From positions 1,736,001 through 1,800,000 of the forward strand of contig NC_089430.1 in the NCBI RefSeq assembly GCF_026210795.1: DNA of 64,000 nucleotides, given 5' to 3'. The notes below the pieces were generated by a model. It worked only from the letters and a program-made list of their open reading frames with translations, was not told where the DNA came from and searched no databases. The position numbers and the translations under genes were made by a program. Positions within the stretch are counted from its first letter, which is position 1. Each line of letters opens with the position of its first letter. The stretch is from Rhizophagus irregularis. Taxonomy: Eukaryota; Glomeromycota; Glomeromycetes; Glomerales; Glomeraceae. This document shows positions 1 through 64,000 of this stretch, one piece after another.

Positions 1-2145
1 CATTTTCATAATAGTACTAACTTTCAAATTTTTTATTTATTTATTAACTTCAGCACGTAATTTCATCATTTTAGTCAAATGAAATCAATTTTCTAAATTA
101 ATTAAAAATTGTTCAGCAAGGTTGAAACTACTTGTATATTAATTTTCATGGGTATAGGTATAATACATATGGGAAAATCTACATTTTTCATAATAGTACT
201 AACTTCCAAATTTTTCTTTTTTTTATTTACTAACTTTGGAGCGTAATTTCACCACTTTAGTCAAATGAAATCAACTTTCTTTATTAATTAAAAGTTATTT
301 AGCAGTATAAAATCTACTTAATACTTATAAGACTTATTACATTTTTTATATTAATACTAACTTATGAATTATTGTATAATATATTATTATATTTAAACTA
401 TATACTTTATATAAATATTTTTATTAATAAATTTATTAGTTTTTTCAAAACAAAACAATTTAAATTTTAATAAATTATGTAATATAAGTGAACTTTACCT
501 TGGGTGAATTTTATCTCTGATAAATATTAAAATTACTCTTTTAAATAGTATTTAATTTTAAAAAATAATTTTTTTAATATTTAATTAATATATTATTATT
601 ATTATTATTAGAAGTTATTTTAACATTACACTTTAAAAAATTTATGAAAAATATAAATATAAAAAAATGTATAAATGATTTTTAAAATTAATAATAGAAG
701 TTATTTCAACATTATATATATATATTATATATATTATTAAAAAATTTATAAAAAAAAATAATTTCTAAAATTAATAAATCAATATATTTAACTAATTATT
801 ATATTTTATTGTTTAATATAAATAATTAACAAGTATTTTTTTGTTTAATTTATAGTAAAAATTTGTTTAAATTATTTGAATTGTAAAAAAATTAAAATTT
901 TTACTTTTTAATTAAAACAAATAAAATAAAAAAAAATAAATGCCAAAATCTAATTTTTTAAAATCATAAATAACTTAAATTTCAGAAATTATAATAATTG
1001 AATTACTAGTTATTAATAAATCATTTTCAAAAATCACAAAAATTTTGATTTTTATTTAAATTGATCATCAATTTTTGTAATTTTTGAAAGTATAAAAATT
1101 GCAAATCATCAATTTTTGTGATTTTTGAAAACTAATTTTTTAACAACTAGTAATTCAATTATTATGATTTTTGAAATATAAGTTATTTATGATTTTAAAA
1201 AATCAGATTTTGGCATTTATTTTTTTTTATTTTATTTGTTTTAATTAAAAAGTAAAAATTTTAATTTTTTTACAATTCAAATAATTTAAACAAATTTTTA
1301 CTATAAATTAAACAAAAAAATACTTGTTAATTATTTATATTAAACAATAAAATATAATAATTAGTTAAATATATTGATTTATTAATTTTAGAAATTATTT
1401 TTTTTTATAAATTTTTTAATAATATATATATATAATGTTGAAATAACTTCTATTATTAATTTTAAAAATCATTTATACATTTTTTTATATTTATATTTTT
1501 CATAAATTTTTTAAAGTGTAATGTTAAAATAACTTCTAATAATAATAATAATAATATATTAATTAAATATTAAAAAAATTATTTTTTAAAATTAAATATT
1601 ATTTAAAAGAGTAATTTTAATATTTATCAGAGATAAAATTCACCCAAGGTAAAGTTCACTTATATTACATAATTTATTAAAATTTAAATTGTTTTGTTTT
1701 GAAAAAACTAATAAATTTATTAATAAAAATATTTATATAAAGTATATAGTTTAAATATAATAATATATTATACAATAATTCATAAGTTAGTATTAATATA
1801 AAAAATGTAATAAGTCTTATAAGTATTAAGTAGATTTTATACTGCTAAATAACTTTTAATTAATAAAGAAAGTTGATTTCATTTGACTAAAGTGGTGAAA
1901 TTACGCTCCAAAGTTAGTAAATAAAAAAAGAAAAATTTGGAAGTTAGTACTATTATGAAAAATGTAGATTTTCCCATATGTATTATACCTATACCCATGA
2001 AAATTAATATACAAGTAGTTTCAACCTTGCTGAACAATTTTTAATTAATTTAGAAAATTGATTTCATTTGACTAAAATGATGAAATTACGTGCTGAAGTT
2101 AATAAATAAATAAAAAATTTGAAAGTTAGTACTATTATGAAAATG
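1..2145. repeat. Giant palindrome (about 1.04-kb inverted arms)
   Basis: The first ~1040 bases reappear as their reverse complement ending at 2145, around a centre near 1073. Base 1 pairs with base 2145, and the arms match almost base for base, including homopolymers. The middle (about 1040-1105) is an imperfect stem. The left arm runs off the window edge, so the true left end and any target duplication cannot be seen. It may be a long-inverted-repeat transposon without genes or a local inverted duplication. No ORF of note lies inside. Confidence 0.9.
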
Positions 2146-2700
2146 TAGATTTCTCCATATATATTATACCTATATCCATAAAAATTAATATACAAGTAGT
2201 TTCGACCTTGCTGAACAATTTTCAATTAATTTAGAAAGTTGATTTCATTTGACTAAAGTGGTAAAATTACGTGCTGAAGTTAATAAATAGAACAAAAATT
2301 TGAAAGTTAGTACCATTATAAAAAATGTAGGTTTCTCTATATGTATTATACCTATACCCATAAAAATTAATATACAAGTGGTTTTGATCTTGCTGAACAA
2401 TTTTTAATTAATTTAAAAAGTTGATTTTATTTGACTAAAGTGGTAAAATTACGTGCTGAAGTTAATAAATAGAACAAAAATTTGAAAGTTAGTACCATTA
2501 TAAAAAATGTAGGTTTCTCTATATGTATTATACCTATACCCATAAAAATTAATATACAAGTGGTTTTGATCTTGCTGAACAATTTTCAATTAATTTAAAA
2601 AGTTGATTTTATTTGACTAAAGTGGTAAAATTATGTGCTGAAGTTAATAAATAAATAAAAAAATTGAAAGTTAATACTATTATGAAAAAATATGGGTTTC
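1850..2700. repeat. Tandem repeat, ~182-bp unit, about five copies
   Basis: The landmark TGCTGAACAA recurs near 2028, 2209, 2391 and 2573, a period of about 182 bp. Each unit also carries CATTTGACTAAA and TACAAGT blocks. The first copies belong to the right arm of the palindrome and the rest continue beyond it. Degenerate single copies are visible near 3300-3420 and 3690-3830. Confidence 0.85.
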
Positions 2701-4500
2701 TTTATATGTATCATACCAGAACCTCAAACAATATATATAAATGTAAGTTTTGAGTTTTCTTAGTTGAAATATAAAAATTTTTCCTATGAGAGATTTATTA
2801 TTGCTTATTTGATAACATAATTTTAAAATAATAGTCAGATACATATTTGTGTAGTAGAATAGATTTTTTTAATACAATATATATTTTACATTTTTTTCAT
2901 TTTTTTACATTAAAAAAATTTAATAAAATAATGTAAACAAATTTATAAACATATTTGTGTACTAGTTAATTGTATACGTGATACAGGAAACATTTTTACT
3001 AGACGTGATCGTGTAACATGTTTTTGACATAACAAATACGTGATTGCGTAACATTAAAATATAACATATACGCGTCTGTGTAATACTAAAAAAAATATAT
3101 GAGAAGAACAGGTGGGTGAAAAGGGAAAAAGTGTTTTTCTGGTTTTTTTTTTTAATTTTACACTATAATTTTTGTAATAATCAATAAAAGTTATTTCGTT
3201 TTTACTTAGAAATTTTTTTTTTAAAAAATAAAAATTCCGCGTATTGGTAGCATTACAAAAAACATGAATAAATCCACAAATATCTATTCAATAATGATAA
3301 AAATTTGTATATAAGTAGATTCGAACATGCTGAACAACTTTACTTAAGAAGGTTTTGGACGTATCCTTTGACCGAAGTGCCTAAATTACGCTCCGAAGTT
3401 ACAGAACAGATATACGAAAATATTTATAAGAAACATTTATAATATTACAAAAAAAATAAAAAATAATAATAGCTTTATCCATGCATTATTTCAAAAATTT
3501 TTGTTTTTTTTTAGTTTTTTTTATATACATATTTTATAAAAAAAATTATATATATATATATGTCATAAAATAAGTTGCTTAGCAATGTAAAAAATTTATG
3601 GGTTAGATAAAAGTTTGCTTAGTAAACATGAAAAATATTTGCTTATTGACCTTAGTAAATTTTGAATTTTTCATCTGACCTATATATATATATTGTTTGG
3701 GTCCTATTATACATACACTTATAAAAATTAATATACAAGGATTTCATTTGACTAAAGTGGTGACTAGTGAAATTACACTCTAAAGTTATTAAATAAAAAA
3801 ATATAAAACTTTGGAAGTTAATAGTATGTTTGGAAAAAAAGTTACAGTTTAAAAAAATTCATAAAAAATATTTTTTTATATGTATAAATTGTAAAACATA
3901 ATACAAACAACATTTTTTTATATTTATATTTTTTTATAATTTTTTTAAGTGTAATGTTAAAATAACTTCTAATAATAATAATATAATATATATAATATAA
4001 TAAATATATATTAATATATATATTAATTAAATATTAAAAAAAAATCATTTTTTAAAATTAAATATTATTCAAAAATAAGTATTTTTGGCAAAAATTATAA
4101 GGATTTTAGTTTAAATTATATTTTAGCTAAAATTAATATATATAAAAAATACTTAATTTTAAATTATTAAAAAAAAATTTAATATTATTAATAAATTTAT
4201 TATGATAGTTATAATATGATAAGACTGCATCTATAATAAAATTTTAAAAAAAAATCATTAATAAATTTATACAATATTTTACTACTTTATTAAGCTAAAC
4301 TATAAAATTAATTTAATTAAAATTATTCTAATTTTAATAAAATTTGTTATATAATTTATAAAAATACAAAGAAGATTAATAAAATTTAATTGATATTATT
4401 TTATTGATATTATTTCAATTTAAATAAAATATTATTATTTAAAATAAACAAATCTTTAAAATCAATTACTAGTTATGACCTATTACTTCATAACAAAAGG
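2701..4500. other. AT-rich stretch without recognisable gene
   Basis: Very AT-rich DNA with poly-A/T runs and TA microsatellites (for example around 3548-3560). Apart from degenerate copies of the 182-bp unit I see no coding signature on either strand. Confidence 0.6.
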
Positions 4501-4535
4501 CAATATTTTTAATTCTGGCCAGAATTATATAATCA

Positions 4536-4690
4536 GTGCAAAAATTTCCTTTTTTGGAATATTTGCAAAACCAAAATTCCTATTTTTATAAGAAGTAAAA
4601 TTTCCTTTTTTGGAATACTTGCAAAACTAAAATTCCTATTTTTATAAGAAGCAAAATTTCCTTTTTTAGGAATTCGCATAATGTCACGTG
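4536..4690. repeat. Tandem repeat, ~57-bp unit, 2.5 copies
   Basis: The block AAATTTCCTTTTTTGGAAT recurs near 4542, 4599 and 4656 (the last copy degenerate), with CAAAATTCCTATTTTTATAAG between copies. The 62-codon ORF across it is only a translation of the repeat. Confidence 0.8.
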
Positions 4691-5039
4691 ATAAAATGCT
4701 AATAGGAGTAATGTTATACAATTTAAATTTATTTATACAGGTAATCTAAATATAACAGTATTTTTTTTATTTATAGATTTTATAATTTTGATTCCATAGT
4801 ATTATTCCTGATGTGTATAGCTTTATTTTAAACCTAAATTTACTTTGTGTAACCTTAATGCATAAAGTTGCATAATTTCCTTATATAGTATATATATATA
4901 TATATATGTAAAATTAAACTAAAATGTAAAAATAATATTATAACATCAGAATTATCAAAATTAATTTATAAATTTGGCCAATATTTATAAATTTGGCCGA
5001 TAGTCAAATAATATAGTTTATAAGCTAAAAGGTTTTGCA

Positions 5040-5695
5040 TAAAAAATCAGTTAAGAAACTACCCATGGACAAAATGACCATGAAATTTGATTGGTTAAGT
5101 TAAAATGATAAAGTTTATAAGCTGAAGATTTGCGCAGAAAATCTTAGCTATAAAACTGTCCATGGACAAAATGACCATGAAATTTGATTGGTTAAGTTAA
5201 AATGATAAAGTTTATAAGCTGAAGATTTGCGCAGAAAATCTTAGCTATAAAACTGTCCATGGACAAAATGACCATGAAATTTGATTGGTTAAGTTAAAAT
5301 GATAAAGTTTATAAGCTGAAGATTTGCGCAGAAAATCTTAGCTATAAAACTGTCCATTGGACAAAATGACCATGAAATTTGATTGGTTAAGTTAAAATGA
5401 TAAAGTTTATAAGCTGAAGATTTGCGCAGAAAATCTTAGCTATAAAACTGTCCATGGACAAAATCAGCCCATAAAATTTGATTGGTTAAGTTAAAATGAT
5501 AAAGTTTATAAGCTGAAGATTTGCGCAGAAAATCTTAGCTATAAAACTGTTCATGGACAAAATGACCATGAAATTTGATTGGTTAAGTTAAAATGATAAA
5601 GTTTATAAGCTGAAGATTTGCGCAGAAAATCTTAGCTATAAAACTGTCCATGGACAAAATCAGCCCATAAAATTTGATTGGTTAATTAAATATTA
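5040..5695. repeat. Tandem repeat, ~97-bp unit, about 6.5 copies
   Basis: GGTTAAGTTAAAATGATAAA begins near 5093, 5190, 5287, 5385, 5484 and 5581, so the period is 97-99 bp. Units are nearly identical. Two carry a variant AAATCAGCCCATAAAATTTG segment in place of AAATGACCATGAAATTTG. Each unit contains the inverted word GTCCATGGAC. There are no unique spacers. Confidence 0.95.
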
Positions 5696-6199
5696 GCCAA
5701 AATTACATATTGGTAGTTAAAATTTGGTAATCTGACCAGCATTTATACCATTTAATCAGGATCCTGAACATTACATATACAACTCAGAGGGTAACTATTT
5801 CACAGATTGACCTAAATTTCACAAAAAAAAATCAGTTTTTTGCAATTATCTTGGCATTCAGTGGTCCAATTTGTGTGAACTTTTTTTTGTTTTGTAGCTC
5901 TCATCGAGCTCTACAAAATAAAAAATAATCCGCATGAATCGGATCACTGAATGCTGAGATAATCGCAAAAAACGGAAAATAAAAAAAGAGCAAATTGAGT
6001 CTTTTTTGGCAAAAAGTCAATTGTGAGTTCTATAAGAGATGCCCAGGATCCTATTTAATCCTATTTGTGTTAAAGTTATATAATGTTATACAAATTTTTA
6101 AAAAGGAAATTTTAAAATTTTACTTCCAGAAAATTTTAGAAAATTATCCAAAAATAGATATTTTTACATCATTATTTAATTCTAACTGGACTATTTAAA

Positions 6200-6910
6200 T
6201 TGGTTAATTAATTTGATTGGCTAATTTAAAAGCAAGTGGACAATTTTGTCCAAAGTGATTTGGCCAGAATTACTTCAATTTTGGCTGAATTTATTACGTA
6301 ACTGATAATTTGATTACAGAATTTGATTGGTTAATTTGAAAATAAGTGGACAATTTTGTCCAAAATTATTTGGCCTGAATTACCTTGAATTACCTTAATT
6401 TTGGCTGAATTTATGGTGTAATTTTGCAGAATTTGATTGGCTAATTTAAAAGTAAGTGGACAATTTTGTCCAAAATGTTTTGCAGAATTTGATTGGCTAA
6501 TTTGAAAATAAGTGGACAATTTTGTCCAAAATGATTTGCCCCGAATTACCTTGAATTACCTTAATTTTGGCTGAATTTATGGTATAATTTTGCAGAATTT
6601 GATTGGCTAATTTAAAAGTAAATGGACAATTTTGTCCAAAATGTTTTGCAGAATTTGATTGGCTAATTTGAAAATAAGTGGACAATTTTGTCCAAAATGA
6701 TTTGGCCTAAATTACCTTGAATTACCTTAATTTTGGCTGAATTTATGGTGTAATTTTACAGAATTTGATTGGCTAATTTAAAAGTAAGTGGACAATTTTG
6801 TCCAAAATGATTTGCAGAATTTGATTGGCTAATTTGAAAATAAGTGGACAATTTTGTCCAAAATGATTTGGCCTAAATTACCTTGAATTACCTTAATTTT
6901 GGCTATAATT
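6200..6910. repeat. Higher-order tandem repeat, ~166-bp unit
   Basis: Alternating subunits contain GAATTTGATTGGCTAATTT followed by the perfect inverted word GGACAATTTTGTCC. Pairs of subunits plus a TTGAATTACCTTAATTTTGG segment form a ~166-bp higher-order unit repeated about four times. Minus-strand ORFs here merely translate the repeat. Confidence 0.9.
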
Positions 6911-7379
6911 AATGTGTAACCTTAAAATTTTTTTTGACTTTTTTTGGTTATTAGGTAGTACAAAATACATATTATTGCAATCCTTACATGCTGGTTTATA
7001 GGCAAATCTGCAGTCAGAAATTATAGAATTGCCTTATTTGATAGCTTAATATTAATCAAGTATTAACCAATCAAATCCCATGGTCTGATCTGACCATGGA
7101 CAGCTTCTTATCTGATGTTTTGTGCCCGAAATTCCAGCTTATAAACTATGTCGATCATTTGGATTGGGTGAGATTTGTGATTGTCAATCAAAAAAAAGTT
7201 TCTTGTATAACTAAAAAAAAATACAATGTGTAACCGTAACGTTTAGATTAGCCTGAATTTGCTGATCCGTATTCTTTATAGCTAAGACCCGCTTGATTAG
7301 TCCAAGTTAAGTCAAGTTCATTTAATAATCCAATTCCGGTTAATGAAATTTTAATCAGAATTTTTTACCGATTTAAACC

Positions 7380-7680
7380 GATTTCTTTCTTTATCCTTTT
7401 ACTTTTCCCCAAATTTTATTTTTCGTTTTTTTTTTCAAATTTTCTTTATTGTTATTTTTTTTTCTGTTTTTTTTCGAATTCTTTAAAACCTTTTTCTTTT
7501 TTCGAGTTGGTCTTTTTTCCAATCCGAAAATTCTTTTTTCACTTTTCTTTTTTCGGTTTGGCTATCTGAAAAACTTTTTTTCACCTTTCTTTTTCGGTTT
7601 GGCTTTTTTTTCAAATCGAATTTTTTTTTCCCGAACCACATTCTTAAACCATTTAGATTTGGATCGGCGATCGGATTGAC
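7380..7680. repeat. Pyrimidine-rich tract with CGGTTTGG repeats
   Basis: A strongly T/C-biased plus strand with recurring TTTTTCGGTTTGGC and CAAATCGAA words. The Phe-rich ORF at 7449-7679 is low-complexity translation and not a credible gene. Confidence 0.6.
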
Positions 7681-8398
7681 GCTGCGGCATTACGGACTCA
7701 CGGTAATTGTCTTTTCCCCCGATTCTTATCATTATTATTATTAATAATAATTTCCCTAATTAATTTACTTATTTATTTTTTGTAACAATAGATCGGTATA
7801 GTAAATTTTATGGGAAATTGTTTTTTTCATGACAATAGAACGTTATAATTAATTTTTCTGAGGAATTGATTGTTATAATTGATTTTTGGGGATTTTTTTT
7901 TCACATTAGTAATTAGTGAGATATTTTATTTTCTATAACAATAGATTGCTATAATGAATTTCTTTGAGATATGGTAACAATATATATGTATTTTTTTTCA
8001 CAGAGGATGTAATTTTTTTTAATGTTACAATAAAATTTTTTAAGATAAAAAAAAAGGATTTTTTTTTGTAACAATGTAACAATAAACTATTATACAAAAT
8101 TGTTTTTGTAATGAATTTATAAATAAATCATAAATTTCACAGTACCGCAACATTCATTTCGTGTGATAAATAAAATTTGCGTTTAATAATAATATTTCAT
8201 ATACTGTATAACACTTGCACACAACTCATTATTATTTGTATAATCATATAAATTGTGTAATTTATTACATTTATTTCCTACTAATCCCATCATAATAATA
8301 GTAAAAAACTAGACCTATTCACACTGCATGGTAAATAAAATATAAGTGTATTTATTATTACTCTCTTACTTTATCGTCTCTGGTGCAACGCGATAGTA

Positions 8399-8898
8399 TT
8401 ATCCTAATACAATACTTTCTGAATAGTAAATATTACGGCTCTTTAATTTCCTGAGGATATCGAAATTTCTTTTTACAGAATTCCTTGGGTAGATGCATGG
8501 GAATGCAGAAATACTGTAGGTTGGTAAATTAAAATAGGGGGCAGTAATCGCAATTCCTTCCGAACAATTCCCATTGCAAGGCATTGCTTCTTTTCAAGAT
8601 TACCAGATCAGTGTTAATGAAAATTCTGATGAAAAAAAATGAAAAATTAATTTTTTGTTATCACAGGAAAATAGAAACCAATTTCATGAGGTTGATCTCT
8701 AATCATTTTAATTTTTATGCTATTCTGTAGTCCTTTCTTATGTTTATATTTCATACAGTAGACATGACGAAGTTCACGTTGATCAGAAGTTTCTTTCTCT
8801 CTGTTTTTACATTTTCGATCCATTGCATTTACTATCATGACGAAAGTTGAAGTCTGCGAAGTAGAGCTGCGACCCGTTACCCGTTTACCCAGATACAA
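8399..8898 (-). other. Possible coding relic, unidentified
   Basis: Two minus-strand open segments of 83 codons (8647-8898) and 61 codons (8399-8584) have a more balanced amino-acid content than the surrounding AT-rich DNA. The upstream one contains the Cys-poor segment ENSTSQTSTFV-like text and a basic stretch; the downstream one has several Cys and Pro residues. I recognise no family. The 5' end of the upstream segment overlaps a TAGAGCTGCGACCCG word that resembles a hAT end, so part of the ORF may be transposon DNA. They could be exons of a decayed gene, or chance. Confidence 0.25.
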
Positions 8899-9073
8899 TT
8901 CGGGTATACTCGAGTATCTATGAGTATCCGTTTTATGTTGACATATTACCCAGGTATTACTCAGGTAATTGCTCCATAAATTTTGCCAGAATTAAGATGT
9001 TACAGAATTTTAATGCCCGGCCAGAATTAATGTTTATAAATCACTTGGTGATCGAATGGGGTGCTAATAAGCA

Positions 9074-9620
9074 TAGGGATGCCAACGGTCAGTTCGGTTC
9101 GGTTTTGGTTTTAAAACCGCAGTTTTCAGCTGAAACCGAACTGACTGCAAAACCGACCGATAAAACCGAATTGTAAAACCGATCGCAAAACTACTGCAAA
9201 TTGAATGAACTAATGTTAGAAAGTATTAATTATAATTTTATTTGATAATATTTCTTAAAGTTATAATTTTTTTTTTACGATAATAATGTCAATTTTGCGA
9301 TTTTTTTCAGCAGAATGAAAAATCACGTGATCGATGCGTAAAATATAAATTTTCTATTATTTCAAAAACAAGAATAATATATATGTATTTATACAACTAA
9401 ATCATAATTTTTAATAGTATTCTCAATAAAATTAATAAAACAAACATTTTTTTCTTTTGGAATATATGATTAACTGATCAGTTTTTTTTGTCGGTTTTTT
9501 TATATATAAAACTGAGGGTTAACCGGTCGGTCTTGGACTGAAACCGAACTGTAACCGAACTGGTAAAAACCGGTTATAATCGGTTATAATCGGTTATAAC
9601 CGAAACTTTTGGCATCCCTA
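9074..9620. mobile_element. hAT-type MITE (TAGGGATGCC family)
   Basis: The terminal inverted repeats are TAGGGATGCCAA at 9074 and TTGGCATCCCTA ending at 9620, fitting the hAT end rule YAGNG. Both ends hold clustered AACCGAAC, AACCGGT and GGTTATAA words, probably transposase-binding motifs. No transposase is present. The right flank was altered when a second MITE landed 3 bp away, and the expected 8-bp target duplication is not convincingly preserved. Confidence 0.8.
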
Positions 9621-9623
9621 ATC

Positions 9624-9946
9624 TAGTGTTTGGATCCGGATAAAAACCGTTATCCGGATAAAATAATTACTCAATCCGGATAAAAACTTTAATTTTGTAA
9701 AAGGTGGAATTAAATCCAATTATCAACAAATTTGAGTACTATGATCGTATTTGTAACACTAAGAGCTTTCAAACAAGCCATAAATCATAAAGTTCTGATC
9801 ATTAGTTCATGAAATACAACAGTTTATCCGAAATCTGCAATCTGGATAAAATCCGATGAAATCCGGATAAAACCGCGGTTTTTACCCGGATAATTGCACT
9901 TTATCCGGATTGACCCAGGTCAAACCGGATTCGGATCCAAACACTA
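9624..9946. mobile_element. hAT-type MITE (TAGTGTTTGGATCC family), TSD CCCTAATC
   Basis: The ends TAGTGTTTGGATCCG and CGGATCCAAACACTA are perfect 15-bp inverted repeats. The flanking 8 bp CCCTAATC occurs at 9616-9623 and again at 9947-9954. Part of this duplication is the right end of the neighbouring MITE, so this element inserted second. The interior is rich in ATCCGGAT words. It is non-autonomous. Confidence 0.93.
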
Positions 9947-10154
9947 CCCTAATCAAGATAATAATACAATTAGTAAGTAAATATGTATCAATGATCAAAA
10001 AAAAGTTTAATATATTATAATTTTATTATATACATCAGGACAGTAAATTATTTTTTATGATTTATAACGAACATTTAACATTTTAAGTTTGTCTTGCACG
10101 TTAAATAAACAAGTAATTAAAAAAAAGAACATTTAAAATTTTGAATTTTTAAAA

Positions 10155-10445
10155 TCAAAGTTTCTTAGGAAACCAAGTTTCTGCGTCAGCGTCACGTTCC
10201 TCCAACGCTTCTGGTTCTGCGTCATGTTGGCCCAGGCCACTTCCTAGGTTGAGCTTCTGCATCTGCGTCATGTTTTACATCATTTGGTTCTGAGTTACCC
10301 AAAGCTTTTATAATATTATTAAAAGATTCCATTTTAATAATTAATATTAAAATTAATAAAAAAAAGAAAAAACTTTAACATGAAGAAATTGTTTATTGGG
10401 TAATACCCGCTAAAACAATAGTAAAGACAAATATTTAGATCGCAT
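10155..10445 (-). pseudogene. Decayed secreted repeat-peptide precursor (copy 1)
   Basis: This is a relic of the gene intact at 18899-19268. A minus-strand ATG at 10445 starts a shortened hydrophobic leader that now meets a stop (TTTTAGCGG) where the intact copy reads ...ALA. After an intron-like interval the body reads KALGNSEPNDVKHDADAEAQ..., then, after a one-base frame change, DAEPEALEERDADAETWFP and a stop near 10155. The X-Ala/X-Pro dipeptide spacers (DA-DA-EA, DA-EP-EA, DA-DA) are those of the intact copy, but the cores between them differ, so the family seems to have had diverse peptides. Promoter homology continues upstream to about 11570. Confidence 0.7.
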
Positions 10446-10529
10446 GATTGATTTTATGTATGTTATATTTGTTATATAAAATTTTTAATTTGTTTGTTAA
10501 TTTATTTTTTATAAAAAATTTCTCTCCTC

Positions 10530-11030
10530 TTTCTCAAAGTGTTTATATAGGAAAATTTTCTATATTAACTCATTATTTATGATAACATTGTTTTAATTAG
10601 TATTCCGAAATTTAAGCAGCCATTTTTTTTTTTTTTAAATTTAACTCCGGCCAAAGTCATCATAATTCTGACCAAAATCGCACATAATGCGGGCCGACGT
10701 TGCTTATTTTCAGGTATTACCAATGAAAGAAGACGTACAATTGCCACGTTTTATTACATTGCGCCATGTTAAATCTACAATTGAATAGCAGAGCCACTTT
10801 AACCTTTATATTAATAATGTGAGAATGCGAGATTCTGATTTCAATAATTATTTTGAGCCGCAATCATCGTAAATTGTTGTTTTATTAACGAGAGTGAATT
10901 AAAAAGATACGTTACGAGAGTATTTTTGCCACGTTTTTTTACATTGCGCAATCGGAATGAAACGGTATTAATAATGTGAAAATAGATGATCTTTTTTTTT
11001 TAAAAAAAAAAATTCATGAGTAAATATGTC
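10530..11030 (-). promoter_or_regulatory. Conserved upstream region of peptide-precursor copy 1
   Basis: A TATATAAAC word lies about 100 bp upstream of the relic start. Further upstream the module TTGCCACGTTTT...ACATTGCGC...AATAATGTGAAAA occurs twice in tandem (about 10734-10835 and 10928-10990). The same module is upstream of the other two copies (about 19435-19520, and as reverse complement 20930-21112). Conservation across three loci whose coding parts have diverged suggests a shared promoter or cis-element; its regulator is unknown. Confidence 0.55.
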
Positions 11031-11134
11031 TCATTTTAAACTGATTTACTGATTTTGAATAATTATCATCATATTATTATCTTTACTTAAAACTTAATAT
11101 TTTAAGTTACATCATTGATTTCATTTCACAGCCA

Positions 11135-11170
11135 CTTCAATGGAAGTGGCTCGGACAATCTAATCACATC
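11135..11170. promoter_or_regulatory. Conserved hairpin AGCCACTT/AAGTGGCT
   Basis: AGCCACTTCAATGGAAGTGGCT is a short inverted repeat (written here in two halves: AGCCACTTCAA and TGGAAGTGGCT). It lies in the far upstream region of copy 1, and a degenerate version occurs at the same relative place upstream of copy 2 (near 19724-19745). It could be a palindromic regulator site; function unknown. Confidence 0.35.
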
Positions 11171-12985
11171 ACCACGTGATTTATCAAAAAATACTTTATC
11201 ACCATTTTAATGCGTTTCCATATGATTTCAATTAAAAGTAGTAAAAGTAGTAAAGTTAATAAAACAAAAAATTTTAAACTAATAAATCGCGTGATTCAAA
11301 ATCTTTTTTATTATACAATATAATATATTTTTATATTTTAGTTTCTTTATTTTAAAATAAACAGAATAAAATTAATAAAAATTCTCGGAATGTATAACAT
11401 TGTTTAAATATGAATTTATACGATTGAAAAGACACATGATTTGTCATTTAAAATCTTTTTTAAGTCATTTTTTTCCGAAAAAATATTGGCAGATACTATT
11501 TATTACTTAATATATGTGAATATAAAAATTTAATTTTTTTAAAAGAGTAACGAAAAAAATTTATATTCCATTACAAAACAATAAGTTTATTAAAAGTTAT
11601 GAATACAAATTTTTATTAAATAATTGTATTGAACTAAAAGTTATTTGTGATTATTAATATTTATTATATTATGGCTTTTATGAACTGGAATAGGTATATT
11701 GGATCATTGTTAGAGAAATTTTGCTTTTTATTCCAGAATAATCAAAAATTGTTGAAATTAGATCACAGGAAGCTTAGGTATTGATTTTTAAATAAATGAT
11801 TAGAATGGTGGTCAATTTTTGCGAAATATGAACAGGAAATATATATTTTTTATTAATATATTAATATTTGGTATAACCCCCATTACATCAATACATGATT
11901 TAATACATGAGACAATTGAGACATGCTTAACCATTAAGGTGTTATCAAGATCTTCTAATTACATCAAAAAATTTTCCTTTGAAAAAATTTTCTTTAGAAC
12001 AGCTCATATATTTTAATAGGGATAGTAAGATCTGAACTATAGGAAGGTCAAGGATGGATCCGGCTTGGAAGGCGAGTTTTCAACATCACTGGAAGTAGAG
12101 CCATTATCTTATTATTAAATAAATTTATCTATCACATTAAAGAATATGTAATCCTAAAATTATTATATTGATTAGACTCAAATTCATGGAAAATACTTTG
12201 TTCAAAATTATTTAGAAATTACAAGTTATTTCAATTAAATTTTACAGTGTGTAATTCAGTTCACATAAATTAAATAAGTATAAAACTTTCATAACCGAAT
12301 CTTTATAATCAATCAATTTTTTAAAAAGAATTAATTGTTTACAAAGAGACTTTTATACCTTTTACCTTTTATCCTGTAGTATAGGAGGTAATTTCTTAGA
12401 ATTATGTTATGATTATGGTGATACAAAAGAATAAAAAGTAATTTCATTAATAAAAAAAAGTGTTTACTATGGTAACGCGTGTCATCTGACGCAAATTGAT
12501 ACCTGAGGCATAACACAATAACACATACACTTGACTACATTTAACTTTTAATATTCGAAATAAATTTTTTTTTAAGAATAAAAACTCTATATCTACCAAA
12601 CTTTATTATCTCTTATCTTTTTCTCATAATCTTTTTTTTTTTTTAGAGAGAATATGTTCATAATTATCAGAATCGCTCGTTACCCACATTAAGAAATATT
12701 CACCGAAGGATGGTCCATAATTACGAAATCTATTATCTCGATGCACATTTTCCACATTACTTAAAAATTGTATCTTTAAAAATTACACTTACTCTTAAAG
12801 GAAAAAATAAAACTATGTCTAATATTATAATATTGTCCAGCAGTATTCTAAACTGTAGGATTTACATCCACCAAGAATTTCTTCTGTTCCTTTTACTTGT
12901 AATAAATGTAATACCAACTTCACTGTCGCATAATTCATGAAACTTTTAGGAATAAATCCATCTCTGCTTCCTCCGTCTTAATAAT

Positions 12986-14170
12986 TTAAATTCGAACGGA
13001 AGGTATAAGGTATAATTCTCTCAGATATGAAAATTTATTATTATAATCCACATTATTAATCCATCTTGAAATAATTGAAATTATATTCAAACTATCAATT
13101 TTTGTACCAAGTTTTAAATTAGTACTTACTTTTCTCGGAAGTAAAATATTATTATCACTTGATTCACTGTCAGGATTTATATAAGAACTTAACAAATTTT
13201 CACATATTTGTTGATCAAGAAGTTTTTTATAGGGATGAATTTTACGTAAGAAATATTTAGGTGATAAACTAAAAATCCAATCACAGGTATACAATGCTGT
13301 AAAGTATTTTTCATTAATTTAAAATCAAGTATCAGAAGATTTTGAAATAATGGTTGGATTTTTTGCAATACCCCTTCTTAATATATGTTCCCAAATCGCG
13401 ATTTCTTTCATTTGTAAATCATCTCTTTTAGTAAGGGCAATGACAGATATTACCTAATATCAGTTTATTATAAGAGCTTACCCCCCCTCCCCCAGGTAAG
13501 ATATATTATATATGTAACCTAAGATTTTCAATTACCCCCCCTCCCCCTAGAATATTAGGTAATATCTGTCACTGCCCTAAGTGAAACTAAAGATTTTTCT
13601 GGAAGTAAAGTAAAATCGAGTGAATCAAATACTTTCTTTAGAGAGTTTGCCATAATACCGTACTACATTGTTGAAGTTCTGATAAATTATTCTTGTTCTA
13701 TTGTGTGTGTTCAATACACACGGATTTATTTCATTGAAGTTGAAGTTGATCAGCAGTAGCCAATAATTCAAAATTTTCTGAAACGTTTTGTCCATTTAAC
13801 GAAAGAATGTCACCATAAATATACCTATGGTATAAAACAAAAATAAAATAAAATAAAATTATTGAATATAAATAAGATTATGCTACATTAAATTAAATTT
13901 ATTAAAATTCTTATATTAAAATTATTTGAAAAACTTCTGATGATATTTTTGGTAATTTAATACGAGTTAAGACATTATCATTATTTTTTTTTTTATTTGA
14001 AGCCAAAGTTCTTCGTAAATAAGGAGAACGGTATCATAATATATTTGTATGTGTACGAAATATTTTACGTCAGGATCTTCCCCAACTTCAATTGTAATAT
14101 CATAATACTCATCATCTTTTAATAATTCAATAAGATTTTGACTTAATTTCGAAAAAATTGAGTAGAGTCA
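12986..14170 (-). pseudogene. BTB/BACK/TLDc-family pseudogene
   Basis: Read on the minus strand, 14160-14050 gives a BTB start (LIELLKDDEYYDITIEVGED). Then follow IKLPKISSEVFQIIL (~13990-13930), an intron-like gap ending TACCATAG, and YIYGDILSLNGQ (~13827). BACK-like text SLKKVFDSLDF...LPEKSLVSLT and KRDDLQMKEIAIWEHILRRG (~13660-13340) is followed by HPYKKLLDQQICENLL...LPRK and the TLDc beginning ISIISRWINN (13294-12986). Such proteins usually act as Cullin-3 adaptors or TLDc-domain proteins and are expanded in these fungi. Here several frameshifts and stops, a missing TLDc remainder and a MITE inserted at 13435-13577 show it is dead. It lies head-to-head with kinase copy A. Confidence 0.8.
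13435..13577. mobile_element. Tourist/PIF-Harbinger-like MITE, TSD TAA
   Basis: A 143-bp element with inverted ends GGGCAATGACAGATATTACC / GGTAATATCTGTCACTGCCC, flanked on both sides by TAA (13432-13434 and 13578-13580). GGG...CCC ends and a 3-bp TWA duplication are typical of PIF/Harbinger MITEs. The interior has two ACCCCCCCTCCCCC tracts. Conceptually excising the element with one TAA joins the BTB/BACK reading frame on the minus strand without a gap, which confirms the boundaries. Confidence 0.88.
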
Positions 14171-14336
14171 GTAGAATTATATTTTTTTTTATACTGTAAA
14201 TAGAAAATTTTGATTGAAAAATGTGTCAATGTTGTGTAACCGTTTACTAAAAAATAAATAATCTTCTGTACGACATAAAAATTTTAGCCAAGTGAATTTT
14301 ATGGCAAGCCGTTCAAGTCAAAAGTCCGCCGCTATT

Positions 14337-14490
14337 GCAGCAGGTACCTGTTGCTTTCGCGGCAGGTACCTGCTAGATTTGCAGCAGGTATCTGCTGGAT
14401 TCACGGCAGATACCTGCTAGATTTGCGGCAGGTACCTGCTGAATTAGCGGCAGGTACCTGCTGAACTTGCAGCAGGTACCTGACAGGTTA
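14337..14490. repeat. 22-bp minisatellite, left arm
   Basis: Seven units of the form NGCAGGTACCTGCTGNATT, some with one mismatch (GGTATC, AGATACC). Each unit is self-complementary, so single-stranded DNA or RNA here could form a row of hairpins. Confidence 0.85.
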
Positions 14491-15708
14491 CAAATATGGT
14501 ATTTTATTTTTTCTGGGTCAAAAAAATTTTTTTGATTTCCATTTATAGTAATCTACCGAATTATTGGATTCAAGTTGGTTTATTTCTTTTTTCAGAAGTG
14601 ATCTTCATCTCATAATTCGGCCCATTACTTTAAATTTTGCTAAAATTAATGATATATAAGGAATCTATATTTGATTAATTATAAATAAATTTTTGAAAAG
14701 ATCGTTTAATTGAAAAAGATTACTGCAGAATACATTTTACAATAAGCTTAAAATCAAACTATAAAATTTATATTATTTATTTTTTATGTACTATTAATTT
14801 TATTGAAGTTTTGCTTTATATATCATTATTAGTAGTTGAATTTATAAGAGTTATGACAATGGGATTGACATAAAATGAGTCTTTGTCATATTCACACATC
14901 TGCTCATAATTGTTTTAGATTTCCTGCCCAAATTCAAAATAAAAATAAATAGTTTATTTATGATTTTTAGCAAATCAACAGACATTTCTATAAAAAAAAT
15001 ATACATATAATGAGCTATCAATAAAGTTAAATTTACTGGAGTTGCTTTTTTTTAAAAAAAAAAAATATTCCCTATATGAAAATTTTTGTTCATTAGTTCT
15101 TTTAATGGGTTTGCAAAGATTTCATAATTTAAAATTTTTTTTCTAAATGATCAGAGATTTCCAGCCATAATCCACATATAAGAAAGGATTTTGTGATATT
15201 GGTTTAAAATTAAAAGAATAATATTAATGATAGTGGCATCAATAAATTTAAACCAATATAGTTAAATTGGGTATATAAATAATAATATTCTGGTAGTGTA
15301 TTTTGTTATACTAATCATTTAATCAAATTGTAAATTTTAAAATTATTTAAATTGATTTTTATATTGCTCATTTGAATTTAAAAATTTTATAATAATTTAT
15401 TATTAATTCTTTCATTTATAATTTTTTTATACTTAAAAGTTGAGTTTCAAGTTATTTTTTACATTAAACCTTATTTTAAAAAATACTTTGAATTTGCAAT
15501 ATAAATTAAAACTATTAAAGATTTTAGTATTGATTATACGATTAATTCTTGCTAAATTTATAGTGATGGGCAGAATTATGAGATGAAAATCACTTCTGAA
15601 AAAAGAAATAAACTAACTTGGATCTAATAATTCGGTAGATTACTATAAATGGAAATCAAAAAAATTTTTTTGACCCAGAAAAAATAAAATACCATATTTG
15701 TAACCTGT

Positions 15709-15901
15709 CAGGTACCTGCTGCAAGTTCAGCAGGTACCTGCCACAAATCTAGCAGGTACCTGCCGCAATTCTAGCAGGTACCTGCCACAAATCTAGCAGG
15801 TACCCGCCGCAATTCTAACAGGTATCTGCTGCAATTCTAGCAGGTACCTGCTGCAAATTCAGCAGGTACCTGCCACAAATCTAGCAGGTACCTGCCGCAA
15901 T
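15709..15901. repeat. 22-bp minisatellite, right arm
   Basis: Nine units beginning CAGGTACCTGCCGCAATTCTAG or close variants; the inverted counterpart of the array at 14337-14490, with a different copy number. Confidence 0.88.
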
Positions 15902-16610
15902 AGCAGTGGACTTTTGACTTGAACGGCTTGCCATAGAATTTCATTATTTTCATTATTTTATTTACATATTTATTATTTTATGCATCATCGCAGACGGCAA
16001 ACCCGCACAAAATTAATTCCTCTTTTGGATGTGAAAAAAATTTTTTATTGCATCATTTTATACAATTCCTTAATAAGAAGTTGAAAGGAAAATTAATGTT
16101 TGAATAAAGTATATTGTTAAATTTACGCTAACCTACGCCAACGGATATCCAATGAAGTTATCGGATAAAAAGGACATAAAAAATTTAGTTGGCTTCGAAT
16201 ACTACCCATAAACAATATTTTTCTTTTTTTTTGACAAATAATAATAAACAAAATTAATGACTTGTACCAAAATCGAGAAATACAACGAGTATAAAACTAT
16301 ACAAGAACGAACAAAAAGAACGAATTAGAAAGTAAACATAACATTATTTTAATTTATTATATACACCTATTAATGTTTTTTTTTTTGTTTACACATAAAA
16401 AATTTTTCATTGAATAAATCATATTTTAAAAAATTCTTTATTGTAAAATTTATTTTTCCCTTAATTTTTTCAGTTACTTGATTTTACCTCACGTGATTAA
16501 GTATTTATATGGATCGACTGTTTACGTAAATTTTGTGAAACTCACTCCGGAATTTAATAGATTTTTATTTCCGTTCATCCTTTCATGTTTAAAATTGTAT
16601 TTACAGTATT

Positions 16611-18543
16611 ATGGCTACTATTCGACAAGAAATAGTTAGTGCTGCAATTCATAGAGCAAATGCATTATTAGACCCTAATATTCAAAATAATTTAGAAAAA
16701 CAACATGTATTTAGAAAACAAACAGTTCTTGCTGACAAATCTCTTACAAAGGATGAAAAATCATATGCAGTAAAAATATTAAATGAAAATTTTGATTATC
16801 ATAACATTCTTTATAATCAAGGAACAAAAAGAATTTGTGAAAATTGTCATGATGACATTATATTGTGAACATTGTATTCGAAATTATTTAAAAGAAAATT
16901 TTTCAAACTGGACATCTGGAAATAATGATATTGATAATTTAATACAACAATGTCAAATAAAAGCACTTATCCCAAATTTGATAGTAGAATGGATTCCTTA
17001 TAATAATTTACAAAATATTGAATACTTAACTAAAGGTGGATGTTCCGAAATTTATACAGCAGTTTGGATTGATGGACCTTATTATGAATGGGATTCAAAA
17101 GAAAAACAATTAAAAAGAGATGGTAGATGGGTAAATGTAGTGCTCAAAAAATTAGAAAATGTCGAAAGTGCCAATAAAAGTTGGTTTGAGGAGGTATATA
17201 CAAGTAATTAAAAGTATTTTGAATTTTTTTTTTAAATTTAATTGCAATTCTTTTAATTTTGTAGGGTATGTCTCATCTATATTTAGGTAGCAAAACTTTT
17301 CTTATAGTGCGATGTTATGGTTTAACTCAAAATCCATTTAATGGAAATTATATGATTGTAATGAATCGTATGGATATAAATCTAAGAGAATATTTGCAAC
17401 AAAATCACAATAAACTCACATGGAAAGAAAGAATTCAAATTATTGATAGTATAATTAGCGCAGTTTATGATATTCACAGAGAGGGTGCAATCCACAGAGA
17501 TTTACATTCTGGAAATATATTATTTAATCAAAATGATCAAAGATTTTTCATCAGTGATTTAGGATTTTGTGGACCAGCTAATATACCATTAGATAGTATA
17601 TATGGAAATCTTTCATATATAGCACCAGAAGTCATTGTTAAGAAGAAATATATTTTTGCATCTGATATTTATAGTATTGGCATACTTATGTGGGAAATCT
17701 CATCTGGACAACCACCTTTTATTAATAAACATGATTATGATCTTGCAATAAGAATAATAAATGGAATGAGACCAAAAATAATACCAGGCACTCCTTTAGA
17801 ATATAAAGAATTAATGGAACAATGTTGGGATGCTAATCCTGCGAAAAGACCTGATATTTACACTCTTTCTAATAAAATGGGTGATATTTATAGATCATAT
17901 TGTCAAAATGAAAATGAACAAAGAATAATTAGTAAAATTACGAGTATTAATAGCTCTCAATTAAATACAAGATTTAATGTGAATTCTAGTTCTAGTGATA
18001 GTTCCTTCTTTGGAAATTTTAGTGCAAGTTCTAGTAATTGGAATATTAGTAGTAGAGTTTATAATTTTGAAAATTTACCTGAACCAAAAAATGCAACAAA
18101 AGGTAAGAATTTTTTATTGTATAGTTTTACTTATTACAATATTAATATTAATTATTCACTTTATTCATTTAGAAGAACAAGATGGTAATTATTAAAATAT
18201 GTATAGTTATTTTTTTTACTATGTTAACTTTATTTTTATAGCTTATTATAGTATACAATTTGATTTTGATTTACAAGATGGTTTGATTATTGGTAAGGTT
18301 AGCAATTAATATATTTGTGTTGAAAATTTTCGATATATAATTCTAATTTATATCTATTTATTTTTAAATAAAATAGAAGAGAAATCCAATAAAAGAAGTT
18401 ATTTTGATTGTAATAGATCATTTTTATAATAATTTATTATAATGCTGTAAATCAAATAATCAATTTTTTTTATTTATTATTATAAAATAGATGATGAAAA
18501 AGATCTAGCTTCTAACTCTAATAAAAAAAGTCAATTTAAATAA
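16611..18543 (+). pseudogene. TKL-like protein kinase copy A, frameshifted
   Basis: This is the paralogue of the intact gene at 49131-51160. Exons by phase: 16611-17193, 17265-18102, 18173-18184, 18242-18292, 18377-18409 and 18491-18543 (TAA). Exon 1 has lost 11 bases near 16855 relative to copy B (GATGA|CATTATA against GATGAATGTTTGGCTACATTATA, split here as GATGAATGTTT and GGCTACATTATA). The frame therefore shifts inside the Cys-rich N-terminus and meets a stop at 16868; the second half reopens in another frame. The kinase domain is otherwise complete: WTSGNNDIDN, weak glycine loop KGGCSEIY, beta-3 Lys in VVLKK, catalytic HRDLHSGN, DLG, APE and DIYSIGILMWE. A one-base insertion in the last exon also moves the stop. 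Loss of function is likely unless an initiation downstream or RNA-level repair rescues it. Confidence 0.8.
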
Positions 18544-18898
18544 TAATGAAGGTAATTATTACTGAAATTTTCATATTTTATTTTATCATTATTAATGTAA
18601 TTAAATATTAAATTTTAGAAATACAATATCATGAAATTGGATACCAATATACACAAAGAAATTATGCTACGAGTAAGATGGACCTTAACTATTTATTAAA
18701 TTAGAGCTTATCATCATTATTTTTATATTGTTTTATTTAGAATTATTTAAACACTAAGACTAGAGTAGCAATATTTGCAAATTATCTTAGTTTGTAATTT
18801 ATATACATTATATATGTGTGTGTGTGTGCATTTTATTTTAAAATTTGGCATGAGTATAATTTAATCGTACATTCTAAAATATGAGCCCTAACTCTACC

Positions 18899-19268
18899 CT
18901 ACCCTAATGAAGATTCTACAATGTCTGCGTCACGTTTATATCCATAGGCTTCTGGTACCGCGTCACGTTTATATCCATAGGCTTCTGGTACCGCGTCACG
19001 TTTATATCCATAGGCTTCTGCTTCCGCGTCACGTTTATAGCCATAGGCTTCTGGTACCGCGTCACGTTTATATCCATAGGCTTCTGCTTCCGCGTCACGT
19101 TTATAGCCATAGGCTTCTGGTGCTGCGTCTGCGTTAATAGTGAATTAAAATATTATTAAAAGAATTCGTTTGACTAATTTGATAAAAAAGAAAAAATTTT
19201 TTAATAATTTATTTACTCGCTAAAGCCATAGTAAAGCCGAAAATCAATAGTAAGTGTTTTAATTGCAT
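18899..19268 (-). CDS. Secreted Kex2-processed repeat-peptide precursor (pheromone/KEP/RiPP-like)
   Basis: Two exons: 19268-19217 and 19128-18899, with an 88-bp intron (donor GTAAAT, acceptor TTAACGCAG). Together they give 93 residues ending at TAG 18901-18899. Exon 1 is exactly a signal peptide, MQLKHLLLIFGFTMALA. Exon 2 is six 11-residue repeats: NAAPEAYGYKR, DAEAEAYGYKR, DAVPEAYGYKR, DAEAEAYGYKR, DAVPEAYGYKR, DAVPEAYGYKR, then DADIVESSLG. Every repeat ends in Lys-Arg, a Kex2 site. Every spacer splits into three X-Ala or X-Pro dipeptides, the substrate of Ste13/DPAP enzymes that trim fungal alpha-pheromones. The predicted mature core is Tyr-Gly-Tyr (six copies), made in the secretory pathway and exported. 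The layout also fits KEP proteins and dikaritin (ustiloxin-type) RiPP precursors, but no UstY-like gene is in view. Unspliced, the frame has stops, so the splice call matters. The long ORFs seen here in other frames are repeat shadows. Confidence 0.78.
18928..19128. repeat. 33-bp coding minisatellite, six units
   Basis: A tandem array on the minus strand of a 33-bp unit encoding the 11-residue peptide repeat. Units alternate between GCGGAAGCAGAAGCC and GCGGTACCAGAAGCC types and between TATGGCTAT and TATGGATAT, so copies are near-identical at the DNA level and changes keep the peptide core. Confidence 0.95.
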
Positions 19269-19349
19269 GATTTCAGATAATATTTTCGCGATATGTATAA
19301 CTTTTAATTCGTTGTTTGTTTAATTTGTTTGAAGAAAATTTTATTGTCT

Positions 19350-20080
19350 CAAGGTCTTTTTATAAGAAAGTTTTTCTATAATTACATTACAAATATTTCA
19401 TGATTATATTTTTTATATTCGTACAAGAGTATTTTTGCCACGATTTTTACATTGCGCCCATTGCGTCACAAACGAACAGCGCCACTTTAAATTAATAATG
19501 TGGAAATAGATGATTTCTTTTTTAATAAATATCGTGTGTATAATCGTAAATATGCCACATTTTTACATAATGGATTATGTTTTAGCTTGTTTTGAATAAT
19601 TGACATTATACTATTATCTTTACCATTTGTTTTCATTTCACAGCCACATTAGTTTTATTTTTTATTTTTATTATCCATGTGAACAAGATTACAGAAAGAT
19701 AGACAAGAACTAATTAAATTTCACAGCCACATTAGTGGAAATGGCTCGGATAATTCAATTTTAATCACATTATCACGTGATTTGTCAAACATAAATTATA
19801 TCGATGCATTAAAATAATAAATCACGTGATGCATTTTTTTTTTATTATTATACACAATTACACATATATAATATACGGCAATACATTATTTTAAAATAAG
19901 CGGATATACGATATTATTTAATATGAATTAAATGATTGAAAAATACGGATGATGAATCTTTATCATTTAATCCATTTTCCGAACACTGCTTCAGACATTA
20001 CTAAAAATATTGATATATTTGAATATAAAAATTGAGAATAACGAAAAATTTAAATTTCATTTAATAATATAATAAGCATA
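19350..20080 (-). promoter_or_regulatory. Upstream region of the peptide-precursor gene
   Basis: On the minus strand a TATAAAAAG word lies at 19364-19356, about 90 bp before the ATG. The conserved module TTTTTGCCACG...ACATTGCGCC...GCCACTTTAAATTAATAATGTGG lies at about 19432-19512, and CACGTGAT words follow near 19773 and 19823. The same order of elements is found upstream of the two relic copies. A 65-bp retro-insertion (19653-19717) interrupts the region. Confidence 0.55.
19653..19717 (-). mobile_element. Severely 5'-truncated retroelement insertion, 18-bp TSD
   Basis: A 65-bp insert flanked by the exact 18-bp duplication ATTTCACAGCCACATTAG (19635-19652 and 19718-19735). Read on the minus strand it is a 3' end, AACAAGATTACAG...-like sequence as reverse complement, finishing in an A/T tail ATAAAAATAAAAAATAAAA. 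Its body, ATCCATGTGAACAAGATTAC on the plus strand, is identical to the 3' end of the 10-kb insertion at 30155-40231. The tail, long TSD and 5' truncation are the marks of target-primed reverse transcription. Confidence 0.9.
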
Positions 20081-20379
20081 CGATATACTATATAAAGAAA
20101 TTTTTTTTTTAGGATTTCAGATGACAATAAACTTGTTTATCTATTTTAACACGAACTTTGACATTTAAATATTTAATATCGAAATTATTGTTGAAACGAA
20201 TTCATATTTTTTTCCTAAATTTATTTTTTTTTTACTTGTAAAATTTCATTATTATTTATTAGAATTTTGAGTTAATATTAATTATACATCTCTAGCATAG
20301 ATAAGGTTTTTAAATGATTATTTTAAATCTTCATCAGATAATAACTGAAAAATTGAAATGCTTTTATTGTTGTCGACGT

Positions 20380-20590
20380 TAAGTGTTATGGTGGTATTGC
20401 ATTGTGATTTAACGTTATGAGTATCATTTCGTATTTATCGTGGTTAATTTTAATGTTAGCAAATTTGTAGAGACTATTTACAGTTTGAAAATTTCGTTTC
20501 AAGGCTTCTAAAGACGAAGCGAACCAACTTGTGTCATCTAAATATCCAACTAGAATCGTATTAAAGGAAATAGAGGTGTTTTATTATTCG
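20380..20590 (-). pseudogene. Non-LTR-type reverse transcriptase fragment
   Basis: The minus strand reads ...ILVGYLDDTSWFASSLEAL and then KRNFQTVNSLYKFANIKIN without a stop. YLDD followed by T-x-W and a run of spaced hydrophobics is the reverse transcriptase catalytic motif C region and the segment after it. The frame is lost on both sides. It lies between peptide-precursor copies 2 and 3, so retroelement activity may have shaped this locus. Confidence 0.7.
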
Positions 20591-20699
20591 TTGTATATAT
20601 TATTGTATTTTTTGATAGAAATATTAAGATGTTGTGACGTTGATTTGGAACATTAGGTCATACGTATAATATATAATCCATAGAATCGGTCGCATCGAT

Positions 20700-21256
20700 T
20701 CCTCGTAGTACAATGTACACTATATCAAATGGTGATCTCTCTATGTTATGTTTGACAAATCACGAGATGATGTGACTAAACATAAGTGATGTAATTTAAA
20801 ATAAATAGTATGAATAATAGTATGATGACGATTTTTCAAACCCATTTTAAAACATAATCATCTTTACACCATACATCTATACACACGATTTTTTTTTTAA
20901 AAAATAAAATCTATTTAAAAAAAAAAATCTATTTCCACATTATTAATTCAAAGTGGCACTGTTCGTTCCAATTGTGGCGCTATAAATAAAACGTCACTTA
21001 TACTTCGCCTCGTTAATAATTTTACTGATATCAAAATCTCGCATTTTCACATTATTAATTAAATTCGATTGTAAATTTTAGCATGGCGCAATATAGAAAA
21101 ACGTGGCAAAAATAATCTTGCTAGCCCTTTTATTGAAACAATCGACCCAATGTGATCATGAAATAATTTGAAATACGTGTTACTATAGAAAACTTTTCTT
21201 ATACAAACAATTTGAGAAAGAGGAGAGAAATTTCTACAAATTAAAATTAATCAATC
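20700..21256 (+). promoter_or_regulatory. Upstream region of peptide-precursor copy 3
   Basis: The plus strand here is the reverse complement of the module upstream of copies 1 and 2. CCACATTATTAATTCAAAGTGGC and GCGCAATATAGAAAAACGTGGC-type blocks occur twice (about 20933-20980 and 21048-21110; given here as CCACATTATTAATTC, AAAGTGGC, GGCGCAATATAG, AAAACGTGGC). A TTATACAAAC word lies near 21199. Copies 2 and 3 are thus arranged head-to-head. Confidence 0.5.
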
Positions 21257-21465
21257 ATACAATTTTAAATACTTATTATTTATTGATTTTTGTCTTTACT
21301 ATTGCTTTAGCGGGTACTAATAAATAATTTCTTTATGTTAAATTTTTTCTTTTTCTTTTTTATTAATTTTAATATTAACTATTAAAATGTCATTTTTTAA
21401 TAAAGCTTTTGGAGAAATCGATAAACGTGACGTAAACGCAACCGTTTTCCAAACAAATAACGTTA
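21257..21465 (+). pseudogene. Decayed secreted repeat-peptide precursor (copy 3)
   Basis: The former start is ATA instead of ATG (21257). The leader can still be read as LLIFVFTIALA-like after a one-base frame change, then an intron-like gap (donor near GCGGGTACTA at 21310). The body begins AAAGCTTTTGGAGAAATCG and reads GEIDKRDVNATV, with one remaining Lys-Arg-Asp-X-X-Ala motif, before a stop. Loss of start, frame and repeats marks it as a relic. Confidence 0.6.
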
Positions 21466-21999
21466 TAAATCATATACTGTCGTAGATTAATTAATATAAT
21501 AAAACAAGTAAACAAGTAAACATTAAAGAGCTTTAAATATTAACGAATAGTAAAACTTTATTATGATTAAAAGTTTTGAAATGAAATTATTAACAAATGA
21601 AAATATTCTTGTTATTTATTAAAAATATATTAATCTTGTGAAAAAATTTATCAAATATAATAAATTCAAATCATTCAAAAAAAAAAGATCTCGGATGATT
21701 ATGCTTTGATAAAGAAAAAAAATTTTTTAGATAATTATTTATTATTAAAAAAACGTTAGGCTTGCAAATCCCTGATTTTGTGCGGTTTGCGCCAGAGATG
21801 ACGCCGGCCTACTTAAACTTATACCACATAACATCACAACTTAATTATTAGAATTTTCAGGCTGGACATCTATCGATTTTGTATTTTGTAATGAAGTATG
21901 GACATTCATTATTAAGAATCCTGGGAAATCCTTTTAATAATAATATATTTGTAAAATGATGATAATTATTAAAAAAAAAAAACATTATTCCAATTGATA

Positions 22000-23470
22000 T
22001 CAACAAATTAGATATTTTACACTAATTTTGATATAGTATGAAAAAACGGGAATTCCTGAGCCTGTAGCTAGACCAATCTCAACAAATGTATGAATTATTA
22101 TCTATTATTAAAATTTACCTTTATCATAATCATCTTAATATAAAAGTTATTTAATCTTTGAATCTCTTATGAGAATTAAGAGCGGTTTACATTTATTTAT
22201 CTATTGAAGTCATTTTTTTTTACAATAACTTTCACTTAAAAGATCTTTTAAAAGCATCATGTCAAGCTCTCACATGAAAATGACCTCTTGTTTATTTATT
22301 AATAGTTTAATACGGTAACAGCATTAATCTCTCAACAGATAAATATATAAGTAAAATCAAAAATCGATGCAATTTGCGACCAAAAAAAGTCTATGAAATG
22401 ATTTTTTAATAATAACCGGTTAAAAAAAACATTATTAAAGAACTCAAAAGAAATGACGAAATTGAATTTAAAGTATTGGAGTGAATTATGTCAAAATTTT
22501 ATTGATATTAAATAATGTATTTTGATGGGTTGATTAATGTCATTTGAATAACAAAAATCATAATTGAAACGAAATAGGTCCAATGAGTTTTTAGCTCTAC
22601 AATTTAATTAATTCAAAAATGTTACATTTATGATACAAGTCTCATGATTTATTTGAGCTTTTGATAACAAAAACCGAATGACAAAATCTTGATATTCTTA
22701 TACCCTATAAAAAATTTTTATCCGAATATTTCCATTATTTCTCCGTGTCTTCCGTAAAAATTCCGTGAAAATGATACATTCACGGATATCCGTGTTAGCG
22801 AGATGAAAATTTCCATGATTTAAGGCTATTAATTCCATAAAAATGATACATTCACGGAAAAAACATGGAAAGATAAAACACGGATCAGATTTTTTACAGG
22901 GATACTGAAAAAAAAAAAAATCGTGAGAAACCTAAATTTTATCTATTTCAACTATTAGAATTTTTTTTGGAGTTAGTTTTTCATAGAAATTAAAATGAGT
23001 TTAATAAAAATGTTGTGTTTATTCAACAAACATTTTAATGTATTATAGAGTGTAATATTTACATGAGTAAACATTTAATACTGTAATGTAACTATTGCTA
23101 ATATTTTAATATCTTTAATAATTTCTGGATTCGTCCGATGAAAAAAAAAAAATTATTTGAAAATAATGAAAATTTACTATGAATATAGTCTATTTTGTAA
23201 TTAACTTTCTCACAGAAAGACGCTCACACACTATTCATACTACGCTGTTGCTTACAAAATTAATTTGTATTGTGTAGTTTATATTTCGAGTTATGACATT
23301 CTGGATAATTTTTTCCGGAAGTTAGTATAATAGATTATGCTAAATTGATTGATTTCCTTTTTGGTTCTTTGGTGGGTTCTGGTGTTTAACAATAAAAAAA
23401 ATGTGCATAACAAAATACCTAACTAATACATAATACACAAATAAATCATAAACAAATTTATATTAACTAA
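22000..23470. other. Intergenic, AT-rich; one small putative MITE
   Basis: I see no gene. At about 22701-22903 the imperfect ends TACCCTATAAAAAAT and ATTTTTTACAGGGATA are inverted, and ATCCGTG/CACGGAT words lie inside, so this may be a ~200-bp MITE of uncertain class. Confidence 0.45.
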
Positions 23471-23478
23471 AATTTGCG

Positions 23479-23688
23479 TTGCTGAAAAAATCTACCAACC
23501 AAATAAAACTAGAACTCCTAATATTTAATTGCTCCCACAGACACGAGCCACACAACCCACAAGCAGTTATCCTGGAAATCTTATTTTTCAAAGCAAGGGT
23601 CCGCAGGAGACGCCTTCCTGATGATCGTCATACCGCAGCAAATGATTTATATCGGCTTTCGGCTAAATTTATGCCGATTCTTTATTGA
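23479..23688 (+). other. Unidentified short open segment
   Basis: A 69-codon open segment with unusually balanced composition (RRRRLPDDRHTAAND and LYRLSAKFMPILY). Its local GC content exceeds the surroundings. It may be a relic of a retroelement or other transferred coding sequence; I do not recognise the family. Confidence 0.3.
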
Positions 23689-23849
23689 GTAGATTACATA
23701 TTTAATTGGTACAGGCACGGAGTCACACAGCAGGCACAATTCAACGAATATTTATGTATTAGGTAACATTAAATTTTTTTTATGACCGTGGAATTCTTTT
23801 TCAAATAAATTTGAGACAAACTTACTTCTAACAGAATTAAATTATAAAA

Positions 23850-25450
23850 ATGAGCTTTATTAACGAAAACCAACTAATATCTGAATCTAATGAATTAAAT
23901 ACTTCTGATAATTCTAATTCCGTAAAAATTAATCATGAAAATTGTTATGACCTAGTTAATAAAAAATTTTGGTGTAAAGGATGTGTTCCTCGTTGCATAA
24001 TTGAAGGATGGACCAGTGGAAATGATGATATTGATAATTTTATTAAGAGTTCGATTTATAATGCACATTTGAAATATATTGGTGATGGTAAATATGGCCC
24101 ATCATTTCTTGAATGGGTTCCATTTGATAGATTTGAAGATATGAAACAAATAGGTGAAGGCGGATTTGCAAAAGTGTATTCTGCAACTTGGATTGATGGT
24201 ATAGCAGAATACATTAAACAAGATGATGAAAATTGGATAAAACGTGAACTTAAATCCAATAAAGTTGCTTTAAAAAGGCTAAATGAATCACAGAATATGT
24301 CAGCTGATTTTTTAAATGAGGTATTTTTTTTCACATGTACTTATTTATAATTTTAAAAAAATTAAAATTTATTTAATTTATTTTAATTTGTATAATAGCT
24401 TAAAACACATTGGAAATTAAATCGCTTACAAGATAATTCTTTAAGATTTTATGGAATAACTAGAGACCCAGAAACTGAAGAAATTATGATGATTATGCAA
24501 CATGCAAAGAATGGAAATTTGAGAAATGTCCTTTCAAGTAATTTTGACAAAATTTTATGGTGTGAAAAAATTGGATATTTATATTATTCAACAATGGACC
24601 TTAAATATTTACATGAATTAGGATATTTTCATAAAGATTTTCATAGTGGAAATATATTAAATATCAACGGAGCTTCTTTTATATCAGATTTTGGATTATC
24701 TGGACCATCAAATGAACAAAAATTAGATAATAAAATATATGGCGTGTTGCCATATATTGCTCCAGAAGTTTTAAATGGAGAACCATATGCATTATCTTCT
24801 GACATTTATAGTTTTGGTGTAGTTATGGCTGAATTATCATCTGGAAAACCTCCTTTTTATAAAAGAAAACATGATAGTGGCTTAGCATTAGAAATATGTA
24901 ATGGACTCAGACCAGAATTTGGAAAAGGAACCCCTGAAATTTATAAGAAATTAGCTTATAGATGCATGAATGCTAATCCAAATCAAAGACCAACAGCTAA
25001 TGAATTATATGAAATATTAGAATGTTGGAAATCTCGTAAGGATGATGAAAAATATGGTTATAAAGGAGAGGAAGTTAGAATTGCATTTGAAGAAGCTGAT
25101 AAAGAGATACCAAATATTTCAGCCTTGTATGAAAAAGATCCTGATGCTATTTACACTAGTAGAGCATTTACATTTAAAAATTTATCAAAACCCATTAATT
25201 CATCTTCTACATATCTTAATGAAGAAGATGGTGAAGGTATTGCATTATGTATTATTTTGTATAAATTTTATAAAATAATTAAGGAAATATTCATTATAAT
25301 AGGTTGCCAGGATTCTCAGTTAGTTGACTTAGAGATTTCTAGTTCATTAAAATTAAAGGGTAAGTAGTTTAACTTATTACCTTTATCTATTTTAATGATG
25401 TAGAATAAACTAATAATTTTTAAATAATAGATGATGATGTTGACAACTAA
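23850..25450 (+). CDS. TKL-like protein kinase (gene C)
   Basis: Four exons by phase: 23850-24320, 24399-25236, 25303-25359 and 25431-25450 (TAA), giving 461 residues. A short N-terminus has one Cys pair (FWCKGC) and the family marker EGWTSGNDDIDNFI. The kinase domain has the glycine loop IGEGGFAKVY, beta-3 Lys in VALKRL, HKD in place of HRD (YFHKDFHSGNI), DFG in ISDFGLSGPS, APE in YIAPEV, and SSDIYSFGVVM. It should phosphorylate Ser/Thr or Tyr in the cytosol; substrate unknown. The second intron (25237-25302) is 66 bp without a stop, so retention would only add 22 hydrophobic residues. Phase supports splicing, because the last exons then end ...LKLKDDDVDN. The gene appears intact. It faces gene D tail-to-tail across about 1.5 kb. 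Confidence 0.85.
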
Positions 25451-26930
25451 ACGAATCAAATTCGAAATCTTATACTCAAATATTGTTTTTTATTATTTAT
25501 ACTATCTTCTATAATATGAATTATAAAAATTGCTTTCGAATCCTTTTTAGGAGAGAAAAGATTTCAAAATAGATTCTTTTTTATCTGGAGAAAAATTAGC
25601 TACTGAATGGAACCAAGAGATTTAGAAAAAAAACAAGATATTTGTTCATGGCTTTAAATAATTTATAATTTGATTGGTAAAGTAAGGTCAATAAAATACT
25701 GATAAATTCCTGGAATTTTATTACCGATATGATTTGCTTTTATGCATAATATATACTCCAAAGATCAAAGCATATTGTTTCTTAATTATCTTTTGTTTGT
25801 AGTCATATAAAGAAGTTCAAAATCTATAAAATACTTATCTTGTGAAAGATTATTTCTTGTATTGTTATTATAAATAAGTCTTTTCTTTCTATTTTGAATT
25901 TATTTTTGTTTGAAGTTATAATGGAGTTAAATGAAATGATTTTTTTAAAAAAAGAATTGGCAATCCCATTTATTTATTAGTATAAAATCAATTTTAATTG
26001 GCATTAAAATATATATGAAACGACTTTTTTGTTAATAAATTTTGTAAATATTAATAACATATAAATTATATAGAATACTTGATTGTTTTATGCAATTTAC
26101 CCACCTATAGGTAATTTTACTACATTTTGAAAAATTGATGAATATTATTTTTACAGGAGAATTATATATGACGGTTTTAGTTATACTAGCTGATAGCAAA
26201 TATAACATAGGGTTTTAGTTTTCACGATAAGACATAACCGCTAATTGATCGCATGATCAAACGATGATTTTAATAAGATGATCTTAGTTAAATTTTTTTC
26301 AAGTTTTCTTATAGAAATTTTTTATCAAAAATTCTTGATCTAGTAATTTATAGAAACCTTAACGAACTTATAAGATTTTTAAGGAATCTGTAAATTACAA
26401 GCAGATCCCACCGTTGTGCACTATTTTATATTTATCAATAGTCATTAACTTTTGTTAAAAATTAGATATACTATAGACTAAACAAGTATAAAATACTAGT
26501 GTTAGATTACTGGAAGATTTTAAATATAAGGTTTTCAAATTCCAAATTTTATATTCAAACATCTAAATATGGTTTTAAATAAAATATAAAGTTTACAAAA
26601 TTATTAATACTATATATCAACATACATTTTAGTAAAATATAACCTTAAAAATTCATATATAAAATATGTCTTTTATTATAAACACCTTCTTAAATAAACT
26701 GATCAATTTGCATGCACATGGTAATAAATATATATATTGTTCAATTACAAACTGATTTTTATTATTCAAAAAAAGTCAAATTTACATAATACTACTTTAT
26801 GATCAGTGTTGAATAAATACTACATATACTCTCTATATATAAAATTGTTTACAGCAGATATTTAATTATGAATCAGAAGGTTTAATGATATTATTGTTAA
26901 TGAATTTGCATTAATTAAGCTTACTTTAAT
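25451..26930. other. Intergenic between convergent kinases
   Basis: AT-rich DNA separating the 3' ends of genes C and D. I find no ORF, tandem repeat or transposon end of substance. Confidence 0.6.
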
Positions 26931-28558
26931 TCAATCAGTAATTTCACATTCTAAACAATCGCTTTTGTCAGACTTTAGAAGACTTTCTGTAAATGGATTA
27001 GCAGTTAGTAACTTGATAAATAACCAAACAAGTAAATGAAGATCAATTATTACCTGAACATTTTATTGTTGATATATTATCATATATTTCATAATAACCA
27101 TCAGAATTTTTTGGTTCAGTAAGATTTTTATAATTAAATGGTCTACTTTTATAAATCGCTTCAGGGTGTATTTTATTCGTCAAAGGCGATGAGTTAGTTG
27201 ATGAATTATTATTAATTTGTCCCGCTTCTTCAATTTGTTTAATTAATTTGGTTTTATTGATGGATTCTGAATAGCTTTTTGTATCTTTATTAAAATCATT
27301 TAAAAACTCATTAAAAGTTCTTGAAAGAGATTTTGCATAAGGTCGATTTGATGGGTTCGCGTCTAAACAGCTTTTAATTATATGTAAAATTAATTTTGGT
27401 ACTTTAATATTAAATTCAGGTCTTAATCCTTTACAAATATCTAATGCTAACAATTCATCATGAGCAACATTATAATATGGAGGTAATCCTGAAATAACTA
27501 CATACATAATTATGCCAAAACTATAAATATCTGAAGCTTTGGTATAATCTTGTCCTCTTAAAATTTCAGGAGCCAAATAAGGTAAAACACCATATCTCAT
27601 ATTATTTCCTCCATTATAATTTGCTGGTTTACACAACCCCAAATCAGTTATACGAGGCGAAGTTCTATTACATACTATATTTCCAATATGTAAATCTCGA
27701 TGAATTAATTCTTTGCCATGAATTTTCCTGAGCCCAGCTGAAATAGATCTTAAGATGTTAATCTTACATCTCCATATCCGAATATTCAAATCCAAATTAG
27801 AAAATTTGTAACTGTTTTGCCATTTATGCTGCTTTTGACTTACTTCATTCAACAAATTTTGTAGATTTCCTCTCTCAGCATAATACATAACCATAATATA
27901 GTCTTTTGTATTAGGATCTTGAGTTATTCCATAACATCTAACAATGGTTTCTGTCATAGTATACTCATGAACTTTAAGATGTGATGTAATCTGATAGTTT
28001 AAATGAACTAGTTATTAAACTATAATTAATAAATAAAACACATAATATAATTAAGTATACCTCATTAATAAATTTCAATGTAACATTTTGTGAATTATTC
28101 AAACTTTTAAGAGCTACTAAGGAGTCACTGCCTCTTACTCTTCCCCATTTACGGTAACTAGTATCCCAGTGTGTGATATGGCCATCTTTCCAACTTGCTC
28201 TATATACTTTTCCAAATCCACCCTCTGCAATATATTTAGGTTTACCAAACCTATTATAGGGTATCCACTCTAATATTTGGTGATGGTTTTCTGCTGATAA
28301 CTGAGTATTTTGAATGAAATTATCAATTTCATCGTTACCACTGGTCCAACTGTCAAAATTTTCTTGGAATCTTTTTGAATTACAAGGTTGACACCAATCC
28401 TTTCCCGTATTTATTTGCTTACACATTATACATCTTCCATATTTTTGCTCAGTATTATTCGAAACACAAGACCAACAATATTTATTTAATTCATTATTAT
28501 GTGGTTTTTTGCATTGAACACATTTGCTTCTTGGATCTTCTGCATTTAATTGATTCAT
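26931..28558 (-). CDS. TKL-like protein kinase with Cys-rich N-terminus (gene D)
   Basis: Three exons: 28558-28061, 27990-27054 and 26986-26931, giving 496 residues in one phase-consistent frame and ending ESLLKSDKSDCLECEITD. The N-terminus carries four C-x-x-C pairs within ~60 residues (CVQC, CWSC, CIMC, CQPC), probably binding zinc. Then follow SWTSGNDEIDNFIQ, the glycine loop AEGGFGKVY, beta-3 Lys in LVALKSL, HRDLHIGN, DLG in ITDLGLCKPA, APE in YLAPEI and ASDIYSFGIIM. All catalytic residues are present. An enlarged segment before the catalytic loop (EVSQKQHKWQNSYKF region) distinguishes it from genes A-C. The first intron sits after FINE, the same place as in genes A, B and C, so the family shares this intron. 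It is probably a soluble signalling kinase. Confidence 0.87.
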
Positions 28559-28599
28559 AGTGCAGATAAATTATTTTGTCAGCAGATTTATTAAATATT

Positions 28600-29012
28600 T
28601 TTACCTGAAAATATTTTGACAAAAAAATTATAACGGATATTTATATACATCTCAGATGATCGATAAAACTACCTTTTGTAGCAAAAAATGGCTGCTTTCG
28701 TGTTATCAAATATTAAATGTTAAAATACGATGTATAGTATGCCATTCTTTCCGAAATTTACCACATCATTAATCCATTTATACCAAGAATGATAAAGCAA
28801 TAATTAAACATTGACTATGCTATTCTTTTGGAATTCATTAAAAGCTCATTCGGGATAAGAAATTTATAACCAGCATCCTCATTCTTACCATAAAAAGCTT
28901 AATAAGACCATTCATAAATCTAACAGGAAAAGTATCTAGTGTGAGAAAATTTATTGAGAGTAACGTTCAATATAAAGTTTTATTTTTTAATTTTATAGAA
29001 CAAATAAATATA
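28600..29012. other. Intergenic upstream of gene D
   Basis: AT-rich DNA that should contain the gene D promoter. I cannot point to a specific element. Confidence 0.5.
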
Positions 29013-29535
29013 CACAGTGAAATTCGATAAACCGGATCTATCGGTTCCACTAAAAATATCCGGTTTATCAGGATATCCGGTTTAGCGAAAAAATTTCGAT
29101 ATATTGAAAATCTATTATATTGAATTTTCAAAAAATTTTCATGCTAATAAAACTAATATACACTATAATTTGATTTTTTCATCTAGTTTTAAGTTATAGA
29201 GGTCATGAAAATGAATATAAAATATTTTAATTGAATATATAAGTAACACTTAACTTCAGCCGGAATTAAGATTTTTATAATTCCGGCCAAATTCAAGATT
29301 TACCGAATCACGTTACTTAAATTTTATTGGTTCTCAGTCACGTGATCCGGTTTATCGAATCATTTTTACTATAGCTGGTTAGAAAATTGATCCGTTATAG
29401 CGAATATCGAGCTTTTACTAGTAAACTCCGGTATATCGAGCCTATTTTAATATACGTGATTTGGTTCCAGCAAAAAAGTCTGGTTTAGGCCCAAATCTGG
29501 TTTATCGAATATCCGGTTTATCGAATTTCACTGTG
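29013..29535. mobile_element. pogo/Tigger-like MITE (CACAGTGAAATTCGATAAACC)
   Basis: The inverted ends CACAGTGAAATTCGATAAAC and GTTTATCGAATTTCACTGTG are perfect over 20 bp and flanked by TA on both sides. CAGTG(A)AA...TCGATAA ends with TA duplications are typical of pogo-like Tc1/mariner elements. The interior repeats CCGGTTTATCGAAT-like words and holds no transposase. Confidence 0.8.
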
Positions 29536-30625
29536 TATATTGTTCTACGAATATACAAATTGTCATAATTTCTATAACTAGCAAATCCTTTAATTCCTTA
29601 ATTAGAAAAATAATTATTATAAAATAATAATTAATAATTAAAAAAAGACACTTTACGGTGTGACTCAGGCAAAATAGCAATAAATTAATAGAGATGTACC
29701 TATTTGATTAGTTGGCATATTATGGCATATGTTTTTGCTTTGCATTTTAATTTATCAGATAATTTAATTGTGTAATACCAGAAAATTTGATCCTATAAAG
29801 CTTTCTTATCGATTCAAAACTTTAAAGACTGACAATGGGCTTGAACAAACAAACTGAACTGACCACAATTTATAAATTCGGTTTGGAGTAGCAGATTAAA
29901 CACATCAGTTTTAAAATAGTATTTTTACATCTTTTTCATCTAGTAAACTGAAATTATCTAATTAGTTACTATAATTCTTATTACTACATTTCATGTTTAT
30001 TGGTTAATAACCTTTTTTAGAACTGTTCAAATTAAATTAAATGATAAATCTGTTTGAATCACAAATTTAAACATTTGATTAGAACTAGTCTAATTAAATC
30101 ATGGTTTAAATTTTAAAAATCTAAAATATCTTGCATTAGTTTAGCTCGAACTATTTTATTTTTATTTTTATTTTTATTTTTATTATCCATGTGAACAAGA
30201 TTACAGAAAGATAGACAAGAACTAATTAAAAAAAAAGCCAAATTCTATCTAAACTACGCTATAATAAAACTGCCCGAAGACAGCGCCACCCTGGTGCGAA
30301 AAATAAAAGGAACTGTAGAGGATCAGCCAAAGCATTTCCATCTACCTACCCCATCAGTATGCACAAGGAAAATTATAGTAGAGACCCGTATTTTTCTTTC
30401 AGCCAATGCTGCCACCTGTAAATACTGTCATAGGTGGAATGCTTCACACTATTCATATTGTTTTTATAAAAAAAAATTTGTATGTTGATGTTATGATGTA
30501 GCGTAAACAAAATTAATAAAAAAAATGAATAAGCTACTGGTAAATGTAAAGATGTAAAAAAATAATTATAAATGTTAAAGTTTGAATCAATAATGACTTA
30601 AGTGGTCATCGGTTCCACTCATGGT

Positions 30626-31314
30626 TAGAGTTTGGAACTGGTTGTATTTTTGGAAACCGGATTTAAAATGGGTTACGGGTGCAACCAGTTCAACCCTTTT
30701 CAAATCAGTTTTTACAAACCCGGTTGAAACCGATTTTTGTACCTGGTTTTATATTTGTTTGATTATAATAAATAAATAATAAAGTAATAATTAGCCGCAT
30801 CTGAAGTCACATTCCTAGTTTTCAATTATTAATAGTTAAAATATGGAATTCTACTATGATCTACATTCCTGGATTAGAGTTTCCATTTTTGCATCCAGCT
30901 TACACATGTACGAAGCACGTGACAAATTACAAATTTGCCATGAATTTGTCACGTGTACCATACACTGTAATTTTGGCCAGAATTAAATGTGATTGGCATA
31001 AAATTGGCCGAGTTTATAATTCAAGCCAGAATTACAAACCCTCCAGAATTTGTGTAGCATAATTTTCTATAACTGATAACAAAAATTTAAGGTATCCCGG
31101 TGGCTAAATTATTTACCCAGTGTCATGTGATTTATAATTTTGTAATTCAGGCTGGCACTATAAAGTTTTGATATCACACTGGGTTGAGCACCCGGTTGCA
31201 CTTGCTTTAAACGCAACCCGGTTTTTGCAGCATGAATCTGAATTGAACCAAATCGTAAAAAAAATGGGTGAAACCAGTTTAAAAACTGGATGGTGCATCC
31301 AGTTCCAAACTCTA
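30626..31314. mobile_element. hAT-type MITE, TSD CTCATGGT
   Basis: The ends TAGAGTTTGGAACTGG and CCAGTTCCAAACTCTA are perfect 16-bp inverted repeats. CTCATGGT at 30618-30625 recurs at 31315-31322. Subterminal AACCCGGTT/AACCAGTT words cluster at both ends. The 68-codon ORF inside is not a transposase. Confidence 0.95.
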
Positions 31315-31315
31315 C

Positions 31316-31810
31316 TCATGGTTTAGTTTTCTTATTGTAAGACGTAGAACTGTTCATTAAAGATAACTCAGCAACTCTCTTATTAGGCAGACTTAAAGAA
31401 TGAGTCGTCTTGGTGCGCTTAACTTTGGTAAAAAAATCTTGATTATCTCTTTTTGTAGCCAGGGTAAGTACAACTTTCTCTGCTGTGTCAAAATCTAATA
31501 TTTTAGGATGCGCATCTGGCGGGGAAGTTGTAGGCAGAGTAGTACACAGACTAGGTTTATCAGTGTCCAGAATATTCTGTGCTAACATAAGTACTGGCAG
31601 GTGAGATGTATATTCCAAAAAATAAATGATTCTTTGCTTTGAATCTAAATATGAACGTAATTGTCCAGAACTGTAGGAAAGAATAGGACCTACAGGTCCA
31701 TAATTGAGAGGCGGATTTGGGTGGGAGTAAGGTTTATCAATATTAAAACCTTTCCGCCATTCGTGTTTTTGATGATGTAAAGGTAGTGTTTGGAATCGAA
31801 TATATTCCAA
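31316..31810 (-). pseudogene. Open segment of the decayed retroelement
   Basis: The last large coding piece of the insert, about 150 residues, Pro- and Lys-rich (NPPLNYGPVGPILSY; TLPTTSPPDAHPKILDF). It ends with a stop just after the MITE at 30626-31314. Its first dozen codons are read from the MITE at 31783-32072, so the apparent ATG is not its own. Removing that MITE joins it to the upstream piece ending near 32081. No catalytic motif is recognised. Confidence 0.5.
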
Positions 31811-32072
31811 TATACTCGAGTATTCATTTAAATTTATAAAGTGTATTCGAATAATATTCGAATAAGTTAAATTTCCTTTTATAGTAATGATTTACATAAT
31901 TTTTAGCCTGAATTATGATTTTAACTCAGTTAAATTTAAGGATTTAATGCCCAATTAGAATTTTAACTATACTATATCTGGCTAAATGAATACTCGAATA
32001 ACCACTATGCTTATTCGAATACTCGAATATACTCGAGTTATTCGAATAACATTTACATGATTCCAAACACTA
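31783..32072. mobile_element. hAT-type MITE, TSD TGTAAAGG
   Basis: The ends TAGTGTTTGGAATC and GATTCCAAACACTA are perfect inverted repeats, with TGTAAAGG at 31775-31782 and 32073-32080. ATTCGAATA and ACTCGAGTA palindromes cluster in both subterminal regions. At 290 bp it has no coding capacity. Confidence 0.95.
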
Positions 32073-32654
32073 TGTAAAGGTTTTTGACAGTGTTGTTTAT
32101 TAAAGATTAAAAAATTAAAATTTGAGGCACATAGCCATTTGTGATAATCAGTATCAGTCCTAAGACTTTTGTTTTTGTTAAAAATACGATGACAAGCTCG
32201 GTCGAATCAGCCTATTTGCCTAGCTTGAGTCCATTTGGACGTGGTGTTGACGGATGTGAAATTTTCTAAACGTTTATAATACATATATAAACTGGGAGCC
32301 GTCCCTGTCATTTGATTTGTGCTTGTTGTTGATGTAGCGTAATGTAGTGTTACAATCCGCCTATCCTCCATCCATATCCGTGACCGGATATCCGACTTTT
32401 TCGGATAACGGATAGGATTTTTGTAGACGGATCGGATGATAGCGGATTAAGGTTATCCGTGACGGATCATCCGGATTATCCGTAATTTTTGACGGATTAT
32501 CCGTATTACCACGGATATCCAGGGATATCCGGGGATATCCGTAATTTTTTTTTAAATTACCACGGATTCTGGGGATATCCGGGGATATCCATAAATCTTA
32601 TTTTACCTACTATTGTAATACCAAAGCGTCTCCCTCTCTTTCTTTTTTTTTAGG

Positions 32655-33180
32655 AACGTCAGTCTGAACTTTGAAATTGCAGGTGGTTTGAACTTTTTTT
32701 CGTGTTTTTAATTTCGTTTTTTAATTTGGGAACGTCACTAACGTTCTCTCTCTTTCTTTTTTTAGGAACGGTCTTCTTTGAAATTGCAAGGTGGGTAGGT
32801 GGTTTGAGTTTTTTTATGTTTTTCATTGCGTTTTTTAACTTGGGAACGTCATTAACGTTCTCTCTCTTTCTTTTTTTAGGAACGACCTTAGACTTCAGCC
32901 TAAGCGTTACCTTTAGCTTCGAGATTAGGTACTGTAAGCTTTTTTTTCTTTTTCTTTTGCCTTTATTCTCCTTTCTTTTGTCTTTTATTAACTTGTATTA
33001 ACTTGTTCGTTCTTTTTTTTAGGCGCGAATGTCTTTAATTCCATTTCGGCGGAAATTCAAAGTGAGTCTTTCTTTCTTTCTTTTCCTTTTTTTTGTTTTC
33101 TTTTCGTTCTTTCCCTTTGTTCTTTTACTAATCTTTTTTTTTTTTAGGTGTACCATTTGAGTGAAAATTCAAGTAAGCCT
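32655..33180 (+). other. Array of five splice-bounded exon-like modules (hAT left arm)
   Basis: Short segments each follow TTTTTTTAG and precede GT: GAACGTCAGTCTGAAC..., GAACGGTCTTCTTTGAAATT..., GAACGACCTTAGACTTCAGC..., GCGCGAATGTCTTTAATTCC... (before GTGAGT) and GTGTACCATTTGAGTG... (before GTAAGC). Two acceptors are preceded by an inverted word (GAACGTCACTAACGTTC, GAACGTCATTAACGTTC). They read toward the transposase, whose first ATG lies just after TTTCAG at 34238. They may be alternative 5' untranslated exons; an inverted copy lies at about 37620-38150. Confidence 0.55.
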
Positions 33181-33479
33181 TTTTCGGCTCTTTCTTTTGT
33201 TGTTTTATCTTTCTTTAAGTTAATAATAACCTTTTTTTTTTCTTTTTTCTATGGGTGGGTGTTCTGGCCTTACTTCCATTTTTTTTCCTTTATTTCTCTT
33301 ACTTTCCCTTCATCTCTTTCGTTGATTTTTGTTTCTTTCATTGATTTTTTTTTGTTTCTTCTCGTGGTTCCTTGACTTCCTTCATTTCTTTTCGTGATTC
33401 CTTTCGTTTCTTTTCGTGGTTCCTTTTGTTGCTTCTTTTGTTGTTTCTTTCATTTGGTTTCTTTTCAATGATCCTGGGT

Positions 33480-33640
33480 TCCTTCATTGATCTTTGGCTT
33501 CTTTCGTTGCTTTCTGTTTCTTTCATTTTCCTTCATTGATCTTTGGCTTCCTTCATTGATCTTTGGCTTCTTATGTTGATCTTTGGCTTCCTTCATTGAT
33601 CTTTGGCTTCTTTTGTTGATCTTTGGCTTCTTTTGTTGCT
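33480..33640. repeat. ~20-bp minisatellite in hAT left arm
   Basis: Units of GATCTTTGGCTTCCTTCATT and close variants repeat at least six times. The inverted partner at about 37040-37290 (CAATGAAGGAAGCCAAAGAT) has more copies, so copy number differs between the arms. Confidence 0.85.
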
Positions 33641-34241
33641 TTTTTCATTCCCTTATTGTTTTTCATTCCCCTTTTGCTTCCTTTTATTCTCCTTCATTCT
33701 CTCTTGTTCTTTTTCATTTGTCATTCATTTCTTTCATTCTTTTTGTTTCTTTTTGATCATCTTTGTTTCTATACATTTACTATTAAAAAAAAAAGTTAAA
33801 ATTATGCAATTATGGCTCAATTTTTTTATTATAACTAGCCAATAAAAAAATTTAATGAATCACGTGATTGTGGGTTTAGTAACGTCATTTTTTAACTAAA
33901 TATATTTTGAGATTTATTACACAAATTTATTTGATATCATGTGAATACATGTTAACAATATGTACAACATACAATAAAAAATAATATAAACAATGAAAAA
34001 TAATAAAAGGAAGTTGCGTGTGATAAAAAAATACAATTTTTATACTTAAAAAAATTTTCTCATTAAGCAATGAGAAATAATAAAAGGAAATTGCATGTGA
34101 AAAAAATACAAATTTTTATATTTAAAAAAATCTCCCATTAACAATGAAAAATTATAAAAAGAAGGTGTGTGAAGAAAAAAATACAAGATTAATAATATTT
34201 AAAAAAATTTTCCATTAAGCATACTTATTAATTTCAGAATA

Positions 34242-36574
34242 ATGTCATCAGTTGAGGAAGATGGTTCCAAAGAAAACAAACCTAGAAAATTAACAAGCTG
34301 GATATGGCAATATTTCAAAGAAGAAACTAAAGAAGTTAAAAAAGGGGAGGAATGTGTTAATGTATTAGTTATGGTATGTCAAGTAAAAGAAGGTTCATCA
34401 TTAGCTATTTGTGGTACTGAATATGTTAGAAAAGACTCATCAACTGGAAATGCCATATCACATTTGCATGCAAAACATAATATAGTACAATCTGGAAAGG
34501 TTAATATATTAATAAATTAATGTATTTTATTGTATTATATAATTTATATATTGCTTATTAATTTTAAACTTATTTTTAATTTTTATATTTGAACTTTAGC
34601 TATTTGTTCAAACTGAAACACCAAGAAAAGGAAAAAGATATACTAAACAACAACAAAAAGAATTAAGGCAATTCTTAGTAGACTGGATAATTTCAGATTT
34701 ACTGCCTATACATACAGTACAAAGTGAAGCATTTCGGCGTTTTATTTACGAACTTGATCTAGTATTTACAATGCCTTGTGAAGAGACTGTTAGAAAAATC
34801 ATTCATGAAGCATATAATTATTCTTTTCCTCAACTTAAAGATATGTTATCGGTACAAGCAACATCTGTTTCTTTAACAATGGATCTTTGGACTGCACGTA
34901 ATCGGCAGGGCTATTTGGGAGTAACATGTTCATATATCAACCAATCTTTTAAATTGTGTGAATTTACTCTTGATATAGCTTATGTAAGGTACCCACACAC
35001 TTCTGCACATATAAAAGATACTTTGGTAAATATATTAAATGAATGGAATATTCGTGAAAAAGTTTATATTATTACTACAGATAATGCTAGTAATATGAAA
35101 AAGTGTGTTCAAGATATGGAAGGGGTGGAACAGTTAGGATGCACAGCACATACATTACAACTCATTATAGGTAAAGGTATGAAACCAGCAGAGATTTTAA
35201 TAGCAAGAGCAAAGCAATTAATTGATTTTTTCATGAGGCCAAAACAGAGTGAACGTCTTGAAGATGCTCAAAAAAATTTTCCAGGTTTGCAAGATGAATT
35301 AGAAAGAGAAATTACACTTCAAAATGAGGAAGAAGATAATGAACAAGATGAACAAGATATAATTGTAAATTTAATTAATATATCTTAAATCTTTTAAATT
35401 CAATTAATTAATTATTAATTTATGTAATTTTTAATAGGATCCAAGCAATACATCAACATATTTACATACTATTGCTGATACATCCACCCGCTGGAATTCC
35501 TCTTATTTAGCTTGGAATAGGTTACTATTACTTAAAAATCATATTAATGTAGTATTAAATACATTGGGATCACAGTTTGATCAAGATTCAAAAAAAGATT
35601 ACAAAACATTACAAAGTATAATGTTAAGTTCAGATGAATGGGATTTATTAAGAGATTTAAAACCAATTTTACAACCTTTTGCAGAAGCTACAGACCTTTT
35701 AGGAGGCAGTAATTATTGTACATTTTCCATAATGAATCCAATCTTAACTCAAATCAAAAAACAATTTGCACCTCCTATTTCATATAATATTAATCATGAT
35801 TATGGTAATTAAAATAAATATTTAATAATTTTGTTTTTACAAAAATTCTAATATTTAATATATTTATTTTCCAATTTAGGTATTAATTTTCAAAATGAAG
35901 AAACAGCTTTTGATGATATTATAGATGAAGAAGAAGATAATCAACAATTTACAGCTAGTTCACGAAAGCTTAAACTAAAAAATCCTATAAATACGCAAGG
36001 CATGTTGAATAAAATTAAATCAGCTCTTTATATATCAATAAATCATTATTGGAAAAACCTTACCAAGCCAGATGTCTTACTTGCAAGCCTTTTGGATCCA
36101 AGAATGAAAGATTTATCATTTGTCTCGTCTGAAAAAGGGGATGAAATTAAAAACTTATTGCGTGAAAAGTATAATGAAATGTATACTAACCCAACATCTC
36201 AGCCTATTCAACCAATAAGAAGTCCAGCAAAAAAGAAAAAAAATGCTTTATTAGCTAGTTTAAGAAAACCTTCTACACGATCTTGTAATGAAGTAGATGA
36301 GTATTTTCAGTTAGAAGAAATTGATCTTGAAAGCAATCCTTTTACTTGGTGGCATGAACGGGAGGAAAAATTTCCCATTTTGAGTTTTCTTGCCAAGAAG
36401 TACTTATCAGCTTATGCTTGTTCAACAGCAAGTGAACGATTATTTTCAGATGCTGGAAATTTATTAACTGCAAAGAGAACAAGAATTAGTCCTAATCTAT
36501 TTAAAAAATTGATATTTCTTAAAAGAAATGCTAAACATTTAGATAGTATTCATAAACCAGACGATTCTGATTGA
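34242..36574 (+). CDS. hAT transposase, BED zinc finger plus RNase H-like core
   Basis: Four exons: 34242-34499, 34600-35364, 35438-35804 and 35880-36574, giving 694 residues in one phase-consistent frame. The N-terminal BED-type finger has the aromatic start WIWQYF, a Cys pair (MVCQ...AICGTEY) and SSTGNAISHLHAKH. The RNase H-like core shows the first Asp in SLTMDLWTARN, the second in YIITTDNASNMKK, and the C-x-x-H element CTAHTLQL. The C-terminal dimerisation region is classical: FLAKKYLSAYACSTASERLF followed by SDAGNLLTAKRTRISP. It would bind the subterminal ATCCG clusters, cut at the TAG-G ends and reinsert with 8-bp duplications, and could mobilise some of the related MITEs here. No stop or frameshift was seen, so it may be active. 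The start ATG follows a TTTCAG acceptor. Confidence 0.93.
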
Positions 36575-36784
36575 ATATTTATAAGTTATACAATTTTATA
36601 AGTTATATGGTTTTCTTTTTTATTTTATCAATTATGTACTTATTTTACTATACTTTTATATTAAATAAAAACTATATTGATATATTTATTTTTATAGATG
36701 AAATTCAATAATAAGTAATTATGAATTCAAAAAAATTTATTAAAAAAAATTTTGATCAGAAAAAAAAATAATAAATTAAATAAA

Positions 36785-38469
36785 TGACTAAACCATGCTC
36801 AACGCCACAATCACATGATTTTAAAAAATTTTTTATTTAATTGCATAATTTTAACTTTTTTTTTTTAAGAGTAAACGTATAACTTTATTGTATATAAACC
36901 AAGATGATCAAAAGGAAACGAAGGGGAATTAAAAGGAATGAAAGAATGAATGACAAATGAAAAAGAACAAGGAAGAATGAAAGAGAATAAAAGGAAGCAA
37001 AAGAGGAATGAAAAACAATAAAGGGAATGAAAAAAGCAACAAAAGAAGCTAAAGATCAATGAAAGAAGCCAAAGATCAATGAAAGAAGCTGAAGATCAAT
37101 GAAAGAAGCTGAAGATCAGCAAAAGAAGCCAAAGATCAATGAAGGAAGCCAAAGATCAATGAAGGAAGCCAAAGATCAATGAAGGAAGCCAAAGATCAAT
37201 GAAGGAAGCTGAAGATCAGCAAAAGAAGCCAAAGATTAATGAAGGAAGCCAAAGATCAATGAAGAAACAGAAAGCAACGAAAGAAGCCAAAGATCAATGA
37301 AGGAACCCAGGATCATTGAAAAGAAACCAAATGAAAGAAACAACGAAAGAAGCAACAAAAGGAACCACGAAAAGAAACGAAAGGAATCATGAAAAGAAAT
37401 AAAGGAAGTCAAGGAACCACGAGAAGAAACAAAAAAAAATCAATGAAAGAAACAAAAATCAACGAAAGAGATGAAGGGAAAGTAAGAGAAATAAAGGAAA
37501 AAAAAATGGAAGTAAGGCCAGAACACCCACCCATAGAAAAAAGAAAAAAAAAAGGTTATTATTAACTTAAAGAAAAATAAAACAACAAAAGAAAGAGCCG
37601 AAAAAGGCTTACTTGAATTTTCACTCAAATGGTACACCTAAAAAAAAAAAAAGATTAGTAAAAGAACAAAGGGAAAGAACGAAAAGAAAACAAAAAAAAG
37701 GAAAAGAAAGAAAGAAAGACTCACTTTGAATTTCCGCCGAAATGGAATTAAAGACATTCGCGCCTAAAAAAAAGAACGAACAAGTTAATAAAAGACAAAA
37801 GAAAGGAGAATAAAAGCAAAAGAAAAAGAAAAAAAAGCTTACAGTACCTAATCTCGAAGCTAAAGGTAACGCTTAGGCTGAAGTCTAAGGTCGTTCCTAA
37901 AAAAAGAAAGAGAGAGAACGTTAATGACGTTCCCAAGTTAAAAAACGCAATGAAAAACATAAAAAAAACTCAAAACACTCACCACCTTGCAATTTCAAAG
38001 TCCGGGTTGAAGTTCAACTGTTCAAGACCGTTCCTAAAAAAAAGAAAGAGAGAGAACGTTAGTGACGTTCTCAAATTAAAAAACGAAATTAAAAATACGA
38101 AAAAAAGTTCAAACCACCTGCAATTTCAAAGTTCAGATTGACGTTCCTAAAAAAAAGAAAGAGAGGGAGGAACGCGTTGGTATTACAATAGTGGGTTTAT
38201 AATTTTTGTAAAAAAAAAATAATGAAATTATTTATAAAAAAAAATTTTTTTTTATTAAAAAAATAACGGATATCCGATATCCGTCAGATATCCGTCAGAT
38301 ATCCGCTTGGATTATCCGTCGGATATCATTGATCATCCGCTCGGATCATCCGGATGGATCCGTAAAGGATATCTGGCTAACACGGATATCCGTCCTTCGG
38401 ATATCCTTACAAAATTGATCCGACGGATTCGGATAACGGATGACAGATTATCCGCAGATTGTAACACTA
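36785..38469. repeat. Right inverted arm of the hAT transposon
   Basis: Reverse complement of 32345-33890, including the exon-like modules (as GT...AG on the minus strand, 37620-38150), the purine-rich counterpart of the T-rich tract, and the CACGTGAT/ATCACATGATT-type block next to the gene. Arms differ by small indels and minisatellite copy number, so they have not been perfectly homogenised. Confidence 0.88.
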
Positions 38470-39217
38470 GCGTAATGTATATGTAATACCCAGTCTATTG
38501 GAATAGATATGTTTCATTTCTTTAGATTTCCAATGTTGAAAAATCAAATTAGCATGAAGCTGTGTGGGAGAGAGATTCGAGACAGCAGAATTACTACTGT
38601 AGGATTTAATGTTTTCGAATCTCTTAAGGTTGCGTTGGTATGAAATGCAAGCACGTCTGTTGTGAGAAAAGACCATAGGTGAAGGGATTTTACAAAGTTC
38701 TATGACTCCTGGTTTGTGTGTACTGTCAATAATACTGTTACATGGTATATATATACCAAAATGAAAATGATATCGTTTGTAAGAAAAATTAAAGAAAGTT
38801 TTAGTTGAATGATTACATTCTCGATTTTGAGATGCACGTGACTTGATAAATGTAATTCGTTCTAATAGTTTTTTCCTGATTAAGGGAAAATATTTTTGTT
38901 GTATCCGTTTAGGGATAACTGATTGGTGTGAAAAAAATGTCTAAGCATGATACTGATTTGATATTTTTGATTATGTATCAAGCTCGTGGGCAAATGTATC
39001 GTTCTTATACGTGTATGACATACTATCTTATACGACCTATATTATGTGACATATACGTCATATAAGAACATAGAATGGGTTTAGTGTTCATATGATAATC
39101 ATTTGTGTGTATTGTAAGTCGATGTTGATTGGTGTATAAAAAAAGATCAGCGAGCTCAAAAAAGAAACTTTTAGATCTTTTAGATCTTCTGATTTCGTAA
39201 ATCTTGTTATATCCAGT

Positions 39218-39907
39218 TAGGATTGGATCGGTCTGGTCCAGTCCGGTCTGGTCCCAAAAAGACCGGTCTTTCAACCTGGACCGGACCGGACCGGGACCGG
39301 ACTGATTTAAATTCAAGAAATTTGTCCCCATGATTTTAAGACCTCTAAAACATTAAAGAACGTTGCGAAACATTTTTTAACATGTAATTTAACAAATAAA
39401 AAACGTTTCGCAACGTTTTTTAATTATTTTAATAGAAAACGTTGCGAAAACGTTTTTTATTAATAAGTTCATAAAAAAAAAACGTTTTTCGCAAACGTTT
39501 TTAATTATTTTAACAAACAACGTTGCGAAAACGTTTTTATACGTTTTGCAGCATTTTTTATTAAGTAATTTAATAAAAAAACGTTTTCGCACGTTTTTTA
39601 ATTATTTTATTAATAGGAAACGTTACAAAAATGTTTTTTATTAATAATTTCACAAAAAAAAGGTTTTCGCACATTTTTTTAATAAAAAACGTTGCGAAAA
39701 TGTTAAAAACCGAACTGATAATCGGTTTTGGCAAAAACCGTGCCCTAGAAGTACATGAGCACAAAAATTTGGCTCATTTTTACTGGATATTAATAATATA
39801 AGATCAGTCCCGGTCCGGACCGGTCCTCAGATCTCGGACCGAAGACTGTGAAGACCGGTCCCAAGATCGATGCAGGACCGGTCTTTGCTAGGACCGATCC
39901 AACCCTA
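39218..39907. mobile_element. hAT-type MITE, TSD TATCCAG(T/C)
   Basis: The ends TAGGATTGGATCGGTC and GACCGATCCAACCCTA match at 15 of 16 positions. TATCCAGT (39210-39217) and TATCCAGC (39908-39915) agree at seven of eight. GGTCCGG/ACCGGTC words crowd both ends. The middle (39360-39690) is a series of inverted AACGTTGCGAAAACGTT words. Retroelement reading frame continues on both sides. Confidence 0.92.
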
Positions 39908-40250
39908 TATCCAGCCCTATTTGGGTGGGTCATGTGAAATTTGGAAAAAGAAACTTCCAAAGGGTAATCTATCTTTTGCTGTAAAGAAGTGGAAAACAAC
40001 ATGGTAAAAAAAGGTCGTAAAGATAAAATATAAAAACTCTATTCAGAGGGCAAAAGGTGAATAAAGAAGAGGGTTTTCCGTCCAAGGCCAAGGTACAGGG
40101 CCTCTCTCTTCTACCGCTTTCAGCAGTTTTTAAAGGTGTAAGTGTGAAAATATATGAAAAAAAATTTTTACTGTGGATTTCTATGAAATCTGACGGAAAG
40201 AGGAGAAAGTTTTTTTTTTGTTTTTTTTTTCTTAGTTTAGCTCGAACTAT

Positions 40251-41270
40251 ATTTTAGTAGCAATTTATTATTTAAAAGATTTTAATCACATGAGCCGATA
40301 GATACTATTTGTCATTTATCAATTTGTGCTATCTACTGACTTTAAATAGAATAATAAAAAAACGCTCTTATAAAAAAAAATTTGAAGTTTATATGTTTTA
40401 ATTATAATATTTATACTTTTTTTGCAATATTTGGCAGAAAAAGTACATTATTACAAATGATGATATCATAAAAAGAGAATTTTAAATTGTACAATTTTAC
40501 AAAAAACTTTGTAACTAATACTACTAAGTACTAATTCTACCTTCGATTAGTAAAAGAAATGAATCGTATAATAATTAAATCATATAGTAATTAGATTTAC
40601 ATTACTCACTTCTTTTTTATTAGGACCATTAACCAAATTGTTGAAGGCATTTTTACATTTATACTCCACCATGTTACAATTATCTATATTCTTATGTAAA
40701 TATGTTTTGAAAATATGTTAAAAGTTACTTCTGTCGATTTTGCGTCAGGTGATAATTGACGTATGTCAGATGTAAATTGATACCTGACATGCATCACTTT
40801 TCACATAAAATTAAGATCATTAAATTTCTAGAAAATTTATTATTATCACATTAAAGAATATGCGATCCTAAAATATCAGATTGTTGATTAAAACTTATTT
40901 ATATACTATATATACTATGAGTTTTTAATAGAAATAATTTATTGTGATTTACAAATTTACTTATAGAATAAAAGGAAATTTCATTAATATAAAAAAAATT
41001 GTTTATTATGGAAGAGATACAGGTGACGCTGGTGACGTGCGTCAGGTATCAATTTCCATCTGACACACATAATACCTGAGACACATATATATTAGTTATA
41101 CTAGTTCTGCATACTGACATGTGACACTATACCAGCATTATGATATAATTTGGCCTGAATTAAAAATCATATACAATGCTGGCCGGCATTACATCATAAA
41201 TTCACCATCACCACCAGTGATATTTAGTAATACCAAAAATTAATTATATAAAACTTATTCCTTAATATTT
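40251..41270. other. Intergenic, AT-rich
   Basis: Sequence to the right of the retroelement TSD. GTCAGGT/ATACCTGAC words with TGACGT recur (about 40745-40790 and 41030-41085), resembling those near 12475-12510, but no gene or element end is clear. Confidence 0.45.
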
Positions 41271-41277
41271 CTTTAGC

Positions 41278-41660
41278 AACTATGAATACTGCGAACCGGA
41301 GCCAAAACAATCTCCTGAGTTGAAAATTTCAGATATATTTTAAAAGTCATGAAGAATTTGTGGCAAGAGTTCAAAATTACGCATCATTTTGTAATTTTCA
41401 GATATGATTGAGTAAAGTAGGACATGATAAAGAAAAAAAATATTATTAGAAAAATAATATATTTACGCGCAGATGTTTCTGAAAGTAAAGAGGATAAAAC
41501 TAATTATTCAAGAGATCGTAAATCTCAAAAATGTAATTGACCATTTTCATTAGAGCTTCACTTGATAATAATAATAGACTTTAGCTACCGCAGGTCAGAT
41601 GTCATGTATTTTATGTCCATGAACTGTTAGTTTAACATCCATTTTAGTTAGTATAAATGC
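41278..41660 (+). pseudogene. FAR1/MULE-like DNA-binding protein relic
   Basis: Open pieces in one frame read EPEPKQSPELKISDIF, then, past a stop, KSHEEFVARVQNYASFCNFQ, then LSKVGHDKEKK. In a shifted frame follow VSESKEDKTNYSRDRKSQKC and PFSLEL. The order (alpha-helical start, R-x-Y/V-A, S-x-K-C-N-x-P-F) is that of FAR1-type WRKY/GCM1 zinc-binding domains, found in MULE transposases and their host derivatives. Frameshifts and stops show it is decayed. Confidence 0.55.
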
Positions 41661-41947
41661 CCATTTACAGAAAATGCTAAAATGTGTTTTTGATTATATT
41701 ACGTAAATATTATATCATTTTTTCTTATGCATGTTAATACGAGATTAAAAGCAATAAACAATTATAAATAAAATACATAGTTTTAGTTAGATTCTTATTC
41801 CTCGTTTAGATGATTCTGAATTAAAGAACGGTATTAGTAACATAAATATGTGAAATATATATCATAATATAGCGCCAACCTACCAAATAAATTGACATTT
41901 TTGATGCCACTATTTTTTCATTCATCTTCTCTGTACTGCTATGAGGG

Positions 41948-42324
41948 TAGAGTTGCGATCCGTCAATCCGTAAATAAACACATTTCTGCCATTCTATGAA
42001 TATTAAGTCAATAAAAAGAATTTTTTTTTTTTGAGATATCTTATGAATATCTATCAATACATAATATGATAAAAAAAAATTGTCTTCAAAAATAAAAGTG
42101 GAGAGAAAATTAAAACGGATTGAAATTCATCCGGATTGGATGAAAAATCAATCCGTTTTTATTTTCTCTTTTTTTTTGTATTAAATAGTAATTTTTTAAA
42201 TTACTAGATTGTGCATTGGAATGCAGTCTTATAATATATAAAAAACAATTTAATCTTTATTAATTAAAATCTGTGTATAATTGCCAAAATGTGCCCTTTC
42301 GGATTCATCCGGATCGTAACTCTA
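41948..42324. mobile_element. hAT-type MITE, TSD TATGAGGG
   Basis: The ends TAGAGTTGCGATCCG and CGGATCGTAACTCTA are inverted with one mismatch. TATGAGGG precedes (41940-41947) and follows (42325-42332). ATCCGGAT and ATCCGTTT words lie subterminally, linking it to the ATCCGG families at 9624 and 46445. Confidence 0.93.
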
Positions 42325-42965
42325 TATGAGGGTCGAAAAATACATATCTGCCGATCTGCGGAATTAACAAAATTCGTCTAAATTAAGGAATTTGACAATA
42401 ATTTAATAAAAATTAGGTAAATTAAGTTTTACAAAAATGATCACACTTGTGCTACATGATCATATAACAAATATTAAGAAATTACTTCAACAAAAAGTAG
42501 CGTTAAAAAAATTTTTTTCTTTCATAAACTCCCTATTAAACTCCCCATCAACCCCCCATCAACTTTTCAAACAGTTTTTACATCAAGTAAGTTGAGAATT
42601 TTTGCAAGTATATTTGTAATTATTTTATATTAGATACAACTTGGAGCTGTTTTTTTATTTTTTTTTTTATAGTTTATAGAAAAAATTTATTTAGAAAGCA
42701 AAATTATTCAAAAAAAATCTTTTCAATAAATAAATAACTCTAAATATTAATAATGATGTTTTAGCAAATTTAGATTATGTATTGATTAGTTGTTTAATTA
42801 AAATCTATTTGATATTTATTATTAATTATTTTTCAGTTAATTTTTTTTTGTTAAATCATTAAATATTCTGAATTTTGTAAAGTTTTTCTTTTGTTTTTTT
42901 TAATAAACTAACTTTATAATATTTTTTTTCTTTTTTTTCTAGAAACTCCTTCTACTGGCTTCGGG

Positions 42966-43256
42966 TTAAAGAGGTAAATATTTTGGGAGAGGTCTTAAAA
43001 GTTTTTTTATATATTTTTTGACATTTTTTCTTACGTAGGAACGGGTTTTGATCAATTTTAATCGGTACTGCACCACATAACTGATGATCGGCAAATTCCG
43101 CAAATCAGCGGATATGAACTCAACAATTGCTATAGTAAACGCTGCTGAATAATTTGAAGGAGAACCTTTAGGAAACACTTTTTCCATTATAAACTCCATG
43201 TAGGTTTTAGAATTTTCTAGAGGACCAATTGGATCATTAAGGTGTTCAAAGACCAT
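42966..43256 (-). other. Unidentified open segment
   Basis: A 96-codon ORF (MVFEHLNDPIGPLENSKTY...) with plausible composition in the first 60 codons (EFIMEKVFPKGSPSNYSAAF) and a basic C-terminus. The ATG is followed by no known motif. It may be one exon of a decayed gene together with the fragments at 43.5-45.9 kb. Confidence 0.35.
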
Positions 43257-43500
43257 TTTGCTTTCACTCTGTCCATCCGCCTACCGACCATTGACTTGAC
43301 AGTAGGCAGATTTTTCTTCTGCAAAGGTCTGATACATGGCATTTTTGATTTTTCACTAAGTAAACCACAGGTGTGGTGATAATGATCACATTAATACAAA
43401 CTTGTTAACAATTTATTACTCAGTATAAAATACAAATAATGAAAAAGCATGACCTGATGAATAATTTAATGATCAAGTAGTAGGTATTTCCATCGCGTTT

Positions 43501-43824
43501 CTATATAATTTTGACATTGAGGTGATTTTGTAGTTCTACTTCAGCATCAATAACTTCATATATTTCAGAATTTATAGGATATATAAGTAATGTGCAATCA
43601 AAATTATAACGTTTATTATGCAATCTTACATTCTAATAGAATAATTTGTTATTACTACCTGCCACCATGAATCTTGCAATGTTTTACGTAATACTTGTTC
43701 ATTGATTTCAACCAATGTAGTTTGGTTTCTTTCACAAATAATTAGTACTTCCTTTGCAGCCTGTTCAGCTTTTATAGCAGATTCAGATCTTTGATGATTA
43801 GCTCTAAAGTGAATGCAAATAATG
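43501..43824 (-). pseudogene. Unidentified gene fragment (two open pieces)
   Basis: After an acceptor-like TTTATTTAG, the minus strand reads IICIHFRANHQRSESAIKAE, EQAAKEVLIICERNQTTLVE and NEQVLRKTLQDSWWQ. A 26-base GT...AG gap follows, then VRLHNKRYNFDCTLLIYP, NSEIYEVIDAEVELQNHL and a stop at 43501. Removing the gap keeps the frame open, but 26 bases is too short for a normal intron, so it may be a deletion scar. The helical, charged first part could be a coiled coil. Family unknown. Confidence 0.45.
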
Positions 43825-44330
43825 CTAAATAAAAAAAATTATTGTATAAAAATAAAATATTGATAATATTATAATATGAATAAATGTATTTGTAACAGCT
43901 TTACATATCTTATTTGTAACATCCTTTTTTTATTTTTTTTTAATAATAAATTTAGTATGTAGTTTACAAATAAAATTTTTATATGCAAAATTTAATTTGG
44001 AAAACTTTTACTTAATGTACTTAAGACAGTTTCATAGACAAAATTTCAAGTTATAAGCAGTTTCTTGAAATTTTTTAAAAAATTCTTTTGTCTTGGTTAC
44101 ACAACTGATCTTTTTGTTTTTGTTTACATTTCGCCTGATCTTAAATTTTAATTGGATAAAATTGGGGGTTGTTACAAATAAGACGCGTAACAGGCTGTTA
44201 CAATTAGATTTATCCTTATAATATTATGAATACCATCTTTTTTGTTTATTTGTTGTTACTGACAATCTTTCAATATTTAACATCTGAAAAATAATTGTAG
44301 GCAGAAAGAACTTCATTAAAAAATGATGTA

Positions 44331-44437
44331 TTATTTATTAAAATTTTCCACTGGTTCAATATTTAGAGAAAGGTTGTCATTAGGCTCTATATTCAATGTA
44401 AATTCTTTTTCTGTTAGAATATTTTTATCATTTGATT
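44331..44437 (-). other. Possible terminal exon, unidentified
   Basis: After ATTCTTGCAG the minus strand reads SNDKNILTEKEFTLNIEP, NDNLSLNIEPVENFNK and a stop at 44331. An upstream minus-strand piece near 44540-44600 reads ITQKYNQAASVTQSSNNSSY. This looks like the low-complexity C-terminus of a spliced gene, but the main body is not found. Confidence 0.3.
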
Positions 44438-45559
44438 CTGCAAGAATAAAATTCATATAGATTAATAATATTAATATGTATGTTTTGTGTTAGTATTCAA
44501 AATATTTATTAACTTTACTTATAACTAACTCATGGTAACTTGAATTATTTGAACTTTGAGTTACAGAAGCAGCCTGATTATATTTTTGAGTTATTTGAAT
44601 GTTTCAATTTCAAGCCTTGAGCTTCTTGGTTTTTCGAGTTGCACAAGTATAAACCATTTTACAATATTTTCTTAAATATATATTTTCTTTATAAGAAAAT
44701 TATTGATAATAAATTTTGAACATGAGAAATTTTTTAAATCATTAGTATTTGGATTTGGATCATGTGGCTTATTTTATATGATTTAGTTTATTATAAGTCA
44801 CTGTAAAGTTTAATTGCTATACTGATTACAAAAATGATATAAAAAGGGAATAAAGATAAAAGGTGGCTTAATTATAATTGTTTTAAAAATATTAGCAATT
44901 AACAACCCTTTTTATTTCTATTAATAACTATTATTAACTATTTTTTTTAAAAATTAAACTATAAAAGGCTGATAATAGAATTTCTAATAAATAAATATGA
45001 ATAAAAATCGGTATTTAAATCGTTATCAACGCCCAAATTGCCCAAAATGATTTTTCCAGAAGGAATATTTCTTACAAATCATATTAAATCCCATGAAATT
45101 AATGAGTATAATGAGGGCATTTTATTTACGAAAAAGAAAATTGATATTTAGAAATTATATAGTTTTCAATTTGTCAGCAGATTAATGATCAGGATCATTA
45201 TTTAAGAAATTTATTGATACAACAATTATATTTTACATTCTATTATATTGCAAGGATAGAATTCGTGTCTATTAATATATATATTTAAAACTATTCTGTA
45301 AATTACAGTATATTTAAACAAGCGCAAAATTTATGATGAAATTACTCAAAGCAAACTCCTAATTTTCTTAAGTTTTTTACAAGATTTGAATCGATATGGA
45401 AGATACATAACAAGTGGTTCGTATTGGGATGGATTTCTTTGATTGCACTAATTAAGGATGGATCTGAATCAGTAAATATAGGGTAGATACCCAATAAAAT
45501 AATCTCATTAAAATCCATCGAAAGTATCTAATGTTTCATCTTCTATAATTGCAGAAGCC

Positions 45560-45928
45560 AACGATCCTTGCCTTAAAATGATTATCTATTGGCAATGATG
45601 CAAAATATCATTCTGAACTGACGGATTTGTGTTTGATGCGGTATCTAAAATTACTTTGAAACCGTTCATATAAATTTCGCTGTGATGGTGACATTCACAA
45701 TAAATGATTTAACTTTCTTGTAGAAAGTTCTAAGCGTGGTTTAACAGTCCATAATAGATCCAAATCTTTCCAATTTAACAGCGTTTGGAGCATTTGAGAT
45801 GCATCTGAATCACCAGGGCTGTTTTTGAGACGAAACTGATATACTGCATTATATAAGTCTTTTTTAAATATGGTATGGCTATGCTTAAGTAACGGTAGAT
45901 CCAGAATCCATTCGGTCTTGTATGACAT
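45560..45928 (-). pseudogene. Unidentified coding relic
   Basis: A 77-codon ORF (MSYKTEWILDLPLLKHSHTI...; SPGDSDASQMLQTLLNWKDL) is followed in a shifted frame by IYMNGFKVILDTASNTNPSV and SLASAIIEDETLDTFDGF. The composition is protein-like and unlike the flanking DNA. I do not recognise the family. Confidence 0.35.
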
Positions 45929-46444
45929 GTTTTTCTATGTCAGATAACATGATCCATATTAAATATTAACACGTTCGATACTTTTTGCATGTTTGATATC
46001 AGCGTTATTTTTATTATACCAAGAGGCTTTTTTTTTGGTTCTCACAGTTCGGCAAAGGCGTCTAAAAAAAAGATTAGACTTTCATATGTCAATAATAAAT
46101 TTTTATTATTATTTATTTTATTCTAAGAGGATGAGACTCGTACTAACTTGGTGTAGAATGTTAACTAGAAGTATAAATACATAGTAAAGAAGGCTAACTA
46201 AAGTAAGTTAACCAGCGCGTACTTCTTACCCTTCGTAAAAAAGAAAAAAGAAGAAAAAGAAATAATTATTATTAGAAAAACTACGCCGCTAAGTTAACTC
46301 ATACGAAGGGTTCAATAAAAACAAGGAATAGCAATAGAAAATAAAAATTTGTAACTAAACAAAAAAATTAATTCTATCTGTATTTTTCTTTTATCCGAAC
46401 TCCGAAGGTGTTGTACGTAAATAATGTTAGGTACGAGATGGGAA

Positions 46445-47677
46445 TAGTGCTTCGATCCGGATGAAAACCGTCATCCGGATTACACAAAAAAAAAAATCTG
46501 GATTCTATCCGGATTGATCCGGATTAATATCCGGGTCAGATAATCCGGATGGAAACCGGAATCCGGATTGGATTTACATATAAAATTTTTTTTGACTGCG
46601 GACTAGTTGATGATCCATATAATAAACATCGAATAGCATTCCAACATATTTATTATCAAAAAATTTTAACAAATATTTTATGAAATTTGGATTAAATTAA
46701 TATTAATATCAATTTAATTTTTAGAATTTATGGCTATACTTTGTAACTTTTACAACTTAATTAAACTTTATGTATTAATATTTAATAAAATACAGTATGT
46801 GGCTTTGTTAAATAAACACTATGGCTTTTATTTAATGAGAATCTGGGCTTTTTTTATGAACTTTATGGCTTTTATTTAATAAGGATCTAGGCTTTTTTAA
46901 TAAATTTTAAGACTTTTATCTAATAAAAATCCAGACTTTTTTAATAAACTCTGGGCTTTTTTAAATAAACTTTATGGCTTTTATTTAATAAGAATCTGGG
47001 CTTTTTTAATAAACTTTAAGGAGAAGAATAGTAAATAATTAATTTTTTTATTTTGTATTTTTTTTTTCAAATACTCTAACAATTTAGCAAAATTTTTTAT
47101 TTTTTAAAATTTTTTTTTATCTTCATATTTGAATTGAAAAAGGTGTATTTTTTACATTTTTAAAGTTAATAAAATAAAGAACATTTAAATATATTTTACA
47201 TTTAAAAAAAAACTATTTTACAGTTCTTTTCTAATTAGTCAGAACTGTTTTCGCGCAATAACTCGCTATCCAGTGATCATAAAAATATGATTAATGGATC
47301 ATTATAATCCACTCATAGAGAGCTTTTGAATGGTACCAAAATAACCTTTCTAGCATCAATAGATGGCGAGTTATTCATGTAAATATTTTAAAAATTATCT
47401 CATCATCTATCGAAGCTAGAAAGCTCATTTTAGTACCATTCGAAAGCTCTCGATGTGACGATGCCAATGAGCCATTAATCGTCTTTCTACGATTACTGGA
47501 TGGCGATATATTGCGTGAATATAGTAAATATATATGAAAACTCATCCGGATTCCGGTTCAAACCGGATATTTTCCATCCGGATCAAAATCCGGGTCAAAA
47601 TCCGGATATCCGGATAAAAAAAAAATCCGGATTCATCCGGATTCATCTGGATGAGACAGAAACGGATCGAAGCACTA
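46445..47677. mobile_element. hAT-type non-autonomous element, TSD GATGGGAA
   Basis: The ends TAGTGCTTCGATCCG and CGGATCGAAGCACTA are inverted (13 or more bp). GATGGGAA stands exactly at 46437-46444 and 47678-47685. ATCCGGAT words are dense at both ends (46450-46570 and 47545-47660). The 0.9-kb interior carries a ~44-bp tandem repeat and no transposase. Confidence 0.95.
46795..47035. repeat. ~44-bp tandem repeat, about five degenerate copies
   Basis: GGCTTTTATTTAATAAGAATCTGG followed by GCTTTTTTAATAAACTTTA (split for length: GGCTTTTATTTAATAAG and AATCTGGGCTTTTTTAAT) repeats across the interior of the hAT element. Confidence 0.8.
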
Positions 47678-48019
47678 GATGGGAATTTGATTGTGAAATT
47701 CATACAATACTCAGAGACTGTGGACCACCTATTCAATAAGATTTGACCTAATTTCGAAAAAACTGAGTAGATATTATTATTATTCTTTTTATGCCGTAAA
47801 TGACGATTTGAATGAAATTAAGTTAGTGTAGTGTAACCGTGATGTACTAAAAAAAAATATGTTCGTTATCGAACTAGAATGTATGTTTTTGTGCTTGTCT
47901 GTGGGATTCATAAAATAATAAATACGCAAATAAAATCATTAGGCTGAAATTTTTAAGTCGTACAGAAAATTAGTTAATTATATTCAATTTTTAAATTTAA
48001 ACAAACTAAAAATTCAGGT

Positions 48020-49085
48020 TAGAAAAAAGTTGAAAGAAAAATATTTTATGCTAAAGTATATTGTTAAATTTATGGGAATCTTTTAAAAATCTACATTAAC
48101 GGATATCCAACAGATATGTGATTAATTACGGAAAAAAAGGACATAAAAATTTAGTTAATTTTCGAATAGTACTCATATTAAAACAACATTTTTCTTTTTA
48201 AGACAAATATTAATAAACAAAAATTAGTGACTTGTACCAAAATCGAGAAATAAGTATAAAAAAACGAACAAGAACGAATTAGTAAGAAAGTAACGTTTCA
48301 ATTTATTATATACAGTACATCTATTAATGTTTTTTTTTTTGTTTTACGCATAAAAAATTTTTCATAAAATAAGTTATACTTTAAAAAAAAAATTCTTGTA
48401 AATATTTTAATTTTTCAGTTACTCAATTTTAACTCACGTGATTAAGGATTTATATGGATCGACTGTTTACGTAAATTTTGTGAAACTAATTAATCTTCCG
48501 TACGACTTAAAAATTTCAGCCAAAATAATTTTCATTATTTTATTTACATATTTATTATTTTACCGCACAAAATAAAATTCCTCTTTTGGATGTGAAATTT
48601 TTTTTTCATTATATACAATTCTTTAAAAAGAAGTTGATAAAAAATATTTTATATAATGAATGAATAAAATATATTGTGAAATTTATGCGAACCTACGCCA
48701 ACGGATATCCAACGGAATTATCGGAAAAAAACGACATAAAAATTTAGTTGGCCTCGAATACTACCCATAAACAATATTTTTCTTTCTTTTTTTTTTTGAC
48801 AAATAATAATAAACAAAATTAGAGACTTAGCACCAAAATCGAGAAATACAACGAGTATAAAACTATACAAGAACGAACAAGAACGAATTAGAAAATAAAC
48901 AAAATTTATTATATACATCAATTGATGTTTTTTTTTTGTTTATTCATAAAAAATTTTTTCATAAAATAAGTTATACTTTAAAATTGAGAATTATTTTCCC
49001 TTTACTCAATTTAATTCACGTGATTAAGAATTCAGACTGTTTACGTAAATTTTGTGAAACTCAATCCGGAATTTAATAGACGTTC
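48020..49085 (+). promoter_or_regulatory. Tandemly duplicated upstream region of kinase gene B
   Basis: Two ~0.5-kb copies share AACGGATATCCAAC, a poly-T tract, ACAAATATTAATAAAC-like text, CACGTGATTAAG and GACTGTTTACGTAAATTTTG. Copy A has a single version (about 16130-16540). The repeated CACGTGATTAAG next to the gene could be a basic-helix-loop-helix site; that is inference. Confidence 0.55.
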
Positions 49086-49130
49086 ATCCTTTCATGTTTA
49101 AAATTGTATTTTAAATTTTATTATAGTATT

Positions 49131-51160
49131 ATGGCTACTATTCGACAAGAAATAGTTTTGGCTGCAATTAATAGAGCATTTGCATTAGTAGAGCCTAATA
49201 TTCAAAATAATTTGGAAAAACAACATGTATTTAGAAAACAAACTGTTCTTGCTGACAAATCTCTTACAGAGGGTGAAAAATCATATGCAGTAAAAATATT
49301 GAATAAAGGTTTTGATTATAATAAAATTCTTTATAATAAAGGAACAAAAAGAATTTGTGAAAATTGTCATGATGAATGTTTGGCTACATTATATTGTGAA
49401 CATTGTATTCGAAATTATTTAAAAGAAAATTTTTCAAACTGGACATCTGGAAATAATGATATTGATAATTTAATACAACAATGTCAAATAAAAGCACTTA
49501 GACCAGAATTGATAGTAGAATGGATTCCTTATAATAATTTACAAAATATTAAATACTTAACTAAAGGTGGATGTTCTGAAATTTATACAGCAGATTGGAT
49601 TGGTGGACGTTATGAGGAATGGGATTTAAAAGAAAAACAATTAAAAAGAGATGGAAGCATAAATGTAGTGCTCAAAAAATTAGAAAATGTTAAAAGTGCC
49701 AATAAAAGTTGGTTTGAGGAGGTATATACAAATAATTAAAAGTATTTTGAATTTTTTTTAAATTTTAATTGCAATTTTTTTAATTTTTGTAGGGTATATC
49801 TCATCTATACTTAAGTAGCAAAACTGGACTTATAGTGCAAAGTTATGGTTTAACTCAAAATCCAGATAATGGAAATTATATGATTGTAATGAATCATATG
49901 AGTTTTAATCTAAGAGAATATTTGCAACAAAATCATAATGAACTCACATGGAAAGAAAGAATTCAAATTATTGATAGTGTAATTGACGCAGTTTTGTCTA
50001 TCCACAGAGAGAATGCAATTCACAGAGATTTACATTCTGGAAATATATTATTTGGTCAACTAAATCAAAGCTTTTTCGTCAGTGATCTTGGATTTTGCGG
50101 ACCAGCTAATAAACCATTAGATTGCATATATGGAAATCTTTCATATATAGCACCTGAAGTTATTGTTAAAAAGAAATATACTTTTGCAGCTGATATTTAT
50201 AGTATTGGCATACTTATGTGGGAAATCTCATCTGGACAACCACCTTTTAATAATAAACATGATTATGATCTTGCAATAAAAATAGTAAAGGGAATGAGAC
50301 CAAAAATAATACCAGGCACTCCTTTAGAATATAAAGAATTAATGGAACAATGTTGGGATGCTAAACCTACGAAAAGACCTGATATTTACACTCTTTATTA
50401 TAAAATAAAGGATATTTATAGATGGCATTGTCAAAATGAAAATGAACAAAGAATAATTAGTAAAATTATGACTATTAATAACTCTCGATTAAGTACAAGA
50501 TTTAATGTAAATTCTAGTTCTAGTGATAGTTCCTTTTTTGGGAATTTTAGTGTAAATTCTAGTAATATGAATATTAGTAGTAGCGTTTATAATTTTGAAA
50601 ATTTACCTGAACCAAAAAATGCAACAAAAGGTAAGAATTTTTTATTATACAGTTTTACTTTTTACAATATAATATTAATTATTCATTTTATTTATTTAAT
50701 AGAAGAACAAGATGGTAATTTTTAAAATATGTTTAACTTAATATTGTTATTTTTTTACCATGTTAACTTTATTTTTATAGCTTATCATAGTATACAATTT
50801 GATTTTGATTTACAAGATGGTTTGATTATTGGTAAGATTAGCAAATGATATATTTTTTTAAAAAATTTCGACTTATAATTCTAATTTATATTCATTTATT
50901 TTTTAAATAAAATAGAAGAGAAATCTAATAAAAGAAGTTATTTTGATGGTAATAGCTCACTTTTAAATAATTATTACAATGCTGTAAATCAAATAATCAA
51001 ATTTTTATTTATTATAATAAAATAGATTATGAAAAAGATTTAGCTTATTACTCTAATAAAAAAGTCAATTCAAATAATAATGAAGGTAATTATTATTGAA
51101 ATTTTCATTTTTTATTTTTATCATTATTAATGTAATTAATATTAAATTTTAGAAATATGA
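49131..51160 (+). CDS. TKL-like protein kinase copy B (intact)
   Basis: Seven exons by phase: 49131-49721, 49793-50630, 50703-50714, 50781-50831, 50916-50948, 51026-51085 and 51153-51160 (TGA), giving 530 residues. The ATG at 49131 matches copy A; a longer frame upstream has no ATG. Residues ~70-100 hold CENCHDECLATLYCEHC (probable zinc site), then NWTSGNNDIDNLI. The kinase domain has the degenerate glycine loop KGGCSEIY, beta-3 Lys in VVLKKL, HRDLHSGN, DLG in VSDLGFCGPA, APE in YIAPEV and ADIYSIGILMWE. A Ser/Asn-rich tail (NSSSSDSSFFGNFS) leads into PEPKNATK and a tail built from tiny exons, including a 12-nt microexon. Probably a cytosolic signalling kinase; the loss of two loop glycines could reduce activity. 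Confidence 0.87.
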
Positions 51161-51466
51161 TATCATTAAATTGGATACTAATATATGCAAAGAAATCATT
51201 CTGCGAGTAAGATGGATCTTAACTATTTATTAAATTAGATTACTATTTATTTATTATTTTATTTAGGATTATTTAAACACTAAGACTAGAGTAATTGCAA
51301 CTTTCTTAGTTTGTAATTTATATATATATAATTCATTTATTTATTTATAAACTTGTATACAATATATAGAATATGAATAAACTTATAATTTGAACAAGTT
51401 TATAATATTATAGATTTTTGCTATATTATTGAAATTAATTTGATTTTATTATAATATGATCGAAAC

Positions 51467-51891
51467 TAGGGATGGCAACGGTCGGTCATGGTCGGTCATC
51501 GGTCGGTCATAACCGGTCAAGAACCTTTGACCGACCGACCGACCATTTGACCGACCGGTCTGACCGACCGGTTAACCGACCGTTTGACCGACTGGTTAAC
51601 TGATCCTGAAAACGTTTGCAAAACGTAATTTAATTGAAATACTTAATAAAAAACGTTTTCGCAACATTTTCTATTAAAATAATTAAAAAAACGTTTGCAA
51701 AACATTTTTTTTTATTAAATTACGTTTCGCAAATGTTTTTAGGATCGGTTAAACGGTCGGTCAAACGGTCGGTTAACCGGTCGGTCAGACCGGTCGGTCA
51801 AACGGTCGGTCAGAGGTCTTTGACCGACCGATATCGGTCACGGTCATGACCGGTCATAACCGGTTAATGACCGTGACCGTTGCCATCTCTA
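51467..51891. mobile_element. hAT-type MITE, TSD ATCGAAAC
   Basis: The ends TAGGGATGGCAACGG and CCGTTGCCATCTCTA are inverted with one mismatch; ATCGAAAC lies at 51459-51466 and 51892-51899. GACCGGTC/GGTCGGTCA words fill both ends. Between them are AACGTTTTCGCAAC / ACGTTTGCAAAAC words like those in the 39218 element. Confidence 0.95.
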
Positions 51892-51899
51892 ATCGAAAC

Positions 51900-54228
51900 C
51901 AATTGCTAATATACTGATATTTAGTTAACTAATGTCCAAATCTTAAATTTCACGAAAATTACCAAATACTACTGTAGCGTCAAATGCATACTGTTTTATT
52001 TACCATACGAATATTTAGTCCAAAGGAAATTTTAATTGGATATAAAGCATTATAGAGTATTGTAGATTATGTAATGCAATAGTAATTTCTGCATATAAAG
52101 GTATACTACCAATTGATTAAATAAATAATAGTTTGTAAGAGTGATGTAATACTATTTACAGTTTTGTAATAATCTATATTAATTTGCAGTTAGTTTAGAT
52201 GATATAATAGAATTTCATTATTTACTAATGTTCTAATACTAACTTATTAAGTTTAGTTTATAATTCAGTCCAAATCTTAATAATTAATTAATTTCTATAA
52301 TAAAATATTTATTGAGAATATAATTATTAACAAGTAATATTTTTAGACATTAAAATTACATTATAAATTGTAGATGTTGTAAATATGAATATAAATGAAT
52401 ATAAGAAATACGTTTGAAAGAGTTAGAATAATTTTTTTTTTAAAAAAAAATAAGTATAAAAAAGTCTGCGCCCGCGTAAAAGTTTCATTAACTATTGTCT
52501 ATTAATAAATTATTTATTTTTACTATTAATGTTAAATTATCAGAGCAAATTAATTATTGTCTGGAATATGAATGAATACCTATAGATTTTTAATGTTTAT
52601 CAAATTTTTTGTTATTGGTCAAAATTACAAAAAATATTAAAAATATGTGATAAAAAGGTTAATTATAATATTAAATACTTTTTTTTTTTTTTAAGAATAA
52701 AAACTCGATAGACTTAGTTTCCGCAGTAACCTAAAAAATAAATTATAAAGTAAAATTATCTAAAATTGAAGTATTCAATAAAATTAATTATTATAGACTT
52801 ACAGGAATCTTAAAATTTTAAATGATATCATTTTAATATTATTTTAACATTAATATAATTTTGCTATAATTCCGATATTCATGATTCAGTTCTTATTTAA
52901 AAAAAATTATCAAACAGACTCTATTAAAAAATTATTAAATGGATCCTATTAATCTATCAAATGTACCTTTCAAAAATTATTAAATTTGCAAGTATTGTGC
53001 GTAAAATTAATATGATATTAGTATCCTAACAACTTATACTGTGTGTCCTAAACAATTACAGTGTTATTTATTATTAATAAATTTCTCAGAATAATTTGAA
53101 AGTTTATTAATAAATTACACTATTTTTTATTTTTATTGTCATACAGTATAATAGGAATAGTTAAAATATTAATAAAGGTAATAAACTTACTCAGAAAAGG
53201 ACAAGCATATTCATTCACTTTTCGTTAAACTGTTATAAAAAGTAATTTATATAAAGTATATTTTAGTTCCGTTAAAGTATTTTTGTTAATATAAATGAGA
53301 AATATTTTTAATCAATAGTTTTTTAAAGCTTATTTAAAGTTAATTACAGCTTTAAAATTAATAGTATCATCGCTTTATTAAAACCTATTTAACTACAAGG
53401 ATTAATAAATTTAATATCTGATTAAAAAGTAAAGTATATAATTCAAATATGCATTATAAATAAATTGAAGTATCTGATACTAACTTTCATTTTATCACGT
53501 AATTATTATTTCAACAATATTAAAATTCCATGTTATTAGAAACAATATTTTATTTATGGATTACTACTACTAAGTTCCTTTTTATGTGAATTTGATCCTA
53601 TTGGATGAATTAAAAATTATTACTAGTAATATAAAAACGAATATTTTATTCCATATTTCAATATAATTATTACGAACAGATTATTAATTTTACATTTTGA
53701 ATAAATATAATATAGTTCATAGTTCATATAAGTTAAACGATAAAATCATTACAATTTAAAATATTATCTAATATTATTCCTATTTATACTCTTATTCTTC
53801 AACTTTGATTGATATATTTTTTTTTTGAAAAAATGCAATTTCCTAATTACTGAAAGGCAAAAAAAAAAAAAGAATCAACCTCTTTTTAAATTATAATTTA
53901 TAATAAAGTGTAAATTTGTAAACAAATTTTTTAATGTTAGTTAAAAATTTTAGAATCTAATGATAAATAAAAATACATAAATATAAATTTTATAATTTTT
54001 AGTAACCAATAAACTATCAAATAGAAATTAATAATTATTTATAGTTTGGTGCTAGATTTATACTTTGCCTTTTGATTTGATATACTGATTTAAAAAAAAT
54101 GAATAAATAAAAATAATTAATAGCTAGTAGTAATCGGTAATAAAAAAACAACTGTTATTATAAATATGACAAATGTTTATCATCTTTACTAATATTCACT
54201 TGAGAAATACCAAATTGCAAGGATTCTA
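51900..54228. other. AT-rich stretch without recognisable gene
   Basis: Over 2.3 kb of low-complexity AT-rich DNA. No long ORF, clear tandem repeat or transposon end was seen on either strand. Confidence 0.6.
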
Positions 54229-56254
54229 CACTAGTCGAAAAAGGAATATTCGGCCTTAGTAAAATTTGGCCTATATTCGACTAAAATTAAAAATTCGACC
54301 TTAATTAGCAATGATCTATGATTAGACATTGGTCGAATAACTAACCATGTTGGTCGAATAGCCGCGTCACATGTTACGCGTATCAAAAGTTTAAAAAAGA
54401 ATCTTATGCATTCTTTTTTAAACTTTTATTTCTTCTTTTCCTCATCCTTTGGCTCTATAGGCGCGGAAAAAAACAAAAAAAAATAATTTTATTTTATTTT
54501 TTTTTAAATTTTAAATGTGGCCCTTTCCCTTTTCGTAGTAATTCTATGGGAATGCCGGTCGAAACTACGCACCGGACTTTGGATAATAAGGTAAATGGGA
54601 AGGGGAAGCCGTTTTTTTTACTTTAGAAACATTTTAACATCTTTTTCTTGCAGGTATTGCCAGACGAAATGAGCTTCGTGATAATAAAAAAACTAAGATT
54701 CGTAAGTAGAATCTTAGTAGTTTTTTTTAATATTATGGAACGGTTACTAACCGTTCTTGTATTACGAACGGTTACTAATAACCGTTCTTTTCTATTTTTT
54801 AGGTTTCGGGTGGGCTTCCGAAGAAGGAAAACCAAGAAACCAAGATTCGTAAGTAAGTACGAATCTTGGTTCTTTTTTTTGTTTTTTTAATATATGAACG
54901 GTTTACTAACCGTTCTTTTCTATTTTTTAGGTTTCGGGTGGGCTTCCGAAGAAGGAAAACCAAGAAACCAAAATTCGTAAGTACGAATCTTGGTTCTTTT
55001 TTTTGTTTTTTTTAGTATATGAATGGTTTATTAACCGTTTTTTTCTTTTTTTTATAGCTAGTTCGGGTGGGCTTCCAAAGAATGAAAACCCAAAGATTCG
55101 TAAGTACGAATCTTTAATTTTTTTTTATTTTTTATTATTACGAATGGTTTATTAACTATTCTTTCTTTTTTTTTATAGCTAGTTCAGGTGGGCTTCCGAA
55201 GAATGAAAACCCAAAGATTCGTACTACCCAAAGATTCGTAAGTACGAATCTTTAATTTTTTTTTATTTTTTATTATTACGAATGGTTTATTAACCATTCT
55301 TTCTTTTTTTTTATAGCTAGTTCGGGTGGGCTTCCGAAGAATGAAAATCCAAAGATTCGTAAGTATGATACGAATCTTTAATTTTTTATTATTTTTTATT
55401 ATTACGAATGGTTTACTAACCATTCTTTCTTATTTTTTTATAGCTAGTTCGGGTGGGCTTCCGAAGAACGGAAAAACCCAAAGATTTCACGTACGAATCT
55501 TATTTTTTTTTATTTTTTTTTTAATATTATGAACGGTTACTAATAACCATTCTTTCTTTTTTTTTAGGATCGGGTGGGCTTCTGACCTTTAGGAAAAGAG
55601 GAACCAAGATTCGTAAGTACGAATCTTGGTTTATTTTTTTTCAATTTTTTTTAATATTATTATGAACGGTTACTAATAACCGTTCTTTTCTTTTCTTTTT
55701 AGGTCTTGGGTGTCTCGGGTGTCTTCCAAAGAATGGAAAAAACCAAAGATTCGTAAGTAAGTACGAATCTTGGTTTTTTTTCTTATTTTTTTTAATATTA
55801 TGAACAGTTACTAACCGTTCTTCTCTTTTTTTTATAGGTTTGGGTGGATTGCCAAAGAACGATCAAAGATTCATATATACGAATACATGAATCATGTAAT
55901 TGTGGAATTGTATTTGAATTAGAAATACTTTTTGTAAATTAGATAGATGCAATAATAATAATATAATTATAAAGTATTTAGGCATTAATAAATACATTTA
56001 TTTAATAATAAATTTGATAAAAAAAATTGTAAATAAATGGGTTGTTATTAGACCATAATTTGGCTTAAAGTTTTAAGGTCGAATATTGGTCAATTTAAGC
56101 CTAAATAATGGTCGAATAATTAGTCCGAATTTGGGATGATTGGCACCCTAAATGCGCCCGAAAATTCGACCTCAATTTGACACATGTTAGACCATCATTC
56201 GACCTATATTCGACCTGGTCAAATTTAGGCCAAATTGTCCTTTTTTGACTAGTG
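54229..56254. mobile_element. CACTA-like element with exon-like module array, TSD CTA
   Basis: The ends CACTAGTC(G/A)AAAAAGGA are inverted (54229 and 56254), and the homology continues with ATTCGGCC/ATTTGGCC words. CTA lies at 54226-54228 and 56255-56257. CACTA ends with a 3-bp duplication fit the CACTA/EnSpm superfamily. At 2.03 kb no transposase is present. The interior is dominated by the array at 54640-55870. Confidence 0.8.
54640..55870 (+). repeat. Tandem array of ~10 splice-bounded modules, ~130-bp period
   Basis: Each unit has a T-rich tract ending TTTTTAG or TTTATAG, then a 35-50-nt module (consensus TTCGGGTGGGCTTCCGAAG, then AA.GAAAACCAAAGATTC) and then GTAAGTACGAATC. The donor sits inside an inverted repeat, CCAAGATTC-GTAAGTAC-GAATCTTGG. 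The T-rich tract is preceded by another, GAACGGTTACTAACCGTTC or a variant. Acceptors lie near 54652, 54802, 54931, 55058, 55178, 55316, 55443, 55568, 55702 and 55838. One unit (55442) has lost its GTAAGT. Confidence 0.8.
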
Positions 56255-56458
56255 CTATTTAATGGGTTAAATCTTAGAGCATTTACAATTATTTTGATTA
56301 TTGTCATTATAAAAAATACCTGAATATTTCACGCTAGGATTTTTTAGTTCTAAAAGATCGCCATTATTTTTCAATTAAGAAATGTAAACTTGCAGTAAAG
56401 AGACAAGATTCTATTTAATTATTATAATCTTATTAATACATTTTTTCAATTAATTTTA

Positions 56459-56659
56459 TTAATAAATACCAAAAGATTTCATACCAATTATCTTATCATT
56501 TTTCTTCGTAATAATCATCAGAATTTCAGGCTCAGAAAAATTATTAAAATTGAGTAATCTGGCTTCATATGAAATATATAAAAAGCTTAGTTGATCTACT
56601 AGTTGAAAATGACCGCAGTTCGATAAGATATTATTGATTATTTCTAATTCGTTTCTCAT
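56459..56659 (-). pseudogene. Kinase C-terminal tail relic
   Basis: The minus strand reads YISYEARLLNFNNFSEP. This is close to the tail marker of genes A-D (for example Y-x-S-R-x-F-x-F/Y-K-N-L-x-E/K-P in genes C and D). No kinase domain is joined to it. Confidence 0.45.
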
Positions 56660-56869
56660 TTTTGAATTATTATCGAAATAAATATTTATTAGAATCTTGT
56701 GATTTTCTAAACCATTTATTTAAAGTTTTTTAGTTACTTCTTGAGGTAATAAATTTCATTAATTTAAATATTCTTTTAATTCTTTATTTCTTTTTTTTAA
56801 CATCATATTAATATATATATATGTATATTTTGTAAGATCCAAAAATATATGCCAACCCAGTCATACCCT

Positions 56870-59135
56870 TGTAAGTTAAAAATATATGGAATGTTTTAAG
56901 ATCCAGATACAAAAAATTATATTTAAGATGAATATTGTTAAAAATGTGATAGAAGGTATATACATATGTAACATATAATTGGTGCCATCCATGCCAAAAG
57001 GATTACTTAGAAAATTTTACAAATTGGAACAGTGGAAATAAAGAGATTGACGATTTCATTCAATCCGTGCGATCAGAAATTATTAATATGAATATACCAA
57101 TATTTGAATGAATACCATATGATCAATTTAATAATGATAAATTGGTGAAAAAGCTATAGCAAATTTAGCAATATGGAATAATGTTCCATTACATTATAAT
57201 TTTCGCGGTAAAAAGAATTGATAAGAGGATTGGATAAGAAAGTTTGCTTAATAAACCGTTATGATATTATTAATATTATGAATTTTTAAGTGAGGTATAA
57301 ATAAATTTCCTGACTTTTTTTATCATGTTAACATGCTTATAATAATATATGTGTATTTTTTTTACTTTGTAAGGTTTTAATTTTCCATATAGCATGAAAT
57401 TGTACAAAATATCACAAGATCCATATATGAAAAGTTATATTTTAGTTTTTCAAGAGAAATATTGTGAAAATTATTGTAAAATATGTGGTGAGAAAACGTA
57501 CACAATATTATGTAATCCATGTTTAATAAATAATTTAAAAGAAATTTTACAAAATGGACCAGTGAAAATGAAAAAATCAGATAATTTCATAAAATTATCA
57601 TGATACAGCATTTGAATGGATACCATATAATCGATCAATTTAATGAAATTAAAAGAAAAGATGATTCTGCTATAACAATACGGAAGAATGACCCATTAAA
57701 ATTAAATATGGATAGTAAAAGAAAATCAGATAAAAAAGTGATTTTAAAATATTCTTATAGCTTATTACAAAGTATTACTAATGAGGTATGAAAATTGTTT
57801 TATAACAAATTTAATTTAAAGTATTTTTTTCTTTAAACAAACGTATTTTTTTTTTAAAAAAAAAAATAGGAATTTTATTCAACAGAGAATAGTTATGGAA
57901 CTTCTCAAGATCCTGATACAAAAGGTTATATTATAATTCTTCAAATTAAATATTATTGTAAATAATGTGAAAAAAAAAAATATTCAAACACAAACAAATG
58001 GTGTAATCAAATTATTTAATGAAAAATTTAATAATGAAATGAAAGTATTGATAATTTTATTAAAGAAATGAAATTAAAAATTGTTGATTGTAATGATGTA
58101 ATGCTTGAATGGTTACTATATGATCAATTTAAAGATATAATAAAAATATAAGGGTGGATTTGCTACAATATAAGTTCTAAGAGAGTTGCTTTAAAATGTG
58201 TTCATGAATCACAAAATGTGAAGAATGCTTTTTTTAATGAATCATTTAATTCAATTGATATAATTTAATTTTATTCTTTACTTTAGTAAAATAGTTTTTA
58301 TGGTTTAATAGGTTAAAATACATTTAAAATTGTACCAATTGTTACAGTCAAGTTATAATAATGTTAGATATATGGAATATCTCAAGATCCAAATATATTA
58401 TAGTTTTTGAATATGCAAGCGGTGGAAGTTTTATGATTGGGTATTAAGAAATAAAGGATTGTCTTGGAATAGTAAAACAATAATATTACCATCTATATTA
58501 GTGGCCTTAATGGTATTCATGGAAAATATATAAATTATATAATTCATTAAAGTTTTTTTTTTACGCAGAAGCAACAATAATTCAATGGTGTAATAATGAG
58601 AAGGTATGTCTAACCATTACTTTTTATTTTTTTCTATAAATAGTTAGCAACCCTCAGTTTATTTCCAAAAACAAGTGATTAAACTAACTTATCTTTAATG
58701 ATTCGTCTTACTATTGTTATTCATATATAAAAAAGGATATAAAAATATCGTGAAAATCGATTTTTCATGTGGCTGAAAAGATGATTTCGACCAACATTAA
58801 GATATTATTATTATTCCAGAAATTTATATTATATTTAATGAAATTAGCCATAACCGGCCATAACCGTGATTCTGACATTTGACTAACTGTTTGACAATTT
58901 TGGTAAGAATTCAGGCCAAATTATAATTCCGGCCAGAATTGTAATTTCTATTTTAGGAATAATGTTACACGATGATTTAAAAAGGAAATTTTAATGTGAG
59001 TTTCGGCAAATAATTAAATAATCGTTTTCAAAAGTTAGAATAGATACCTTATGATAGATTTATTAACCCTAGGTATATTTCAGAAGGTGGATTTGGTAAA
59101 GTATATAGAGCAACTTGGAAAGACGGACTGCGTAT
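56870..59135 (+). pseudogene. Series of kinase-family N-terminal relics
   Basis: At least four decayed tandem pieces carry the family signature. At 56980-57140: CHPCQKDYLENFTNWNSGN and KEIDDFIQSV. At 57394-57600: KISQDPYMKSYILVF, YCKICGEKTYTILCNPC, then at 57600-57790 a frame ending SITNEV before GTATGA. At 57890-58260 a third copy includes RVALKCVHESQNVKNA-like text. At 58370-58500 there is GISQDPN and FEYASGG-like text. A final piece at 59046-59132 reads IPYDRFINPRYISEGGFGKV and ends ATWKDG. Stops and frameshifts are frequent in all. Repeated sub-gene duplication followed by decay is the simplest reading. Confidence 0.65.
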
Positions 59136-59199
59136 GACTGCGTATGAAATTCAGTCCGGATCATAAACTGGATAAAACAAAGCACTACTGCGCACTACT

Positions 59200-60020
59200 G
59201 AGTGATGTTACAAAATCAATTAATTTAATTAATATTAATTAATTTGAAATTTGGGTATAATTTTTTTTATAAATCAGGTAACCTTATAAAAATTTTTTGA
59301 ATAAAAACTAGGAAAATGATCATTTATTAGAGTTTTTCCCAAAAATTTTTTATCTTTTGAATTATTGAATAACGCTAAAATTAAACTATAAAAATATTAA
59401 TTATGGTCTATAAATATGACAAAAAGCATTTTTATTATTACTTAAAGCTTAATATATCATATATTTATTTGTAAAAAATTGCTTTTAAGCGTATCTAATG
59501 CATTTTTTAACTATAAACGATAAATGCAAATCAAAAGAATATAATTATCAGTTTTATAGGCTTTGTATATGGATTAATACTTTGTTAGCATGTACTAATA
59601 TTTACATTTTATTAAATATTTATAGAATTCTTATTATTTTAGCACTATTCGGATAAAAATTATAAGAGATTCTAATATATCAACAAGGTAATAGAATATT
59701 TTATACTTGTATGTTATTGTACGGGTATGCTTAATAATGGTATGATGTTGCCGTTTCGCCACATCAGATCATTATTAATTAGATCTTTAAGCAGATCATA
59801 TTTTTATTTAGTTCTTTGTTTTTAATAAGCATTTAAATAAATAATTAATTATTAATTCTTCAATTATATAAATAGTTTTCGACTTTATTTGCTTTGGTTA
59901 TTATGTCAGAGTGAGCGCGTTATAAAATAAATAACGCATTGTCAATTGTCACGTAAACATATTTTTGCATTTTTTTTTGTGTTGTTGACATAGATCATAT
60001 TTATCGTAGGATAGAAAACA
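59200..60020. other. AT-rich stretch without recognisable gene
   Basis: No coding signature. A word resembling the right end of the 46445-type MITE (AAGCACTA after TCCGGAT, ~59153-59187) directly follows the last kinase relic and may mark a broken insertion. Confidence 0.4.
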
Positions 60021-60029
60021 AGTATGCTG

Positions 60030-60260
60030 GTCAAAAGGTTGATAACTTTTCATCATATTTTATGATGATTTTTCATCATGTTTCATGATAACTTTTCATC
60101 ATGTTTCATGATGACTTTTCATCATGTTTTATGATAACTTTTCATCATGTTGACATGATGACTTTTCATCATGTTGATCATATTTTTCATCATATTTTAT
60201 GATGTTTTTCACCATGTGACATGAAATTTTTTCATCATGTGTTGAATAATCTTCATCATG
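60030..60260. repeat. Degenerate ~21-bp repeat (TTTTCATCATGTTTCATGAT)
   Basis: About ten units of CTTTTCATCATGTTTCATGA. The word ATCATG...CATGAT is self-complementary. The array lies immediately left of the inverted-repeat element that starts near 60294. Confidence 0.85.
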
Positions 60261-61534
60261 TTTCCTAATATGAAATTAAAAATGTCTTGCCAAACTACTG
60301 GTTTTTTGATGTTCAGATTTAGAAAATAAGAAATTTTTTTTTACAAACTTAGAAATTTACCGATTTTCTGGTATTTTGCCATTACACAAATATATATCAC
60401 ATAAAAAATTTTATCACACCAGTGACACCACATTAACAGTATATGAACAAAAGAAAAATAATTCAATAAAAACAATACATATACATAAATATAGGTTGTA
60501 AAATTTTTCGTATGGGAAGAGTTCGTATGGGATATCTTTGATAGAAAATATTTTTTTTGAGATTTTTTGAGTTCGTATGGAAAGAGTTCGTATGGGACTT
60601 TTTAATAAAGATTTTCTTTTTGTAGGATTCGTATGGGATATTTTTAATAAAAATTTTTTTTTTTTGAGATGTTCTAAGATTCGTATAGGATATTTTTGAT
60701 AAATAAAGATTTTTTTTTTAAGAATTCTATGGGATGATAGATAAGTTTTTTTTTTGAAAGATTCTAGGATATTTCTAATAAAAAAATTTTTTGAGATTTT
60801 CTAAGATTCATATAAAATATTTTTGATAATTTTTTTTTTGAGAGTTTTTTTGATAATTCCATCAGTAAATTTCGGAGGGGTCAATATTGTACATTAATGT
60901 GCAATAAGTTCAATATTGTTCAATATATTGCACAAAATTTTAAATTGCACAAATTTTATGCAATAATGAGCAAAATTTTTTGCAATTTATTGTAAAATAT
61001 TGTATATGTCATTTTTGCATAAAATTTGCACAAAATATTGCACATGTAATACACATAAGAGAAATATAGCCAATTAAAACTATTTATAACCACTGCGTTC
61101 CACTAGTCGATTTCGGTCATGTGACTTTCGGCTAAGTTTTGGCCAAAGTTAGGACTGTGCGAAATTTCGACCAAAATTTTGACACATGATATCTTTCCGA
61201 AGAATGATTATCACGTATATAATAGATAAGTGATAATCTTTAACAAATTAATTTTTAAATTTTTTTTTTATTTAAAACTCTTTCGAAGTTTCACAACGAA
61301 ACTTTAAAAAAATTATTTTTTATTTTATTTTTTTTCTTTAATTTATTTTTATTTAAAACTCTTTCGAAGTTTCACAACAAAACTAAATAAATTATTTTTT
61401 TTTTCTTTTCAAAGTTTCGTTGCGAAACTATAAAAAAATTATTTTTTATTTATTTTTTTCTTTTAATTTAATGTTTTTCAAAGTTTCGTTTCGAAACTAT
61501 TATTTATTTTTTATTAAATATTTTTCTTCTATTG

Positions 61535-62620
61535 TATAGATATTGGCTTCAATTCGGTAAGTTTCGAAAGCTTTGAAACTTAAGGTGGTTAAACGCTTCA
61601 AAACTTTTTTTTAAAAAAGTTTTTTTAAACTTTTAATAATTTTCTTTTTTTTTATTTTGTAAGTTTCGTCTTCTGATACTTGGTCTTTGTTAGGTGAGTT
61701 TCGAAGCTTTGCTTTCGCTTTGAAACTTTTAAAATATTTTTTTTTTAATTTCTTTCTTCTATTTTTAGGTTTTGGGTTTTGGATCATAGACTTTGGATGA
61801 GTAAATTTTGAAGTGTAAGCTTCAAAACTTTTATTATTCAATATAAATATACTTTTTTAATAATATTTTTTTTGTTTATTTGTAGGTATTGGCGTTCTTG
61901 GGCTCTTATAGGTGAATTTTGAAGTAAACACTTCGAAATTCTTTTTTTTTTTTAAATAATTTTTTTAAAAAAATTATATGTTGATTTTTTTTTGTTTTGT
62001 ATCAACTTCAGTTTTGGGCTTTGATAGATGGTTTTGAAGCAAAAGCTTCGAGTCTTTTTTTAAATTATTTTTTTTTTATTTAATTAATTTATTTTCTTTT
62101 ATTTGGTAGGTTTTGGCTTCAGTTCTTGGACTTTAGATAGGTAAGTTCATTTTGAACACACTTCAAAACTTTATTTTTTTAAAAAAAAAAATTTATTTTT
62201 TTTCTATTTTGTGGGTTTCAGCTTCTGTTCTTGAACGTTCGATAGGTAAGTTTCATTTCAAAACTTATTGTTTTTTTAAAAAAAATAAAAAAAAATAAAT
62301 TATTTTTTTAATTTTTTTCTTTAATTTACAGGGTTTCAGCTTCCTGGAATATGGGGTAAGTGTGTGGAGGTCAGTTTGTTTAATGTTTACTTTGAAGAAA
62401 TGTACTAACATTTCATTATTTTGTAGAAAGTGAACCTTCCAAAGTATACTAATGCCTACTACCTATTAAAATATTATCCTAGATGCAATATTTCGGTATG
62501 GTTTTTTATTTTTTTTTATTCTTTTAATATTTTTTATCTTCACAAACAGCTTCTAACGATTCTTTTTTACATTATTCAGTCTCCTTGGATGTGACAATTC
62601 GGTAAATTTCAACTTTTTAT
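61535..62620 (+). repeat. Array of about eight splice-bounded modules in the long-TIR element
   Basis: Modules such as GTTTTGGCTTCAGTTCTTGG...GATAG lie between TTTTNTAG or TTACAG acceptors and GTAAGT, GTGAGT or GTGAAT donors. Several donors begin an inverted word: GTTTCGAAGC...GCTTTGAAAC (~61697) and GAATTTTGAAGT...ACTTCGAAATTC (~61913). Downstream modules (62430-62600) continue with GT/AG borders. No continuous coding frame is evident. Confidence 0.55.
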
Positions 62621-63239
62621 TCCTTTAATTGTTATTACATGCGCGTTTCAATTTTGCTAATTTTCCTTGAATTTTTTATATTTACGGTTGGTATTATTTT
62701 GATTTTACTCTTTGGATTTTTTATATTTGCGGTTGGTACTATTTTATTTGATTTCGTTTATTGATTTCGGTTAATTTCAATTTACTAACAATTTTACTTG
62801 GTTATTTTTTATATTTTCGCGCGTTTCGATTTTACTATTCTTGGAATTTTTATATTTATGGTTGGGTTTAGATTTTGTCAATTTGCTTAGCGTTAGTGTT
62901 AGATTTTAGCCTTAGATTTTAGCGTTAGCTTGTATTTTTAGGTTAGAATACAAATTATGCAATAAAGTAATATCAAATTTGCGCAATTTATAAAGTTATG
63001 TTATTAAAGTTGCAAATATTGCACATTTCAATAAAGTTACAATATATTATATAAAAATGTGCAAATTTTTGAACAATTAATTACACATTACTAAATATAC
63101 AATCATTGTGCATTTTCAGGGTGCGCAAATCAATTTTTTTTATGCACAAAATTTTGCACAATTTTGCAACCTTTTTGTGCATTTACTGCGCATAAAAAAT
63201 TTCCTGATGTCATCAATAGCTGCGAGAACGTTAATGTAT

Positions 63240-63475
63240 ACTAATTCAATAAAAAAAAAGTTTCGCAATGTTTTTTTGATAATTCATCAAATAATGCCGT
63301 GAGAATGTTTTTAATGTATAATTCAATAAAAAAAACGTTGCGAACCATTTTTTTATTGAATTATATTAAAAAACGTTTTTGCTATGCTTTTAATGAATTA
63401 TTGAAAAAAACATTGTGAACTTTTTTTTTATTGAATTATATATTAAAAAACGTTCTCGCAACGTTATTTGATGAA
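63240..63475. repeat. AACGTTGCGAACG-type inverted words
   Basis: Alternating AAAACGTTGCGAAC and GTTCTCGCAACGTT words separated by TTATTGAATTATA. The same kind of words fill the centres of the hAT MITEs at 39218 and 51467. Confidence 0.7.
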
Positions 63476-64000
63476 TTATCAAATTAAAAACAATCTCAAA
63501 AAAAAATCTTTATTAAAAATATCCTATATGAATCTTAGAAAATCTCAAAAAAAAAAAATTTTTATTTAAAATATCCCATACAAACCCTAGAATCTCTCAA
63601 AAAAATGCTTTTCTGTCAAAGACATCTTCCCATATGAACTCTAAGAAAATCTCAAAAAAAAAATCTTTATCAAAAATATCCTATATGAATCTTAGAAAAT
63701 CTCAAAAAAAAAATTTTTATTAAAAATATCCCATATGAACCCTACAAAAAGAAAATCTTTATTAAGATATCCCATACGAACTCTTCCCATACGAAAAATT
63801 TTACAACCTATATTTATGTATATGTATTGTTTTTATTGAATTATTTTTCTTTTGTTCATATACTGTTAACGTGATGTGATAAAATTTTTTATGTGATATA
63901 TATTTGTGTAATGGCAAAATACCAGAAAATCGGTAAATTTCTAAGTTTGTAAAAAAAAAATTTCTTATTTTCTAAATCTGAACATCAAAAAACCAGTAGT

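Follow-up and report, generated by a model that had tools for sequence, protein, structure and literature searches.

A secreted-type repeat precursor with a Tyr-Gly-Tyr core in Rhizophagus irregularis and its dispersed family with a common promoter and leader and variable, very short predicted peptides

The 64,000-nucleotide stretch of Rhizophagus irregularis DNA analyzed here (the window, C2:1736001-1800000) carries on its minus strand a two-exon gene for a 93-residue secreted-type product, as determined by sequence, frame and splice analysis. This precursor is one of many, as it belongs to a dispersed family represented in the same genome by 24 curated models plus relics, whose members have a promoter, a 5'UTR, a signal-peptide exon and mostly a first-intron donor in common but differ in their cores. 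We consider it probable that the window gene is a secreted, Kex2-processed repeat precursor within a diversified family, trimmed to Tyr-Gly-Tyr (YGY) and most likely serving extracellular signaling. The family evidence gives good support to its reading as a KEP whose core is STE13-trimmed and remarkably short. What is new and most useful is the family itself, in which promoter, leader and cutting grammar are constant and the tiny cores are variable.

The gene extends from an ATG at 19268-19266 to a TAG stop at 18901-18899 (Table 1). Left unspliced, exon 1 runs into a stop; the predicted intron opens with the donor GTAAAT from 19216 and closes with the acceptor ACGCAG, the last base of which is 19129. 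In order, exon 2 encodes the units NAAPEAYGYKR, DAEAEAYGYKR, DAVPEAYGYKR, DAEAEAYGYKR, DAVPEAYGYKR and DAVPEAYGYKR followed by the tail DADIVESSLG, within a tandem array at 18927-19129 (33-nt period, 6.2 copies, 92% matches) whose other frames, according to the frame listing, are open too. A preceding sequence-only reading had proposed a signal peptide followed by six 11-residue repeats with YGY cores and Lys-Arg ends, and the sequence, the frames and the tandem array bear this out to the base; its frame-splitting intron also stands as a predicted intron, with the donor and the leader exon recurring in paralogues. As regards the defining features of a KEP, the secretion signal is represented by the hydrophobic stretch LLIFGFTMAL (mean Kyte-Doolittle 2.41) in a leader that is conserved family-wide, and six near-identical units are separated by KR where at least three, split by KR, RR or KK, define the class. 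All six units (6/6) also have an XA or XP dipeptide directly after the Kex2 site, which is the STE13 signature. A Pfam scan of the 93-residue protein returned Antistasin (23.6 bits, cut-off 21.2) and DUF4073 (17.8 bits, cut-off 28.8), both of which we regard as repeat noise because neither has a matched stretch on its own, and no mating-factor family at E 0.01. The window gene goes beyond a chance reading frame because nine other loci, found by protein similarity, have the donor GTAAATAAA and a leader exon resembling its own, and because all variation inside the YGYKR strings of the arrays falls at third codon positions.

Table 1. Coordinates of the window gene, its upstream motifs, its YGY paralogues and neighboring features (window positions unless a contig is named).
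Feature	Position	Strand	Details or basis
Upstream element TCGTGGCAAAAATACTCTTGTAC	19421..19443 = C2:1755421-1755443	-	motif search
TATA-type promoter motif TTTCTTATAAAAAGACCTTGAGA (family motif TTTCTTATATAAACACYTTGAGA)	19347..19369 = C2:1755347-1755369	-	2 mismatches
Exon 1: signal peptide MQLKHLLLIFGFTMALA and first base of next codon	19217..19268	-	
Predicted intron, 88 nt, GTAAATAAAT...ACGCAG	19129..19216	-	frame and paralogue comparison
Exon 2: six (XA/XP)3-YGY-KR units and tail DADIVESSLG	18899..19128	-	sequence, frames, tandem-repeat scan
YGY paralogue	C24:1.71 Mb		14 YGYKR units; six-frame search
YGY paralogue	C20:2.22 Mb		19 YGYKR units; six-frame search
YGY paralogue	C24:1.41 Mb		25 YGYKR units; six-frame search
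YGY paralogue L013	C20:1.90 Mb		11 YGYKR units, then 37 QEE units; six-frame search
Decayed family relative: promoter motif, degraded leader, KHDADAE remnant	10150..10554	-	motif search and reading
Decayed family relative: promoter motif, leader with ATA for ATG, DKRDVNA remnant	21195..21480	+	motif search and reading
Minisatellites on palindrome CAGGTACCTG, 22-nt period	14334-14482, 15709-15901		tandem-repeat scan
hAT transposase remnant (dimerisation domain PF05699 in 35852-36571)	34600-36574	+	Pfam
Four protein-kinase genes of one type	16783-18188, 23841-25367, 27043-28570, 49080-50725	both	Pfam kinase domains

A six-frame search of the genome (146.7 Mb, 32 contigs) with the precursor protein gave 21 matches, which included four further YGY genes, and the weaker matches showed the same promoter, 5'UTR, signal-peptide exon and donor with other cores. 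Across the arrays of the five YGY genes, every one of the 75 units that end in KR has the string YGYKR intact, and one unit flanking the array of L013 reads CGGYKR. Only synonymous codons replace one another in YGYKR (Gly GGC/GGA/GGT, Tyr TAT/TAC, Lys AAA/AAG, Arg CGT/CGG/CGC), and the 15-nt core occurs in 10 DNA versions. Among 53 full 11-residue units the numbers of variable columns at codon positions 1, 2 and 3 were 1, 1 and 8, a count that, with a protein motif used to pick the units, is by itself circular for the core. In the genome as a whole, YGYKR followed by [D/E]A was found at 76 places versus 0 in the control, and 75 of these lie inside the five YGY arrays; the remaining place, on C22, consists of two YGYKR remnants in different frames and has no leader. 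The first intron is 88 nt long in three of the four one-intron YGY genes and 94 nt in the fourth. In two YGY genes (L011 and L012) the last unit has TA(C/T)TAA where other units continue into AAACGT, and the frame is therefore lost there. L013 continues, at about 1918-2494 of that locus, into 37 in-frame QEE units that are separated by KR or RR and have no dipeptides, a second Kex2 array that would yield Gln-Glu-Glu tripeptides.

Whole dipeptides make up 68 of the 75 YGY spacers, and the other seven, which belong to a single gene, close with an unpaired Val (DAEPV) that would leave VYGY; YGY is thus not the predicted outcome for every unit. The number of dipeptides was described in the sequence-only reading as exactly three, which is true of the window gene but not of its paralogues, which have one, three or five before KR-ended units and, in one case, two before a terminal unit that has no KR. 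As such, three dipeptides as a fixed rule was dropped.

The TATA-type motif lies ~100 nt 5' of the ATG of the window gene. Allowing up to 3 mismatches, the promoter motif was found at 53 places in the genome versus 9 for the reversed control, and the upstream element, at up to 2 mismatches, at 49 places versus 0 for the reversed control; 23 of the 53 promoter matches have the upstream element within 600 nt upstream. Sixteen of the 49 upstream elements have neither a promoter nor a KR-DA-DA-E match downstream, and two of these were read, one (L108) being a family relic and the other (L107) having no recognizable gene. The KR-DA-DA-E type of pattern itself occurs at 49 places in 30 clusters, versus 0 in the control. 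Together the family copies are dispersed over 76 merged places on 22 contigs, a figure that includes chance matches and unrelated precursors and is not a gene count. Fifty of the 53 promoter matches were read (all but C2:250703, C13:2441427 and C16:1263764), and 20 of the 53 led to curated models, the rest of those read being weaker models, relics or places with no recognizable gene; four curated models (L017, L069, L072 and L076) came from other searches. The splice choices in L090 and L060 are uncertain, and L015 was read only to an early stop. In the 10 loci that were aligned the donor GTAAATAAA is invariant and the leader DNA has a median pairwise identity of 0.79 (range 0.62-0.98), while 22 of 23 exon-1 peptides are 17 residues long and follow, with few departures, the pattern M[QK][LF]K[HCY]LLLIF.FT..LA. 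By eye, the upstream regions of family members such as L035 (C17:3.58 Mb) have similar modules of about TTTTGCCACGTTTT...GCGCCATGTTAAAATTTACAATTGAAGAGCAGAGCCACTTTAA, some of them in tandem, which are possibly a regulatory cassette.

The surroundings of the gene include two decayed family relatives that flank it and a kinase gene (16783-18188) close to it. Elsewhere in the genome, three loci with upstream sequence unlike that of the family were observed: L056 (C1), with YRGGGGQKR units and EA/DP dipeptides; L059 (C3), with long Tyr/His/Lys-rich units ending in SSYKR; and L066 (C11), with one short KREAEAE protein. Judged by their secreted-looking sequences, these may be other Kex2 repeat or KREAEAE-type precursors.

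The cores that follow the first intron comprise YGY, QNF/QEY/QSF/QEF, QHY/QRY, FNY/AVAF/GVGF/VEY, LVAV/WGAF, EDFN/KDFN, QPPWAW/QQGW and others, none of which is common to the family (QNF and FNY are first units and stand outside the core counts below). The phasing of the dipeptides was analyzed in the 24 models, 20 of them entered from listed sequences and four spliced by script, with L013 shortened to a single QEE unit and its other QEE units left out; the weaker models (L036, L061, L067, L078, L092, L093 and L103) and the relics were set aside. Internal fragments came from only 19 of the 24 models because five have a single KR, and with first and C-terminal fragments dropped there were 132 fragments, 44 of them distinct. 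Under a trimming rule that stopped below 4 residues and before Pro, the 44 distinct fragments contained 93 removable N-terminal X-Ala or X-Pro dipeptides, versus 15.2 +/- 4.2 in shuffled fragments, and none of 5000 residue shuffles under the identical rule reached 93. After the Kex2 sites, 94 of 124 residues at positions 2, 4 and 6 were Ala or Pro, compared with 5 of 127 at positions 1, 3 and 5. This very strong phasing at the family level supports the STE13/DPAP dipeptide signature that had been read from the window gene.

After trimming, 27 of the 38 distinct predicted cores are 2-4 residues long and 11 of 38 are 5-12 residues long. The C-terminal residue is Y, F or W in 26 of the 38, versus 12 of 132 at other core positions, a contrast for which the Fisher p of ~8e-13 is indicative only, since cores within a family are not independent data points. 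The protease, instead of a receptor, could be what the aromatic residue in front of KR serves, two roles that are not separable here. In L030 (C16:3.90 Mb) there are 25 EDFN/KDFN-KR units, and 26 of its 27 units have no dipeptides, apparently showing one leader with two processing styles. Counting against full trimming throughout the family are the cores of up to 12 residues, L030 with nearly no dipeptides and the QEE repeats with none.

Genes of the enzyme types needed for the Kex2 and Ste13/DPAP maturation route put forward in the sequence-only reading are present in the genome, as assigned by domain only. Frames with a subtilase and a proprotein-convertase P-domain, with a hydrophobic segment further on, represent the Kex2 type on C32 (Pfam/domain matches), and DPPIV_N and Peptidase_S9 frames with a hydrophobic N-terminal segment (by eye) represent the Ste13/Dap2 type on C5, with a second DPPIV-like gene on C12. 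For the S10 carboxypeptidases there were 23 exon-level matches on C2, C15 and C19, in which Kex1 and vacuolar types are taken together. We propose that, once the signal peptide is removed, a Kex2-type protease would cut after each Lys-Arg, a Kex1-type carboxypeptidase would take off the Lys-Arg and a membrane dipeptidyl aminopeptidase of the Ste13 type would strip the X-Ala/X-Pro dipeptides. Each precursor would in this way release linear Tyr-Gly-Tyr outside the cell in six copies, or YGYKR where the ends are left untrimmed. From the sequence features described above we infer that the family precursors are expressed, spliced, secreted and cleaved and their peptides released, and that the members, given their common promoter, leader exon and first intron, are probably co-regulated. 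Diversification of the cores would then give many mostly 3-4-residue, mostly aromatic-ended peptides. By analogy, their likeliest role would be extracellular signaling, either fungus-fungus or fungus-plant, through a receptor other than the classical Ste2.

More tentatively, we speculate that one promoter-leader cassette might underlie a genome-wide, fast-diversifying library of tri- and tetrapeptides that acts as a peptide barcode in the recognition of hyphal strains or in signaling to roots. This possible library, mostly with an aromatic C-terminus, would include YGY, QHY, QRY, QEY, QEF, QSF, VEY, EIF, GTY, LNY, GVGF, AVAF, FGAF, WGAF and others. Such peptides might be small enough for di/tripeptide transporters, and a pyroglutamyl cap is possible where Gln leads. 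If the barcode reading is true, they would rank with the shortest ribosomally made peptide signals of fungi.

The secreted-type, repetitive and Tyr-rich nature of the product would also fit a structural role, in which the repeats or their peptides are cross-linked in the spore or hyphal wall (dityrosine or Rep1-like), and there is a parallel in Rep1 of Ustilago maydis, a Kex2-processed repeat protein described in the available text of two papers as giving peptides that are attached to hyphae (PMC6339444, PMC5293756). We consider this unlikely, in that the family-level dipeptide phasing suggests an exact trim that leaves only a few residues, Rep1 is said in the text of PMC6339444 to lack a STE13 signature, and wide variation of the cores under one promoter would be unlike a structural polymer. 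Glycine/proline-rich surface proteins are the subject of a separate paper, as far as its available part indicates (PMC8786786).

AM fungi are considered asexual or cryptically sexual. The sequence-only reading had named a mating or symbiosis signal of KEP type, of which the KEP type stands but the alpha-factor mating route is weakened. A strict alpha-factor pheromone acting via Ste2 would have the precursor layout and processing signals of MFalpha, as here, and a putative pheromone-sensing pathway with STE3, but with no peptide pheromone gene, is reported for AM fungi in the accessible text of Halary et al. (2013, PMC3834313); likewise, the available part of another report gives a putative mating response in which mating-pheromone genes were not up-regulated (PMC7490403). 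We nevertheless judge such a pheromone improbable and rejected it as the main reading. A STE2 search of the genome gave no match, which is weak evidence as the control genomes were equally silent, and the STE3-type receptor, which is of the a-factor type, was found at one place (C13), as published. Many different cores per genome misfit a single pheromone, and the Pfam scan gave no mating-factor family. No homology to MFalpha was seen in that scan, and YGY is unlike the pheromone cores quoted in the text of PMC6339444.

Oxidative cross-linking of Tyr after Kex2 cutting, as in the ustiloxins and related dikaritins, would make the product a RiPP, an option that the sequence-only reading had raised together with a check for UstY-like genes. 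Each YGY core has two Tyr residues, a test of cyclization in R. irregularis was suggested by Le Marquer et al. (PMC6339444, main text), and tyrosinase-family matches exist in the genome. Four tyrosinase-family frames lie in a row at C15:3883445-3900266. The check itself is of little weight, as a search of the genome for UstYa (DUF3328) gave no match with the control silent too. No candidate oxidase was present among the 18 window frames of at least 110 residues that were scanned against Pfam (four had kinase domains, one was a hAT transposase and the rest had no Pfam family), and in a 2020 survey none of 357 Mucoromycota KEPs was beside a DUF3328 gene, according to its text (PMC7329392). In addition, ustiloxin-type precursors are said in PMC6339444, in the text available, not to be predicted as STE13 substrates, and the same Tyr-Tyr link is impossible in paralogue cores with one Tyr or Phe, such as QHY, QEF and VEY. 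The cross-linking option is therefore not supported, and we rejected it as the main reading and regard it as quite improbable.

A non-functional minisatellite, with the open frame a by-product of the 33-nt repeat and the family spread as duplicates of a promoter-leader cassette, would account for the other open frames, for the many degraded relatives (two in the window and others elsewhere) and for the dispersal over the merged places noted above (chance matches and unrelated precursors included), but is highly improbable and was rejected on the constraint on YGYKR in all five arrays, with third-position changes only, and on a dipeptide phase held across unrelated cores, the signal peptide and donor being conserved as well.

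The reading that we prefer, a secreted Kex2-processed precursor trimmed to YGY, thus agrees with the earlier proposal of a secreted Kex2-type repeat precursor with a very short core, which gene anatomy and paralogues both support. With its single promoter, unchanging processing grammar and variable tiny cores, the family supplies a defined set of molecules to seek in exudates and to try on hyphae and roots. The leader and promoter, instead of the peptide, provide a search handle for such genes in other species, and this route would catch one- and two-unit members that a three-repeat pipeline would miss.

The kind of precursor is already known, because a 2019 study of R. irregularis reported Kex2-processed repeat proteins that are Tyr-rich and bear STE13 signatures: its text describes many KEPs, most with STE13 signatures and Tyr-rich deduced peptides, and raises their cyclization (Le Marquer et al. 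2019, PMC6339444). The window gene is like these KEPs in its signal peptide, its near-identical KR-split repeats, its STE13 XA/XP dipeptides and its Tyr-rich predicted peptides. Repeat-containing RiSPs with Kex2 sites, one group of which has very short motifs and is mostly expressed in planta, are described in the available text of Kamel et al. (2017, PMC5293756), and the window gene may already be in the supplementary tables of either paper. The main text of PMC6339444, as available, holds no family with a shared promoter, leader and intron and divergent, mostly 3-4-residue, aromatic-ended cores, and its pipeline, as described there, requires at least three repeats and would therefore leave out family members with one or two units. 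In the literature searches no YGY-family peptide strings and no combination of a tripeptide with Kex2 and Ste13 were found, and PMC6339444 alone dealt with RiPPs of AM fungi, judged by title and start of abstract. Nor did the available texts, or the matches listed, describe a family in which a single promoter and leader go with hypervariable cores that are mostly 3-4 residues long and aromatic-ended. The new element seems to be such a family, with a shared promoter and hypervariable, tiny, aromatic-ended peptides.

Compared with the alpha-pheromone precursors of ascomycetes (MFalpha1), the window gene shares a secreted prepro-protein, KR followed by EA or DA, a repeated peptide and a maturation by Kex2, Kex1 and Ste13, as set out in the text of PMC6339444. 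It departs from them in that cores here are mostly 3-4 residues long, not the 9-24 given there for ascomycete alpha pheromones, that there are many cores per genome and that no STE2 match (a weak negative) and no pheromone family in the Pfam scan were found. With the ustiloxin-type (dikaritin) precursors it shares the signal peptide, the KR-separated repeats and the Tyr in the core, but it has STE13 dipeptides, and there was no UstYa match (also weak) and no oxidase among the window frames scanned. The MSDIN and conotoxin families combine a conserved leader with a short mature peptide that is hypervariable across paralogues. Their leaders and processing enzymes differ from those of the YGY family, and the likeness is one of evolutionary pattern only.
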